Assembly: GCA_000733355.1 (NCBI GenBank)
Contig: JNVV01000004.1
Coordinates: forward strand, 1,043,046 to 1,107,045
Length of the DNA stretch: 64,000 nt
Direction: 5' to 3'
From: Falciphora oryzae
Taxonomy: Eukaryota > Ascomycota > Sordariomycetes > Magnaporthales > Magnaporthaceae
This document shows positions 1 through 64,000 of this stretch, in pieces. The position numbers were made by a program, and so were the translations under genes. Position 1 is the stretch's first letter. Each line of letters starts with the position of its first letter. A model generated the notes under the pieces. That model was not told the origin of the DNA. It did no database searches and was given only the letters and a program-made list of their open reading frames with translations.

Positions 1-3000
1 AGTCTGGGTGTTCCGATCCCCTTATTCGACTGGTGTTGAACCCAGTCCAGGGCTAAAAAGGGGTGTGGACCAAGGAGTTTGCCGACGGCGCACTCCTCCG
101 CTTCAAAGGCCTAGAAGGTGTGACTGCCAGATCCGACCACAAACGTGTGGTCAAGAGGAAGGATGATACCACTCCCCTTGATGAATATCGATACAGATGT
201 ATGTTCAAGTAAAGGGGTGGGCGATTATAAATGAGATGGCGGGGGAGGACCTTTTAAGGAGAGATGGTCTGGTGGAGGAGAAAAGGGCAGATCTTCGTGA
301 AAAGGGAGGGTCCGGAGGGTCCGGACGGGATGAAAGGTGAGGTAGGGGGAAGGATATGGTAGGTAGTTTAAGTACTGGAGAGACACTAGTGCAACCCCTG
401 ACAAGCGATGGATCATAGATCCTGGACGACGGCAGGATGAAGTGCCTGATTGAGGTGTGGCTATACACAGTTGATGTGCGTACGAGTGAGGGTGTGTGGC
501 CCCTCTGAGCCTGGGGTTGTTAAGACGGATATACGCAGAAGGTTCGACCCTCTCCAGACGGCCAGGAGCGCCGGAGATCAGGTTTGGCCGACGAAGTGAA
601 TGGTTGGATGCGTGTACGCCGGCTGTTCCATGACACACCACCGAGGGGGTGGTTCGTGGGTGCCACGACTGGGGTTCTTGGTCCCCGCCGCTGTGATGGC
701 GGGCAAAGGGAGCGACGGTGGTAGATCGGCACCACTCGCCGTCCAGCAGCGTTCCCCCCTACCCCTTCCCTTACCCGGGGTGGCGCCAGATACAGGATAG
801 TGCCTGAGATCTCTCATCTGGTGTCTGGTCCAGCTTGCGGACCAAAAAACGGACCCCACTGGCCCCGTGTGGCCTGCGTCCTCAAGGTCATGGCGGGCGA
901 CGTGTTATAGGAATCGGATACAGTACTGTACTGTAGTGTGTGTATGCTGTAGGCTGATTCCATGGGTATTCCCGTCTCGTGCCATAGTGGGTATGCACCA
1001 TGTACATGGCGTGGCGTACACGGTGCGGTGTGCATATGTACGGACCATGTGAGGCAGAGGTGTGAGAACGCACAGATTATTTTCATGTCCGTCCCAGATT
1101 TTAAGGTTGCGTTGCGCCCCTTCGCACGGTTTCGCGCAGGCTGGGCTGGCCTCTGAGCGGGCAGCCACTCGTCACGAAAACAGGCGAATTGCTAAGGGTA
1201 AAAGAGAGGCATGGGAGAGCGCCTATGCGTGTGTGCGTCGATGTCGGCCCACGGTAGGTACTGATGAGGGACGTCGCTGGAGCATCGGCCCCCTGTCCTG
1301 GCACAGACGTGTTCGTCAGTACTGACTGGACGTAGGGGGCACAGGCTACAAGGGCATACAGCCTGTCGGCTAGCTGCCTGGCTGAACACTTGTCCTCCTC
1401 TCTCGTATGCGGATGCAAGTCAAAGTCGTCGACGGCAAGGGATAGATGAGGGCGCACATAGATCCCAATGAGGCGACGAGCGGAACGGAAGGAGGAGTCA
1501 CTGTGTGTATCCTGCGTCCATATACTGTGCTGTATATGTAGTCAATATGTAGATCCCTGCCAGGAGAGAAGAGGGGAAGGGCCTCAGTGCCGAGGCACAG
1601 AAGGCGGAGAAACTGAAAAGAACAAGGTAGGCGTGCCAAGGTAGCGAACGGCCACGCCCTATAGGCAACGTCAAGCACGCGATATCACCTGGCTGGATCG
1701 GGTATGGAGGTCGCGAGGCATCGATCTTGCGAGCGTCGCATCCCATCCAGTCAGCGCTGCATTGCAGGCGACGGTCGTCGGCAGGGAGGTCAGTTCCAAG
1801 GCCGGTCGGAACCGGCTAGGTCTTTGCCAAGAGGGAGCTGGCGGTGTTGCGCACATCTCTATTTTGTTTCCATTTTCGCTCGCTGTTGGGCGTTTTGTCT
1901 TGGACGTGGACGGTGTTTGGGAGTGCGCCGCTGGTCCAATCTGGGCGGTGGTGTTTGTGTGCCCGCTTCCCCTCCAATGAAAGAATCGACATGACGCGAC
2001 GCAAGGCAAGGATGCGGGCAAAGGGCTTCTTCTGGACCTGTCAAAAAGCATCGAAACCGGTGGCTGGGGGTGGAGGGGATTAGCGATTGACCTCTTTGTC
2101 ACACTGATGAGGCGGGAAAACCCAAGCCGTCTCCGTCTGGCCATCGCCCCGGGATCGAAATCCTCAGACGCTGTGAGGATGGCGTTACGACGCGCATGGA
2201 TGCGTCGCACACACGCAGCAGGAAATCCCAGCGGTGCGAGATTGGACGGCATCAAGCCGTGGCCAACGGGAACGCCGGGCGGGGAAGGAACACTGATCAA
2301 ATCCACCCATGAGGAAGGCCAGACCTCGACTACTCGCCGGCACCAGCCGAATCCAGGAAGGTGCACTCGGTGCGCAAACACCCACGCTGGGCGTTTCCTG
2401 CCCGCCCCACCAGCTCTCTGGGGAAACGCTCTAGGTTCCCACCGTCGATGGCACGCTCCGCAGTGGGCACTGGAAAACAAGAACCTAGAACATGAAGACA
2501 AGGAGCACGCCGAGAATTGCGAGTTTCGATCGATCAACGTAAGCTATTCGGCCTTTTCTCAAGTGGCTGCCAAGACAGCCTACTCGTTTCTCGTCAAGGC
2601 GTACAACCTGGCAGGTGCGCCCAGTAGGAACATCCCTCGCTTTTCTTCACACCCCCGCAGGCCGGATCGCCTCCCGTCGCTCCCCCACATTTTCGCATGC
2701 AGCGCGTCCCGGCACTCGGAACGGAGGGTAAGCACTATCTATAACGGGGCCTGCGGGCGTTGTGCGTTGTGCAAGACGACCTTTTTTTTTTTTTTTTCCC
2801 TATAGTTTTCTTCGTGCCCTTTCCCCGTTGGCCGACCACCTAGTTCCCTTAAATTTCTTATACCCGTGCGGGCAGGGAGACGGTCCGGGCAAAAGCCCAA
2901 TTCTCAAATCCCGAAAGTCAACCATCAGTTGTCCGTCTGGCGGGCTGCATAATGTGGCCTTTCGTCAAAGCGCCATGCCATGCCATGCCCCGAGCCCCCT

Positions 3001-4019
3001 CGGCCCGAACCAGCATATGTAGTACCTACCTACCTACCTAGGCATGTAGAGGACAAGCTAAGAGAGCATGGATACTCGTCTCGTAATGCGTACCACTCAT
3101 CGTGCCCCAAAGGCTGGGCCCGGCTGGGGTCACGCAAGCACAAAAGCACGGCACGGGGGTAGAGGCCATGCGGGCGCACGCGCACAAGCTCGCTGCTGCG
3201 ACCAAGACGAGCCAGCCGGCCGGCCCACGCAGTCAACGAACGCCCAGGCCATATGCGGCTAAAAGCAAGAGAGTCAAAGGAAGGGCAACAAGAGAGAGAA
3301 GAGTGCAACAGGATCTTGTGCTCTTGTGCTCACCCGCGTGGCTTTCTCGGCTCCGAGCGAGTCGACATGGAGCATCCCATAAACGCTTGGACCAGGCAGG
3401 CTACCTGCGTGGGAGCTGAGGCAAGCTGAGCCCATCGACTGGACGCCATCCGACCCGGTTCATCCGGCAAGCCGCAGTATCACCATCGCCAACTCACCGT
3501 CATGATTACAGCTTCGGAAAAAAAGAAAAAAAAAAGATATCCACAGAATACTCCTCTTCCTCAGCTTTGCCCCAGCGAGGTTGGTAGCACCTGGTGCCAC
3601 CGGAAATGTGTGCTTGCTACTGTGTGTGCTGTTCCATTGTTCATTGGCCCTACAGGCTCGGGTCGAGTGGGAGAGATTCTCATTGTCATTGGCCCCGTTT
3701 ACGGGGAGAGAAGTAGGCCTATGCAGCTGAAGGTATGCAAAGAAAAAGACAAAGATAAACCAAAGGGGGTATGTATGTACAAGAAGTGTGAACTCCTCCC
3801 GTTTTCCGTCCATAGAGCATCGCCAAGGCGAAAAGGGAGTGCGGGTGTCTGCCTGCCTTGGCACATGACGGCCGATAACAACGGGACTACGGGCCGTTCT
3901 TGGCCCGTAGCGAGCCGATCTAGCGATGGGGCTGCTTTCCGGTTCGTGCCCGAGCAGGGAATGACGAAAGAGGGCAAGGCGATATGGAGGGCTCGCCGGC
4001 CCGCCCGCCCATTCCGGCA
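1..4019. other. No supported gene; intergenic
   Basis: I see no family-recognisable protein in either strand. Several open frames of 70-290 codons exist, but they overlap one another on both strands and have the Ser/Pro/Arg-rich composition of GC-rich noncoding DNA. A T-tract lies near 2782-2800, a run of ACCT units ending in CCTAGG at 3022-3042, and an A-rich tract near 3520-3540. The last few hundred bases are the 3' flank of the hexosaminidase gene. Confidence 0.5.
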
Positions 4020-5943
4020 TTAGAAGATGGGGTGCTGGCATTCCTTGGCGTCCGTTTGCGTGCACCACAATTGGGTGAGCGGCGAGGCGCCCACGCCGCG
4101 AGCCACCATGCGCTCCCTGATCTCGGCCAGCCTCGGGATGGCGTCCATCTGGCTCCGGTTCTGGCCCGTGGCCGGGTCGATGCGCCCCGACCAGAGCACC
4201 TCGCCCGCCGCGCTGGCCCGCGGCCATATGATCGAGTCCACCGTCACCGGGTCGATCGTCTCGCTCCACACGGCCACCTCCCCGCCCAGTACGAGCTTGG
4301 CCTGCTCCGCGCTCAGCCCTGCCGCCGGGTCGTACGAGTACATGAGCTTCCAGCTCTTGGTCGGCCCGCACCAGTCGTTGAAGGGGTAGAACTGGTTGAA
4401 CGCCGCCCCATTGGCGAAGTTGAGCCACTGGCCCCTTCCGCAATCAAGGTACTGTCGTGGGATAGCAGTGTCAATACACAAAACATCGAGTGTGTTGGGT
4501 CTCGAGGGGTCGGCATTTCCTTACCCAAAAGTTGTAGTTGCTGTCAATCATTTTGATGCCCTTCTCCACGAGCTTCTTGGTTGAGCCCAGCCAAGTCTGT
4601 ACGACGACGTCCTTGCCAAGGGTGACATTCCAGTCGAGCGGGATCTCCTCCCAGACCATGGGAGTCAGGCCATGCTTCCGGACCCGGTCGTGCTGCACGT
4701 CAAAGAACTTTTGCAGAAGCGGCTGCAGCACCTCGGAGCGGTTGGACCGGATATTCTCGTCCAGCATCGAGTCGTTGGCATTGAGCTCGTCGCCGCCGGT
4801 GTGGAAGTAGGCCGTGTAGGGCTCGACGCGCGGGAGCAGGTCGTCAAACATCTTGCCCAGGAACTCGTCGACACGCGAATCGTTGAGTTTGAGCGCGCCG
4901 CAGGGCGGCTGAGCGCACCAGTAGTAGTAGGGCCACTCGGCGTACGCCACGACCAGCTCCGGGTGCGAGTGCGACAGCGATCCGATGTGGCTCGGCATGT
5001 CGATCTCGAGGATCACCTCGACACCGCGCTGGACGCCGTACTCGTTGATGCGCCTGACATCCTCGGCCGTGTAGATAAGGTCGCGCCGGTGGGCACCCTC
5101 ACGCGCAACCTCGGGCATGGACGGCAGGTCCAGCGGCCACGACTGCGAGTCGGTCACGTGGATGTGCAGCCGGTTCATCTTGTTCCACGACATGGCATCG
5201 ATGGTCCGCAGGATGTTGTCCACGGGGTACCACTGCCGGGCCGTGTCGAGGAGGACGCCCCGGTGCTGGTACCTGGGCGCGTCCTGGATCGAGATGGGCG
5301 CGTATGGCGTGTACCAGGCCGACATGGTCGAGTGCCGGTAAAAGAGCTGCGAGAAGGTCTCGAGGCCCCGAAGCACGCCGACAGAAGACACAGCCGTCAG
5401 CTTGGCGGCGCCGCACTCGCTCACCGTCAGGTTGTACGACTCATCGACCTCGCCCGCGAGCGGTTTGAACGCGCTTTTCTGGTCCGGTGCCGTTTGGGTG
5501 ATGGCCAGGCTCGTGACAGTCTGCCTGACGCCGTCAAGCGGAGGCTCGAACTCATTCAAGCGGTTCTTTGGCCTCAGTTTCCAGGGGACGATGCCCTTCT
5601 GAAAGACAGCATCCAGGGCTCGAGAGACGCCGCCCTGGACAATCTGCTTGCTATCTATGCTGGTGGGCACGTAGCCATACGTGTACGGCACCTGGATTTT
5701 CATGGCTTCTTTAGCACCGAGCTCGACCCCATCGTCGCAGACGCCGCCAAACCGGGGATGGGAGGAGGAAGAGGAGTAAGATTGCCAGCATACAGGTCCT
5801 CCATTGTACGTAACCTCGATGTTTGGGTTCAGGAAAAGCGACGTGTTGCCCTTGGAGTAGCTCTGCGGTGCAGGCCATAGCGCAGAGACGGGCTCGCTCG
5901 AGACGAGGAACAAAAACGACAGCAAGCTGCGGGGGAGCAGCAT
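4020..5943 (-). CDS. Secreted beta-N-acetylhexosaminidase (GH20)
   Basis: This gene encodes a glycoside hydrolase family 20 enzyme that removes terminal GlcNAc/GalNAc from chitin oligomers and glycans, outside the cell or in the wall. It has two exons, 5943-4525 and 4451-4020. The 73-bp intron (4524-4452, GTAAGG...CGACAG) joins in frame, and the total is 616 aa, normal for fungal GH20. I chose the ATG at 5943 because it starts a signal peptide (MLLPRSLLSFLFLV, cleavage near residue 20) followed by the ALWPAPQ motif at the mature N-terminus. A longer in-frame start upstream would bury the signal. The catalytic HTGGDE motif is present, with Asp385 and Glu386 as the acid pair. The conserved YLDCGRGQW and a C-terminal Trp/Cys region lie at and after the exon junction. 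Nothing looks broken. The gene stands alone, transcribed toward the left edge. Confidence 0.95.
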
Positions 5944-7453
5944 TGTGAAGACCAGGGGGTGAGTAACAGTGGCTGAGGGCGGGTGTCGTGCGGAGAGAAG
6001 AAGATTGTGAGAGTGGGAGACACGCAGTAAATAGTTGCGCAAGTGCCGTCGTGCAATGGGGAAAAGGGAGCGAGCGAGTGAGTGATGGTCCGCAGATCCG
6101 CGCCAAAAGTGAATGATATCCTGGTCTAGCTTAATGTTCACTGGCCGGGGTACCACCGATCAACCCTCAGACGAGAACATAAGGAAGGGGTAGAGGTATT
6201 CAAAAGAAAAACAGGATATGGATGCTGTTTATTAACCAAGTCGTGCCAAATGAGATGGGCGGGAGCCCTAGGAAAAAGATAGGGTCAGGACAAGGTCTCG
6301 GATCGGTATCAGATCTTGGTACGATTCAGAGGCCACCACTGCCCGACTAGCAGCATGCGTCGTTGCAAGCAGGTATAGATGCTTTCTCCAGTCGTTTTGT
6401 TTGGTTTGTTATCTGCCATCGGCCGTTTGTTTGCCTGCTTCTCGCGCAGGGTGACCCACTCACAGGCCCTGCGATGCACCTCAAGCCAGGGGATCCGGGA
6501 GGGGCAGTAGATTTGGGGGCTTGTGACGTCGCCGTTGACGACGTGGTCGAGGTTGGGCTGGCCGGTGTGGCGCAACGTTACGTTTCCCAGCGGGTCTTGT
6601 TGTGGCCGGGCCGACAGTAGCCACTATGTATCAATTGTCTCTGCAGCCTGCTGTCCCGGGTCAGGTGGCGTCGTCAACCGCCAGGACGGATCAATGATAG
6701 GTGCCTGGTGTTTTTGCGAGGCCGGTGCTGCTTGCTAGCGATGCTGACTGGCGGCGGCGTTTTTCGAGAGCACGCTGGCTAATGCTGCGACGATTGATAT
6801 TGTAGGGATTACCCCAAGCAGCGAGGACCGACTCGGAGGAGTTGATTGCTGGTGTGTTCGGGTGGCGGGCTAGTTTGGGACGGCAGGAGTCAATGGAGAT
6901 CGGCAGATTAAAAACAAAGAAACAGGAGGGGCCCCCCATCGCCAGTGGGCATGAAGACACTTGAATGCAAATGGCTGGGGCGGCACGCGGGCACGGCACG
7001 CACTGCAGGGGCGACGAGTGCCGTTGCAGTTTTCAATCGGTCGTCTGGTGCTCCTGCAAGCTGCAGCCTCCATGGCCGGACGGACAGTGGATGGATGGAA
7101 GTCGCTGCAAGTCGTGCGTGCGGCCCGGTTACCGTTACCTTGGCCTCAATCCCCACCTGACCGCGACAGACAGCCGCTGCCATCAATGGAACATGTTTAA
7201 CTTTTTAGGTCTGGGCTAGCAGGTTTTGATGAGTCTTGGGCGGACGCAACCAGTCCAGCGTAACAATTTCCATACGAGCATCTCGGAAGCTCGGCCTTGG
7301 TTGGGGCGGAAGAGCGATTCGCGCGGCACAGCTGACGTGCAGGGGAAATAAAGGAACCATAACCGTGCTGTGCCCTCGCTTGAAGCTACGATTGAACGAA
7401 CCAAAGCCGTAGCCCACCCTCTGCTCTTTCCCGCTACCTGCCCGAACAAACAT
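5944..7453. other. Intergenic; hexosaminidase promoter side
   Basis: This 1.5 kb lies upstream of the hexosaminidase gene and downstream of the AAA ATPase gene. The open frames here are short, overlap on both strands and match no family I recognise. I see no repeat or RNA gene. Confidence 0.5.
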
Positions 7454-9860
7454 TCAACAGAGTCTTCGACGCTTCCCGGGCGCAGCACTGCCCTCACCCT
7501 CTGGATCGGCCCCCAAGGCGTTCCGCTTGGAGCCCTGCTCAAAATCCTTGTCAAATGCGATCACGTTCCGAAATGTGTTCCACAGGCCATCGGCCGTCAA
7601 GGGAGCATCAGCGCCACTCGCTACGGCGGCCGCAATCTTGACGATGTTCTTGATCTGTCGCCCATTCAGGGGCTCGGCCAGCAGACGTTCTAGATCATCA
7701 TCAGTGCAGCCGTTTCCAATCCCGGAGGAGGAGGAAGGGTCGGAGCCAACATCATCTCCGAGCTTGGCTCTGATGGATGTCTTGGCCAGGAAGTGATGCC
7801 ACAGCTTCCTGCGACCGTCGTGATCGAGTGGCGGATAGTGGATTGCAACCTGCACCCGGGACTTGAACGCCGCGTCAAACGCGCCAACCCGATTGGTGGT
7901 AAGGAAAAGGATTCCGTCGTAGTACTCCAATACTCGCAGGAATACTACAATACCCATTCACATATCAGGTCAACAGTGACATATAGCAGGAGGGAGGCGT
8001 TACTGCAGGTGTGGTAACCCACCTGCGACCAGGCTGTTCCTTGTGATGTCTGCTGCGGTACGTTGCTCCATGAAGACGTCGGCCTCATCCAAGAGCGCTA
8101 TAGCTTTCCACCTCGCAGCGAGTGACAACACATCCTTGAGGCCCTTCTCAGCCTGTCTCGGAGTCGCCCCCAGTGTGCTCGCATCGATCCTGATAAGGAG
8201 TCGCTGACAATACTCCGCGATGCTCTCTGTCCGAGGGTGAGGAGGAGTAGTTAGTTCATACCACGTTCCCAGCAGATAGTGAACAGAAAGTAGAGTAGAC
8301 GAGGAACAAAGGCATCACGTACCGGCTGTCAGGGTTTTCCCCGTTCCAGGCTCTCCATGTAGGAGAAGCACGAGCCCGTTGCCTTTTCCTCTGATGATGT
8401 CATCTCCTCCGCCAGCAAGCTTCTCGACCTTCCCTCGAATGAGGGAGGAGATCATCTCCTTGTATACATTGTTAAGCACCAGCGACTTGGAGAAGACCTC
8501 CGACTGGTACTCAACAGGCTCGAGGTTGCCGATACGGAAATCGGACCACTCCTTTGTGTTCAGATCGTATCCTCTGATGCATGGGCGGCACATAATGTAC
8601 TCTTCGTCTGTGAGGGTTGGCTTGGCCGCGCCGTCAGATCCATTGCTATGTTTCGAGCTGTTGTGATCGTCGTCGTCGTCGCTATCGTCGTCGCTATCGT
8701 CGTAGCTTCTTTGACTTCTGTCCCCGGTTGGATCGATCACTACAAGACGGGTTACCTTCAGAGAAGGACAATTCGTTAGAAATCCGCGCCTGGTCGCCGC
8801 GCCTGACGGCCGGGCTTATTCACGAGAGTTCGCCGATGAGCAAACCGCAAGATAGAATTTGCCAACCTACCACTGATCCGCCCACCCGGCGCTTGTGCTG
8901 ACGGTGGCAGGGCCCCCGATGAAACTCTGCGAAGGTTTTGCCACGCTCGAGCAGATTTTTCCTGATGGCTTCCTCCTCGGGATGGCCTCGAAGGGGGCAG
9001 GTCTCCATTTTGAAGATAGAAACAAATCCAGAGAATTCGGAGACTAAGTGGCAGCAACTGCTGGAGAACGGGCCAGCCGGCCCGCTATAGAAGCTGGCAC
9101 CCCGGATACTCCAGCAGTTCCGCTCTGGAGCGTTGTTCCCGAGCTCACCCGCGCTGGGGTCCACGGGACGGGCCAGCGACATATGACTGAACCGAAAGAC
9201 ACTGAGTGATGTGTAGTCAAGCTTGGAGCCGTCCCGGTTCTGGACGCAGACCAGGTCTCCCGGCGTGAAGATTGTCCAGAGGTTCGCAAAGTTGATCAAG
9301 GGCGATTCCTGTGCGAGCTGGACAAAGCTGTAGTGCGTCATGAAAGCGTCTTCGAATAGCTGCCATGTGTATGTGTTGAGATAGGTGAGGTGCTCCCGCG
9401 CGGTGGGATCAGTGATTGCAAGCCCGTACTGGAATAGACCATCCAGGTAGTAGAACAAGCAATAGGGCTCGTTGGAGATGATAATGTTGCTCGACTCAAT
9501 GTTATGATGTTTGTACTCTGGTATGACTGCCTTCATGGCTGCCTTTATATGGGGCGACTGGAACTCGTGTTGGGTCCGCTCCAGCTGGTTAGACTTGTTC
9601 CAGAATTTTGTATGGAGGATTGCGGACAGGAAGCCGGTATTGTTGGGGCGTCTCCCGACGTAGTGCTTTGTGCCGGCCGCTAGTGTGATTCTGTCCCCAT
9701 TCTCGGTGACGACGATGTCGTGATGCATTGCTTCGCAAGCAGAACCAGCATCTTCGTGCAAGACTCGAACTGGGGCGCGTGAGGAGTGCATTCTCTGCAT
9801 GACCTCGGCGAACGAGCCCGCGCCAACAAACATGTCTCTCAGTGCCAGGTCGTCGTCCAT
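7454..9860 (-). CDS. Fungal AAA-family ATPase with N-terminal DUF7025-type region
   Basis: This is a predicted ATP-driven remodelling protein of the AAA type that is expanded in filamentous fungi; its substrate is unknown. Exons are 9860-8871, 8755-8323, 8226-8023 and 7944-7454, with introns of 115, 96 and 78 bp. The phases close exactly to 705 aa. Residues 1-330 form the fungal-specific N-terminal region, including CPLRGHPEEEAIRKNLLERG. Next comes an acidic Ser/Asp linker, then the AAA core. Walker A is GEPGTGKT (464-471), Walker B is ALLDEAD (about 518-524), and sensor-1 is FLTTNR. The SLVAVFLRVLEYYDG stretch across the last junction is typical of this family. The tail is basic (KRRRLC). 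The first intron boundary is the least certain because the flanking residues are poorly conserved. The BCS1 group is a more distant alternative, but no BCS1 N-terminal domain is visible. Confidence 0.88.
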
Positions 9861-11477
9861 GGTGGATCAGGATAGGAGCTATTGATCGAAGAAAATGGGT
9901 TGCAAGAGCAGTGTATGCATGAAGAGGTTTGAGGGCCTGTGCCAGCTTTGTAGGCATAGGTGAATGGATGCCGCAAAAATGCTGGCAGAGAAAAACGAAA
10001 AAGCGGGAAAAGCATGGATGCATGCGCACCAGGTGCTAGGCCTAATATATATGCATGCATCTCCTAGCACTTCCCGGCTACTCAAACGGGACATAACCTA
10101 GTACGTAGGTACCTAGGTACCTCTCCTGTGTTTCTATCGGAGGCCCTCTAAAAAGGCGTACTACAGCCTGCAACTATTTCTCACCTGTTGTTCGTCTTGC
10201 GCCAGATTAAGCCCGTGGAAAGGCTCCTCCTTTGGTGTCTCTCCCAGCCACAACTCCAGCATTGCCTGGTTCCGCCTGCGTTTTTCAACCCTGTTTTCAT
10301 CCCTTTTACCACGTGCAGAGTCGACATATCCCTCCTTAACCGGAGGGTTGGCGGTCTACAGGTGTTCCAGTCAGCGATTTATCTTATTTATAGGGCGGGA
10401 ATGACAAAGCTTTTGTCGCTCCTGGGGATGGTTGTTTCGTCGCACGGGAAGCGTACCTTGCTCTTCTCGGGGTTCATTACGCTGATGTATGCCTATCGGG
10501 ATAGATATACACGCTTGTGTGCCGCGTTACACCTAGCGCCGCTGCTCTCGGCGGCGAATAGGCACTGAGGCACTGAGGTATGGGGTCCAGCTGTTGAGGG
10601 AAGGCGGTGACCTGGTGCGCCCGAAGAGATGGAATATGCTGGTGTCAAGGTACCCAAGTATTTCAGGAGGGCAGGTTGGTAGGTGTATGTATGTCAACAG
10701 GCTGGGAACTATTTTGACAAACCCCTGGATCAACAAGACCAGCTTGATCGCGAAAGATGAAGGGCTCGAGGACCAGGAATAGACTCCTAACTTATATACG
10801 CTTGTTTACACCATCGTCAACCCAGAGGAAGCTCACTCCTGGACTGCCAGAGACTTGAACCACCTTGCGTGGCCCACGTCCTTGCGTGGCAACTATCCTC
10901 GCCAGACGTCAGTTCCCGGCAGCTTAAGGCGTCTAGGCTTTGAACTTGGCCTGGGTCACGGCAACTGCAGCCCGGTGCCCGAGGCGTAAGGCAACCACGG
11001 CCGTGTGTGCTTTTTGCCCAAATCTGAAGATCCCCGGAGCTTTCTGCTGGTGGTAGCGCTATTTTGGACGCGATAGGATTCAAAGACAGGGGCCAATTAG
11101 CTGCCGCACTTGCCTGCCGGAATCCCCTCCATGACGCCGCATTATCAGCCCCCCCGCGTGACCGCAGCAACTATTGAGAAACGCGCCGTAGCGACCACAG
11201 GCGGTGTGCGTCGTCACGCCACTCACTTTTCGGGCGTTGTGTTCGTGCGATCCTCAACTGGGAATGCCGCCGCCGCCGATACCGAAATGAAAAGACTTTT
11301 GCGAACTTTGCTCTGGATCTTTTCTCGGCCAATTGACACCAGTCAGCCCAGCTGTGATGCAGAAGTCCCTAGCCGCGGACGTTTGGGGGAACTGCTGGGT
11401 TCGGCGACGATGGCTCACACCATGGTTCACACCAGCACACCGTTGCGCCTCAACCCTCTCCCGGGGCATACCTTTCC
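9861..11477. other. Intergenic between divergent AAA and Clr5 genes
   Basis: This is a shared upstream region of about 1.6 kb. It contains a GTACGTAGGTACCTAGGTAC-type palindromic tract at 10097-10122. A 126-codon open frame at 10188-10568 (+) has no recognisable domain or supporting context, so I do not call it. Confidence 0.45.
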
Positions 11478-13492
11478 ATGCCCAATACCGGCCAGATGCC
11501 GCCGCCGAAGTCCATGCACCTGGGCGAGGCCAGTTCGTCCCGGGCCGTGGGTACTGACCAACTACCGCGCGCCAAAAAGCCACCGGTCGGGCGGCAGGCG
11601 GCGCCAGACGCCAAATGGGAGCAACACAAAGAAACCATCCACAGGCTTTATATCATCGATGGTCTTACTCTAGGGAAAACCATGGAGTCCATGAAGGAGT
11701 GTGGCCTGCATGCATCGTAAGTGCATTAATACGTGCAGTGTCGTTCTGGTCGGCCCTGCTAACTTTCCTGATCGTGAATACAGAAGAACAGTATTTGCCG
11801 AAAAGCTGTCTTCGTGGGGATTCACCAAGAATATGAAGCGAAAAGATGTTCACAAAATAATGCAGAAGGTCAGCGAGAGGGATCCGCGGAAAACTGAGGT
11901 CTACAAAGGAGGACGGAAGGTGAGCTTGAGCGATATCAAGAAGCGCTACGACAGGCATTGCCGAGCTGGAATCGAGCCAAGTAATCCTCCTCAAGGTATT
12001 GATCAACCGACTGTGTCTCACTCGCCACCTGCCCGTTTATCCTGCTAACAACGGGAGTATACAGATGGCACCTCTCCTACAACCCCAGCCGACTTTGTCG
12101 TCAGGAGCCCTCTCACCGGGAAACTGCTCAACTCTCATGCAGAGCTGGCGTTAAATCCTCGATTGATGGCACTTCCCACCAACGAGGCCGGACTCCGTCG
12201 GTAAAGACGCCAGCCGTCGACCGAGGATGGGAAGACATCCCGATCCCCGAACCGCTTCTCCAAGTCGACAGCCGCAGCCTGACGTTGACAGAGCTCTTGT
12301 GTCGGAGGAAGGCCGCGATGGATCTTCTGAATCACGGAAACCCGGCCAATGCAGCCTCCCGCTTGCGAACAGTCATCTGTGGACTGCGGTACAAATTCAG
12401 CCCTCGGCACCATCTTTCGCTAGCGACTCCATACGCACTTGCCGACGCCTGCACCCAGTCTGATCATGGTGAGAAAGCGTTCCAGGTTCTTGACTGGCTA
12501 TCGAAGAGCCACAGCGAAGCTGTTGGCCTTTGGAGCTTAGATTCATTTAGGCATTACCTGCGAGTGGTGGAGATACTTCAGTGGTTCCATCAGGCTAAAA
12601 GGGCCAAATCTCTGGCCTACAGCATATACCAGGCCATTTGTGATGGGTGGGAGTCAGGGTCCGGCAAGTTTGTTCGCATTCCTCGACTGGATGCGCCGGA
12701 ACAGTCAGGCTTGGAATCTCGGGATGGCGATTCGCGGCTCGAGATTGGTGTCATCGATCGGGTCATCGGTGGCTCCACTGAAGACACGGCTGTTGAGCAA
12801 CAGATTGTCATCATGCGTCTCTGGACGCTGGCGAGTATCGCAGGTGTAGAGCTAGCCATCAAGCGGCTGATGGAGCTGGAAGACGGAGGCTCGTCATCCC
12901 ATCAAGAGAAGCTACGCCTGCATGGACGGTGCATGCTTATCAAGATGTACATCGCGGCAGGGAGCGCAGACCTCGCGCAAGCTCAATGCGAAGAAGCTAG
13001 GAGCGAGCTGGCCGCATCCATTCATGGTAGCGGTAAATGGGTCACGCGCACGAGAGTCCCCATCGCGATGCCGTGGCACCTATCGCTCGCCGTCGAGCTA
13101 GCCTCGCTACATTTTGATTGCGGCAACTACGATCGGGGCGTGCGCATTCTCGAGTGACAGCCGCCCACCTGGAACAACCCTCCAAAGGCAACCAATCCGC
13201 AACAAGCTACTTCCTCGCGGCTGCCTGCATGTTTCACGAAAGGTTCGTCGCTCAGGAGGCTCTGCCATGGCTGGAGCGCGCGCCCGCTGCTTCCACAAGA
13301 GCAAACAGATCAGCTTCTGCTCTGTCAACCCGCCTACAAGATGCTCTTAGACGACAGTCTGTCGGAGAGAGCTGTGGCACCTTTGAGTTCTGGAATCCGT
13401 CTTGGGCGCTCTTGGGTCTGGTTGACGAGGACTGGACTGACCCGGAGATACTGATGAGCATGTGGCGGCCTCATAATCTTCATTCTGGGTGA
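11478..13492 (+). pseudogene. Clr5-domain protein gene with frame breaks
   Basis: The N-terminus carries a fungal Clr5 DNA-binding-like domain: KWEQHKETIHRLY...GLTLGKTMESMKECGLHAS, then RTVFAEKLSSWGF after a clean 67-bp intron (11717-11783). A second intron (11996-12064, branch CTAAC) joins DGTSPTTPADF in frame. That frame stops at TAA 12202-12204. Protein-like sequence (WEDIPIPEPL, then a helical C-terminal region with LLCRRKAAMDLLNHGN) resumes in a different frame and runs to TGA 13155-13157. It continues again in the third frame (YFLAAACMFHERF...LPWLERA) to TGA 13490-13492. A 71-bp intron 12201-12271 (GTAAAG...GACAG) would rescue the first break at the cost of conserved-looking residues. 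I found no intron for the second break. So the copy is probably disrupted, or the assembly lacks one base at each site. The start is the first ATG in frame. Confidence 0.6.
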
Positions 13493-13644
13493 TCTCAACT
13501 GTGCTCACTCTCGGCAATCCATTCGACGACGTTTATAGAAAGCACCGTCCCAGATAGCGCTGGAGGGCTGCTCACAGTTCGGTCTCACCTCGGCCGTATC
13601 CGACCACGGGAATAGGAAGACTCACAGGCAGCCCCAGCCTGGTT

Positions 13645-13657
13645 CGGGTCCTGTCCG
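13645..13657. promoter_or_regulatory. CGG-N7-CCG site 1 upstream of MFS gene
   Basis: The sequence reads CGGGTCCTGTCCG, an inverted CGG pair with a 7-base gap, of the kind bound by Zn(II)2Cys6 dimers. It lies about 0.77 kb before the transporter ATG. Function is inferred. Confidence 0.35.
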
Positions 13658-13685
13658 GGGCTATGCGTGGTAGCCACGTTCACCT

Positions 13686-13710
13686 AAAAAAAAAAAAAAA
13701 AAAAAAAAAA
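13686..13710. repeat. Poly(A) tract
   Basis: 25 consecutive A on the plus strand, in the MFS upstream region. Confidence 0.9.
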
Positions 13711-14006
13711 CGATACACCAAAAAGAAGCGACCTTCATCGCCGTTCCCAACCTCCCATATCTCCGCAAACCCATAGGATAAAGAAAAATTTAGCCAATCT
13801 ACGTGTTATCACTACGTGCAGGCACTTCGAAATATATTTTTTAAATTGTAAAAAGATATGGAACTACTACTTTTAGCAGGTTGCTTATAGCTACTGACAT
13901 TCTTTTGGGAAAATGTAGGACGAAGCACCCACCTGTTGGTGTATCGTTTTTTTCTAGGTCAGCGTGGTGGCCAACGCGACTGCGGGATGTTTCCCTGGTC
14001 CTGATT

Positions 14007-14019
14007 CGGACCATTTCCG
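14007..14019. promoter_or_regulatory. CGG-N7-CCG site 2 upstream of MFS gene
   Basis: The sequence reads CGGACCATTTCCG, preceded by ATT as in site 3. It is about 0.4 kb before the transporter ATG. Function is inferred from the repeated spacing. Confidence 0.4.
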
Positions 14020-14070
14020 GGGTCGATGTGGGAACTAACACGGCGCTGGGATAACGCCCTCAGCATGATT

Positions 14071-14083
14071 CGGACCTTGTCCG
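14071..14083. promoter_or_regulatory. CGG-N7-CCG site 3 upstream of MFS gene
   Basis: The sequence reads CGGACCTTGTCCG, a perfect five-base inverted repeat (CGGAC/GTCCG) around CTT. It is about 0.34 kb before the transporter ATG and 64 bases from site 2. Confidence 0.45.
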
Positions 14084-14422
14084 GGCACACGACCCCCAGG
14101 ATGTTGCCCCAGTTCCCCGCACAGAGTGATCCATGGGTCCCCCATCTGTGCAGGGACAGGACCTTCTTACACGGCCAGGAAGCGCGATCTAGTGCTGCCA
14201 TTCCCGGTTTATGTTACTGGGTGGCACGGTGGTCGCTGACTGCCGGGGAAAGGCCCGGCTGGTGCTGGGGAAGCAGGGGCAAAGGTTTCTGCGCGATGCC
14301 ACCTACGGCAGGCCAGGCTATAATTATCCCGTCTGTCCGGGTGCTTGACAGCCCTCCCTGTTGGCCGTTTATCCCTAGCGGGCGGCTGTTTTGCGAGGAG
14401 ATATCACAGCAAAGTCGGCAAG

Positions 14423-16262
14423 ATGACGAGACCAAACATGATCAAGGCCACCAAGAAGGCCATCCAAGACAGCCCGCGGGAGATCTTCAACTGGTATCTC
14501 TTGGTCTGTACCTGGATCTGGAGTTTCTCCGGCGTGGCCAAGGGCTTCGACGAAGGTGAGCCGGGCCGGGGCGTCCCTTGTCATCCTCCAAGCCTCCCAA
14601 GCAACACTAGCCTCTGGGCGCTTGACTTACTAACTGGCCGACGCACAGGCAACATCGCGTCCCTCGTCATCGTGCCCATCTTCCGCAAACGTTTCGGCAT
14701 CGACAAGCAATCCGAGGCCGACTACGCCAACACAAAGGGCTGGATCGTCGCTATCGCTACCACCGGCGCCGTCTTTGGCTGTCTGACTTGCGTGTGGCTC
14801 ACCCAGCGCCTCGGCCGCACGCGCACCTTTCAATTCTTTACGCTCATTTACATCGCCGGCGTCCTGGGCCAGGCCTTTAGCAACGGCAATTTGGCTGCTC
14901 TCTATGCGACGCGTGTCATCTCCGGTATTGGCATCGGCGCGACCACGGTTCTCCCATCCGGTTAGATGCTCCAATGCTCCAAAGGCCCCTGGACGGGGCC
15001 GCCATGCCACGCCCTGCGCTTCTCATACTAACAAGCCTACCCCTGGACTAGTCTACATCACCGAGATCGCGCCGCAGTCCATCCGCGGCCTGCTGACGCT
15101 GCAGTACACGTGCTGCCAGCAGCTGGGCGTCGTCTTCGGCTTCTTCTTCAACTACGGCATCACGCGCTACCATGCCGACACGGACGTGCAGTGGATGCTG
15201 CCCACGGCGCTGCAGGCGGTCCCGGCCATCACCTGGGGTCTCGGGACCCTGTTCACGCCCGAGACGCCGCGGTTCCTGCTGATGCAGGGCAAGCGGTCCA
15301 AGGCGCTGGCCACGCTGTGCCGGTTCAGGGGCCTGCCCGAGGACCACGAGTTCATCCAGGCCGAGTTCCAGGGCATGGAGACGCAGCTCAACCACGAGAT
15401 CGAGGTGGTCGCCGGCGCGGGCACCTGGGACCTCGTGCGCGAGACCTTTGCCGGCAAGCCCAACCGCCGGCGCTTTATTTTGATGCTCGCCTGTCACGTC
15501 TTCGGCCAATGGTCCGGCGCCAATGCCATCACCCAGTACAGCCCCACCATCTTCGGCTACCTGGGCGTCCAGGGCACCGAGTCGCGCTTCCTGGCCACGG
15601 GCATGTACGCGGTGCTCAAGTTCGTCACCGTCCTGCTCTTCTCGGTGTTCGTCATCGACTTCATCGGCCGCCGCCGCTCGCTCATGACGGGCATCGCGCT
15701 GCAGATCGTCACGCTCGCCTACGTCGGCGCGTACCTGGGCGCCACCAACGGCCGCACCGTCGCCCAGATAGAGGCCGACCCGCAGGCCATGGCGGCCAGC
15801 CGCGGCGCCATCGCCGCCATCTACCTGCACGCCGTCGCCTGGTCCATCGGCTGGTTCTCGATCCCGTACCTCGTCTCGGCCGAGGTGTTCCCGCTGCGCA
15901 TCCGGTCCATCAACATGTCGGTGCTCATGGCGGTCCACTGGGCCATGTACTTTGGCTGCAGCAGGGCCATGCCGTCGCTGCTGGCCGCCACGGACCGCTA
16001 CGGCGCCTTCATCTTCTTCCTGTGCATCTGCTCCATCTCGCTCGTCTACGTCTACCTGGCCCTCCCCGAGACGTCGGGCCGCTCGCTCGAGAGCATGGAC
16101 AAGCTGTTCGACACGCCCTGGCACCAGGTCCACAAGATCGCCTACCCGACCGCCGAGGACCTCAAGCCGGCCGCCCGCGAGGTCATGATGTCCGACGACG
16201 AGTCGCCCAAGGGCCGAGGCTCGGAGGGCTCGAGGAAGCATGTCGAGAATAACCGTGTGTAA
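14423..16262 (+). CDS. MFS sugar-porter-type transporter
   Basis: This is a plasma-membrane proton symporter or facilitator of the sugar porter family; the substrate cannot be told from sequence. Exons are 14423-14555, 14649-14960 and 15052-16262. Introns are 93 and 91 bp (the second with branch ACTAAC), and phases close to 551 aa. Family motifs are visible: GFDEG in TM1, RLGRTRT in the loop after TM2, PETPRFLL before the central loop, GQWSGANAITQYSP in TM7, FIGRRRS after TM8 and LPETSGRSLESMDKLF after TM12. The start ATG at 14423 has a good context (CAAGATGAC); an in-frame ATG at 14345 would add residues unlike the family. The codon use is strongly GC-ending. The three CGG-N7-CCG sites upstream suggest pathway-specific control by a zinc-cluster regulator. 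Confidence 0.93.
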
Positions 16263-17023
16263 TACTATGTGTCGGCAAGGTTATGCGTGGCTGCTTCCTA
16301 GCACATAGGTACCTACCTAGGTAGGTACCTCTGCATCTATGCAGCCGCTCTATCCGTGTCGGCATGTTCCTATATACCAACTGCCGAGTGCCAGACAAGA
16401 AATAAAGCCAGCTCGAGCTGCTCTTTCCACCTCTATGCCAATTGCCAACATCAGTGCTACCTTGTGCAGAACCCTGCTTCTCCCAGCCTCCCTCTATTGG
16501 CCCCATAAGCCACGAGGGAACGCAAGCCAAGAGCGGGGAAAGCATCCTGAAATCGTTCTCCCCAAAAACGTAGTCAGTCAGACGCCATGGTGCAACCAGC
16601 GACGGGGGCTCATGCCAGGGTTTGGCCCCGGACCGAGGCCGGTGGAGATCCTGGAATGTGGGGATATCTCGGGGCCAGTCCGACGAAGCCATGGCAGTGT
16701 ATTTTTCGATAGCCCGAGTAACGCATGTTAAGATTCTTCAATATCTTAGCTTGGCAGGATTTGGTGTTATGAGTCAACGCTTGATCCGTGCAGTGCATCT
16801 TATTCGGTTATTCAATAGGATTATCACAAGCTACCTAAATTACCTAACCTATGAACCCTTCCAGCTATTGATACTCCCTCCACCCTATTTTAGCTCTCCC
16901 ATCTATCCAACAAGTGTGGAGCCCATGCACCAGACCAACAAAACATTTTATCCGTCTCTGAGGAACTACGGAAAACTACATGAACGCTTAGCAGGCAGGA
17001 TGACCCGCTGTCATCATGTTCAC
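16263..17023. other. Intergenic after MFS gene
   Basis: This holds a perfect 24-base palindrome at 16307-16330 built from AGGTACCTACCT and its complement, just after the transporter stop. No gene is supported between here and the stop of the next gene at 17024. Confidence 0.55.
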
Positions 17024-19139
17024 CTATGCGTTCAGTCTCTCCGGACGCTTCCCTTCGGCTCTACCGGAAGCACGCTTGGTTTGGTGACCATCCAGGATCA
17101 AGCTCTTAAAATCGCCAATAAACCGTCTCCCGGAGATACCCACCTCTTTTGTCTCGACTTTAAGTTGCATGTCCTAGTAAAAATGAACCAGGTTCCAAAG
17201 TTAGCTTAGGTCAACTTATCAATGCCGACTAGGAACAGGCAATTTAGCTCAGAAAACCATAGGGGATGATGTACTCACTTACCAGAGACGTGATGAACTT
17301 CCTTGCTGAGCTCTCGTCACTGGGGGTAGATACCAGGGCTGGCGTCTCCTTGTTCAGAGGGTCCCTAATCTCGCGTGCGACTTCGTCTCCCGGGCCCTGC
17401 TCGAGGATCTTTGCTATCCCCTCTTCCATCTTGGTTGCCTCCAGGTACCGCTCCTTTCTCACAGGCTCGCATCTCAGCCTATCCAGGATCTCAGCTCTCG
17501 TAGTGTCTACCTTCTTCACAAAGTTCTTGTCTTCCGGCCGCGACGCGGCGAGGGCCTCGATGTGGATGACGAGCAGCCAGAGTTTCGTCGTCAGTGTCTG
17601 GGGGTGGTTCTTGCCGAGGCGCAACTCCTGTGCGAGGAAGATTTCTTCAGACATCCGCTCAATATCTGCCCAGGATGGTGGCGCAGACGCGTCAGGCTTG
17701 TCAGGTTTCGCCAGGCCTCGCTCCGGCGCCAAATCCAGGGGTACCCAGATTCCCATGGTCAAGGTGGTGATGAGGAGCTCCCTCTTGGCCGAGAAATTCC
17801 CCTGAAATCATTCTCTGAGGCATGCGGATCCAGGCGGCTCTCCGCTCGGTTTAGAAACTCCTCTGCACGTTGAGTATCGCCCAAACTCCAGTAAAGTTTG
17901 GCCTTCTTGATATCGGCGGATGGTTTGTTTGGGCTATCCGACAAGCTCACGGAAGAGTGTCTCCTGGAGGAGTCTGAGTGGCATGGCGGCAAGACAGCGC
18001 CTTTCGCAGGAAGACTGGATGCTAGCTGGTGCGGTGAGAGCAGCGCCTGATATCTGCTGACATCCCGGGAGGGGACTGCCAAGCTGTGAGCTCCTGCCGA
18101 GTTTAGGGAGATGCGAATAGGTCGTCTATGTGATGCTTCAGCAGGAGGGCGGAAGGTGAAAGATTCAATGACAATGTTCGTAAAATCGCCTGGCGCGTTC
18201 CAGCCCGGCCGCGCCTCATGCGAACTCCTCCGGAAGAGACTGGTCAGTCCCCGCACTCCCATGCGAATCATTCCCACGTACCATCCCCCTCTTGCTTGTT
18301 GCCAGTAAGTTGGTACTTCAAAACAGGTTCCGGGAGCTGAGGCCCCTGCCGCGTATGTTCGTCTCCCGCAGCGCCCGATCGTTTGCCAAGCATTTTGGTT
18401 ATTCGAGGGATGACTTTGGGGTCCAGGTTCAAGAACCTCTTGTCTATTTCTTGCAGTTCCTCGAAAAAGCCAGTAATTGCAGTTTGCTTAGGGTTATCGA
18501 GGATCGTTGGCAAGTGCTCGCGGTACAGGGTCTGATCATGGTACAGGTTCAATGCCTCTGATATCACATCGGAGACATCATCAATGAAGATGACGGATCG
18601 TGTTCTCAGGACGGTTGCCCGGCTGCTCTGGTCCCAAATTAGGTATTTGATGACCCAACATCCTAGGCCGTGCCCGATGAGCACAAAGGTTGGCATGTCG
18701 GCATCTTGGGGCTGCGCAGTGGCCTCGAATTTTTCCCTCGAGCCTGGTCGTGGGGTTGGCTGGGGCGCGTGACAATTTCGTAAAAGGCGGCCAAGTTCTC
18801 TTGCCTCCTCCTCGAACGTGGACTTGCCGACGAGAAGGTCAGTGTTGCGGAATTTATATTGACCGACCTGTGCATCGTGCCTCTTGAACGACTAGTTCTT
18901 GGATGCCCCGTGCGCCACCTCCTCCACCCCGTGGCGAAATGTGACTTGGACTTTTTCAAGCCGTGACTGCCGTGGACGATTACGACGTGAATATTCGCAC
19001 TCCCAGGCTCTTCCTGTCGGTCGATGGGCCCAGACTCGTTGGTCGATGTGGTTGCCCATGTGTGTGCGCGCTCGTTTTGCGTGCTCCCCCCTGCCAATTG
19101 GGGCGTAGTTTTGCTGGCCATGGGGAGATCAGTTGCCAT
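17024..19139 (-). pseudogene. Degenerate alpha/beta-hydrolase-like (serine-esterase/NACHT-associated type) gene
   Basis: Read from the ATG at 19139, the protein begins with a Ser/Thr-rich stretch, then IHVVIVHGSHG. Coherent coding continues in another frame from about 18960 (VQVTFRHGVEEVAHG), is cut by TAG 18892-18894, and resumes in the same frame through STFEEEARELGRLLRN and FVLIGHGLGCWVIKYLI, the nucleophile-elbow region. The frame changes again near 18281-18240 and near 17800. The last two blocks (ADIKKAKLYWSLGDTQRAEEF and SAKRELLITTLTMGIWVP) are helical and resemble TPR-type repeats. A genuine intron at 17282-17174 (GTAAGT...ACTAG) joins in phase to a final 49-residue exon ending in TAG at 17026-17024. 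Introns could explain one break, but not the stop plus all shifts. The elbow has His (GHGLG) where an esterase has Ser, as in some fungal relatives. Biochemical role unknown. Confidence 0.6.
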
Positions 19140-19475
19140 TCGGGTGCTTGGCTGGGCAATGAAGTTCCCAACCCGGTTTATCCGAAAGGTTAAGCAGAAT
19201 GAATGCTGCCGCAGCCGGCTAGAAGCTACAGGCGTGTCCTAGAATAGGTTGAGACAATTGATATTGTCGGAGAATCTCGCGTATAACAGTCAGGGCCCTT
19301 TCAGAAAGATGGGTGCCGGCAACGTGAGGAGGTTTAGGTGCCAGTCGAGGAAGGGCGAGATTCTTTTTTCCACTTCTCCCTTTTTTTTTCTACGGGGATC
19401 AACCAGTAGGATAGCACCGAAACAAAGTCAAGGGCCTGGATGGCGCCACGTAGAAGGCGGCTTAATTACCTTGCC
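19140..19475. other. Intergenic flank of the transposon nest
   Basis: No gene is seen. A short T tract lies at 19379-19389. The AATGAC at 19476-19481 immediately following is the left target duplication of the nested TIR element. Confidence 0.5.
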
Positions 19476-19675
19476 AATGACTAAGGGCAGGTTTGGTGGT
19501 AAATGGTTTTTTTGGTTTTTCGTTTTTTGCTAGTTTTTTGGTGCTTGAAAATCCCTTTACCAACAAGTGCATTTAGAGCTTAAAACGTTTGGTTAAAAAA
19601 GAACTAGTTAATTAACAGTTAAAAATTTGTTTTTATCAAGTTTTGTAAAAATTACATCAGATTTAAATTTGGAAA

Positions 19676-19950
19676 TGTAAGGAGGCCCGTCGCGATAGAG
19701 AGGGTCGCCAGAGGAGGGTCTCAGCCTCCCTGGTGGGGCTGCGCCCTGTGGAGGCCTGAGACACCCAGACACGTGACGGGGCCCAAAGGGCCATGCTACT
19801 TAGGCGGCTTGGTTGAGGCAATCCGACGATTGCTACAACCAAGCTGAAGTTGTCGTATCTACCCTATAGCAATATAGGACTTCTACCCCCTAATTACCGT
19901 CTGGTATTATCGTGATCACTTCGTACAAGCCTTCGGCTTACCTCGTGACA
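19676..19950 (+). repeat. 5' LTR of outer element
   Basis: This is 275 bp, starting TGTAAGGAGGCCCGTCGCG and ending CCTCGTGACA. Comparison by eye with the 3' copy gives 20 differences, all transitions and none at CpG. Confidence 0.95.
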
Positions 19951-20060
19951 TTCTTCAGCTTTTACACCCTTTTTGGGAGTACGAGCTGATCACTATGGTC
20001 CAAGACGGTTAATCGAACGCGACACCCGGAAAGCCAGCCCCGACGGGGTTACGCCCTCCG

Positions 20061-21780
20061 GTGATAACGGTAATGAGGCTTACAACGCGCTTACAAACGG
20101 TACGTCGTGAGCCGGCACCCCCGCCCGCCGAAACCGCGTTTAACCAATTTAAGCAGGACCTACGAAACCTTATACAGGAAGGGGGCAGCGGCGCCTTCCG
20201 CGACCTCCTGGATCGCGTTAGCCGCCATTCGCAAAAGCGAACCCGACCCGTTAATCGGGCCTCCGCCTTTACCCACGACCCCGATTCCGAAAAAAACGTC
20301 GATTACGTATACGAAAACCGACGTAACCTCGTTAATCGTCGCAAAAAGGAGCCCCCGCGCAAAAAATACGGTCCCCCGAAACCCGAGCATAAGGAAGGAC
20401 GGTATTAAAAATACCGATAAAAGGAGTTAACGATGCGAGGAGCCCGATCTCTAAAGCGCGACGAACCCCGATCCCGTAGCCCTTCTAGCTACGGATTTAA
20501 GGACATTTTCCGCAACTTACGATCTTTTTATCACACCTACCGCATAAGGTCGGACCAATCGCGCGCTCCAATTTGACGTTTCGAGTCCCCCGAACCGGAC
20601 GACCGCCGCCTTATAAAGGAATACCGCGACGGAAGCACGGCCTAAATGATAGAACTTTTTCGAAAAATCCTATCATCCAGATCCCGAAACCACGCCCTTA
20701 TACCGCGTTATAACAGACCCCCGAAGTATAGCGTTAATACTTTTAAGGCTAACGCCACCCCTTTGGAGGTGAGGAACTGGGTTTAAAGCATTAAAAAAGG
20801 GAATGCGTTATACGATAGCGCCCCCGATTGGGTGCAAGTAATTTGGGCAATGCCTTCGTTATATTACGAAATAGCCGCCAATTAGAGGACTTACGCCGAG
20901 GGGCTGTACGGTTTAGCTAAATCCTACTAGTAGCTATGGACGGATTTCGTTAACTACTTCGAAAAGGGACGAATCGACCCGACTATCCAAATCCATTATA
21001 GCTGGATTAGCTACAAGCAGTTACACCAGGGTTATTAAAAATCCCCGGTATCGTTCTTTACCAAATAGCAAATATTAGTATAAAAGATTGAACTTAAAGC
21101 TTCGTGGATGGACCTTTAGCAGCTATTTCGCCTATCGAAAAAGTTTTCCTTCCATTTGCAAAATTGGTTAAGTTGGTAGCCGACGCGCAAACCAATTAGG
21201 ACACTTTTAAAAACGTTGCTAACGCAGCCGAAAGGAAATGGGCTGTTAAAAAGGGCAAGCCTTCCGGTAAAACGTTCGAGTATCGCTAATCCCAAAAGCT
21301 TTATAGGAATTAGCACCTTTTAAGATACCACTCCCGAGGAAGGGACGGACGAAAAGGACGGCTTAACCGGCAAAATAACCGCCGGCTTAACGGCCGTAAT
21401 AATTCGCGCCGTTTCGACTTCAAACGGCAGGACTCCCGCCGTTATAAAAAAAGGTTAGGAAATTATCAATTCCCTAAATCCAGCACGCCCTAAGCAAAAA
21501 AGCTATCGAGCTACGACGGCAAAGCCAAACGAGCAAACCATACGGGACCGAAGCCCGGGATATGCTACAATTGTGGAAAAACGGGTTATTAGGCCGCTAA
21601 TTGCCTTGCCAAACTTAAAAAGGTAAAAGCAATCGACGTTTAGTACCCCGAAAACGACGAACTCGATTACGACCGTAAAAGTAACGGCAGCGGCGAAAAC
21701 GAGCATGCCTTAGCTCGAAACGACCGTTATTATTCCCAAATAAAATATAACGATAAGTCGGGAAACGAAGACAGCCGTTA
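20061..21780 (+). pseudogene. gag remnant of outer element
   Basis: The N-terminal part is still open for 115 codons (20061-20408; FNQFKQDLRNLIQEGGSGAF). After that, stops are frequent in every frame. Near 21558-21600 a zinc knuckle is recognisable as CYNCGKTGY then a stop then AANC. The expected His is Tyr and the expected Gln is TAG, both of which are single C-to-T changes. The nucleocapsid motif is therefore inactive as written. Confidence 0.7.
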
Positions 21781-22389
21781 AACGACCCCTACTTTCGCGG
21801 CTTTAACATTTTTAACATAAAGGCTATGGCCGTTCCTTTAGGACGGGTATAAACGTTTAAACGACAAAACGATAAGTTAAAGTGCTAATAAACCTAAATA
21901 TAAACGCCGTAACGAATATAGTAAGCTATAAATTTATTAGGAAGTTTAAATTTCCCGCGGCTTTCGAATTGATCCCCGAGCTTATTAGAATTTAAAGCGC
22001 ACTTATTAAATGTTATAAGGCTTATTACATTATTTTAAAAGCCTAAAATCGAAAGGGCCAAAAGCGGACCATTACCGCGCTATTTTACGCTATCCGCAGG
22101 AATGCGAACGTATTAAATATTTTTATTAGGCATTTTACAATAGCCCAAAAAAGTATTAACTTATTTAACGCCGACCAGTCCTGGGAATTTGAAACGATAC
22201 GCGTTTTTAACCCAAATAATTGGGCGGCCGCCGTTGTTTCGGGCTTACTAATATACTAAATGCAGCTAACGAAGGCCGTTATCGGGCATATTACGGTAAC
22301 GTATTACTAGCTTAATGCATACGAGCTTACGGTCCCTTTATTTAATGATAAGGACGAAAAAAAGCTGGCCGAACCCTTTAACCCGCGCC

Positions 22390-24103
22390 TTTAAACCTAT
22401 GCTAACGTGTTTTCGAACCGACGGGCTAAAGCACTTCCATTGCTAGAAAGAGCGGAATACGCTATCGAATTAGAAAAAAGGACCAAACCCCTAATGGGCG
22501 CCCTATACCCAACTTCGGAAAAGCAAATAGTAGCGTTAAAGGAATACCTCCAAAAAAACCTGGCTTTGGGAAGGGTTAACCCCTCCGAGGCCGACGCAGG
22601 ATCCCCCGTGCTGTTCGTCCTTAAAAAGGACGGCACGTTGCGTTTATGCGTCGATTACCGCGCCTTTAACCGAATCACTCGCAAAAACCGATATCCCCTG
22701 CCGCTTATTTTTAATTTAATAAATAGGCTGGCAAAAGCGAGGTGGTTTTCTAAACTGGATTTAAAGGACGCATATTATCGCATCCGGATTAAAAAGCAAA
22801 ATTAATGGAAAATAGCTTTCCGTACCAAATACGGGCTGTTTAAATACACTGTTATGCCTTTCGGATTAACTAACGCCCCGTTAACGTTTTAAACCTACAT
22901 GCATCGAGCGCTGGCAAGGCTAATAAACCACATTTACGTGGTATATTTCGACGATATCATCGTATTTTCCCAAACTAAAGAAAAGCACGAAATGTATGTA
23001 AAGCAAATTTTAAAACGACTCCAGCTATACGAGCTATACGCAAAGCAGTCCAAATGCAAGTTTTTCTAAAACCACGTCAAATTCCTAGGCTTCCGGGTTT
23101 TTAAAGAAAGCATTTCCATAAACCCTAATCGCACAAAAGCCATTTAAAAGTGGCAACCACCCGAATCCTATAGGGACATCCAAATGTTCCTGGGCTTCGC
23201 TAACTTTTACCGCAAATTTATCCCTAGCTATTCGCGCGTGGTCGCACTTATAACCGAGCTGTTTAAAGGCAGCTAAAACGGCAAAAAGAAGGGGATGTTC
23301 GATTGGCCGCCGTCGGCAGCCAAGGCATTCGAAGGATTAAAGGAAGCCTTTGGGAACGCCACCATCTTAAAACATTAGAACCCGATTAAAAAAATACGAG
23401 TGGAAACAAACGCTTCCACGAAAGCCATTTCTAGCATTTTGTCGCAACTAACAAATGGCAGATAGCACCTTATAGCCTTCTACTCCCGCAAACTAACCAA
23501 CGCGGAGCAAAAATGGGCTACGGGCTAGCAGGAGCTGTTAGCGATTATCGAATCGCTGGAGCATTAGCGATAATATTTGGAAGGAGCTTTTAAAATGTTT
23601 ACAATACTAACGGACCACCAAACCCTAAAGGGAGTAATCCAAACACCCGCAAAAAACCTCCGCGGAAAGCTGGCACGTTAGGTATATAAGCTGTCGCAAT
23701 TTAATTTTAATATCGAACATAAAGCAGGCAAAACCAACCCCGCCGATAGTTTATCCAGGAAGCTAAATTATATAGGGGGAAAAATTATATACGAGAACGT
23801 CGTCCCGTCTTTAGTAGCCAAATTGAATTTGCTGCCGCATTTGCCAAATAAATTAACCTAACAAATAGCTACATTAACGATTTAAAAGAACTGTCCAGAT
23901 GTTATAAAGCAATATGTGCAAGCTGCAAAAAAGATTCCGATTCGGGTTCGCGACCTAAAAAAAAGGCAACGCGCCCGCTTAAAAGGGAGTAATTATAACG
24001 TCGACCTTTTAAATTATTTTACCCGAATCGATACCTTTATAAAAAGGAAGGACGAAAAACAAATGCCGTTAAAACCTCGCTTAAAACGGGCACGTTCGGA
24101 AAT
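22390..24103 (+). pseudogene. pol remnant of outer element: reverse transcriptase and RNase H
   Basis: An open piece at 22407-22805 carries Gypsy RT motifs (LFVLKKDGTLRLCVDYRAFN, WFSKLDLKDAYYRIRI). Beyond the stop at 22803, the same frame continues with VMPFGLTNAP, the YFDDIIVFS active-site box and the FLGF...FYRKFIPSYS connection. RNase H follows (ETNAS, LIAFYSRKLTNAEQKW, LTDHQTLKG, HKAGKTNPADSLSR) to about 23780. About a dozen in-frame stops replace Gln or Trp codons. The reading frame is cut at 24103 by the nested element and resumes at 31084. Confidence 0.85.
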
Positions 24104-24389
24104 TGTCACACGGAAGAACCTGTGGACTCACCTAATCGGCCCCACAAAAGGTCCGGGAACCGGTATAGGTGCCTAACGGCCCCGAGGCCCAAAGGCCGAA
24201 GGCCGGAGGGGCAGTGTGAATCATGTATTCAATACTTCGCACGGATCACAAGGTGGTTTATATAAACCCTGCCATCTCCTATGTCCTCCATGAGAGATTC
24301 CTTCTTCCTTAAGCATCTTTTGAGCCCATAGAAAGATTATTTGCAATTTAGAGATTCTTTTTCTAAGCCGTTTTTGACCCCTTGTTACA
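24104..24389 (+). repeat. 5' LTR of inner element
   Basis: 286 bp. It differs from the 3' copy at about 11 sites by eye: 10 transitions, all with the T or A in this copy, and one transversion. This 5' copy is thus the more mutated of the two. Confidence 0.95.
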
Positions 24390-24689
24390 AATAATTTTTC
24401 TACGCTTTGCCCCTTAACGGAAGCCTTACTATCTTTCCTCCTAAGCTTTGGAGAGGCCCTGTCAGTCGGCACCCCCAAGCCCCAACTGTTGCCTTTTTTA
24501 GCGAATAAAACCTTGGGGCCACACCACAGACATTTTAACTGTTACCGGTGTTTTCGAACGGGTGAAAGCGAGAAGAATATATAAGACGGTCGTTTTACTT
24601 TTTCAGTCGCCCTGGCGAAATCACGGGATTCCAAAGGAGGCAGGAAGATTTCCTTTGTACGTTTGGGACTTTACGCTGCCTAGGAATAC

Positions 24690-27084
24690 AAGGAACCGGA
24701 CCCTTTTATTTCGTTTGCAACGACATTTCCTTCCCTACCAAGCGACTTCGGCATGCCGGCCGGGGAATCAACAAAATCCCCTTTTTTGCCCAGCGATTCC
24801 GGTATACCTGCCGATACGATGCCGGCCCAATTTGGAAAAGCGGCCGGAAAAGCCCCCGAAGGCCTCTCCCGGTCTGCACCGGAAGAACGTTAAAATACCC
24901 CTATGCTCGACGATTAGGGGGCACTTATCCTTTATTCGGCACCCCCCTTCGATATGGCCTTTGAACAACAAGCCCTTATATCCGTGGGACGCCTTTAGGA
25001 CCCCCCGGGCTGGATGACCGAAATCCAGCGGGAATTTATTAGTACGCACGAAGCAATTTCGGCCCTATTTCGAGGTGTGAGCCAGGAAATCCTCGCCGAC
25101 CGGGAACAAATCCGCGAAATCAGGACCTATTACGACCACATCACCCACGCGTACAATACCGTCGTCTCTTTATATAAGGAAGGCTTGATCGCTTTTGCCG
25201 AGCAACAAAAAGCATTCCGGCAACGGATTATCGGAGAAAGCTAGGCATTTGCATAACAAGTTTGGGCTACGATTGCCACTTTGGCTAAAGAGCAACAAAC
25301 ACGTTCGGAGGCCCTAATTCAGCTCCGGAACGTTACTCGGGCCCAACAAAACCACTTGCAAAACCTACAAGCACGACTTTCCACTTTCGAAAAGGGAGTC
25401 ACTAACTGGGCCGTCGATAAGGATACCCAAATCCAGGATCTCCTGACCAAGGAGCATATTTCGCCCGAGGCCCTTACCGAAGCCGAGCGACGCATATTGG
25501 CCCAAACTCGCCAGCTTGTTAAGGACGCTATACGGGAAAGCCGGCGGTTTATAGCACAAAGAAAGCGGCCTAAATTAGCTATTGTACTCTCGGCCCTGTA
25601 ACGATCGTTTTAATAACCCGGATCAAACCGAAGCTCTCCTTAGGACGTACCCGTCCCTATTAGGGAAAATAAGGCCGAAATTGATACCGATATACTTCCG
25701 CCTTCCGCTTTTAAACAAATAAGCTCGATGGCGCGGGAACGGATCGTTAGATCGAACGCCGGCTTGCTGGCCGCATAAATGGAAAGGACCCTAAGGGATT
25801 TACAAACCCAAGCAAACCAAGCCCGCACAAGCATTACGCCGGGACGGACATAAGGACAACCCGCCGGTAATCCGGACTTTTCGGACTTTTCGGAATCGGA
25901 TGATAGCGATAATAACCTGCCACCAAGACCTCCTAACCAAAGGCTACGGCTGTTCCGATCACCCTTTCCGCCAGGCGATAGGGCTTCGCAACCCCTTAGG
26001 GGAATTCCCTAAAGCACGGTTTTTATGGTTAACCCCGTGCAATTTAAAACCCCTAGCGTTTTTGAAGGGGATCGCACTAAATTTAAAAACTGGTGGTTCG
26101 TGGTATAAGCTTATATAAACGCCTGCCCCTAAAGCTTTACGGGTAACCCGTACCGTATCATTTGGGTTAAGTCCCTCCTAAAAGGAGCCGCCCTCCAATG
26201 GCACGTAGCCAGGGCACGTTTATTAAAATCCATGAACGTTTAAAATTCTTGGAAAGGATACGCTTCGTTGTTAGAGGAACATTATAAGGACCCTAATAAG
26301 GAACGAACCGATGCCAAAAAGCTCCAATCCTTAAAGTACAACGGCGATATCGTTAGCTACCTAACGGAGCTGGGGCAGTATAATATTACTACCCGATGGA
26401 CCGGTACGACCTTCCGGGATTTCGTCCGATCTTTGCTACCCGAAGGTATTACCAATTTGGTATATGCTAATAAAGGTCGAATCCTTACGGACGACGCCGA
26501 ATTCCTCGAAGCTTTCCAGGAAGCAGGGATCACTTACGAGCAAAAGCTCGCGGATAGAGCCTCCATTAAGGCTTTGATGTAAGGAACGGGCCAAAAGGAA
26601 AAGGGAAAAGACGAGCCCGCTTCGAATTAGGAGCGCTCGAACGCGGGCCGTCGCCGCGGCAAGGGCTCCAAAGACAGGAACCCAAGTCCATCCTCAAGCT
26701 CCCGTTCCGGAAAGAAGGCCAACGATAAAAAGGCCGCCGACAAAAAGAACAACATTTGGACTACTACCAAATTGGCACTCGAAGGAATCGAATAACGCGA
26801 TATCGACGCACGAAAGTTGGCCAAAGCCGACTGCTGGCGCTGCGGAAGAGAAGGGCACTATACGTTAAAATGCTACGCCAAAAAGGACACCAACGGCAAA
26901 GAACTCCCTCCTATACCAGCAAAAACGGCCGGTGCCAAATCCATTTTTAAACGCCCTGTAACGGACGAATAGGAGGAACAGCTACAGGCCAAAAAGGCTA
27001 AAATCGCTGGCCTCACCTTAGAAGCCCCGAGCGAACCACGAATCTTTAAATTATCAGATTCGGAATCGGACGATGACTGTTGAC
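24690..27084 (+). pseudogene. gag remnant of inner element
   Basis: Open pieces include 25014-25244 (MTEIQREFISTHEAISALFR), 25281-25601 (helical, coiled-coil-like) and 26268-26582 (MLEEHYKDPNKERTDAKKLQ...SYLTELGQYN, the retrotransposon capsid region). The knuckle near 26830-26880 reads CWRCGREGHYTLKCY, an intact C-X2-C-X4-H-X4-C. The pieces lie in compatible order but are separated by stops and frame changes. Confidence 0.8.
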
Positions 27085-27106
27085 AACCATCGACCGTCGC
27101 TGCTGT

Positions 27107-30100
27107 ACGAAGGCCTTTAACGGATAGGGAACTCGTAAGGCCAATCCTTCGCATGTATATACGGGCGAGGGGATCGAAGGAGATACCTGTCCGGGTCCTT
27201 TTAGACGGAGGCAGCGATACGAAGGTCATGTTAAACAAAATAGCGAAGCAACTCCCGGGTCACCTGGTTGATAGAGCTATCCCTCGCGTAATGACCTCCT
27301 TTTTAGGGAAAATCGAACCAGAGGCCGGAAAGCAACTAGTAGTCGACGTTACCCTCCGGCACAAAACGCACTATTTTACAGAAACGTTCGAAATTAATCC
27401 TACGGATCCAGATTGCGATATTATCCTGCCCTTCGCATAGCAAAGGCAACACCCACCGCTGGGGTTACTGGATCGCGACTTTCGGGATATCCGGATGAAT
27501 TCGAATAAATGCCGGAAGTGCAACAAGCCCCGGGCCCGGAAGCCACAGGACTTACGGCCCCTAAAAGGCTTACGCTTTCGGGAGGATATGAAAACGGTCG
27601 AACCCGTAGTTATTGCGGCCATTAAGTACGGGCATGGTATTCCTTCCTTTAAGGAAGTGGCCAAAGCAGATTCGGACGGCCTCGAATCGGTATTAGAGGA
27701 GTTTAGGGAGTTCCTTCCTATTATAACGGAAGCGGCCGTTACCCGTTTTCCCGATTATCAGCCCTGGGATTACGAAATTCACCTAAAGGAAGGAGCCCAA
27801 TTAACCTATGGCCCCTTATACCAAATGAGCTAAAGGGAGCTGGACGTTTTAAAGCTTTGGCTGGAAAAGCATGTGCGAACCGGCAAGGTTAGGCCATACA
27901 AAACTGCTAACAGTTCGCCCCTTATGTTCGCAAAAAAGAAAGACCCCTTCGATCCCTTAAGGGTGGTGGTCGACTATAGGGACGTGAACGCTAAAACGAT
28001 TCCGATTCGGTGCTTTATCCCGCTTATCACGGAACTCCAGGATCGATTTCGGAATGCCAAATGGAAAACGAAGATCGACCTTAAAACCGGGTTTAACCTA
28101 ATTCGAATGAAAAAAGGTTACGAATAGCTTACAGCTTTCCGCTGCAAATACGGCGTTTTCGAGTTTACGGTTATGCCTATGGGCCTTATCAACGCCCCCG
28201 CCACCTTCCAAAGCATGATGAACTATATTTTTATGGACCTTATCGATGCCGGGCTCCTTGTGTATTTGGATGACCTTTTAATATACGCAAAAACTAAGGA
28301 ATAACACGATAGTTTGGTAAAGGAAGTGCTTCGCCGCCTTACCAAATATAACTTGGCCGTGGCCCCTCGCAAATGCGTTTGGGGGGTATACGAAGTCGAG
28401 TTCCTTGGTCACATAATAGGACCCGAGGGCATCGCTATATCTAAGGATAAGGTTAATGCTATCATCCAATAAAAGGCCCCTAACTGCTTTAAGGACTCCC
28501 AATCGTTCGTCGGCTTTGCTAACTTTTATAGGAGGTTTATTAAAGGGTTTTCAGGAATCGTTAGGCTTATAACGACGGCTAACGCCCTGTTTAAAAGCTA
28601 ATAGCGATGGACCCCCGAAATGGAACAGGCCTTCGAAGCTTTTAAAGTCGCTTTCGTTTCGCTTCCGATATTCCGGCATTTTAATCCGTTTTTCCCGGCG
28701 CAAGTCGAGGTAAACGCTTCGGACTTTGCCTTTGGAAGGGTGCTATCCTAAAGGGACCCCGAAACCAACAAACTGCACCCCGTTGCCTTCCATTCACGAA
28801 AAATGTCGCCCGCCGAAATTAATTATAAAATCCACGATAAGGAACTTTTAGCGGTCGTTAATTGTTTCGCTAGGTGGAGGCATTACTTCGAAAGGGCAAA
28901 GCACCGGATAAAGGTTTATACGGATTACCGGAACCTTGAATATTTCCTAACGGCTAAAGTCCTTAATTAAAGGTAAGCTAAATGGGCACAACAATTGGCT
29001 AGTTATTAGTTTATAATTAATTACCGGCCAGGAAAGCAAAATAAAAAGGCCGATATGCTATCGAAATTACCCCAGCACAAGCCTAAAAAAGGGGGGAGTA
29101 AGGATTAGCCGATTACGACGATCCTGTAAAAAAAACATTTCCTAGTAAGAATTTCGGCTTTAGAAGGATAAGGAGATAACCTTATGGAAAAAGCTTTGCC
29201 GTAAGGAGCACCTTTTTTCCTTTTGTCCCTAGGCCGGCTTTGTAGTATTCCAGTTCTAAAGTGGGCTACGGAATTTACTAACAAAGTTAAACAAATTGGT
29301 ATATCGGATTCCAAATACCAGGGCCGCCTTTAAAAGCCCAAAAAGGGTGAAGAAGTTAAGGATGGCCTCTTTTATTATAAGGAAAGATTGTAGGTGCTAA
29401 CGGAAGCTTTGCAAAAAGAAGTCCTCGAATCCGAATATGATACAAAAGTCGCTGGATATATGGGTATGGATAAAACCTTCGAGTTAATTACTTGGCACTT
29501 TTAGTGGCCCAATATCGAAGCAAAAGTCCGGGAATACGTAAGGGGATGCCTGGAGTGCTAACGCAATAAAGCCCTAAGGCATGCCCCCTTTGGACCCCTA
29601 TAACCTATAGAGCTGCATTACCAGCCCTGGAAAACGGTGGCTATGGACTTCATCACGGACCTCCCTTTAAGCGATGGGTGCGATTCAATTTGGGTAATGG
29701 TAAACCCTTTTACCAAGATGGCGCATTTCGTCCCCTTTAAAGTTGAGGGTAAAAAGTCGGATGACCTTATCCGCATTTTCGCCAAAGAATACTAGCGATT
29801 GTACGGTGTGCTTTTGGATATTATCTCTGATAGAGATTCCAGATTTACGAGCCATTTGTAGAAAGATTTCCTCCGTTTGGTAGGCATTAAGCCAAAAATG
29901 AGCATTGCCTTCCATCCCCAAACGGATGGACAAACCGAAAGGCTTAACCAAAGCTTGGAAGCCTACTTTAGGTTTTTTGTAAATTACGAAATGACCAATT
30001 GGGTCGAGCTATTACCTACGGCGGAATTTGCCTATAACAATATATTTTCGGCAAATACCTCCATTACTCCCTTTTTCGCCAACTACGGGTACCACCCAGC

Positions 30101-30824
30101 TTCCAATAATCCCCCTTTCCTAGGACGAGTACGCAATCCAACAAGCCAACTCTACCGGCATTGGATGACCCAGGTGCACGAAGAAGCCAAACAACACTTC
30201 GAGAAAGCCCGGGAACGAATGAAGCATTGGGCCGACAAAAGGAGAAGCCCTTCGCCGGTCCTTACCGAAGGACAGTTCGTTATGTTAAACGCCCGGCACA
30301 TAAAGACCCGTCGCCCCGCCAAAAAACTCGATGCCAAAATGCTCGGGCCCTTCCGGATCCTTAAGGTTATTTCTCCTACGGCGGTACGACTAGCCCTGCT
30401 TAAAACCTGGAAAATCCATAACGCTTTCCACGTGTCCTTTATCGAACCCTACCGCTTTGGCATTTAGGCACGACCTGACCCTGACCAGGTACTACGGGAG
30501 GCCCCCTCGGTTATAGGAGATTTCGTTGTAAAAAAGGTTATGGATTCCATGGATACAGGCGGAAAGGTTCGTTACTTTGTCCGATGGGAAGATTACCTAC
30601 GCAAAAAGGACTGGACGTGGGAACCTTGGGAGCATTTCGATACCGACGGGTTTAAGCAACACGTTGTTGCCTTTCATCGGCTCAACCCCGATAAGCCTAG
30701 GGACCCCCGCGTGCCACAAGATATAGGCACAGCCGCATCCCTTAAGCGGGCTTCAAAAGGTTTCGAGACGCGCCCTAGGAAGAGGAGGATAGTGTCACAC
30801 GGAAGAACCTGTGGACTCACCTAA
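27107..30824 (+). pseudogene. pol remnant of inner element: protease, RT, RNase H, integrase, chromodomain
   Basis: The protease has VLLDGGSD (from about 27196). RT is recognisable by [29 protein letters not shown] and the catalytic [10 protein letters not shown]. RNase H shows VNASDFAFG and [12 protein letters not shown]. The integrase has a zinc-binding part ending GCLEC, the catalytic core MDFITDLPLS, and FHPQTDGQTERLNQ inside a 196-codon open frame (29877-30467). The C-terminal block 30540-30820 is a chromodomain (KVRYFVRWEDY...DWTWEPWEHF), which in chromoviruses targets integration to heterochromatin. Several in-frame stops lie between these parts. Confidence 0.9.
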
Positions 30825-31078
30825 TCGGCCCCACAGAAGGTCCGGGAACCGGTATAGGTGCCCAACGGCCCCGAGGCCCAAAGGCCGAAGGCCGGAGGGG
30901 CAGTGTGAATCATGTATTCAATACTTCGCACGGATCACAGGGTGGTTTATATAAACCATGCCATCTCCTATGTCCTCCATGAGAGATTCCTTCTTCCTCA
31001 AGCATCTCTTGAGCCCATAGAAAGATTATCTGCAATCTAGAGATTCTTTCTCCAAGCCGTCTTTGACCCCTTGTTACA
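30793..31078 (+). repeat. 3' LTR of inner element
   Basis: 286 bp, preceded by the purine tract AGGAAGAGGAGGATAG. It is the less mutated copy of the pair. Confidence 0.95.
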
Positions 31079-31083
31079 GAAAT

Positions 31084-32880
31084 CGCTAAAAGTAACCAGT
31101 CTTTACGGCCTGGGCTGCAAATGGCTATATAAATCCCTATCGCAGCCTTTATTCGCAATAAAAAACGAAAGTGGCAAACAAAGCCTAGCCTAAAAGGTAA
31201 CTTAAAAAAGTCCGCGACGGCTTAGCCCCGGGCAAAAGAAAAACTGCTGGCAAAGGAGTTTGGAGCTGGGAGCGTTATTTATAACCAATTGCTCCCTCGC
31301 CCTATTATTATCGAACTAATAAAAGATAAAACGGCCAGGGCCGATAAACCAGGCCGAGCAACATACCAATTGGTCAGGCGGTTGCAAACGCAGGACCAAG
31401 AAGTTGTCGCATTGCGTGCTTTGGTAAAGGACAGCGCCGGGATCCAAAAAGATCAGCCCGCTAGGACAAACGTAGCCGCCTAGAGAGGCAATACCGCGCA
31501 GAGACGCGATGCCGCGCAAAAACGCGATGCCGCGCAAAGACGCGATGCCGCGCAAAGACGCGATGCCGCAAGAAGCGATGCCATATAAAAACATAATGCC
31601 GTGCAAAAACACGATGCCGCGCAAAGACGCGATGCCGCAAAAAGCGATGCCATACAAAGATATGATGCCGTGTAGAGATACGATGCCGCGTAAAAACGCG
31701 ATGCCGTTAAAAGCGATACCGCCGAAGAAGGCGATGCCGCGTAAAGACGCGATGCCGCCAAGGAAGGCGATGCCGCGCAGAGACGCGATGCCGCTGGAAG
31801 CGATGCCGCGCGGAAACGCGATGCCGCCGAGGAAGGCGATGCCGCTAGAAGCGATGCCGCGCGGAAACGCGATACCGCTAAGGGAGGCGATGCCGCGCAA
31901 AGCCGCGATGCCGCCAGGGAAGGCGATGCCGCTGGAAGCGATGCCGCTAAAGGAGGCGATACCGCGCTTAAACGTGATGCCGCCGGAAGGAGCGATGCCG
32001 CCCAAAGAGGCGATAAGGCTAGGAAAGGCCGAACCACCCACAAAGGATACCATATAAACGAAAACGGAGTTTTGTACTTCCGGGGACGCTTGGTAGTACC
32101 TGCCCAAAAAGCGTTAAAAACCTAGATCATGGCTTAGCACCACGACGACCCCCGGGCCGGACATTTCGGAATTTATAAAATAGTAGAACTTATTAAACGC
32201 AAATTCCACTAAAAAAAACCTGGATAAAAATATCGTAGCTTACGTTAAATCGTACCAGGCATGCCAGGGAGTTAAAGTGCTTAAACACAAACTTTATAAC
32301 GAGCTGCAACCGCTCCCATTACCGGAGCATCCATTTTAAAAGATTAGCTTGGATTTTATTACAAAGCTACCCGAATGCCCAACTTCCACAAGACAAACGT
32401 ATAATGCCGTATTTATAGTAATTAACCGCTTTACTAAATACGCCAAATTTATCCCAATGCGTAAAACCATCTCGGCGTTTATACTAGCCCAAATGTTATA
32501 ACAGCACGTTAAATGCCAATTCGGCACCCCGGAAGGTATCGTTAACGATAAAGATTCGCTATTAACAAGTTATTTTTGGGCGGAGTACCGAAAAGCTTTG
32601 CACTTAGCCCGACGGCTATTTACGGCGTTCCATCCTCAAACCGATAGCTAAATAAAACGCACCTATTAAATACTAACGCATTATTTGCGGATGTTTATTA
32701 ACCGAAAAAAGTACGGTTAGGTAATAGTATTGCATAAAGCCGAATTTGCGTATAATAACGCTAAATACGAAACTATTAGCGTTAATCCCTTTAAAGCACT
32801 ATATAAATTTAACCTTCGTATATATAAAATCGTAGTCGACTTTAAAAAAACCAAAATTTAAAAAGTGCTGAAACGGTTAC
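31084..32880 (+). pseudogene. pol remnant of outer element: repeat spacer and integrase
   Basis: This is the continuation of the outer pol after the nested element. A 64-codon open piece (31289-31483) leads into the tandem repeat. The integrase zinc-binding part (HHDDPRAGHFGIYKIVELI) begins near 32140, and the core ends with TAFHPQTDS near 32620. The core is heavily interrupted by TAA/TAG. Confidence 0.75.
31494..32030 (+). repeat. In-frame minisatellite (DAAQRR-type) within outer pol
   Basis: About 540 bp are built from GATGCCGCG plus CAAAGACGC-like units of 12-18 bases. In the pol frame they read DAAQRRDAAQRR with variants (DAARSD, DAAEEG, DAAGSD). All units keep GATGCC or GATACC. The unit lengths are multiples of three, so the frame is kept from the spacer into the integrase. 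A few units carry CAA-to-TAA changes. Confidence 0.9.
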
Positions 32881-35431
32881 ATTATATCCGCAAAATTTAA
32901 ACCGATATGCGAACTAACTATACCCGTGCTATAAAAGCCCAACGCCGGTACTACAACTAACGGAAATAACTTTAAAAATACTAGGAAAAACAAATCGTTA
33001 GCTTATCCATAAAAAACTTCCGGTTCAAAGCAAGGACCTGCAAAATGGCACCTATTTATATCCGGGTACCTATTATAAAAAGGGTTAGCAGCTTAGCATA
33101 CGAAATATAATTGCCGGAAAAATACAACCGTTTGTATAACGTTTTTTCCGTAACGTTATTAAAACTTTAAAACGATTCCCGTCCGTAACCTCCTAACTTT
33201 GCTTTCCCGAAATTGGAAAAGGAAACGGAAGAGTGGGGAATGGAAAATGTTATCGATATACGCGAACAGGAAAAATCCCGATCTTTTTTAATTAAATAAG
33301 CAGGATAACCAATGGAATATAATACGTAGGAACTAAAGGAATATTTAAAAAACGCACGCAAGCTAGTTAATACCTATTTAAAAAAAAACGCAAAACGTAC
33401 CGCAAATAAAATAACCCTATCTTAAGCCCGAAAAAGGGGAAATTGCTAAAAAACCTAACTAAATAAGCCCGAAAAAAAAGGAAAAAACAGTATTAACTAG
33501 GACTTGCGACTTTTTTACTAACTAAAAGCCCGCCTTCCATTTGCATTATTTTTACCCGGTAAAATTAAATAACGAAACGATATATTTAAGCCAATCCTTT
33601 GCTTTCTCCTCCGTCGTACTATCGCTTACGAGGCCGGCGTCGGAAACTTCCCCCTAAAAACCTACGGGGTTTAAAAAACGGATCCGATACGCGGCCCCGG
33701 TTTGCTCGAAATCGAAAAAATGCAAAAGGCGATTGGTATAATTTACGTAAATTATTACTAAAATACGGTTCCGGAGGGTAAGCTAACCCAAATCGGCCAA
33801 ACGCGCGTTAACCAAACCGAGCTCGCAAAAAAAAAGGGTCCGAATATGCATATACGGACGTTCGATAAAGTTTTAATAACCGCTAGCGATACGTTCCTTA
33901 TACCGGATGGATATTAGTAAATCGCGAGGAATTGGGAAAAAATAAAACGAATGCGTTAGCTTTTAAAGGAATATTAGCTAATCGGGATACATTAGGGTTA
34001 AAACCGCCACGTTTGCAAAAATCCGTCCCCCGTTAATAGCCGAAAACAGCAAATTATAACGAACGTTAAAGTAAATAATAACGGAGGATTTATACAAATT
34101 TTCCCATAAAAGCAGGTTGTAAACGGTTTGGAAACGCAAAATTCCGATGGCTGGAAAAGGCAGCCCGTTACGTACCTACCAAACTGCTTCCAATAGGGTG
34201 CGGTCCACGCTAAACGGGTATACGCGAAACTTAAAAAATTATATAAATTAAAAACATAATAATATCGGACCGGAAAAGGAATTTATAAAGGACGATAAAC
34301 CTAACCGCGCCAAATATACTAATAGCAACGACCCGTTTCGAAAAAACCAACGGCATATATTAAATTATACTTGTTATGCTCGCCGCCCCGGAAAAAATCG
34401 GCAATATAGCAATTCCCGTAAAGGAATAAACGCCGGTTATCGTAAAAATCGAACGGACCGGCAATTGGCACGATTGTCGCCTAACGACGGTCCTTTTCGG
34501 TAAAAAGCCGAAAAGCAAGCAGCTACTTATCGTCGGAAAAATCCGTAAGGTTGCGCAACTTTCGAAAAAGGCTAACGGGATATATAAGCAGCTAAAGCGT
34601 TGGATAAAGCCAAACCGGAGCTACTTTAAAAAAAGGAATAGCGGGTCGGAAATAAACGCGCGCGCGTACGTTCGAAACCGTAAACAGGTTCCGGATTACC
34701 GTTTGTTTATTATCGGCGAAATCGAAAAGCTAACGCCGGACGGCGGCGTTATCCTTGTAATCGTAAAATATAACCTAAAAAAGGTTAGCTTACGCCCGAA
34801 ACGAGCGTGTTAGGGGAAGGGACGAAAACGTACGAATAAGCGTACGGTTAATAACGAACGCTAACGATAAAAACGCATACGATAAAAATAGGGTCGCAAG
34901 TACGAATCAAATAAACGTTTAGTTGCGCGAGCGTTAAAAAATAGGGAAAAAAAAAGCGCGAACGCAAAATTAATGCAAATAACGCTAAAGCAAACGTAAA
35001 CGAATAAACAAATTAAAACGTTCGCGTAAGCTTAAACGCGAACCAAAGCAAAAAAGGCAAATTAAATAAAATAATAACAAATTAAAAGGTTATTGTTATT
35101 AAAAAAAGGAAAAGGTAAAAAGTTGCCGGGCCGGAAGGGAATTGGATACCCACCGGGCTAGCCGCACTTGCCGCCGCCGTGGCCGGGACCTACCGGACCC
35201 CCGCACTTGCCGTTGCCCGAACCCTACCGGAAGTTACTAGGGACTCGCTACAGCCCCAAAAATAAGGCTATTTAAAACTCACGCTACGCCAAACTCGATA
35301 TTTCCAGTTAAATTGCCATTTCCACCGATAACCCAATTCCAAAATAGCAAATCGAAACTGTTTAGGAAAGGCACCGCTACATCCCTACCAATAGGCGCTG
35401 CCGAAACGTTAGCGCCCTAAAAGGGGGATAG
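32881..35431 (+). other. 3' tail of outer element without recognised domains
   Basis: This is about 2.5 kb between the integrase remnant and the 3' LTR. It is AT-rich with many stops. An Arg/Lys-rich open piece lies at 33599-33781. I recognise no chromodomain or envelope-like sequence. The final part (35120-35420) is less mutated and Pro/Thr-rich in translation, ending in the purine tract. Confidence 0.6.
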
Positions 35432-35706
35432 TGTAAGGAGGCCCGTCGCGATAAAAAGGGTCGCCAAAGGAGGGTTTCAGCCTCCCTGGTGGGGTTGCGC
35501 CCTATGGAGGCTTAAGACACCCAGATACGTGACGGGGCCTAAGGGGCTATGCTACTTAGGCGGTTTGGTTGAGGCAATCCGACGATTGCTATAACCAAGC
35601 TGAAGTTGTCGTATTTACCTTATAGCAATATAGGACTTCTACCCCCTGATTACCGTCTGGTATTATCGTGATCACCTCGTACAGGCCTTCGGCTTACCCC
35701 GTGACA
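35432..35706 (+). repeat. 3' LTR of outer element
   Basis: 275 bp, TG...CA ends, followed by the GGAAA duplication. It holds most of the transitions separating the two copies. Confidence 0.95.
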
Positions 35707-35783
35707 GGAAAAAACCGTCGGTTTATAGCTTTTGTATGGAAAAAACAAAAAACACCTTTACCACCAAACACGCCCTAAATGAC

Positions 35784-36385
35784 ATGGATTCCGTGCCGCC
35801 GCCTCAGTTGAGGGACCTCTGTTCGAAGCCGGCCCCCGCGGTGCTCCGCTCCGTACGCTTGTTCCATTGCGCGGATGGAGATGGATATCAGCCATAGGCC
35901 ATGGGTTGAGGCGAACTCAGTCAATGGCGGTGTGAGTGGCTTGCAGGCAGTATGAGTGCATATGCGCGTGGCTGCATACTTGGCTGATGGAATGATAGCA
36001 ATCCTTCCATCCATCCTGCTTCGCGGGAAACAATCACGAGGCAGCCTCAGTTGGTAGGCACAGAACCGGTCCAATAGTCGAGAATGCTTAGCCGCCACAT
36101 CCTACGGGCGTAAATGTTCTGGCTGCTTGACGAACGCCACGCTGCGACTTGACGAGAATTCATGTCAGAGAAGGGGAGGTTGGGGGGTCTGCCCGATAAT
36201 CAACGGGCGAACCCTCCTGTGTGGGGGAAGCCCCCAGATGATGAAAATGAGCCTTCCTCACATCAGAAGAGACGCCCGCAGCGGGCAGGAAGCGGCCGCA
36301 GCCTGCCCTCAAGTGGCAGGTCGGGGAGGAGGGGAGTCCTCGGCCGGCTACCCGTAGGTAGTAAAAATGGCGATCTGCCCCAACG
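35784..36385. other. Intergenic before the HET gene
   Basis: About 600 bp of ordinary GC content between the right TIR and the HET start. Open frames on both strands overlap and are not protein-like. No repeat is seen. Confidence 0.5.
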
Positions 36386-39303
36386 ATGGCGCCGCCAACA
36401 CTTTACGGCATCTCGGCCAACACGTATCACAGCATCTCGCATCTTCTCAGCCCAAATCGTGAACTCGACTCGAAGATGGTGGTGGAACACCTCCAGAAGG
36501 AGTACAGCCAGCTCCAGCGCGTGCTCGTGCGCAAGCCCCACGACGATGATATCGCCAAATACAAGATACGGGAGCAGAGGTTCGCCCACTTCTTCAACTT
36601 TCCCGGGACCGTCGGCTGGGACTTCGAACTGGATAGCTACCGTATCCGAAGAATGGATCCCAGCCCCGATGATAACGGCGGCCGAATCAAGGAGTGGCGG
36701 GACTTCATGCAAGTCTGGCTGTTCTACGGCCTCGCGTTCGCCATCGTGCGCCACGGGGACACTCCCTCCTAAAACCAGAAGACTTCCTCGATAAGCGCAA
36801 TGACACCAGGATCACCACGGCCACGCTGAATGAGAAGCTCGCCGACTGGGCCAGCTGGGAGCGGGAGCAGGCCCGGAGCAACCCGGCTGCTACCCACCTC
36901 CGCATGATCCGCATCGCCCTTGTGCTCAAAGTCGCCCGCGGAGTGGTGAGAAAGAACTGCTCATACAGCAACGACGACGACAATCTCAATTCCAGCATTT
37001 ACTCGGTACAGTCGGGGACGGAGTACTACATGAATGATGCGATCGCGCTCTCGCTCATGGTGCTCGGCGAGACACTTGCCGCGGTCATGGGCAACATCAT
37101 GCGGCATCTCCAGATCAATACCCCCGGGTGGAACTTCGACGACCACGAGGGCTGGGGCCAGCCGCGCTACATCATCCATAATATGCATACCAACGGCTGG
37201 TGCGCGAAAAGTATCAGGCTTCTGCAGCGGCAGCTTGGGCCCCATGCGATCCTGCTCATGTCGGCATACAGCGCTCACGCAGACTCGGTGCACTGGAAGA
37301 TGGCGCGGCACCAGGCCTGCACCAAGGAATGGTGTGTCCATGTGCCTTGCGGGGACGAGACACCGAACGGCCAAGCTTTCAATAGCAACCCGGGCCATTA
37401 TCGCACGGCTCATCACCGTACCTGTGGTGAAGCTGGAGGCGAAGGCGTCAAAGAGTGCATCAAGAAGGGGTTTATAGGACCTCCGATGGCGGAAGTCAGA
37501 GCAATACTGTCGGAGCACGGAGAAGACACCTTCCCTCTGGTTAGACTGCTTAAAAGCAGCAGCGGCGGTCCATTAAGAGTAGAGGTCCTACCAAGCAACG
37601 CCGTTCAGGAGAACGGGTACGTGGCAATATCCCACGTCTGGTCGGACGGGTATGGGAACCAGCACGAAAACGCCATCTAGCACTGCCAACTCGAGTTCAT
37701 CCGGCGGCTGCTCATAATAGAGACGGGCCAAGCCGACTACCCTTTCTGGATGGACACGCTTGCCATCCCCGTAAGCGAAAATGCAAACGAAGCTCGAAAA
37801 TTGAGGAAGAAGGCCATCCGGCAAATCGACCGCATCTTCGAGCTATCCCGCTCAACCATCGTGCTGGACCGAGGGCTCATCAACATGCCGCGCCACTCGA
37901 CCGACTCGGCCGCGTACCAGCCCTGTCAAGTGGCCATGGTGGTCATTGCGAGCGACTGGACACGGCGTTTATGGACGCTTTCGGAAGCCTTCCGTAGCAG
38001 AGAGATCAAGGTGGCAGCCTACAAGAACGCGGAAATACTATACGACCTCCAGGAGCTGTTGGAGCAGCTCAAAGAAATGGCAGACAATGAGGACGTTGTG
38101 ATCTTACCCGCGCTGCTGGCACTGGAGCTATCGAACGTCATTATGTATGACGCGCAGAAGGCCGCCCGGGACGGTAAATATGCGCCCGTTGCCCAGTCAT
38201 GGCGCGCCGCGCGGTTACGAACGATGATGAAGCCAGAGCACGAGGCACAAGCACTCGCGACGCTACTGGGAGTGACTCTTGAGGCCTTGGAATCGAGCAC
38301 GGGAGAAGCACAAGAACCAGGAGGGAAGGTCGGCCCTCTTACCGCAAGACCATCGCTCGAGGATCGCATGAAGGACTTGTGGATCGCGGTCGACAGAAAC
38401 TACCCCGGCTCCATACCTACAGGCATTATCTTCCTCCCGGGACAGAAGCTGGGCCTCCAAGGATTTGGTTGGGCTCCGGATACATTTATGTCGCCCGAGG
38501 CGATAGAGTATTCTGACCCGATGCAGCGGCTTCCGCGAGGCGCGGCCCTCGACAAGGATGGCCGCGGCCTCCACGTCCAATGCCCTGGGTACATCCTGTA
38601 CACCGGCAAGGAAGGCAGAATGCGTATACTCGGCACGGTCAGTCCGTTCCAGTTCCCGGTCGGCAGTGACTTTCTCGAGTGGTACAGCGTCGAGAAGGCC
38701 GACAACTTAGTGTGGAACCCGTATGTCGCATCAATACTGGAAAATAACAACACCCTCACCATCATCGTCTCGCGGCCCTCGCCCAAAGAGAACCCTTCGG
38801 AAATCGGGCTCCTGGTCGAGCTCCAGAAGGATAACGCCGAGGACTCGACTACACTGATATCGCACATCCTCTTCCGGGTTCATGTGAGCAAGACAAAGAG
38901 GCCGTCCAAAAACAGCCCAAACTCGCATGACGACGTTTTCCGTGAGCATCTCGAGGGTTCAGAGCGGTGCATCTTCGGCCACGTACTAGACCCATATCAG
39001 AGATGGTGCGTCGACAGCTTGAGGGCTGCGAAGGAGACTCCGTCCGAAGATCCCCCGCAGGCGCCGGAAGCACCGCAGGCCTTATTACCTGCCGTCTTGG
39101 GCCTCTCCGGGCGATTGGCGAAGGCTGGCACCATGTTTTTGGGCGCGGCCGCTAGACCACTTCGTGCAGCGGTGGAAGACAGCACAACGGCGCCTAGCAC
39201 AACAGGCGCCCAAAAGAATGTGCCTGGGGCCGCAAGCCGTCGCGATCCTACTATAGTGAGCAATTCTCACGGCTCTGCTGGGCCGCCGGAAGTATGCAGA
39301 TAA
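36386..39303 (+). pseudogene. HET-domain (heterokaryon incompatibility type) gene, disrupted
   Basis: HET proteins trigger programmed cell death on non-self recognition in filamentous fungi. Here an N-terminal region of about 400 residues includes a Cys/His-rich patch (ACTKEWCVHVPC then H, HH, C). It precedes the HET box YVAISHVWSDGYGN (from 37615) and FWMDTLAIP (37744-37770), the expected spacing. A long C-terminal half follows. Two lesions are visible. The first frame ends at TAA 36770-36772, while coherent coding (KPEDFLDKRND) continues in another frame, implying one missing base. An in-frame TAG at 37678-37680 then sits between ENAI and HCQLEF, within the HET domain. The open part after it runs 541 codons to TAA 39301-39303. 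As written, no full HET protein is made. An unseen intron at the first site is possible; the TAG is harder to explain away. I chose the ATG at 36386 because it opens the coherent frame. Confidence 0.78.
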
Positions 39304-39421
39304 TTTTTGTCTTTGTTCAGCAAGGGCTGGAGAATAGGAAAGACGAATGGGAAAATCCCAAAGCGACTTGTTTGGTTATATACTATTATCTAAATTTCAA
39401 TTCGTCACATTGGCAAATGTT

Positions 39422-40930
39422 TTACATCTCGCCAGTGTCTGCTGCTTTGATATTACCAATTTCTTCCGCATTGTGACCTCCCGATTCTCGGTACCCAAGC
39501 TCAACGTCGTCAACTATGTTGGACAAACCTGGAGTGTTCGTCGGTTGAGACAGAACTCGACTCCTTGGCGAACCCTTGGACGATGACGCCCGAGAGCTCA
39601 CAGCCAACAAGCCCCCGGGCGACTCCGGTGGTGTCTGCTCCTCCGATGATGGCTGTTCCTTGAGCCGATCGATGTAGGGGAGCCCCCTCGTCGAGGCCTC
39701 CTTCCTGCGTTTGTTATCATAGGCGTCTCGCTTGCCCTCCCACCAATCATTTTCCTCTTTTCTCAGTTTCCCCGGGAAAAACTCCTTGACAAGATGCTGA
39801 CCGCATTTGTACGCGTCCTCGAGGTCCATAAGGCCGTCCATCACCTTTCTAGTCGTTATCGTGTCAATGAGCTTCAGCGGCAAGTTTCGAGACTCCGGAG
39901 GGCGTGAAATGGCGGCGGTTATGCCGTTCTGGAACATGCCGATGCCGCCGACGAGGAGGAGGTACCATCGATTCTCGTTGACTGCCGCCACGGTCACCAG
40001 CAGGGCTAGCCAGGCTATGGACCCAAAAACCGTCACGGCACGAGTATACCAGAAGCCGAGGGGGACTCCTAGCACAGTTCTCGTCGCGCGGGCATAAGAG
40101 TTAACTCTGCGGAAAGGGTGCGCTGTGCTGCCGGCAAAGCTCGTTTGTGTTCCGGCTCTGCGAAGTGAGGCGTCGGTTCCTGGGACCTTGAGAAACTTTT
40201 GCCAGGGCAGGCTGTTTCTGGGCGTGTCGACTGCGGCAAGCTCCTCGAGGTTGAGACACATGCCAAGACCCCTGACCACCATGATGTCCCGAGATCCATT
40301 CCCAGTCGTGAGGCCAAAGGTTCCCCGCGAGTGCTGGCGGTTAGGCAGTTTCTCGGCCCTCCACTGAGGCAGAGCTCCATACAGGAGCGCCAGGAGTGTT
40401 CCCATGGCGAGTACAAGGAGGATGATCCAGTCGTGGTAGAGAGCGGCAGGTATGGATGCCACACCGAACTGCAGCACCATGGCTGCCAGGCCGAAGATGT
40501 GCAGCCTATCGTAGGGGAGTGAGGTCCAGAAACCCTTGCGGGGCTGGCCACGGCTTAAGGCTTCAAAGACGGCGATGCGCACCCCGGCCTCGCAGCTGAC
40601 AATCTGGGCGATGGAGGTCTCATGGTCGCGAAGGATGCGCCCGACGACCCAGTTCTTGTTTTCGCGCGCGTAGCCCGAGTCCAGATTGAAGACCTTGACG
40701 GGGAAATCGGGCGGCGGCAGCAGACGCCCGTCGCCAACGATACCGATCAGGGCGATGAAGGCGTAGGCGACCCAGCCGAAAGAAAAACAGACGGGCGTGA
40801 AGAGCGTGCCGGTGGATTGTGCAAGCGCGGTGCGTATAACGTCGCCGCCAATAATCATCAGCACGGCCGATACGTCGCTTGGGTTCAGCCACTGCTCGCG
40901 CAGCTGGGCCGCAGCCCCTACTGCCTCCAT
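39422..40930 (-). CDS. Multi-pass membrane protein of unknown function
   Basis: A single exon of 502 aa. About six hydrophobic segments are visible: around residues 20-40, 45-67 (CFSFGWVAYAFIALIGIVG), 145-165, 168-190, 305-325 and 329-348. Between the second and third lies a conserved-looking cytosolic stretch (LPPPDFPVKVFNLDSGYARE). The C-terminal 150 residues are hydrophilic, Ser/Pro/Glu-rich and probably disordered. I believe similar proteins are common in Pezizomycotina, but I know no function or domain name. It is convergent with the HET gene, with only 118 bp between the stops. The start (ATG 40930) opens the frame and is followed by AQLREQWLNPSDV. No lesions are seen. Confidence 0.8.
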   Translation of the reverse strand: MEAVGAAAQLREQWLNPSDVSAVLMIIGGDVIRTALAQSTGTLFTPVCFSFGWVAYAFIALIGIVGDGRLLPPPDFPVKVFNLDSGYARENKNWVVGRILRDHETSIAQIVSCEAGVRIAVFEALSRGQPRKGFWTSLPYDRLHIFGLAAMVLQFGVASIPAALYHDWIILLVLAMGTLLALLYGALPQWRAEKLPNRQHSRGTFGLTTGNGSRDIMVVRGLGMCLNLEELAAVDTPRNSLPWQKFLKVPGTDASLRRAGTQTSFAGSTAHPFRRVNSYARATRTVLGVPLGFWYTRAVTVFGSIAWLALLVTVAAVNENRWYLLLVGGIGMFQNGITAAISRPPESRNLPLKLIDTITTRKVMDGLMDLEDAYKCGQHLVKEFFPGKLRKEENDWWEGKRDAYDNKRRKEASTRGLPYIDRLKEQPSSEEQTPPESPGGLLAVSSRASSSKGSPRSRVLSQPTNTPGLSNIVDDVELGYRESGGHNAEEIGNIKAADTGEM

Positions 40931-41643
40931 CGTGCAGAGGCTTTTTGTCGGGCTATGCGGTGGCTGTTTGGTCTCGTATGTAGATAATTAGGAAGGGAGG
41001 GAGACAAAGGAGTTTCAGTCAAGTCGGAAGTCGAGAGGAAAGGGGTCGCGGTCGCGTAATAATCCCTTCTACTTTTTCGTCTGATCGAGAGGAGACATCT
41101 GATATATCAAGAAGGAGCGCAGCGGCTTTTCCGGGGCGCAGGTTTCGCCTGTAATTATTACATTTGGTCAGGCTTGAGCGCATGTACGTGGCGCCCATGG
41201 CACCTGAGATTGGGCATGCAAAAATCGCCCGAGGGGGGCTTGCGCCCGCTAGTTGGGTCCGCATGACTGCGCTCTGCGCATTTAACCAATGAATTCTGGG
41301 TCTTGGGATGTCTGCTGCAGGTCAGGCAGACAGCAAGGGGGTTTTCCACGTTTCGTAGAGGCTGCCTTCCTCTACGCCACTGTCGGGTGCTGATCCTCAG
41401 ACCTGCCATGTTACCCCTAACCCTCGTACCCCTCATACCCCTTGAGTTATCAATATGATTGGCTCTGCATCCCAACCACCCTCGGCAACACAAATGTCAG
41501 GTAATGCCCAGTGTGGCGATGCCGAGCAGAAGGCAGAATGTGATAGATTGAGCCTTGAGACAGCGCCTCCTCCTCCTCCTCCTCCTCTTTCGCAGTTCCC
41601 GAACCAACAGCACCCGAGTCATTTTCTACACCCGACCAGTCTG
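40931..41643. other. Intergenic upstream of the membrane-protein gene
   Basis: About 700 bp. It contains a CTC trinucleotide run (41567-41587) and degenerate CCCTAA/CCCT units around 41415-41440. No gene is supported. Confidence 0.45.
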
Positions 41644-42220
41644 TCAGATCTGGAGGGCCTGCAGCTCTGACGGGACATCTGCAGGGCTGGTCGCGTCAAG
41701 AGCGGCCGCAGTCCTGGACGAGGAGAGCTACTGTTAGTAATTACACGAGCAGCAAGCAAAGCCGTGCTCATAAACAGCGCCGCACTTACAAACGCTCAAA
41801 GTCACCATCGCTCAAGCCCGTCAGGTCGTACGCGGTGCCGTCGGCCAGGACCAGCGAGCCCGGCCGCTCGCACCCGACGGACCTGACAGCAGGGCCAGCG
41901 GCGCGCTTGCTGGCGGTGGCAGCGGTGACCCTGACGCTGGTGAAGCCGAGCCCGCTGACGCTGTCGCAGCTAAGGGTTCGCAAGACGGTCCCGCTCCCGA
42001 TGCAGCGGTCTTGGTAAGCCCTCACCTGGGATGTCCAGCCTCCAGGAGCGTTGCGGACGGCGACGGACTCGAAGGGGGGGTTGGTGGTGCAGCACACGTT
42101 CGGGCTGATGTTGGCGCAGACCAGGACGGACCCGTTGCAGGTGTTGCTGCGGGGGTACAAGAGCACGTCAACGGCCGAGGCCACGCCCATGAGGCTGATG
42201 AGAGCGATGAACACACTCAT
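41644..42220 (-). CDS. Small secreted cysteine-containing protein
   Basis: Two exons, 42220-41790 and 41713-41644, give 166 aa. The 76-bp intron (41789-41714) has GTAAGT, a TACTAAC branch box and CAG, and the phases close. Without splicing the frame would stop at a TAA that overlaps the donor, so the spliced model is preferred. The N-terminus is a signal peptide (MSVFIALISLMGVASA). The mature part has seven cysteines, including the ISPNVCC pair, and the pattern SVAVRNAPGGWTSQVRAYQDRC that recurs in fungal small secreted proteins. Extracellular or cell-wall location is inferred; effector-like or structural roles are possible. No catalytic motif is seen. Confidence 0.75.
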
Positions 42221-42842
42221 GTTTGGCGGACTAGGACCTAATCGCAGCAATGATCTTTGGGGCTGGGGGAATAGTGGATGGCGATATGGAGGGGCTTTTT
42301 TTCGTCCGGGATTCAGGGGCGACGAGTGTTCCTGCTTTATACGCAGACTTCGCAGCATAACGACTTGTATAAGCAGCGCGCTCGCAAGAGTCTTTGGAAC
42401 CGACCTGGCTGACAGTCATCTGCCAAGAACCTCCTCCTCAACTCAGCTTTAAAGCGAGATGCAGAACATCGTCTCCCTATTGGCTCTTGGTCCCACTCAC
42501 GCAAGCACATAAGCGTTGGGCTGCTTTCAATAAAGGCTTGGCCGGTCGCCAACCACTCACTACCCCTGCATCGCAAGAACAGCTGTTAGGTCCGCGTATG
42601 ATCGGACCGTATTATATGCAGGAGATCGGAGCTGTGAGACGACGCATCATATTTCCCAACTGGGCACAAGCGGTTTGAAAGTACGATATGGTGTGGTTAA
42701 CAGCACAAACGGCAGGTTTAATCAATATTTGCCCCGGAAGATCGTGAGTGGAGCGTTCGGACTCAACGCTCGGATCCTTTTCGCGGGACTTTTTGGTTGA
42801 TGTTCTCGGTTGGTCTTTGTGCCATATGACTACATCTCGGCA
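42221..42842. other. Intergenic between secreted-protein gene and TIR element
   Basis: This is the upstream region of the secreted-protein gene. No gene or repeat is recognised in about 620 bp. Confidence 0.45.
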
Positions 42843-42850
42843 TTAATTAG

Positions 42851-42940
42851 GGGGACTTTTCCGTTCACACCCTATTCCTACGCACCCCCCCCCCACAACG
42901 CCGACATCGCTGATTATGTAAATTTGTGTGCGCCACACGG
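42851..42940 (+). repeat. Left terminal inverted repeat of the 737-bp element
   Basis: 37 bases are identical to the right end in inverted orientation, then a C tract, then partial similarity. Confidence 0.85.
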
Positions 42941-43037
42941 CCAACCCCACATAGGCGTCAATTTCAACTACCAGTCAATTTGCGCAACGATTAACAAATA
43001 ACGCCCCCGACAAGTTGAAGCTATTCACAAGCCCGCC

Positions 43038-43358
43038 ATGGCGTCGCCAACGCCCTCCTGGTTTTCCGAACACGACGAGGACGCTCGCAGTACCTCGGAG
43101 AACTCCGAATCACGCGTCTGGCACCCAGATTGGGACGGAAAGCCATGGCACGCAGCTCCGCCGGACAATCTTTTGTCGACCCTTTGGTCTACCCATGACG
43201 AGGCCCTCGAGGCCGTTGAAAAGACGATTGCACAACGGGTGGCCGCAAGGAGGGCACGGGAGTTAAGAGAGGCGTCACAGGACCGTTTTGATCGGGACTT
43301 GCAAAGAGATTTGCAATGCGGGCATTGGGACGAAGAATGCCGCTGTGTTGTAAAGTAA
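43038..43358 (+). CDS. Hypothetical 106-aa protein inside the TIR element
   Basis: A single uninterrupted frame with an excellent start context (CCCGCCATGG). The protein is hydrophilic and has several Trp. It shows an N-terminal acidic/Ser stretch, a middle with HPDWDGKPWHA, and a strongly helical Arg/Glu/Asp-rich region (ALEAVEKTIAQRVAARRARE), ending in a Cys/His cluster (CGHWDEECRC). I recognise no family. It has no signal peptide or membrane segment. It could be a host gene fragment carried by the element, a protein encoded by the element, or a chance frame. The start context, acidic/basic patterning and helix argue for a real gene. Confidence 0.55.
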   Translation: MASPTPSWFSEHDEDARSTSENSESRVWHPDWDGKPWHAAPPDNLLSTLWSTHDEALEAVEKTIAQRVAARRARELREASQDRFDRDLQRDLQCGHWDEECRCVVK

Positions 43359-43497
43359 ATCTCTAGCTATCGATTCATCTATTTTTTACTTCTGAATAGC
43401 TTCATTCCGTTGTTGTGCGCCGCTTTTTATTTTGTTGTTGTGCGACGCCCTTTATTTTGGGTGTCCATGGCCTGTGTTATTTTATATGAGCGCGCCA

Positions 43498-43587
43498 CAG
43501 AAATTACATAAGCCCGAGACCGGTGGTGGCGGAGGTGTCCACTGTGGGGAGGGTGCGTAGGAATAGGGTGTGAACGGAAAAGTCCCC
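43498..43587 (-). repeat. Right terminal inverted repeat of the 737-bp element
   Basis: Complement of the left end; the terminal 37 bases match perfectly. Confidence 0.85.
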
Positions 43588-43595
43588 TTAATTAG

Positions 43596-44138
43596 GTCGG
43601 CTTTTATCGAATTGTCTGTGCAGCAAATGCCTCGTTAGAGCTCTCTCTGGTCCTATACAACATCCGCGCGTCGCGGGTAGTACAGATTCCTGTCGGTTCT
43701 TCTCATGTTATGAGTGGTCGCTGCCGAGGGGTAGAGTGCTCTCATGAACGCTTGAACATTTTGACGACAATTTCCTAAAATAGAGGAAGGCTGGGCGAGG
43801 ACTAACAAACAAGTATGATGATAGAACGTCAACTCGACGCTACCAGATTTTTTTCGCAACTCGAAAACCGTTTCCGCCACCAAGGGTTAGAAGTTTAAAA
43901 CCCCAACCTTTGAATAGGTAATTACCAAGATAAGAAACCATCATTCCAACCGAACGAGGATAAAGCAAATAGAATTAAAACCATTTTCCCGGTTGCACCT
44001 TTCTAATCCAAACACGTGATAGCCGATAGGTTACATTCTGCTGCTTGCTGGCTCCGCCCAGCCCCGGAGCAGTAACTGTATAAACCATCCTCCGCCCTGC
44101 CACACATTCAATCCCAAACTCGAGCAATGCAGCACCCC
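43596..44138. other. Intergenic, no feature seen
   Basis: About 540 bp between the TIR element and the 3' end of the next gene. It is moderately AT-rich, with no supported ORF. Confidence 0.45.
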
Positions 44139-46683
44139 CTACATGTGGTATGGGTGCGGTGATACAAACCTCTCTGTGAACTGCTCGCCCCGTGAGCTCG
44201 CCAGCATCCGCGTCCAGGCCAGAGAGGCCTCGATGGCGTCCCGATCGGTCCTCTCCTGCATATCGAATGGCGGAGACTGCATCTTCTCCGGATCCTCGGC
44301 AACGGTGCGTTTCCGGCCCCTGCGAGTCATTGCGTCGATCGGGCCAAACTTTAGCTGGGCTCGCATGTCCTTCACCGAGATGCTCGTGCCTTTCCATGGC
44401 TGGCAGAATAGATCTGGGTCGCTGAAGCTTTTGTTGTCCAGGCACAGCTCAGGGTCCGGCGGTGCCTCATCCCTCGTCGGGATTTGTGGATGATTCGTCA
44501 CATGGAGCACCTTGAATTTGGTGCCGACAATGATGAAGACCGCGAGGTCGTGCATGGCACTGGAAGAACATGTCAGTCAAGCAATTCCAATACCAATCTG
44601 GGGTCCTGCAGGGGCAACACGTACGTGTCCTTCTTCTCGATCCACAGGCAAAAGGCCTCGCGAATGTACTCGAGCTCTGCCTGCTTCTGCGCCTCTTTCT
44701 CGGCTCGAGCCCATCCTTCGGCTGAGTCGTCGGACGCCGGCCTGTACAGCGCCACGAAGTAGATCGAGGTGCGCCATTCCCCCAGGTCTGGGCTGGCACG
44801 CCCTGCCATTTGCACGTGCGAGTTGAGCGACTGCCGCGCAAGCTGTCCGCGGTTCACCTCGCCCAGGTCACTTGAGTAGTTGCTCAGGTTGTCTCCGCAG
44901 CCCGCGATGCCTGACGGGACAAAAAAGACGAGCCCGTAGAGCACGGCCAAGCTGATCACGTAGCTAGGAATCAGGGGGCCGTCGGGGGATGCAAGCAAGG
45001 TCTCAAGAAGAGCCCAGTTGGCGCCCGCACTCTCGAACGACTGTCGCCAGTTTGTATCCCACAACTCGTGCGTGCGAAGGTGGCCCCGTTTCAGGCGACC
45101 GGGGATGGTGCTAACTGGGGGCACAGACTCGAGCTCGGGAGCTACGGTCAGCTTCTGGCGTGGGAGCACGCGCTTCCACGGCACCGGCACGGCGATGAAG
45201 CTCGACGTCGAGGTCCCGCCGCCGGCCCGGACCACCAGAACGCAGCGGAAGTGGCTGTTGTTGGGCTTCTTCCAGTCTCCGCTCAATAAGCGGGTGAATA
45301 GTTTGTCACTCTCAATTCCTCCCTCTCCGAGGTCCTGGAGTAACTCGGGGTCCTCGCTGGTTGTTCCCACGAGCTCAAAAGCCTCGCCCATGGCGAACTC
45401 CTCGAGCGCTCTGCGAAGCAAATATCGGTCAGTCACGAGCATAGGCCCAGTTTAAGAAAGCAACGGAGTCGGATGGATTGATGTAATGGCAATGCTTACC
45501 GGTTAGTGTCGCTGTTTGACTGAATGAGGAAACGCGTAAGAGCTCGGAAGCCATCACACGTCTTGTGCACAACCCAGTCTTCGTCTCCGGGGCCACCGTG
45601 GTTAAGCAAATCCATGACTGCCGTTGGACGAGTGAACGTTTTGACATAAGAAAGCCGGATACGAGGACGCTCGGTCAACAGATGATAGCGCTTTGAATGG
45701 CGAACGTCCTGGGGGCCAACGTGAATGAGCACGAAGTGTCGGAGGGAGAACACCACCGCTCGAAACTCCTGCTTCTCTGCCCTGCCACGGTTTACAGCGG
45801 CGCTGATTGCAGCTTGGAATCTGATTCTGCACGACAAATCGCGTTCTAGCCTCACAAGGACCGGTCCAATCCAGTACGAGGTGTCCGGTGGCGCGCTTCC
45901 GGGGGCTTTGCCGGCCTCGTGGAAGTCGCTCAGGAAGCTCGATACGAGGTCCCTGGAATGTCCTGACAGGATCCCGTACTTGAAGGAAGACAGCCATTCT
46001 ATGGCTCTATGCGGCTCGTTCGGCAGGTTCAATGCGTCGTTGCTGGCGTCGGAGTCGGCATCGGCTAGCCTCAGCTGGTCCGGAGAGCAGGAAGCCACGC
46101 TGAGGAGAAGATAGCACAGCTCACGAAATATGTGGCTCTCCGCAGAGCAGGCGTCCAGAGCCTGCGTGATGGCCATCTCGTACGTGTGGCAGACGAGCTG
46201 GTAGACGTCGTTCATCGCAGACACCAAAGCTTCCGTGTTGTCGTCAAGCCTGGTGATTTCCGCCATGGGCTGTGGCTCCAGCGCCATATACCTGAGCTCG
46301 ACCGACAGCTCGTTGACAGTGGGCGGAAGCGGCGCCGCGTCGGTGGTAATACAAGGGTCTGCTGGCTCTAGGTCCAGCCCCAGCCAGTACCTGTTGGCCG
46401 GCTCCTTCAACGACTCCAAAGTCCCCACGTCGGGCAGCTTCTCCAGGCGGAAGTGGCAGACGTTGTTGTAGACTAGGGTTTGGCGGTCGAGGTCGACCAC
46501 GTAGACGTGCTCCAAAAACAGATTTCCTTCGGGCCTGACGTGTCCGGGCGCGAGAAACAGATCCTCAGCCCCGGGGATGGAACAAATGGCCTTGCTTCCC
46601 GTTGGGTTGTCGACCGACACAGTCCATGCCTGTTCAAAGCGTTGCGCTAACCCGCAAGGTCCCGGCGTGTCGTGGCCAGCCAT
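44139..46683 (-). CDS. Hypothetical 796-aa protein
   Basis: Three exons: 46683-45500, 45410-44625 and 44559-44139. Introns are 89 bp (GTAAGC...GCAG) and 65 bp (GTACGT, branch CTGAC, CCAG). Phases close exactly at 796 aa. The alternative donor GTATTG near 44595 would put the last exon out of frame and is rejected. I recognise no domain. The protein has beta-rich blocks around MAEITRLDDN, a helical middle (VYQLVCHTYEMAITQALDA), a conserved-looking IRFQAAISAAVNRGRAEKQEF, and another helical part (RAEKEAQKQAELEYIREAF). The final 140 residues are basic in part (RRGRKRTVAEDPEK). No signal peptide is seen; one hydrophobic stretch (VISLAVLYGLVFFVPSGIAG) could be a buried helix or a membrane segment. 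Expression and role are unknown. Confidence 0.75.
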
Positions 46684-47686
46684 TCCCGCAGCTCATCGGG
46701 GTTTCGAGGGATCATAAGCGCAAGTGTCGCGCCTAACGCATACGAGTCCCTGTACCGAAGTCAGCGTGTGGACAGCCAAGTGTCAATGATTCCCAACCAC
46801 GTACGCCGTCGCGACGCGGCGGCCAAACCGTCAAATAAGGGTGAGGGTGGGCTGCCATACCAATGATTGTAGAACGCGTAGTACTTTCCGCGATACTTGA
46901 AGGCCCACAGCCCTCTGGTCCCCATGATGATTGATGAAATGCATTTGCGTGTGCTTGCGTCTGTTGGAGTCCCGTCGCGGCCGCTGGGGTTGTGTTTAGA
47001 GCATCGAACTTGGCACGCGCAGCCTGAAATCCAAGACGACGCAGGCCTCCAGCTGGGTTTGGGGGAAGTTTGGGGGGAAGCCGAACCAGACGCGATGAGA
47101 TTGAGGTCACCCCAGCCTTAGGGTTTTGTCTGCAGAACGCGTCCGAAAAATGGTGGCGCTCATGGCCACATCCCAAGCCCGATGTTTGCGTTTGCATTGC
47201 ACCTTCCCTACGAACCAAGGCTACGTCACACACTCCACCGATTATCGGAGGAGGGATCTGGCCAGTTGGTCGCAGGAAACCGCGTACCTAGGTTTTCGAA
47301 CCATCTCTGCACCGTACACCGGCGGCTTTCAGAGAATGCTTTCAACGGGTCAGCCGGGTAGTCTCGCTTCCAATTGCCGTTGCGCGAGAGTCTGGATGTC
47401 ATGACCTGGAGTCGAAAAGAAAAACCGATACACCCGGGGCGAACGGATAAATACGCTAAACTCAATTTGGGTTTTTGGCATGAATCCCCCTCAACGCCCA
47501 CCTGCAAGGGGCAGCCAGCACCATCACGGCCCAATCGGTGTCAATTGACAGCACGGAGCTGCGATGCCATCAGAAATATCAAATTTGCATATTTTTACCA
47601 CCAACACATTCCTCCGCCGCGCACCCAGCGAAAGCATGTCAGCCTCTCCAATAGCCCAGTCGTGATTTCACCGAGAGGGAATCGTG
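46684..47686. other. Divergent promoter region (orphan gene / PPOX)
   Basis: One kb shared by two divergent genes. A CTTAGGGTTT box lies at 47118-47127 and a TACCTAGGT at 47285-47293. No gene is supported. Confidence 0.45.
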
Positions 47687-49959
47687 ATGCTGGTGTCGAT
47701 AGGGAGCAGGGCCTGCGCCCGCTGCTGCCTCCAGCGGCGCAGCTCGCCATGGCGTGCTCTGAGGCCACGGGCAGCCTCAGCACCACCCAGCAGCAGCGCT
47801 GCCTGCTGGCCGGCCGTCAGCAGAGCCTACAGCTCCCGCACCAACAGCCGCAACAGCGGCCGCAGCAGCAGCGCCGCCACCAGCAGCAGCGCCCGCCAGA
47901 ACCGCCCGCCCGCCACCATAGCCGTGCTGGGGGGTGGCGTGACGGGCCTGACGACGGCCTACTACCTGACCAAGTTCCTGCCGTCGGCCCGGATCACGCT
48001 GTACGAGGCGTCGGACCGGCTGGGCGGCTGGGTTGACTCGCACACCATGGACCTGCAGAGGCGCCTGCCGGACGGCACGCCGGCCTGGGTCGTGTGCGAG
48101 TACGGCCCGCGCCTCATCGCGCCGTCCGGCAAGAGTTTCTCCGACATGCTGGTCTACGCCGAGCTGCTGCATTACCTGGACCTCGTGCACAAGACCTGGA
48201 GCCTGACGCGCGGCGGCGTCGGCAGGTCGCCCAACGGCGAGCCCGACACCCTCGCGCGCCGCTACATCTACTACCCGGACCACCTGGTCGAGCTGACGGG
48301 GCCGCAGCTCAACTTCCGCAGGCGCTTTGTGCAGTCACTCCTGGTCCTCGTCCGCTACCTGTACGAACTGGGGCGCAAGGTCGCCACCGAGCCCCTGCTG
48401 GCCGGCGCGTTCCGCGCGGTGCTTTGGTGGGCTTTCCGCAGGCCGCTCCTCGGGAGGCCACTAGTCGAAAGCGGCGCCTCGGCCCGGCGCAAGGTCGCCG
48501 AGACCATCGCCGCGATGCCGGACGAGTCGGTCGGCGACTGTTTCGTGCGGCTCCTCGGCGGCCGGAAGCTCGTCGACAACGTGATCGCGGCCATGGTGCA
48601 CGGCATCTACGGCGGTAGCCCCTGGCGGCTGAGCGTGCAGTCGTCCGTCTTCCTGCAAACCGCCATCCGCGATGCCGTGGGGGTGTTGCCGGGGACTCAG
48701 ATCGAGTCCAAGGCGAATGCGGCGCTCAATGAGGAGATCTATCTCGAGATTTCGGACAAGGGGGACGCCATCAGGGAGCTGTTTGTCTACGATATACTCA
48801 GACCCGGCACGGTTGCCGCCACCGGGTTTCTGAATGGCTTCTCCACCTTCACAAACGCGCTGGCTGACGCTCTGCGGGCGAACCCCAACGTGGAAATCAG
48901 GTTGAGCGAGCCCGTGACCAACCTGGGCTACATCCAGGCCGGCCAGGAGTCCTCTGTCAGGGTAAGCGCGGACTGACATGACTGTCCTTACCATGGTATG
49001 CTTCTTTCTTGCCAACTAACGACCAACCCCTCGCCGCCATCCAGGTCAAAACAAACAAGACCAACCGAAGCTTCAACAAAGTCATCTCAACCATCTACGG
49101 CAAGACCCTGGCCGGCATCGCCGACGGGCGCCTCCCGGCTCTGGCCGACATGCAGGCCGTGACGATGCAGGTCGTCAACCTCTACTACCCGGACCCAGGC
49201 CTCAACCACCCGCACCGCGGCTTCGGCTACCTGGTCCCGCCGACCGCCGACGTCGAGCCGGGCGTGCTGGGCGTCATCTTCGACTCGGACCGCGATGACG
49301 CCGTCGCCACCGCCCAGGCCCGTGCTCACGGCGGGCGCCGCGGCCTCGCCCACCCGTCGGGCGACACGGTCCCGGGCACCAAGCTGACTGTGATGCTGCG
49401 CGTCGACGAGCAGACGGGTCCCCGGACCGAGGACGAGGCCAGCCGGCTCGCCCACGCCGTCGTGCGCAGGCACCTCGACTTCCCCGAAAAGTACCAGCTC
49501 CGCGACCGCACCTTCGCCAGCGTCAAGACGGCGAGGGACTGCATCCCCCAGCACACCGTCGGCCACCGCGCCCGCCTGGCCGCCGCCCACGCCCAGCTGC
49601 TGGCCGGCTTCGGGGGTCGCCTCGCCGTCGCCGGGCCCTCCTACACCGCCCCGGGACTGCTGCCCGCCATGCGCGCCGCCCGCGACGTCGCCGCCGAGGT
49701 CGCGGGGAGGGGGTACGAGACGGCCATCGCCCGCAGGTGCGAGCTGCCGCCCGAGAGGCGGCTCCGCGTGCACTACGACAGGGACGACACGTGGGACCCC
49801 GTCAGGGAGGTCGTCGGCGTCGGCGACACGGGCCTGGCCCGCTTCCGCGACGACCAGACCTGGGCCTCGGACTTCTTCCCGTTTGGAACCAGGACCGTCC
49901 TCCTCCCGGGCAACAGCAGCATCGCCCCGAGGGTCATCCCTTGGTCTTACAACCTCTGA
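47687..49959 (+). CDS. Protoporphyrinogen oxidase, mitochondrial
   Basis: This FAD enzyme oxidises protoporphyrinogen IX to protoporphyrin IX, the penultimate step of haem synthesis, at the mitochondrial inner membrane. Exons are 47687-48961 and 49045-49959. The 83-bp intron (48962-49044, GTAAGC...CCAG) falls between codons, giving 729 aa. The first 70 residues are rich in Arg/Ser/Ala without acidic residues, as in a mitochondrial presequence (ACARCCLQRRSSPWRA, SRAYSSRT). The FAD-binding IAVLGGGVTGL is at residues 78-88, followed by TLYEASDRLGGWVDS. The GIYGGSPWRLS region and the C-terminal NSSIAPRVIPWSYNL are intact. It is longer than many fungal homologues because of the presequence and low-complexity N-terminus, so a later start remains possible. 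It is convergent with MED14. Likely the fungal HEM14 orthologue. Confidence 0.9.
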
Positions 49960-50478
49960 TTTTTTTTTCTCGTCCAAAGAGGGCAGACACACTTTTGTTG
50001 TATTTATGTGGTATCACTAATTATCTGAACACTCCGCATGAGCGTGCGTGTTTTCTTTTTTTTTTTTTTTCCTCTTTTTCCTTCTCTCTCTCTCTCTCTC
50101 TCTCTCCCCAACCACACAACTCCGACACTCCAGGGCCATGCCCGCAAAACATCGGCAGGACCCCCCCAGCTCGCCTGGCCAGACAGCTAGGGCTAATGAT
50201 ACTATCGCTACTGGTGACACTAAAAAAGACATAATCTATCGCTCGTTGTAGCGGCGCGCCTTAGGTATGTATGTACGGAAAGTATGAAAAGGGCCGCGCC
50301 GACATTAGGAAAGTGTGATAGGAGGCGTCATGCTTTTGTCCGAAATTTCCCACCGGATAACCTAAAACCCCCCTCACCTTTGCCTTGATGTTTCCTCAAG
50401 AAACTATGGGTATTCAAGGCTCCCATCGAACTGCCACCCCCGGCAACTTCAATTCATCTTAAAGCTAGGCTCGACCTG
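49960..50478. other. Convergent intergenic with T/CT-rich tract
   Basis: This separates the PPOX and MED14 stops. It contains a T tract near 50056-50070, then a (TC)n microsatellite around 50082-50106. No gene is seen. Confidence 0.6.
50082..50106. repeat. (TC)n microsatellite
   Basis: About 12 TC units between the PPOX and MED14 stops, following a T tract. Confidence 0.85.
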
Positions 50479-53400
50479 CTAGGTCAGGTCGACCACGTTG
50501 TTGCTGCCCATCGACGCCTGCGGGGCCGGCCTGTTCTGTCTCACCTGGCCGCCGCCTGGACGCTGAGCATGCGGTGGCCTGTTGCCATTTGCGTGGTTCC
50601 CCAAGCCCTGCCCCACCATGCCCTGCGCCTTTGCCTTTGCTTGCGCCTGCAGCTGGGCCTGTATCTGCTGCGCCTTTGTCTGCTGCGCCTGTCCCATGCT
50701 GCCGGCCGGTGGTTGATGATGCGCCATCGGCTGCTGTTGCTGTTGTTGCTGTGCAGGCGCGGCAGGGAGAGGCTGTTCCAGCACCGTCCTGACCGCCTTG
50801 TCGATGGCCTGCAGCAGCTCCTCGATCCCGGCAGCCGGCCTGCCCGCCGCAGCGCGGGACAGGCCCTTCCAGTTGGTGCCCTTGCCCTCCCACACCTTCT
50901 TGAGGGCCTTGCCGAACTCGTCACCACCCTCAGGCACCCGTCGGTCGCTGCGGCAGATGTGCCACCACGCCTCGCCCCTACGCTGGCGCAGCCGCATATC
51001 CAGGTTCAGTTTCCGCGGTGGCGCGCCAGGGGATGATGAGAGCGTGTAACGCAGCGTTGCCCAGTCGAGCGTCTTGTTGAAGATCTCGAACATGCCCCTC
51101 CGGCTGATTTGCAGCTGCTGCCACGACTCATCCATGGCCTCCATCCCCCGCACGGCAGACAGTGTCATGGGTAGCCAGAACGGCAGGCTCTCCAGTCCTT
51201 TCTCGGCGTTGACCAGTGTCTGCAGCATGTCCAGGACCCGCATGTGTGGGTTGTCCGGCTCCAGCGTCACCTTAACCGATTGGGGCTTCCGGAGATCCAG
51301 CCAGACCTTCCATCTGCGTGCAGACGCTTCTTGCTTTACCGAGGAAGCCTCTGCCTCGCTGGGCACTGCAGGTGTCGGTGGCGACGGGTCCGCATACGTG
51401 AAGATGACTTTGCGCAATGTGATCGACTCGCACTCCACGCCTTGTCTATTCCTCCCGATCGAGTCCAGGAACTCAACCAGCCGCTCGATTGCCTGCAACC
51501 GCGACGTCAATGAGCTTATCATGGACTCGCCGAAGCCAGTCCGGATGCGAAGAGAGAACTCGCCCGTCCGGTGGCTGAAGGAGACGTCATGGTCGACCTT
51601 GGAGCTCAACAGCCTGAACTTGCTCTTATCGAGCACGACGATGCTCGCTGACGCCGTGATGCATATATACGGGACATTGCGGGTGGACGCTCCAGGCCTA
51701 AAGATGCCCCTTGATGCGAGGTCATCTGAGGACGCTGGTTGCACACCCGTGACAACAAGACGAACACTCTCGGCGGCCCAGGGTTTGCGGTGGCGCTCTG
51801 TGCGCCCACCCTCTCCCCCAGCATCCGCCGTTTGCGCCCGCGCCGATGGTAATATTTCCGACAGGCGGATAAGAATAGTTGGCAGCTTGAGGCGCGGGGG
51901 CATATTCAGGCTTGGGATGTGGCGGGTCATATGGCGAATCCTCCTCGAGCGAAGCTCCCGGACGTCTGCCAACTGCGTGATGATGGCCGTGACAAAGACG
52001 GTCAAGTCCGAGAAGAACGGATCTCCCAGGTTTGGCTGGCCTGGAGTGAGTGGCAGAGGGACGTGGCTCCTGACGCGCACTCCGGTTGGATGGTTGGCAC
52101 CACTAATGATAACGTTAGTCATGGATTCCAAGTCAAGAGGAAAGAGAAGTACGTACAGCTCGACCAGCCACCACTGATCACCGCTGAGGCTCAGGCTGAC
52201 CATTAGGAAGAACTGGGGATTCCAGCCCTGCCGTTTGAACCAGCCAAGCACGTTTGTGGTCTCACGGTTGTTGAGAATGGGTCGTAGATCTTCTATCTTG
52301 ACCGGCGATCTCACGATAGGTTGCCAGCCGAGGCTCTTTCCGCGGCGCACCAGTTCCTCCAAGGCGTGAACGTTGCGAAGCTTCTCAAGCTCCATCACTG
52401 GATCTTTGCCGAATATGTTGAGATTATTCTCTCCGGTGGGGATCAGCCGGAACCTGGGCTCCAGCGCGAACAAACCAGTGATTGGATCAATCCGAACAGT
52501 GACCGTGTCCAGACGGGTAAACTGCATCGTCAGGCAGGATTCAGTCGGCTCCGTCTTGGAGATGTGCAGGGCCAGAGCAGCCTCCCGCTTGGCAAACTTG
52601 GGCTTCTCGAGGAGCTTGGCGTGGATGGCCGTGAGGATGTGCTCGACATGGCGAGCGATGACCGCCTTGAGCACCGTCTCGGTCGAGATACTGGTGAGGT
52701 CAAGCAGAATGTCGGCATCCTTGATCTCGAGGTTATTCCTAAACCACCGTAACGAGACGTAGCTCGTAAATTTTGGGTGTGGCTGCACGCCCAGTGGAGG
52801 GGCGCCGCTGTGGACGCCAATGATGATCCAGTTTTTTGGCGCGTTGGACGGGTAGCGAGACGTCCAGTACTGGATGGCCAGGGAGCGGTTGAGCGGCTCG
52901 ATCTTGAGCGTGTCGACCCATCTGCTCCGGCCGAGCTGCAGCGCCTGCCTCCTCAGCTCGTTGATCTTGTGCGTCAGAACTAGCTCGTGCAGGTACTTGT
53001 AGCACCCCGCGAGCCCCTCCGACGCCAAAATGTCGTTGACTTTGACTTCGAGGTGCAGCCGAAATGTGTCCGAGAGCTCGGCCGGGGACGGGGCGAAGAG
53101 GAAGCGGAAGTCGATGAACCAGAACTGCTTCTCGGCGTCTTCATCCGCGATCGTAAGGTCGACCTCGAACTCTCCTTTGACCATGAACGTCACGCGGCCA
53201 GAGCTGATCTTATAGTTTCGAAAGTGGTACGGGATCTTGTCATGGTCGCCGATAGTCAGTCGTAGTGATAGGAGAGTGTTGATGTCGTCTAGCCACTTAA
53301 GCTGATCCTTGGCCGTCAGAGGTGGAGGCTCGATGTAACCAAAGTCGGGCAGCCAGGGAGCGTTGCCCGTGGTCAGCACCTGGAGCGCCGTCTTCAGGTC

Positions 53401-54030
53401 AGGGCTTGGTAGCCTCGCGTAGGCCAGATTCCTCTTGCAGGTCATCATGCTGTCCAGGGCCAGGTCGTACGTCACCATCTGCTGCTGCAGGTGGCCTTTC
53501 AGGTCGATGAGTTTGCTGACCAGGCCCGCCTTCTTGCTCCATTCTGTGATGACCAGCGCTTTAACCCATTTGGCGTGCTGCTCCTGGGCGAACCTGAGAA
53601 GTAGGACCTTCTTGTCCAGGTTCTCAACCGACGCGTCTTCGATGCCGCTGTGGTCGGTGTGGCCGTTGAGCGTGGGTGCGATGGGCAGCGGCTTCTTGGC
53701 CAACTCTATTATCTTGTCCTGAAGCTCGTTGTGCGATTTCTGTGCTAGCCGTGACAGAAGCTGGCTGATAGACAGGAAGTTTTCGGTGATATGTTGGATT
53801 TCGTCGGGCAGATCGTTCATCCTTGATGGGTTGTCGGCGGGCAGCGACTGCGCTGGCGTCTGGATCTGCTGGACTACCTCCATGTTCGTGGCGCCATCGG
53901 CAGGGTACTTGGCGTCCGGATCAGGTTTGACCATGCCTCCGCCGTTGACTCCATTTAGTTTGAGGTCTCGGTCGTGATTCGTGCCGCGCACCCCGTTCTG
54001 TGCGGGTTCCATCTTCATGACGGCAGCCAT
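50479..54030 (-). CDS. Mediator complex subunit 14 (MED14/Rgr1)
   Basis: MED14 is the backbone subunit linking head, middle and tail of the Mediator, the nuclear co-activator of RNA polymerase II. This is a single uninterrupted exon of 1,183 aa. The first in-frame ATG is at 54030 (MAAVMKMEPAQNG). The conserved N-terminal MED14 domain starts near residue 70 (MNDLPDEIQHITENFLSISQ) and covers SHNELQDKIIELAKKPLP, RFAQEQHAKWVKALVITEWS and LPDFGYIEPPPLTAKDQL. The remainder is the long repeated tail-binding region. The C-terminus is low complexity, rich in Gln/Ala (a CAG-coded QQQ run near 50740), and ends with SMGSNNVVDLT. There is no sign of damage. It is convergent with PPOX. Confidence 0.95.
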   Translation of the reverse strand: MAAVMKMEPAQNGVRGTNHDRDLKLNGVNGGGMVKPDPDAKYPADGATNMEVVQQIQTPAQSLPADNPSRMNDLPDEIQHITENFLSISQLLSRLAQKSHNELQDKIIELAKKPLPIAPTLNGHTDHSGIEDASVENLDKKVLLLRFAQEQHAKWVKALVITEWSKKAGLVSKLIDLKGHLQQQMVTYDLALDSMMTCKRNLAYARLPSPDLKTALQVLTTGNAPWLPDFGYIEPPPLTAKDQLKWLDDINTLLSLRLTIGDHDKIPYHFRNYKISSGRVTFMVKGEFEVDLTIADEDAEKQFWFIDFRFLFAPSPAELSDTFRLHLEVKVNDILASEGLAGCYKYLHELVLTHKINELRRQALQLGRSRWVDTLKIEPLNRSLAIQYWTSRYPSNAPKNWIIIGVHSGAPPLGVQPHPKFTSYVSLRWFRNNLEIKDADILLDLTSISTETVLKAVIARHVEHILTAIHAKLLEKPKFAKREAALALHISKTEPTESCLTMQFTRLDTVTVRIDPITGLFALEPRFRLIPTGENNLNIFGKDPVMELEKLRNVHALEELVRRGKSLGWQPIVRSPVKIEDLRPILNNRETTNVLGWFKRQGWNPQFFLMVSLSLSGDQWWLVELYVLLFPLDLESMTNVIISGANHPTGVRVRSHVPLPLTPGQPNLGDPFFSDLTVFVTAIITQLADVRELRSRRIRHMTRHIPSLNMPPRLKLPTILIRLSEILPSARAQTADAGGEGGRTERHRKPWAAESVRLVVTGVQPASSDDLASRGIFRPGASTRNVPYICITASASIVVLDKSKFRLLSSKVDHDVSFSHRTGEFSLRIRTGFGESMISSLTSRLQAIERLVEFLDSIGRNRQGVECESITLRKVIFTYADPSPPTPAVPSEAEASSVKQEASARRWKVWLDLRKPQSVKVTLEPDNPHMRVLDMLQTLVNAEKGLESLPFWLPMTLSAVRGMEAMDESWQQLQISRRGMFEIFNKTLDWATLRYTLSSSPGAPPRKLNLDMRLRQRRGEAWWHICRSDRRVPEGGDEFGKALKKVWEGKGTNWKGLSRAAAGRPAAGIEELLQAIDKAVRTVLEQPLPAAPAQQQQQQQPMAHHQPPAGSMGQAQQTKAQQIQAQLQAQAKAKAQGMVGQGLGNHANGNRPPHAQRPGGGQVRQNRPAPQASMGSNNVVDLT

Positions 54031-55799
54031 GTCGGGCGAGCCGGTTACCCGCGCGCCCTCGTGACGACTTCCGTAACCAAAGTTCCCCCTCCCTCGCGCG
54101 GAAATCCCAAGCTGAATGCCGTGGCACAATCCAGGCGGACGCTAGCGAATTGTGCCGCTGCCGGCGCTCATCACCCACCGTTTGCACGACAGCGGAGTGA
54201 GCGCGGCCTGTCGACTCGTGACGCCCGAATGATCGCTCGAGGGTGAATGTCTTTCTTGCTAGCGAGGTGAAAGTCGCGGGACTCGGCGATCGGCGCGTGT
54301 GGGAGGAGAAGATGTCGATGATCGACCGGGGGGCAGGACGAGGGACACGGTCTGGCAGGCCAAAAAGTCTCGCGACGCGCGCGCAAAGGCACAGGCAGCA
54401 CGCGGGAGCGTCGGCGGAGCGCAAAGAAAGTGGCCGACCAAGGAGGCCCGCTGGAAGGATCGGAAGATGCCAGGTGCGTCGGGAGGCGTTACGCGCGGCT
54501 GGGGGGTTGTCGGACACGAAGGTTGATGATGTTGCCGTAGGTTGGGAGATTGGACGAGCGAGGGCCGATACGTTTTTCCCAGCCGCCGCCTGTTTCTGGC
54601 GGACGCTGGGTGCTGGGCGAGTGGAACAAAGATTGAAAAAGTCACGTGCGCACTGCGAATCAAGTGGGACGGCCCATGAGGTTGGCCCCCGCCGTCTTCC
54701 TTGTCCTGCTCTGGCGAGGATCCACTGTGGATTTGCGCTGGCGCAGGGATCTCGACCTGGCCCGTCGACGCGTGCGTGCCGCCGTTTGCGGTTCCTCCGG
54801 CATGGAGCAGCCCGAGCCGTCGGCATCCAGATTTAAAGCTTTGGGCTTGCCGGTGTTGTTTTTCCCGGAGGAACAGACACAGTAAACAAGCCGGCCAGGT
54901 GTCACTAAAAACAAGCCTCCCAGGCCGAAAAGGGCTTCGACATAGCTCCACGTCATTCACATCGCGCTGGTCCGGTCGTCCCTTTTCACTCGAGCTTAAT
55001 TGATTAATCCTCGCAGGGAGGGGTCGACGTTTATTTTCACTCGATTCGCCGTACCTCTTGCACCCAAACCAAGCCCCCACGTTACCCCTGGGACCCCGGC
55101 CTCACACCCGCAATATTTACCACCCTTTATGACTGAAGCGCCCACGCGCGGCCACCCAAAGGCGTATATCTCCATCAACATCCGCACATCATCCACCTGC
55201 TTGCTCGGGGTGGCAGAGCACCTATAAACTCAGTAGCCCGATGTCATGCGATCCTTTCAAACGTGGCGGCAAAGACCATGATATGCGCGATTCAGGAGTC
55301 CAACCAGGTACCCGAGGCAGCCCGAACCAGATCCATTGAAGAGCACACCCGTCGCCCATGTTCTAATTCGCGGCCGCCTTCTCGTCAAATTCGAGAATTT
55401 TCAAATTTGTTCCTGCAGTCCTCGTCTATCGCCCGCGTCGAGAAAAAAAAAAAAGATCCCCCTAGCCGAATCGCTCCAATATGGCACGACCCCCGGTCAT
55501 TCCAGGTTGGCCACGGCACACAGAAAACCAGTACGCAAAGACTCCCAACGGCAGCTCCGAGTCGCTTCAGGTTTACTTGAGCATCCACTCTCGTCTCTGC
55601 GAGCAAGCTCCGACCAGGACAAAGGTTGTTGCTTTGCAGGCTTGGTCACCTTTGGGCGTAAATCCTCAGGGGGGAAGCGATCCATAACCAGCTCAGCTGC
55701 GTCGTCAAAAGTACCCAAGGTCACTAAGGTGTTCATTTTCGACTATCCTAGGTTGCCTGGCTTGTGCAGCTGGCCGTCGGAGAGCAAAACCGAGAGAAC
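54031..55799. other. MED14 promoter and G6PD 3' flank
   Basis: About 1.8 kb upstream of MED14 and downstream of the G6PD stop. Open frames on both strands overlap and have noncoding-like composition. A short A tract lies near 55443-55455. Confidence 0.5.
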
Positions 55800-57832
55800 T
55801 TACAACTTGTTGGGGTGCATCGCCGACGTGGTGGGCCACTGGTAACCCGCCGCGTCACTGAACTTGTACCCGTACGAAGCAGTGAAATCGTCCAGCACAG
55901 CCGGTCCTCGAGAGCCTAGACATCACGGTCAGGTCAGCCGACGAGTCATCACTAATCGCCCGCATAAAACAGCCCACGCTATCAGACATACCATAGGGGT
56001 ACTCCATCGGGATGATCTCCTTGTTGTCGTCCAGGTAATGCAGCAGAGGCGTGAAGATGCGCCAGCTCGCGTCAAGCTCGTCGTCACGCACAAAGTTGGA
56101 GTGGTCGCCCTTGAGGCAGTCCAGGATGAGAGACTCGTACGCCTCGGGGATCTTGAGGTCCGAGAAGCGGCGGCGGTACGTCAGATCCAGCTCCGTCACG
56201 ACCGTCTGCATGCTCAGACCCGGAAGCTTCGAGTTCATCTTGATGTAGACGCTCTCGTTGGGCTGGATGCGCATGACGAGCTCGTTGCGCGGGATGTCCT
56301 TGAAGATGCCCGACGTAACGTCCTTGAACTGGATCCGGATCTCCGTCTTCTGCTCGTTCAGGGCCTTGCCTGCCTTCATGATGAAGGGCACGCCGTCCCA
56401 CCTCTCGTTCTTGATGTATGCGACCAGCGCGCAAAAAGTTGGGCACCTCGAGTCCTTGGGAACCGTGTCGTCCTCCTTGTACGATGGTTTACTGCCGTCG
56501 AGCGACCTCCCGTACTGGCCAATGATGACGTTCTTAGGCTCGATCGCGGGAATAGCGCGAAGGACCCGGACCTTCTCATCACGGATGTCCTCGGAAGAGA
56601 ACGAGATAGGCCGCTCCATAGCCAGGAGGGTCAAGACCTGTAGCAAGTGGTTCTGCATGACGTCACGAACGATACCAAATTCGTCAAAGTATCCTCCACG
56701 GCCCTCAGTGCCGAAGGGCTCCTTGAAGGTGATCTGGACATTGTCGATGTGGTGACGGTTCCATGTCGCGCCGAGGAACGAGTTGCCGAAGCGGAGGATG
56801 AGGATGTTCTTGACCATCTCCTTGCCAAGGTAGTGGTCGATGCGGAACAGCTCGTCCTCCTTCCAGTCGGGCTCCAGGGACTTTTGCAGCTCGCGGGAGC
56901 TGGCCAGGTCCTTGCCGAACGGCTTCTCGACCTATCCGTGGTTGATCACATGGTTAGTGGGGTGTGCATGCAAGCGACACATGCGCGAGGGCGGCGGCCA
57001 AGCGGTGCTTACGATGACCCGCGCAATGCCCCTGGTCGGGTAGCAGCACCGCTTTAGGTGCTGGGACACAATTGTGAAGACGCTGGGCGGGAGCGCCATG
57101 TAGAAGAGTCTGTGCGCCTCAGGCTTGGTCTGCTCGATGTCCTCGAGGTGTGCGTTGAGGTTGTAAAAGGACTCGTCCTTGTCATACTGGCCCGAGACGT
57201 AAGTGCAGAGGGAGCAGAAGTCGTCCAGCTGCTGCTCCATATCCTTGGTGGGTGTCTTTATGTACGACCGGATCCTCCTAATATACTCCTCGTGGTCCAT
57301 TTTGGTTCTGGCATATCCGACAATCTTGATGTCCTTGGGCAGGAATTGGTTCCGGTACTTCCGGGGATGTTAGCTTCATTCCCGGTCGAGCGAGCTTCCC
57401 CGCGCGGGAGGTCGAGGACTCACGAGGCCGAAGAGTGCAGGGTACTGTGGAGAGTTGTTAGCATACTGCTTTTGCGTGGGTGATATTTTATTATGCGTTG
57501 GAGGGCGAGGGGCGCACCGTCTTCTTCTTCGCCAGATCTCCGGAGGCGCCAAGGACCACAATGACAGTGTTCTCCTTGAGCTCCAGCTCACTATCCGGTA
57601 CAGCTCCATGTTAGTGCGATACCCGCGCATTCACCACCCCCACGCACTTGGAGCCAGGATAAATCGTCTTGCGATCAAGCGAAAGCAGCTCGACAAACGC
57701 AAAGCGAAATGGGCGAACAGCGCGCAGCCCGCGATCCGCGCAGGCGAGGCGGGCGGGCACCTCGAGCAGGCATCGCCACCGACAGCCGTGGTGGGGTGGT
57801 ACTTACGCAGCAGCGTGCGACTCGGCAGCCAT
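55800..57832 (-). CDS. Glucose-6-phosphate 1-dehydrogenase
   Basis: Cytosolic enzyme for the first, NADPH-producing step of the oxidative pentose phosphate pathway. Six exons: 57832-57807, 57590-57518, 57444-57424, 57357-57013, 56931-55992 and 55915-55800. Introns are 216, 73, 66, 81 and 76 bp. The phases close exactly to 506 aa, the usual size. Exon 3 is a 21-nt micro-exon coding YPALFGL. The NADP-binding GASGDLAKKK is at residues 23-32 and the active-site signature RIDHYLGKE at 185-193. The C-terminal exon restores the expected GSRGPAVLDDF...YKFSDAAGYQWP block. The start exon is only 26 nt (MAAESHAA plus two bases). The stop TAA overlaps a GTAAGT; I do not read this as a further intron because the protein end matches the family. 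Confidence 0.95.
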
Positions 57833-60067
57833 TGTGATCGCTTCGCCCGCCGGTTGCAGACTTCCGGGTGAAAGAGAAACTCGAATTCAGAGACGAATGG
57901 TGTTTTCACAGCTAGAGACGAAAATCCAGGAGAGAAGGACGAGAAGAAGGTCGAGCACGGCGGGCGCAGATTTGGTTCGGGATTGGCAATGGGGACTGGA
58001 CTCGACTACGGTCATAGAAATTGGGAGCTCCCCAGGTGGGCTGGTGCGAGGGTATCTATTCCCGGACGCTACGAGGAGCTCGAGCCAGCCTGCCAAGGTA
58101 CCTGTCCGCCACCTGCACTGGGCGGGAGCTTACTAACCCCTGAGGGATTGCGGGGGTTTCTCAGCGCCGGTAGCGGGTCCTCATGGGCAGCACAGGAAAA
58201 GGGTGTGGGCGGGCGGGCTTGCACTGGCGCTGCTTTGTGAGCTACACGGTACGTCGTCGAGGTTTACGTGGTGCGACCTGCGTGGCTCGTGCTATTGGCC
58301 ACAGCTGCCTACGTCGCTTTTTACGAGGCCCAGACCGGACGGCTGAGAGAGCCAAAGCCGTGCCGCCATGCTGAGAGACATGCTGAGCGCTGAGGGATTA
58401 ACGGGGCGCTGGCAAGACCCCATGGAGCAAATATCACTGCAACCTCCTCGCCCTCGTGCAGCCCGGACCCTCAGGGCAACCTTGGAACCCTTCGTGACCA
58501 CCGCCATAACTCCGCATTCCAAATCAAATACCCACTGCCCTGCGTAGGCCATCCCGGGAGCTTACAGAATGAGGAGACCGCGCAACGGCGCAGTTGAGGC
58601 CCCCGACGCCGAGGCTGACGCTCGTGGTAGTCGGTGCCATTCCGAGCAAATGGACGAGCCCTCTTCTGCGGGAACACGGACGCATCTTGCTCACTCCATG
58701 CTAGGCCAGAACATGTGCGGAACCGTTGGAAACGATTGGCGGCAGGTAATGTCGCACGGAACTTACCAAGCGTCCAAGATGGGCTAGGAATAACGGGATT
58801 TCAAAACAAAACCGCATTTTTATCAGCAATACCCATTATCCACCCTAGCGAAACATGCGTCTGGGCGCCACTCAAAGGGTGCTATGCCGAGGCGAGGTAT
58901 TTCCGCCAAACTCCGGCGGGGGAAGTGTGATGCGACGCCGAAGCTTTGAAAACGCTTGCCTTGTCGCGTGCACTTTTTCATTGCCACCTTTGTTTCGGTT
59001 CATGAACCGGTTCCATGTCCCCCCTTTGATTGCCTAGGTAGGTACTCCTCCACGCAGTAGCTTAACACGTTCATCTAGGAATCAGCAGCAAAGTCCCGCC
59101 GATCTCGGTGGGGAACTCTGGGCGGCGGGCTTCAAGCCTTCCTTCCGTTCATAGGTGCGGCAAGAACTCCGCTCGGTGTTACTAGTAGAACCACCAGCCC
59201 CGCGAGGCGAGCTGGTGATTCATGTCCAAACTCCGCTGGCGAGGACTCCTCCAACTCCGCCATGTCCGATCCGGCGCATCCGCGCAACATGCTGGGCAGC
59301 CAAGTGGGTCTCCACCGCAAGCCCGCGGCCCTGGCATGGAGATCCGAGAACGGACTGAAGGAGCAGAGGGTTTTATTTCTCTCCTTCCGCAGCAACAAGC
59401 TTATGCGAGCGAACACGAGCCTCGTCATATATCTGCCTGTTTCGCTTCCATCCAGTCCTAGCTTATGGAACTCGTTCCGATGGATGTCAGCTGTCAAAAT
59501 AAACTGTTCATCTTCACGCGAGGCACGCTTGCTCTAGAACACGACGTCCAGAATTTGTCGATGCGGGTGTAAGTAAGTATCCGGCTGGACGTTGTGAGGG
59601 AGCGGACCGGATTCCACGTTTTTTCACAACTTCTGAGTGCCAAAGTTGGTCAGCTTGAGGCTCCCGCCCTCCAAGCAGAAGTCGTTGCATGCGATATTGG
59701 TGACGAAATTCTGGGTGGTGCCGCCAATCATGTGGGGTCTAGTCCAGCCACATCAATGTCTCCGCCACATTCAGCTGGGGGCGGGCTGGTCTGCCGCCCC
59801 CAATTATCTCCCCACTTGCGCAAAAATGGCCAGCAAGTGCTCCAGTCACATGACAGAACCCTAAAAACGTGCGACTCGCTCTTTCACACCAGCCGATTTT
59901 TGGGACCACTCCTTTTGTGGTGATGAGCGTTCCCACTCGGCGAAGTTGAACCACGACAAACGATACTAACCAGCAGCAAAAGCATCGATTGTCGGCAACC
60001 CTCGACGACCGTCTCCTTAAACGTGGCCAGGAGATTTCGATAGTCGAAAGACGTCAGCACCACCAAG
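57833..60067. other. Divergent promoter region (G6PD / eL33)
   Basis: A 2.2-kb stretch without a supported gene. It holds a CCTAGGTAGGTAC tract at 59033-59045 and a telomere-like box before the ribosomal protein gene. Confidence 0.5.
59857..59864 (+). promoter_or_regulatory. Telomere-like box AACCCTAA upstream of eL33
   Basis: AACCCTAA about 200 bp before the start codon. Telobox-type sequences are known in fungal ribosomal protein promoters; function here is inferred from sequence and position only. Confidence 0.35.
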
Positions 60068-60881
60068 ATGCCTACCGAGGCCGGCCACAGATGTGAGTAC
60101 TGAACGATCCCCACGCCGCCGTCGGAGCTGCTGCCGGCGCCGACACGCTCTTGCGGCCGCGTCATGGCGATGGCGCACTCGCTCGCCTCGGACTGTCTTT
60201 GGATTCTCCGTTGCTAATTTCTACGCGATGTGCAGTATACGTCAAGTAAGTTGTGCTCTCAGGCGCACTCAACGACTCCTCCAACTCCGACGCGCCCGCA
60301 CCCCCATTGAATTTCACGGTCCGCGATGCGCATTGACGCACGCGGGTGTGCCTCGCTGTGCTCGTTCGACTGGATGTTGGACCGGATGGACTTTCGGGGA
60401 TCGGTGGACTGACGAGCGATGCTGCAGGGGACGCCACGTGAGCTACCAGCGTGGCCGCCACACCACCCACCCCGGCACGAGCCTGATCAAGATCGAGGGT
60501 GTCGACGACACCAACGCCGCCAAGTAAGCCGCAACCCGCACGCGTCTCGAGGCCGGGAATGGTGGATCAACAGGCCGGACATGAACTGACGTGTTGCGTG
60601 CAGCTTCTACCTTGGCAAGAAGGTTGCCTACGTCTACCGCGCCCACAAGGAGGTTCGCGGCACCAAGATCCGGGTCATCTGGGGCAAGGTCACCCGCCCT
60701 CACGGTACATACGCACTCTCCAACCTGCCTTGCTCCGCCCCGACGGCTCCTCGAACAGCCACAGCTAACATGACGAATCACAGGCAACTCGGGCGTCGTC
60801 CGCGCCAAGTTCACCTCCCCCCTCCCCTCCAGGTCCTTCGGCGCTTCGGTCCGCATAATGCTTTACCCCTCGTCCATATAA
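60068..60881 (+). CDS. rpl33: Large-subunit ribosomal protein eL33 (L35Ae family)
   Basis: Component of the 60S cytosolic ribosome. Five exons: 60068-60092, 60236-60245, 60428-60523, 60604-60704 and 60784-60881, giving 109 aa. Exon 2 is only 10 nt (TATACGTCAA). It is required to complete the conserved HRLYVKGRH stretch, and the phases on both sides close exactly. Introns are 143, 182, 80 and 79 bp with normal GT..AG ends. Family motifs are [44 protein letters not shown] and the C-terminal [14 protein letters not shown]. The ATG sits in a strong context (CAAGATGCC). A telobox-like site lies upstream. Nothing is missing. Confidence 0.95.
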
Positions 60882-63800
60882 ACATTTCATTTCCGGCGGA
60901 GTTGTGTGGAACGGATATCTGGCTGCATTGAGGGTTCGGGCAAAGGAATATGACAAGCTTTTTCTGCGCTTGCTTTTTGACGCTTGCCCACTAGGCAAAT
61001 CAATCGAGAGGGAAAACAAAAGAACATTAAGGGAATCCCGGCATCGTCGACCATGCGGCTCTGGGACGTGGTGCCGCCTCCGATCCTCGGAGAGACGGAT
61101 GGCGGCAGACTGGGGAAACTCGGCGTTTGGAGGATTGGTTCAGGGCGGTAGCCGTCTGGCATGCCGATATTGTCCTGCCTAACTTACCAGGCCGAGATCC
61201 GGTCCCTGGCGGCGTTTGACAGCAGGATTCAACATGAATGGTCAACCCTCCGAATTCATGATGCGATGACATCTTCGTTCAGTTCTCGTTCCGGTTCCCA
61301 CTTTGGCTGCCCTCCTGACCATTTCTATAAGAGGGGAGACAGATCGACGGCGACCGGCCTCCGGCCGGCTTCCCTCGATTTGTTCTTTCCTCTTTCTCTT
61401 CCATTTCTCTTCCCCTCCCTTTCCCTTTGCCTTCCATCACCTTTTCCTTACCAACACCGCAAAAAACGACGATATTTTCAAATTCTGCCTCTTTTAGTGC
61501 CATTTTTAAAATGGCCCTGCGCACCTGGACTTCTGCAGGACTTTGGACCTCCGTTTCCAAGTCTCCCTACCCTCCGCAACGTTTGGGCGACGCTTTACAA
61601 AGGTTAAGGGAAGTGATTGCTAACGGTGGTTAGCTTGGATACATTAATTTGTCCTGCATTTTATACCATAAATCGTGTACCTTTCCTTTGCCGGGCAGTC
61701 CTCTGTTTTTGGAGGGGTTCGGCAACCTGTTCGGGTTCGATATAACCCTTATGATCCCTGAAGGGTGTACATACTGGCCTCCCATCGGTCTGGGAATCCA
61801 TACGACCGAGATGTGGCAGGAAAGGGCGAGACGGCCATCACACCTCTGTTCTAGACCTCTTGAACTGCGGGCGACGGCAGCCTCTGCCAGCCCCCGGCCA
61901 GCATGAGCTATGATGCTGCTTTTTCACGTCCTCGAGCAATCCGTATCTGACATGCCTTGGCGTGACTTGCCCAATCTTGGTATATCCGGCAGAAGTTCAA
62001 GGCCAGACCTCGGCGCAGAAACGAAGCATGACAAGTTCTAGGCGACGATATAACGGACTAAAATATCCACGGAAGAATTAGGCTCTCGCATTGAGGGTTC
62101 CCGCGCCCACATCCGCGGGCTCTGCTGAGCTCCGTCTTCCAAGGGAGGCCCGAGTCACCGAATGTCTGGGGCGGCATTATTCAGGTTGGGATTGCTGATA
62201 AGAGCGTCAACTCGAGACGTCAAGGCCGAAGGCGAGCGAGAGGATAGAGGCACGGTCACACCTGATAGGAGAAGAAAGCCTGGGTGGTCGCGAGTCGCCG
62301 GATATTCCGGCAAAGTTATGTAGAAAGGCCGAAAGGCGCGCCCAGTGGCTGACTAGCAAATAAGACAGGATCAAGCCGGACGAAGAAAACCGACGCCATC
62401 CATGCTCCGAAACACAGGCGGCGTGGCGACGGCCTCTGATTTTCAGGCGAAAAGGAAGCTCCGCTGCGGTCGTGTCGGGTACCCTATCATGGGAGAGGTA
62501 GCACGAGGGGGTAGGAGGTAGCTACTCAGCCAATATGTGGCTGGACATTGTGACACCTCCTGCTTGTCGCTTGTCGGGAGCCATGGGGGCCATCCCAGCC
62601 GGCGTTGCGCACGGCAAGCATCCCGCGTCCCGCCGGGGATGGCGCTGCAGGGGGCCACTGCCGTCTAGCTGTCAAGGAAAACAGTGCCGGCACATTGCGG
62701 GACGCGAGTAAGGCGCCCCTCTGGGCACACACCAGCAAAGATCCCATTGTCGGGCGTGGGATCGCATTGTATTTTGGTGTCATGGCTGGTATGCGTTGCT
62801 CCAAAGCATCCATCTTCGGTTCCACAGTCATGGATGATCGGGTCAGGAACAGGACACACAAGCCGACACACAAGCGTGACAAAGTCAATCAACCTGAGCA
62901 CCGGGGCGCCGTGGAAGCTGGCTCCCCGCCTTCTGGTACCCCCAGGGCCTCCCTGTCCCCCACTTTAAATCAGCCGGCCGCCCGGCCGATCAGTGGGCCT
63001 TTTTATGCCGATGGGCCCTCACGGTTGAAGCTCGCCTCAATGGAACGAAAAAAAACCTGCAGGTCGAGGCAAAGCATCCCGATGGGAGGAGGGGCGTTGG
63101 GGGATTGCTTCTGGATTCACACCCTCTTCCCACTTGGCGAGCGTGCACCGGCGATTGGGGGGGCTCCGGAAGAGGAAGAAGCAGCCTGATGGGACGAAAA
63201 AGCAGGGAGGGAATTCGAAAACACGACGGAGTTATGGGTGATAAGGAACGGATTGGTTCAGTCACACAGAAAGTTTCTACCTACCTAGTAGGTTACAGTT
63301 ACTCTATGGCATCGTCCGTGCAGCCTGTGCAGCGCGGCATGGGCAAAAGAAGGTTGCTTCTGCCAGGGGCACGGCATGGCAAAGGTTCAATGTGGTGGTG
63401 TGTATCGAAGCCGTGCCGCCCACCCATGCGTCATCGCATAATACCTTGCTTTTCTAGATGGCGACAAAAGCTGCCTGCCAGCTCGCGCGAGCAGCATCTC
63501 CCTGGCATCGTCTTCGTAGGCTGCTACTTGGCTGCTCCCAGGATCCAGACAAACAAAATACGAACTCTTCTGCGATGTGCGGCTGGGTGTGTATTGAATA
63601 TGAAACTTGGACGCAATCAGTTCTTCCTTCTTCTGTTTCCCTGCGAACCCACGGAATGCTTACGACATTCCAGGGCTTCCGTCCACGCGGCGTGGGGGCA
63701 GACACCTGCGGCTTCAAGAAAAACTCATACGATTTTTTTTTTTCTTATCCGGTCCTTGGGTCTCGGCGCGCACGGGTTTGCTGCACGGCTCGAAATGTCC

Positions 63801-64000
63801 GCCCGTCGCCTCGGCGGCTTGCAGCTGCAGCTCTCAGCTGGCCTCCATGTGTTCGGACTACCGTTAGTACAAGTCAAATCAGGCGCGAGGAATGCTTGCT
63901 GCCACCTGCTTGCCCAACAATTTTTCTTTCTGCCCTGAGAGGTCGCGGATCGTGGCCAGCGGAGACGGGGATTGCGTGTGGAATTTCCGATTGAGAGCGG
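60882..64000. other. No supported gene to the window end
   Basis: Open frames of up to 277 codons (for example 63105-63938, +) have Arg/Ser/Pro-rich, domain-free translations and overlap other frames. A pyrimidine-rich stretch lies at 61380-61450 and a TACCTACCTAGTAGG tract at 63278-63292. A promoter or 5' part of a gene beyond the edge cannot be excluded. Confidence 0.4.

What the first reader, a model, noticed from the sequence alone, without database searches (positions are those of the whole stretch)
42851..43587. Compact 737-bp inverted-repeat element carrying an intact 106-aa gene
Perfect 37-bp ends, imperfect TIRs of about 90 bp and an exact 8-bp target duplication (TTAATTAG) enclose a single clean ORF with a strong start context. 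There is no transposase. Unlike the retrotransposons in the same window, it shows no RIP damage. It resembles a Pack-MULE-like or hAT-like vehicle moving a small gene of unknown function with a C-terminal Cys/His cluster. Gene-carrying nonautonomous DNA elements are rarely described in RIP-competent fungi.
Basis: partly seen in the sequence, partly recalled or inferred. Interest (0 to 1): 0.75.

Follow-up and report, generated by a model that had tools for sequence, protein, structure and literature searches.

The report
Internally deleted Mutator-like transposon
The 737-base element is a shortened, non-autonomous copy of a fungal Mutator-like jumping gene, and its "106-residue gene" is only the two ends of the lost transposase joined together by a deletion, so it is an ordinary transposon derivative.

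Summary
The anatomy is real: a 737-bp element at 42851-43587 with 37-bp perfect ends and an exact 8-bp duplication TTAATTAG. The interpretation changes. The genome holds two more copies of the same element (C79, C35) and longer relatives. In the longer relatives the 106-aa ORF is split: residues 1-59 are the start, and residues 60-106 the end, of a transposase coding region of about 825 codons with a Pfam MULE domain (PF10551) between them. Against the long copy C75 (2833 bp, TSD TTATTATA), 2153 bp are missing between two 5-bp AGGCC repeats. So nothing was captured. The "strong start" is the transposase start codon. The extra cysteines of the "Cys/His cluster" are two G>T changes found only in this lineage. 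Lineage-specific changes are 4 nonsynonymous and 2 synonymous, as expected without selection. One of the three copies carries a stop and RIP-like C>T changes. Other deletion derivatives exist in the same genome. It is a new member of a known kind: an internal-deletion derivative of a fungal MULE. A KP-like regulatory role for the fusion peptide is not excluded but has no real support.

The parts
42843..42850 (+). left 8-bp target site duplication TTAATTAG
42851..43587 (+). 737-bp non-autonomous MULE derivative, ends GGGGACTT
42851..42887 (+). left TIR, 37 bp perfect (imperfect extension inward)
   Evidence: alignment
42888..43037 (+). inner part of left end and 5' leader, inherited from the long element (C75 copy 95% identical over element positions 1-364)
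43038..43358 (+). 106-codon ORF plus stop: fusion of N- and C-terminal ends of the MULE transposase
43038..43214 (+). codons 1-59, the start of the transposase (ATG is the transposase start)
43210..43214 (+). AGGCC, 5-bp microhomology at the deletion junction (2153 bp missing relative to the C75 copy)
43215..43358 (+). codons 60-106 and stop, the end of the transposase
43551..43587 (-). right TIR, 37 bp perfect
   Evidence: alignment
43588..43595 (+). right 8-bp target site duplication TTAATTAG

Best explanation
It is an internal-deletion derivative of a fungal Mutator-like element (MULE). A full-length element of about 2.8 kb, with a transposase coding region of about 825 codons, lost 2153 bp between two AGGCC repeats; abortive gap repair or slippage is inferred. 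The deletion kept both TIRs and subterminal regions and joined codons 1-59 to the last 47 codons in frame. The shortened element was then moved in trans at least once, since copies with one and the same junction sit at two places (window, C79) that each have their own perfect 8-bp TSD. The 106-aa ORF is a by-product with no demonstrated function. Shown: shared ends, shared junction, split ORF, MULE domain in long relatives, TSDs. Inferred: the deletion mechanism, trans-mobilisation, and lack of function.
For: Three copies share the junction (C4 window copy, C79:32251-32985, C35:36281-37016). C75:35508-38340 matches element positions 1-364 and 357-599 at 95% and 97%, with 2153 bp extra between them. 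That gap holds PF10551 MULE (E 3e-13). C114:14784-18505 has the same layout, with PF10551 4.1e-15 in one piece, and C80:155599 onward gives PF10551 3e-22 in a 477-aa open frame that contains the same N-terminus. Exact 8-bp TSDs, with each end allowed to shift by one base, are found for 7 of 8 simple copies with both ends readable. Five other deletion layouts with both coding ends were seen: C35b/C80b, C31, C65a, C1, C65b; C12 is a further one with the N-terminal end only.
Against: No intact full-length transposase of this family turned up in the searches of this assembly: C75 and C114a carry stops and interruptions, and C80a and C114b are each only half an element that breaks off within about 300 bp of a contig end. 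The mobilising enzyme is therefore not identified. The C35a copy has no TSD. C75's right end holds a 66-N run, so its right TIR is only partly readable.
Confidence: 0.95

Rival explanations
1. Pack-MULE-like or hAT-like vehicle carrying a captured host gene of unknown function.
For: TIRs, 8-bp TSD, one clean ORF.
Against: Both halves of the ORF are the ends of the family's own transposase coding region. Of 27 genome matches to the 106-aa protein, the 5 outside the loci of this family are weak (E 0.0045 to 2), and 4 of those 5 places (C112, C33, C118, C62) also match the family's transposase. None in the protein collection (7 candidates, none at E <= 10). The long relatives carry a MULE domain and no hAT domain.
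Confidence: 0.02
2. The fusion peptide works as a trans-acting regulator of its MULE, as the KP protein of the internally deleted P element does: a truncated transposase that blocks the full enzyme.
For: ORF intact in 2 of 3 copies. Of 6 deletion layouts with both coding ends, 3 (the 737-bp element, C35b/C80b, C31) join them in frame. KP-type repressors from internally deleted P elements are described (PMC7776569, passages seen).
Against: 3 of 6 in frame is what chance gives (P = 0.32), and C35b, C80b and C31 carry stops. The peptide keeps only 59 + 47 residues and no MULE domain. The single-sequence model is one helix with an unstructured first part (mean pLDDT 75, pTM 0.38). Changes on its lineage are 4 nonsynonymous: 2 synonymous, no sign of constraint.
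Confidence: 0.04
3. The short element is ancestral and the long ones arose by gain of a middle part.
For: None found beyond formal possibility.
Against: The long forms carry a transposase coding region that recurs in diverged subfamilies (C75, C114a, C80a), while the other two short copies are at least 98.9% identical to the window copy, that is, young.
Confidence: 0.01

Closest known systems
Fungal Hop/VdMULE-type Mutator-like elements (VdMULE1-3 of Verticillium dahliae; Hop1 of Fusarium oxysporum), PMC3441728: section 11 read, other passages seen
   Same: Long TIRs (53-86 bp in its text, about 100 imperfect here), an 8-bp TSD (seen there for one element), single-ORF transposase with PF10551, full length 3.4-3.6 kb there against 2.8-3.7 kb here (C114a includes a nested insertion); defective copies of 363-2,371 bp occur beside them.
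   Different: Terminal consensus there is GGNAA; here GGGGAC, GGGAC or GGGAAC by subfamily. No sequence comparison with Hop1 or VdMULE was made here, so clade membership is untested.
Internally deleted P elements / KP element (PMC7776569, passages)
   Same: Non-autonomous derivatives made by internal deletion that keep both ends and can keep a shortened transposase ORF.
   Different: Different superfamily; KP is a 207-aa repressor protein, here 106 aa with no function shown.
Pack-MULEs of plants (PMC6446971, passages)
   Same: MULE ends, non-autonomous, carries an ORF.
   Different: Pack-MULEs carry fragments of host genes; this carries only fragments of its own transposase.
hAT-captured histone H3 in Pseudocercospora fijiensis (PMC6710886, abstract and passages)
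   Same: A fungal DNA transposon with more than its transposase inside, in a RIP-competent genome.
   Different: There a real host gene was captured; here none was.

Membership tests
MULE (Mutator-like) superfamily | 8-11 bp target site duplication (PMC6446971) | tested here: met
   8 bp exact in 7 of 8 simple copies with both ends readable; C35a has none
MULE (Mutator-like) superfamily | long terminal inverted repeats | tested here: met
   37 bp perfect, imperfect and gapped to about 100 bp
MULE (Mutator-like) superfamily | MULE-type DDE transposase (PF10551) in the autonomous partner | tested here: met
   PF10551 in the C75, C114a and C80a relatives; not in the 737-bp element itself; none of these copies is shown to be active
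Hop clade of MULEs | transposase groups with Hop in a tree | not tested
   no Hop sequence was fetched
Pack-MULE | carries a fragment of a host gene | tested here: not met
   ORF halves are the family's own transposase ends
hAT | hAT transposase in the autonomous partner (8-bp TSD alone does not separate the two) | tested here: not met
   pieces of the partners give PF10551 and no hAT domain at E <= 1
MITE | short, TIR-bounded, no transposase, homogeneous and high copy number | tested here: inconclusive
   short and homogeneous, but only 3 copies found, a lower bound
KP-type repressor | encoded peptide represses transposition | not testable with these tools
   would need expression and an excision assay
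KP-type repressor | keeps a recognisable DNA-binding domain of the transposase | tested here: inconclusive
   no Pfam match in the 106 aa at E <= 1; the DNA-binding part of this transposase is unknown

The most novel reading that the evidence does not exclude
The in-frame joining of transposase ends, seen in three independent deletion layouts of one MULE family, makes small trans-dominant regulators of the transposon: a fungal MULE counterpart of KP.
Probability: 0.04. Interest if true: 0.5.

Novelty: new member of a known kind. Interest (0 to 1): 0.15.

Why it matters
It removes a false "new small gene" from this genome. It is also a clean worked case of how a deletion derivative of a transposon can pass for a gene-carrying element: intact start codon, in-frame junction, a chance Cys/His motif. 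If the fusion peptide did regulate its transposon, it would be a fungal parallel to the KP repressor, but nothing here shows that.

Tried and rejected
Captured host gene: rejected by the split alignment to the transposase. Zinc-binding C-terminus: rejected as a conserved feature, since the bases that make C101 and C103 are G>T changes found only in the 737-bp lineage, in 0 of 6 relatives compared. The model does put a short bridge between residues 97 and 103, so a metal site is not physically excluded. Purifying selection on the fused ORF: not detectable, 4 nonsynonymous to 2 synonymous changes against about 68-78% nonsynonymous expected; only sites where the window copy differs from all relatives compared and the relatives agree (at most one exception) were counted, mixed sites were dropped. 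The ends look constrained between subfamilies (pN/pS 0.15-0.48; C35b and C80b left out because their first half is not homologous past codon 49), which reflects their history as transposase, not the fusion. Within the subfamily the first half of the window copy against C75 gives 8 nonsynonymous and 1 synonymous difference (ratio 2.24) and the second half 4 and 3 (0.37); C75 is a decayed copy. Selection for in-frame deletions: 3 of 6 layouts, P = 0.32; C65a is counted as not in frame because a stop and a frame change lie between its ends (counting it gives 4 of 6, P = 0.10), C12 is left out because it keeps only the N-terminal end, and later small indels in C1 and C65b could have changed their frames. 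Empty site in the same genome: flanks joined and searched; only the two window flanks themselves came back, so no paralogous empty site. Protein collection: 106 aa, 7 candidates, none at E <= 10; 477-aa C80a frame, 7095 candidates, none at E <= 0.001. The collection does hold fungal proteins, so close relatives may simply not be annotated there; I draw nothing from it. Literature: the searches listed no paper that I could tie to this exact element; I looked inside five papers and saw the rest as listings with the start of the abstract.

Full report
Observation. From 42851 to 43587 there are 737 bases bounded by GGGGACTTTTCCGTTCACACCCTATTCCTACGCACCC and its reverse complement, flanked on both sides by TTAATTAG. 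The octamer occurs nowhere else in the 64-kb window in either orientation. A 106-codon ORF runs from 43038 to 43358.

Copies in the genome. The window lies in a 50.2-Mb assembly of 123 contigs. Searches with the element and its protein found two more copies with the same layout: C79:32251-32985 (1 substitution and 2 bases of poly-C different from the window copy) and C35:36281-37016 (5 substitutions and small length differences). The counts are lower bounds, as the tool states. The C79 copy has its own exact TSD, TTTTTTTG. The C35 copy has none.

The ORF is a transposase remnant. In other loci the ORF is not one piece. In C75:35508-38340, element positions 1-364 match the start (95%) and positions 357-599 match C75 positions 2509-2751 (97%). 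Between them lies a coding region, broken by stops and frame changes in this copy, that hits Pfam PF10551, MULE transposase domain, at E 3e-13. C114:14784-18505 and C80:155599 onward start in the same way and give PF10551 at 4.1e-15 and 3e-22; C114a also ends in the same way, while C80a breaks off near the contig end. C80a gives a 477-aa open frame that contains the relative of residues 1-59. C114:23255-24466 (minus) gives a 404-aa open frame whose end is the relative of residues 60-106. In C75 the stretch from the first to the last codon spans about 2.47 kb, which would be about 825 codons (from the coordinates).

The deletion. Aligning the window element to C75 puts the junction at 43214/43215. 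AGGCC ends both the retained 5' part (C75 position 363) and the lost part (C75 position 2516): 5 bp of microhomology and 2153 bp missing. The start codon with its good context is therefore the transposase's own start.

The Cys/His cluster. Of 8 relatives set out, 7 read CGHWDEEGRW near the end and the eighth (C31) has a stop for the W; the window element reads CGHWDEECRC. The bases behind both extra cysteines are G>T changes found only in the 737-bp lineage (0 of 6 relatives compared base by base). More distant copies vary further (C65b lacks the first Cys and the His). The cluster is not a conserved motif.

Selection. Changes assigned to the 737-bp lineage are 2 in the first half (both nonsynonymous) and 4 in the second (2 synonymous, 2 nonsynonymous): 4 to 2 against about 68-78% nonsynonymous expected without constraint (P = 0.63 and 0.39). 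This is a small sample; it does not exclude weak constraint. The copy at C35 has a stop codon in the ORF. All 5 of its substitutions against the window copy are C>T, 4 at CpA, as RIP makes them. So the family is not exempt from RIP; the window and C79 copies are simply young or spared. RIP is reported to need about 400 bp of repeat (PMC6710886, passages).

Other derivatives. The same family has further deletion layouts: C35b and C80b (one layout, 96-98% identical to C114a in DNA pieces), C31, C65a, C1, C65b, and C12 (N-terminal end only). Of six layouts with both coding ends, three join them in frame (the 737-bp element, C35b/C80b, C31), no more than chance (P = 0.32); in C35b, C80b and C31 the joined frame has stops. 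Exact 8-bp TSDs, with each end allowed to shift by one base, flank 7 of 8 simple copies with both ends readable: C4, C79, C75, C65a, C114a, C80b and C35b; not C35a. C12 is not counted, as it is chimeric; C31, C84, C80a and C114b lack a readable end, and C1 and C65b show no clear family ends (with the orientation of C114b and C65b corrected).

Structure. A single-sequence AlphaFold2 model of the 106 aa is one long helix (45-93) running across the junction, with a low-confidence first 40 residues and a short tail in which residues 97 and 103 form a bridge (mean pLDDT 75, pTM 0.38). It gives no hint of a compact fold; a single-sequence model is weak evidence either way.

Placement. TSD length, TIRs and PF10551 make the family a MULE. 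Verticillium VdMULEs are close in build: 3.4-3.6 kb, 53-86 bp TIRs, an 8-bp TSD on one element, a single ORF, and defective copies of 363-2,371 bp (PMC3441728, section 11 read). MULE TSDs are 8-11 bp and plant Pack-MULEs carry host gene fragments (PMC6446971, passages). This element does not meet the Pack-MULE definition.

Function. The most likely account is that the short element is moved in trans by a full MULE transposase through its ends, and the ORF is a passenger left by the deletion. A KP-like regulator is the most interesting reading not excluded (KP: PMC7776569, passages). Nothing here speaks for it beyond an intact frame in two young copies and three in-frame layouts that chance explains.

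Noticed in passing
L061 (C12:691172-692585, minus strand): A left TIR at 692585 and a right TIR at 691172 share the 8-bp TSD TAAAAATA and enclose about 770 bp of DNA with no match to the three family queries, plus a second left end at 691751: a chimeric element and the better candidate for real DNA capture by this family.
   Followed up: partly
C72:13816-14253, C34:109234-109659, C9:15155-15640, and one end at C85 near 62309 (L066, L067, L068, L065): A MITE family with TIR GAGAACCTTTCCGTGCACACCCTATTCCTACGCACCC sharing the 29-base TIR core, with a GTCGCTGCAAWT minisatellite inside. TSDs TTGTTTTA (C72) and AACTTTTA (C34); no matching TSD in C9 (TSDs read from the sequence printed).
   Followed up: partly
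C80:155599-157249 and C114:23047-24708: Two half elements stop matching C75 at nearly the same point (positions 1458 and 1463), each within about 300 bp of a contig end; they may be one element interrupted by an insertion that broke the assembly.
   Followed up: no
   Followed up: no
C35:106703-108128 and C80:69593-71031: A derivative of about 1.43 kb in two copies that joins the first 49 codons in frame to about 290 C-terminal codons, with one TAG where C114a has TGG.
   Followed up: partly
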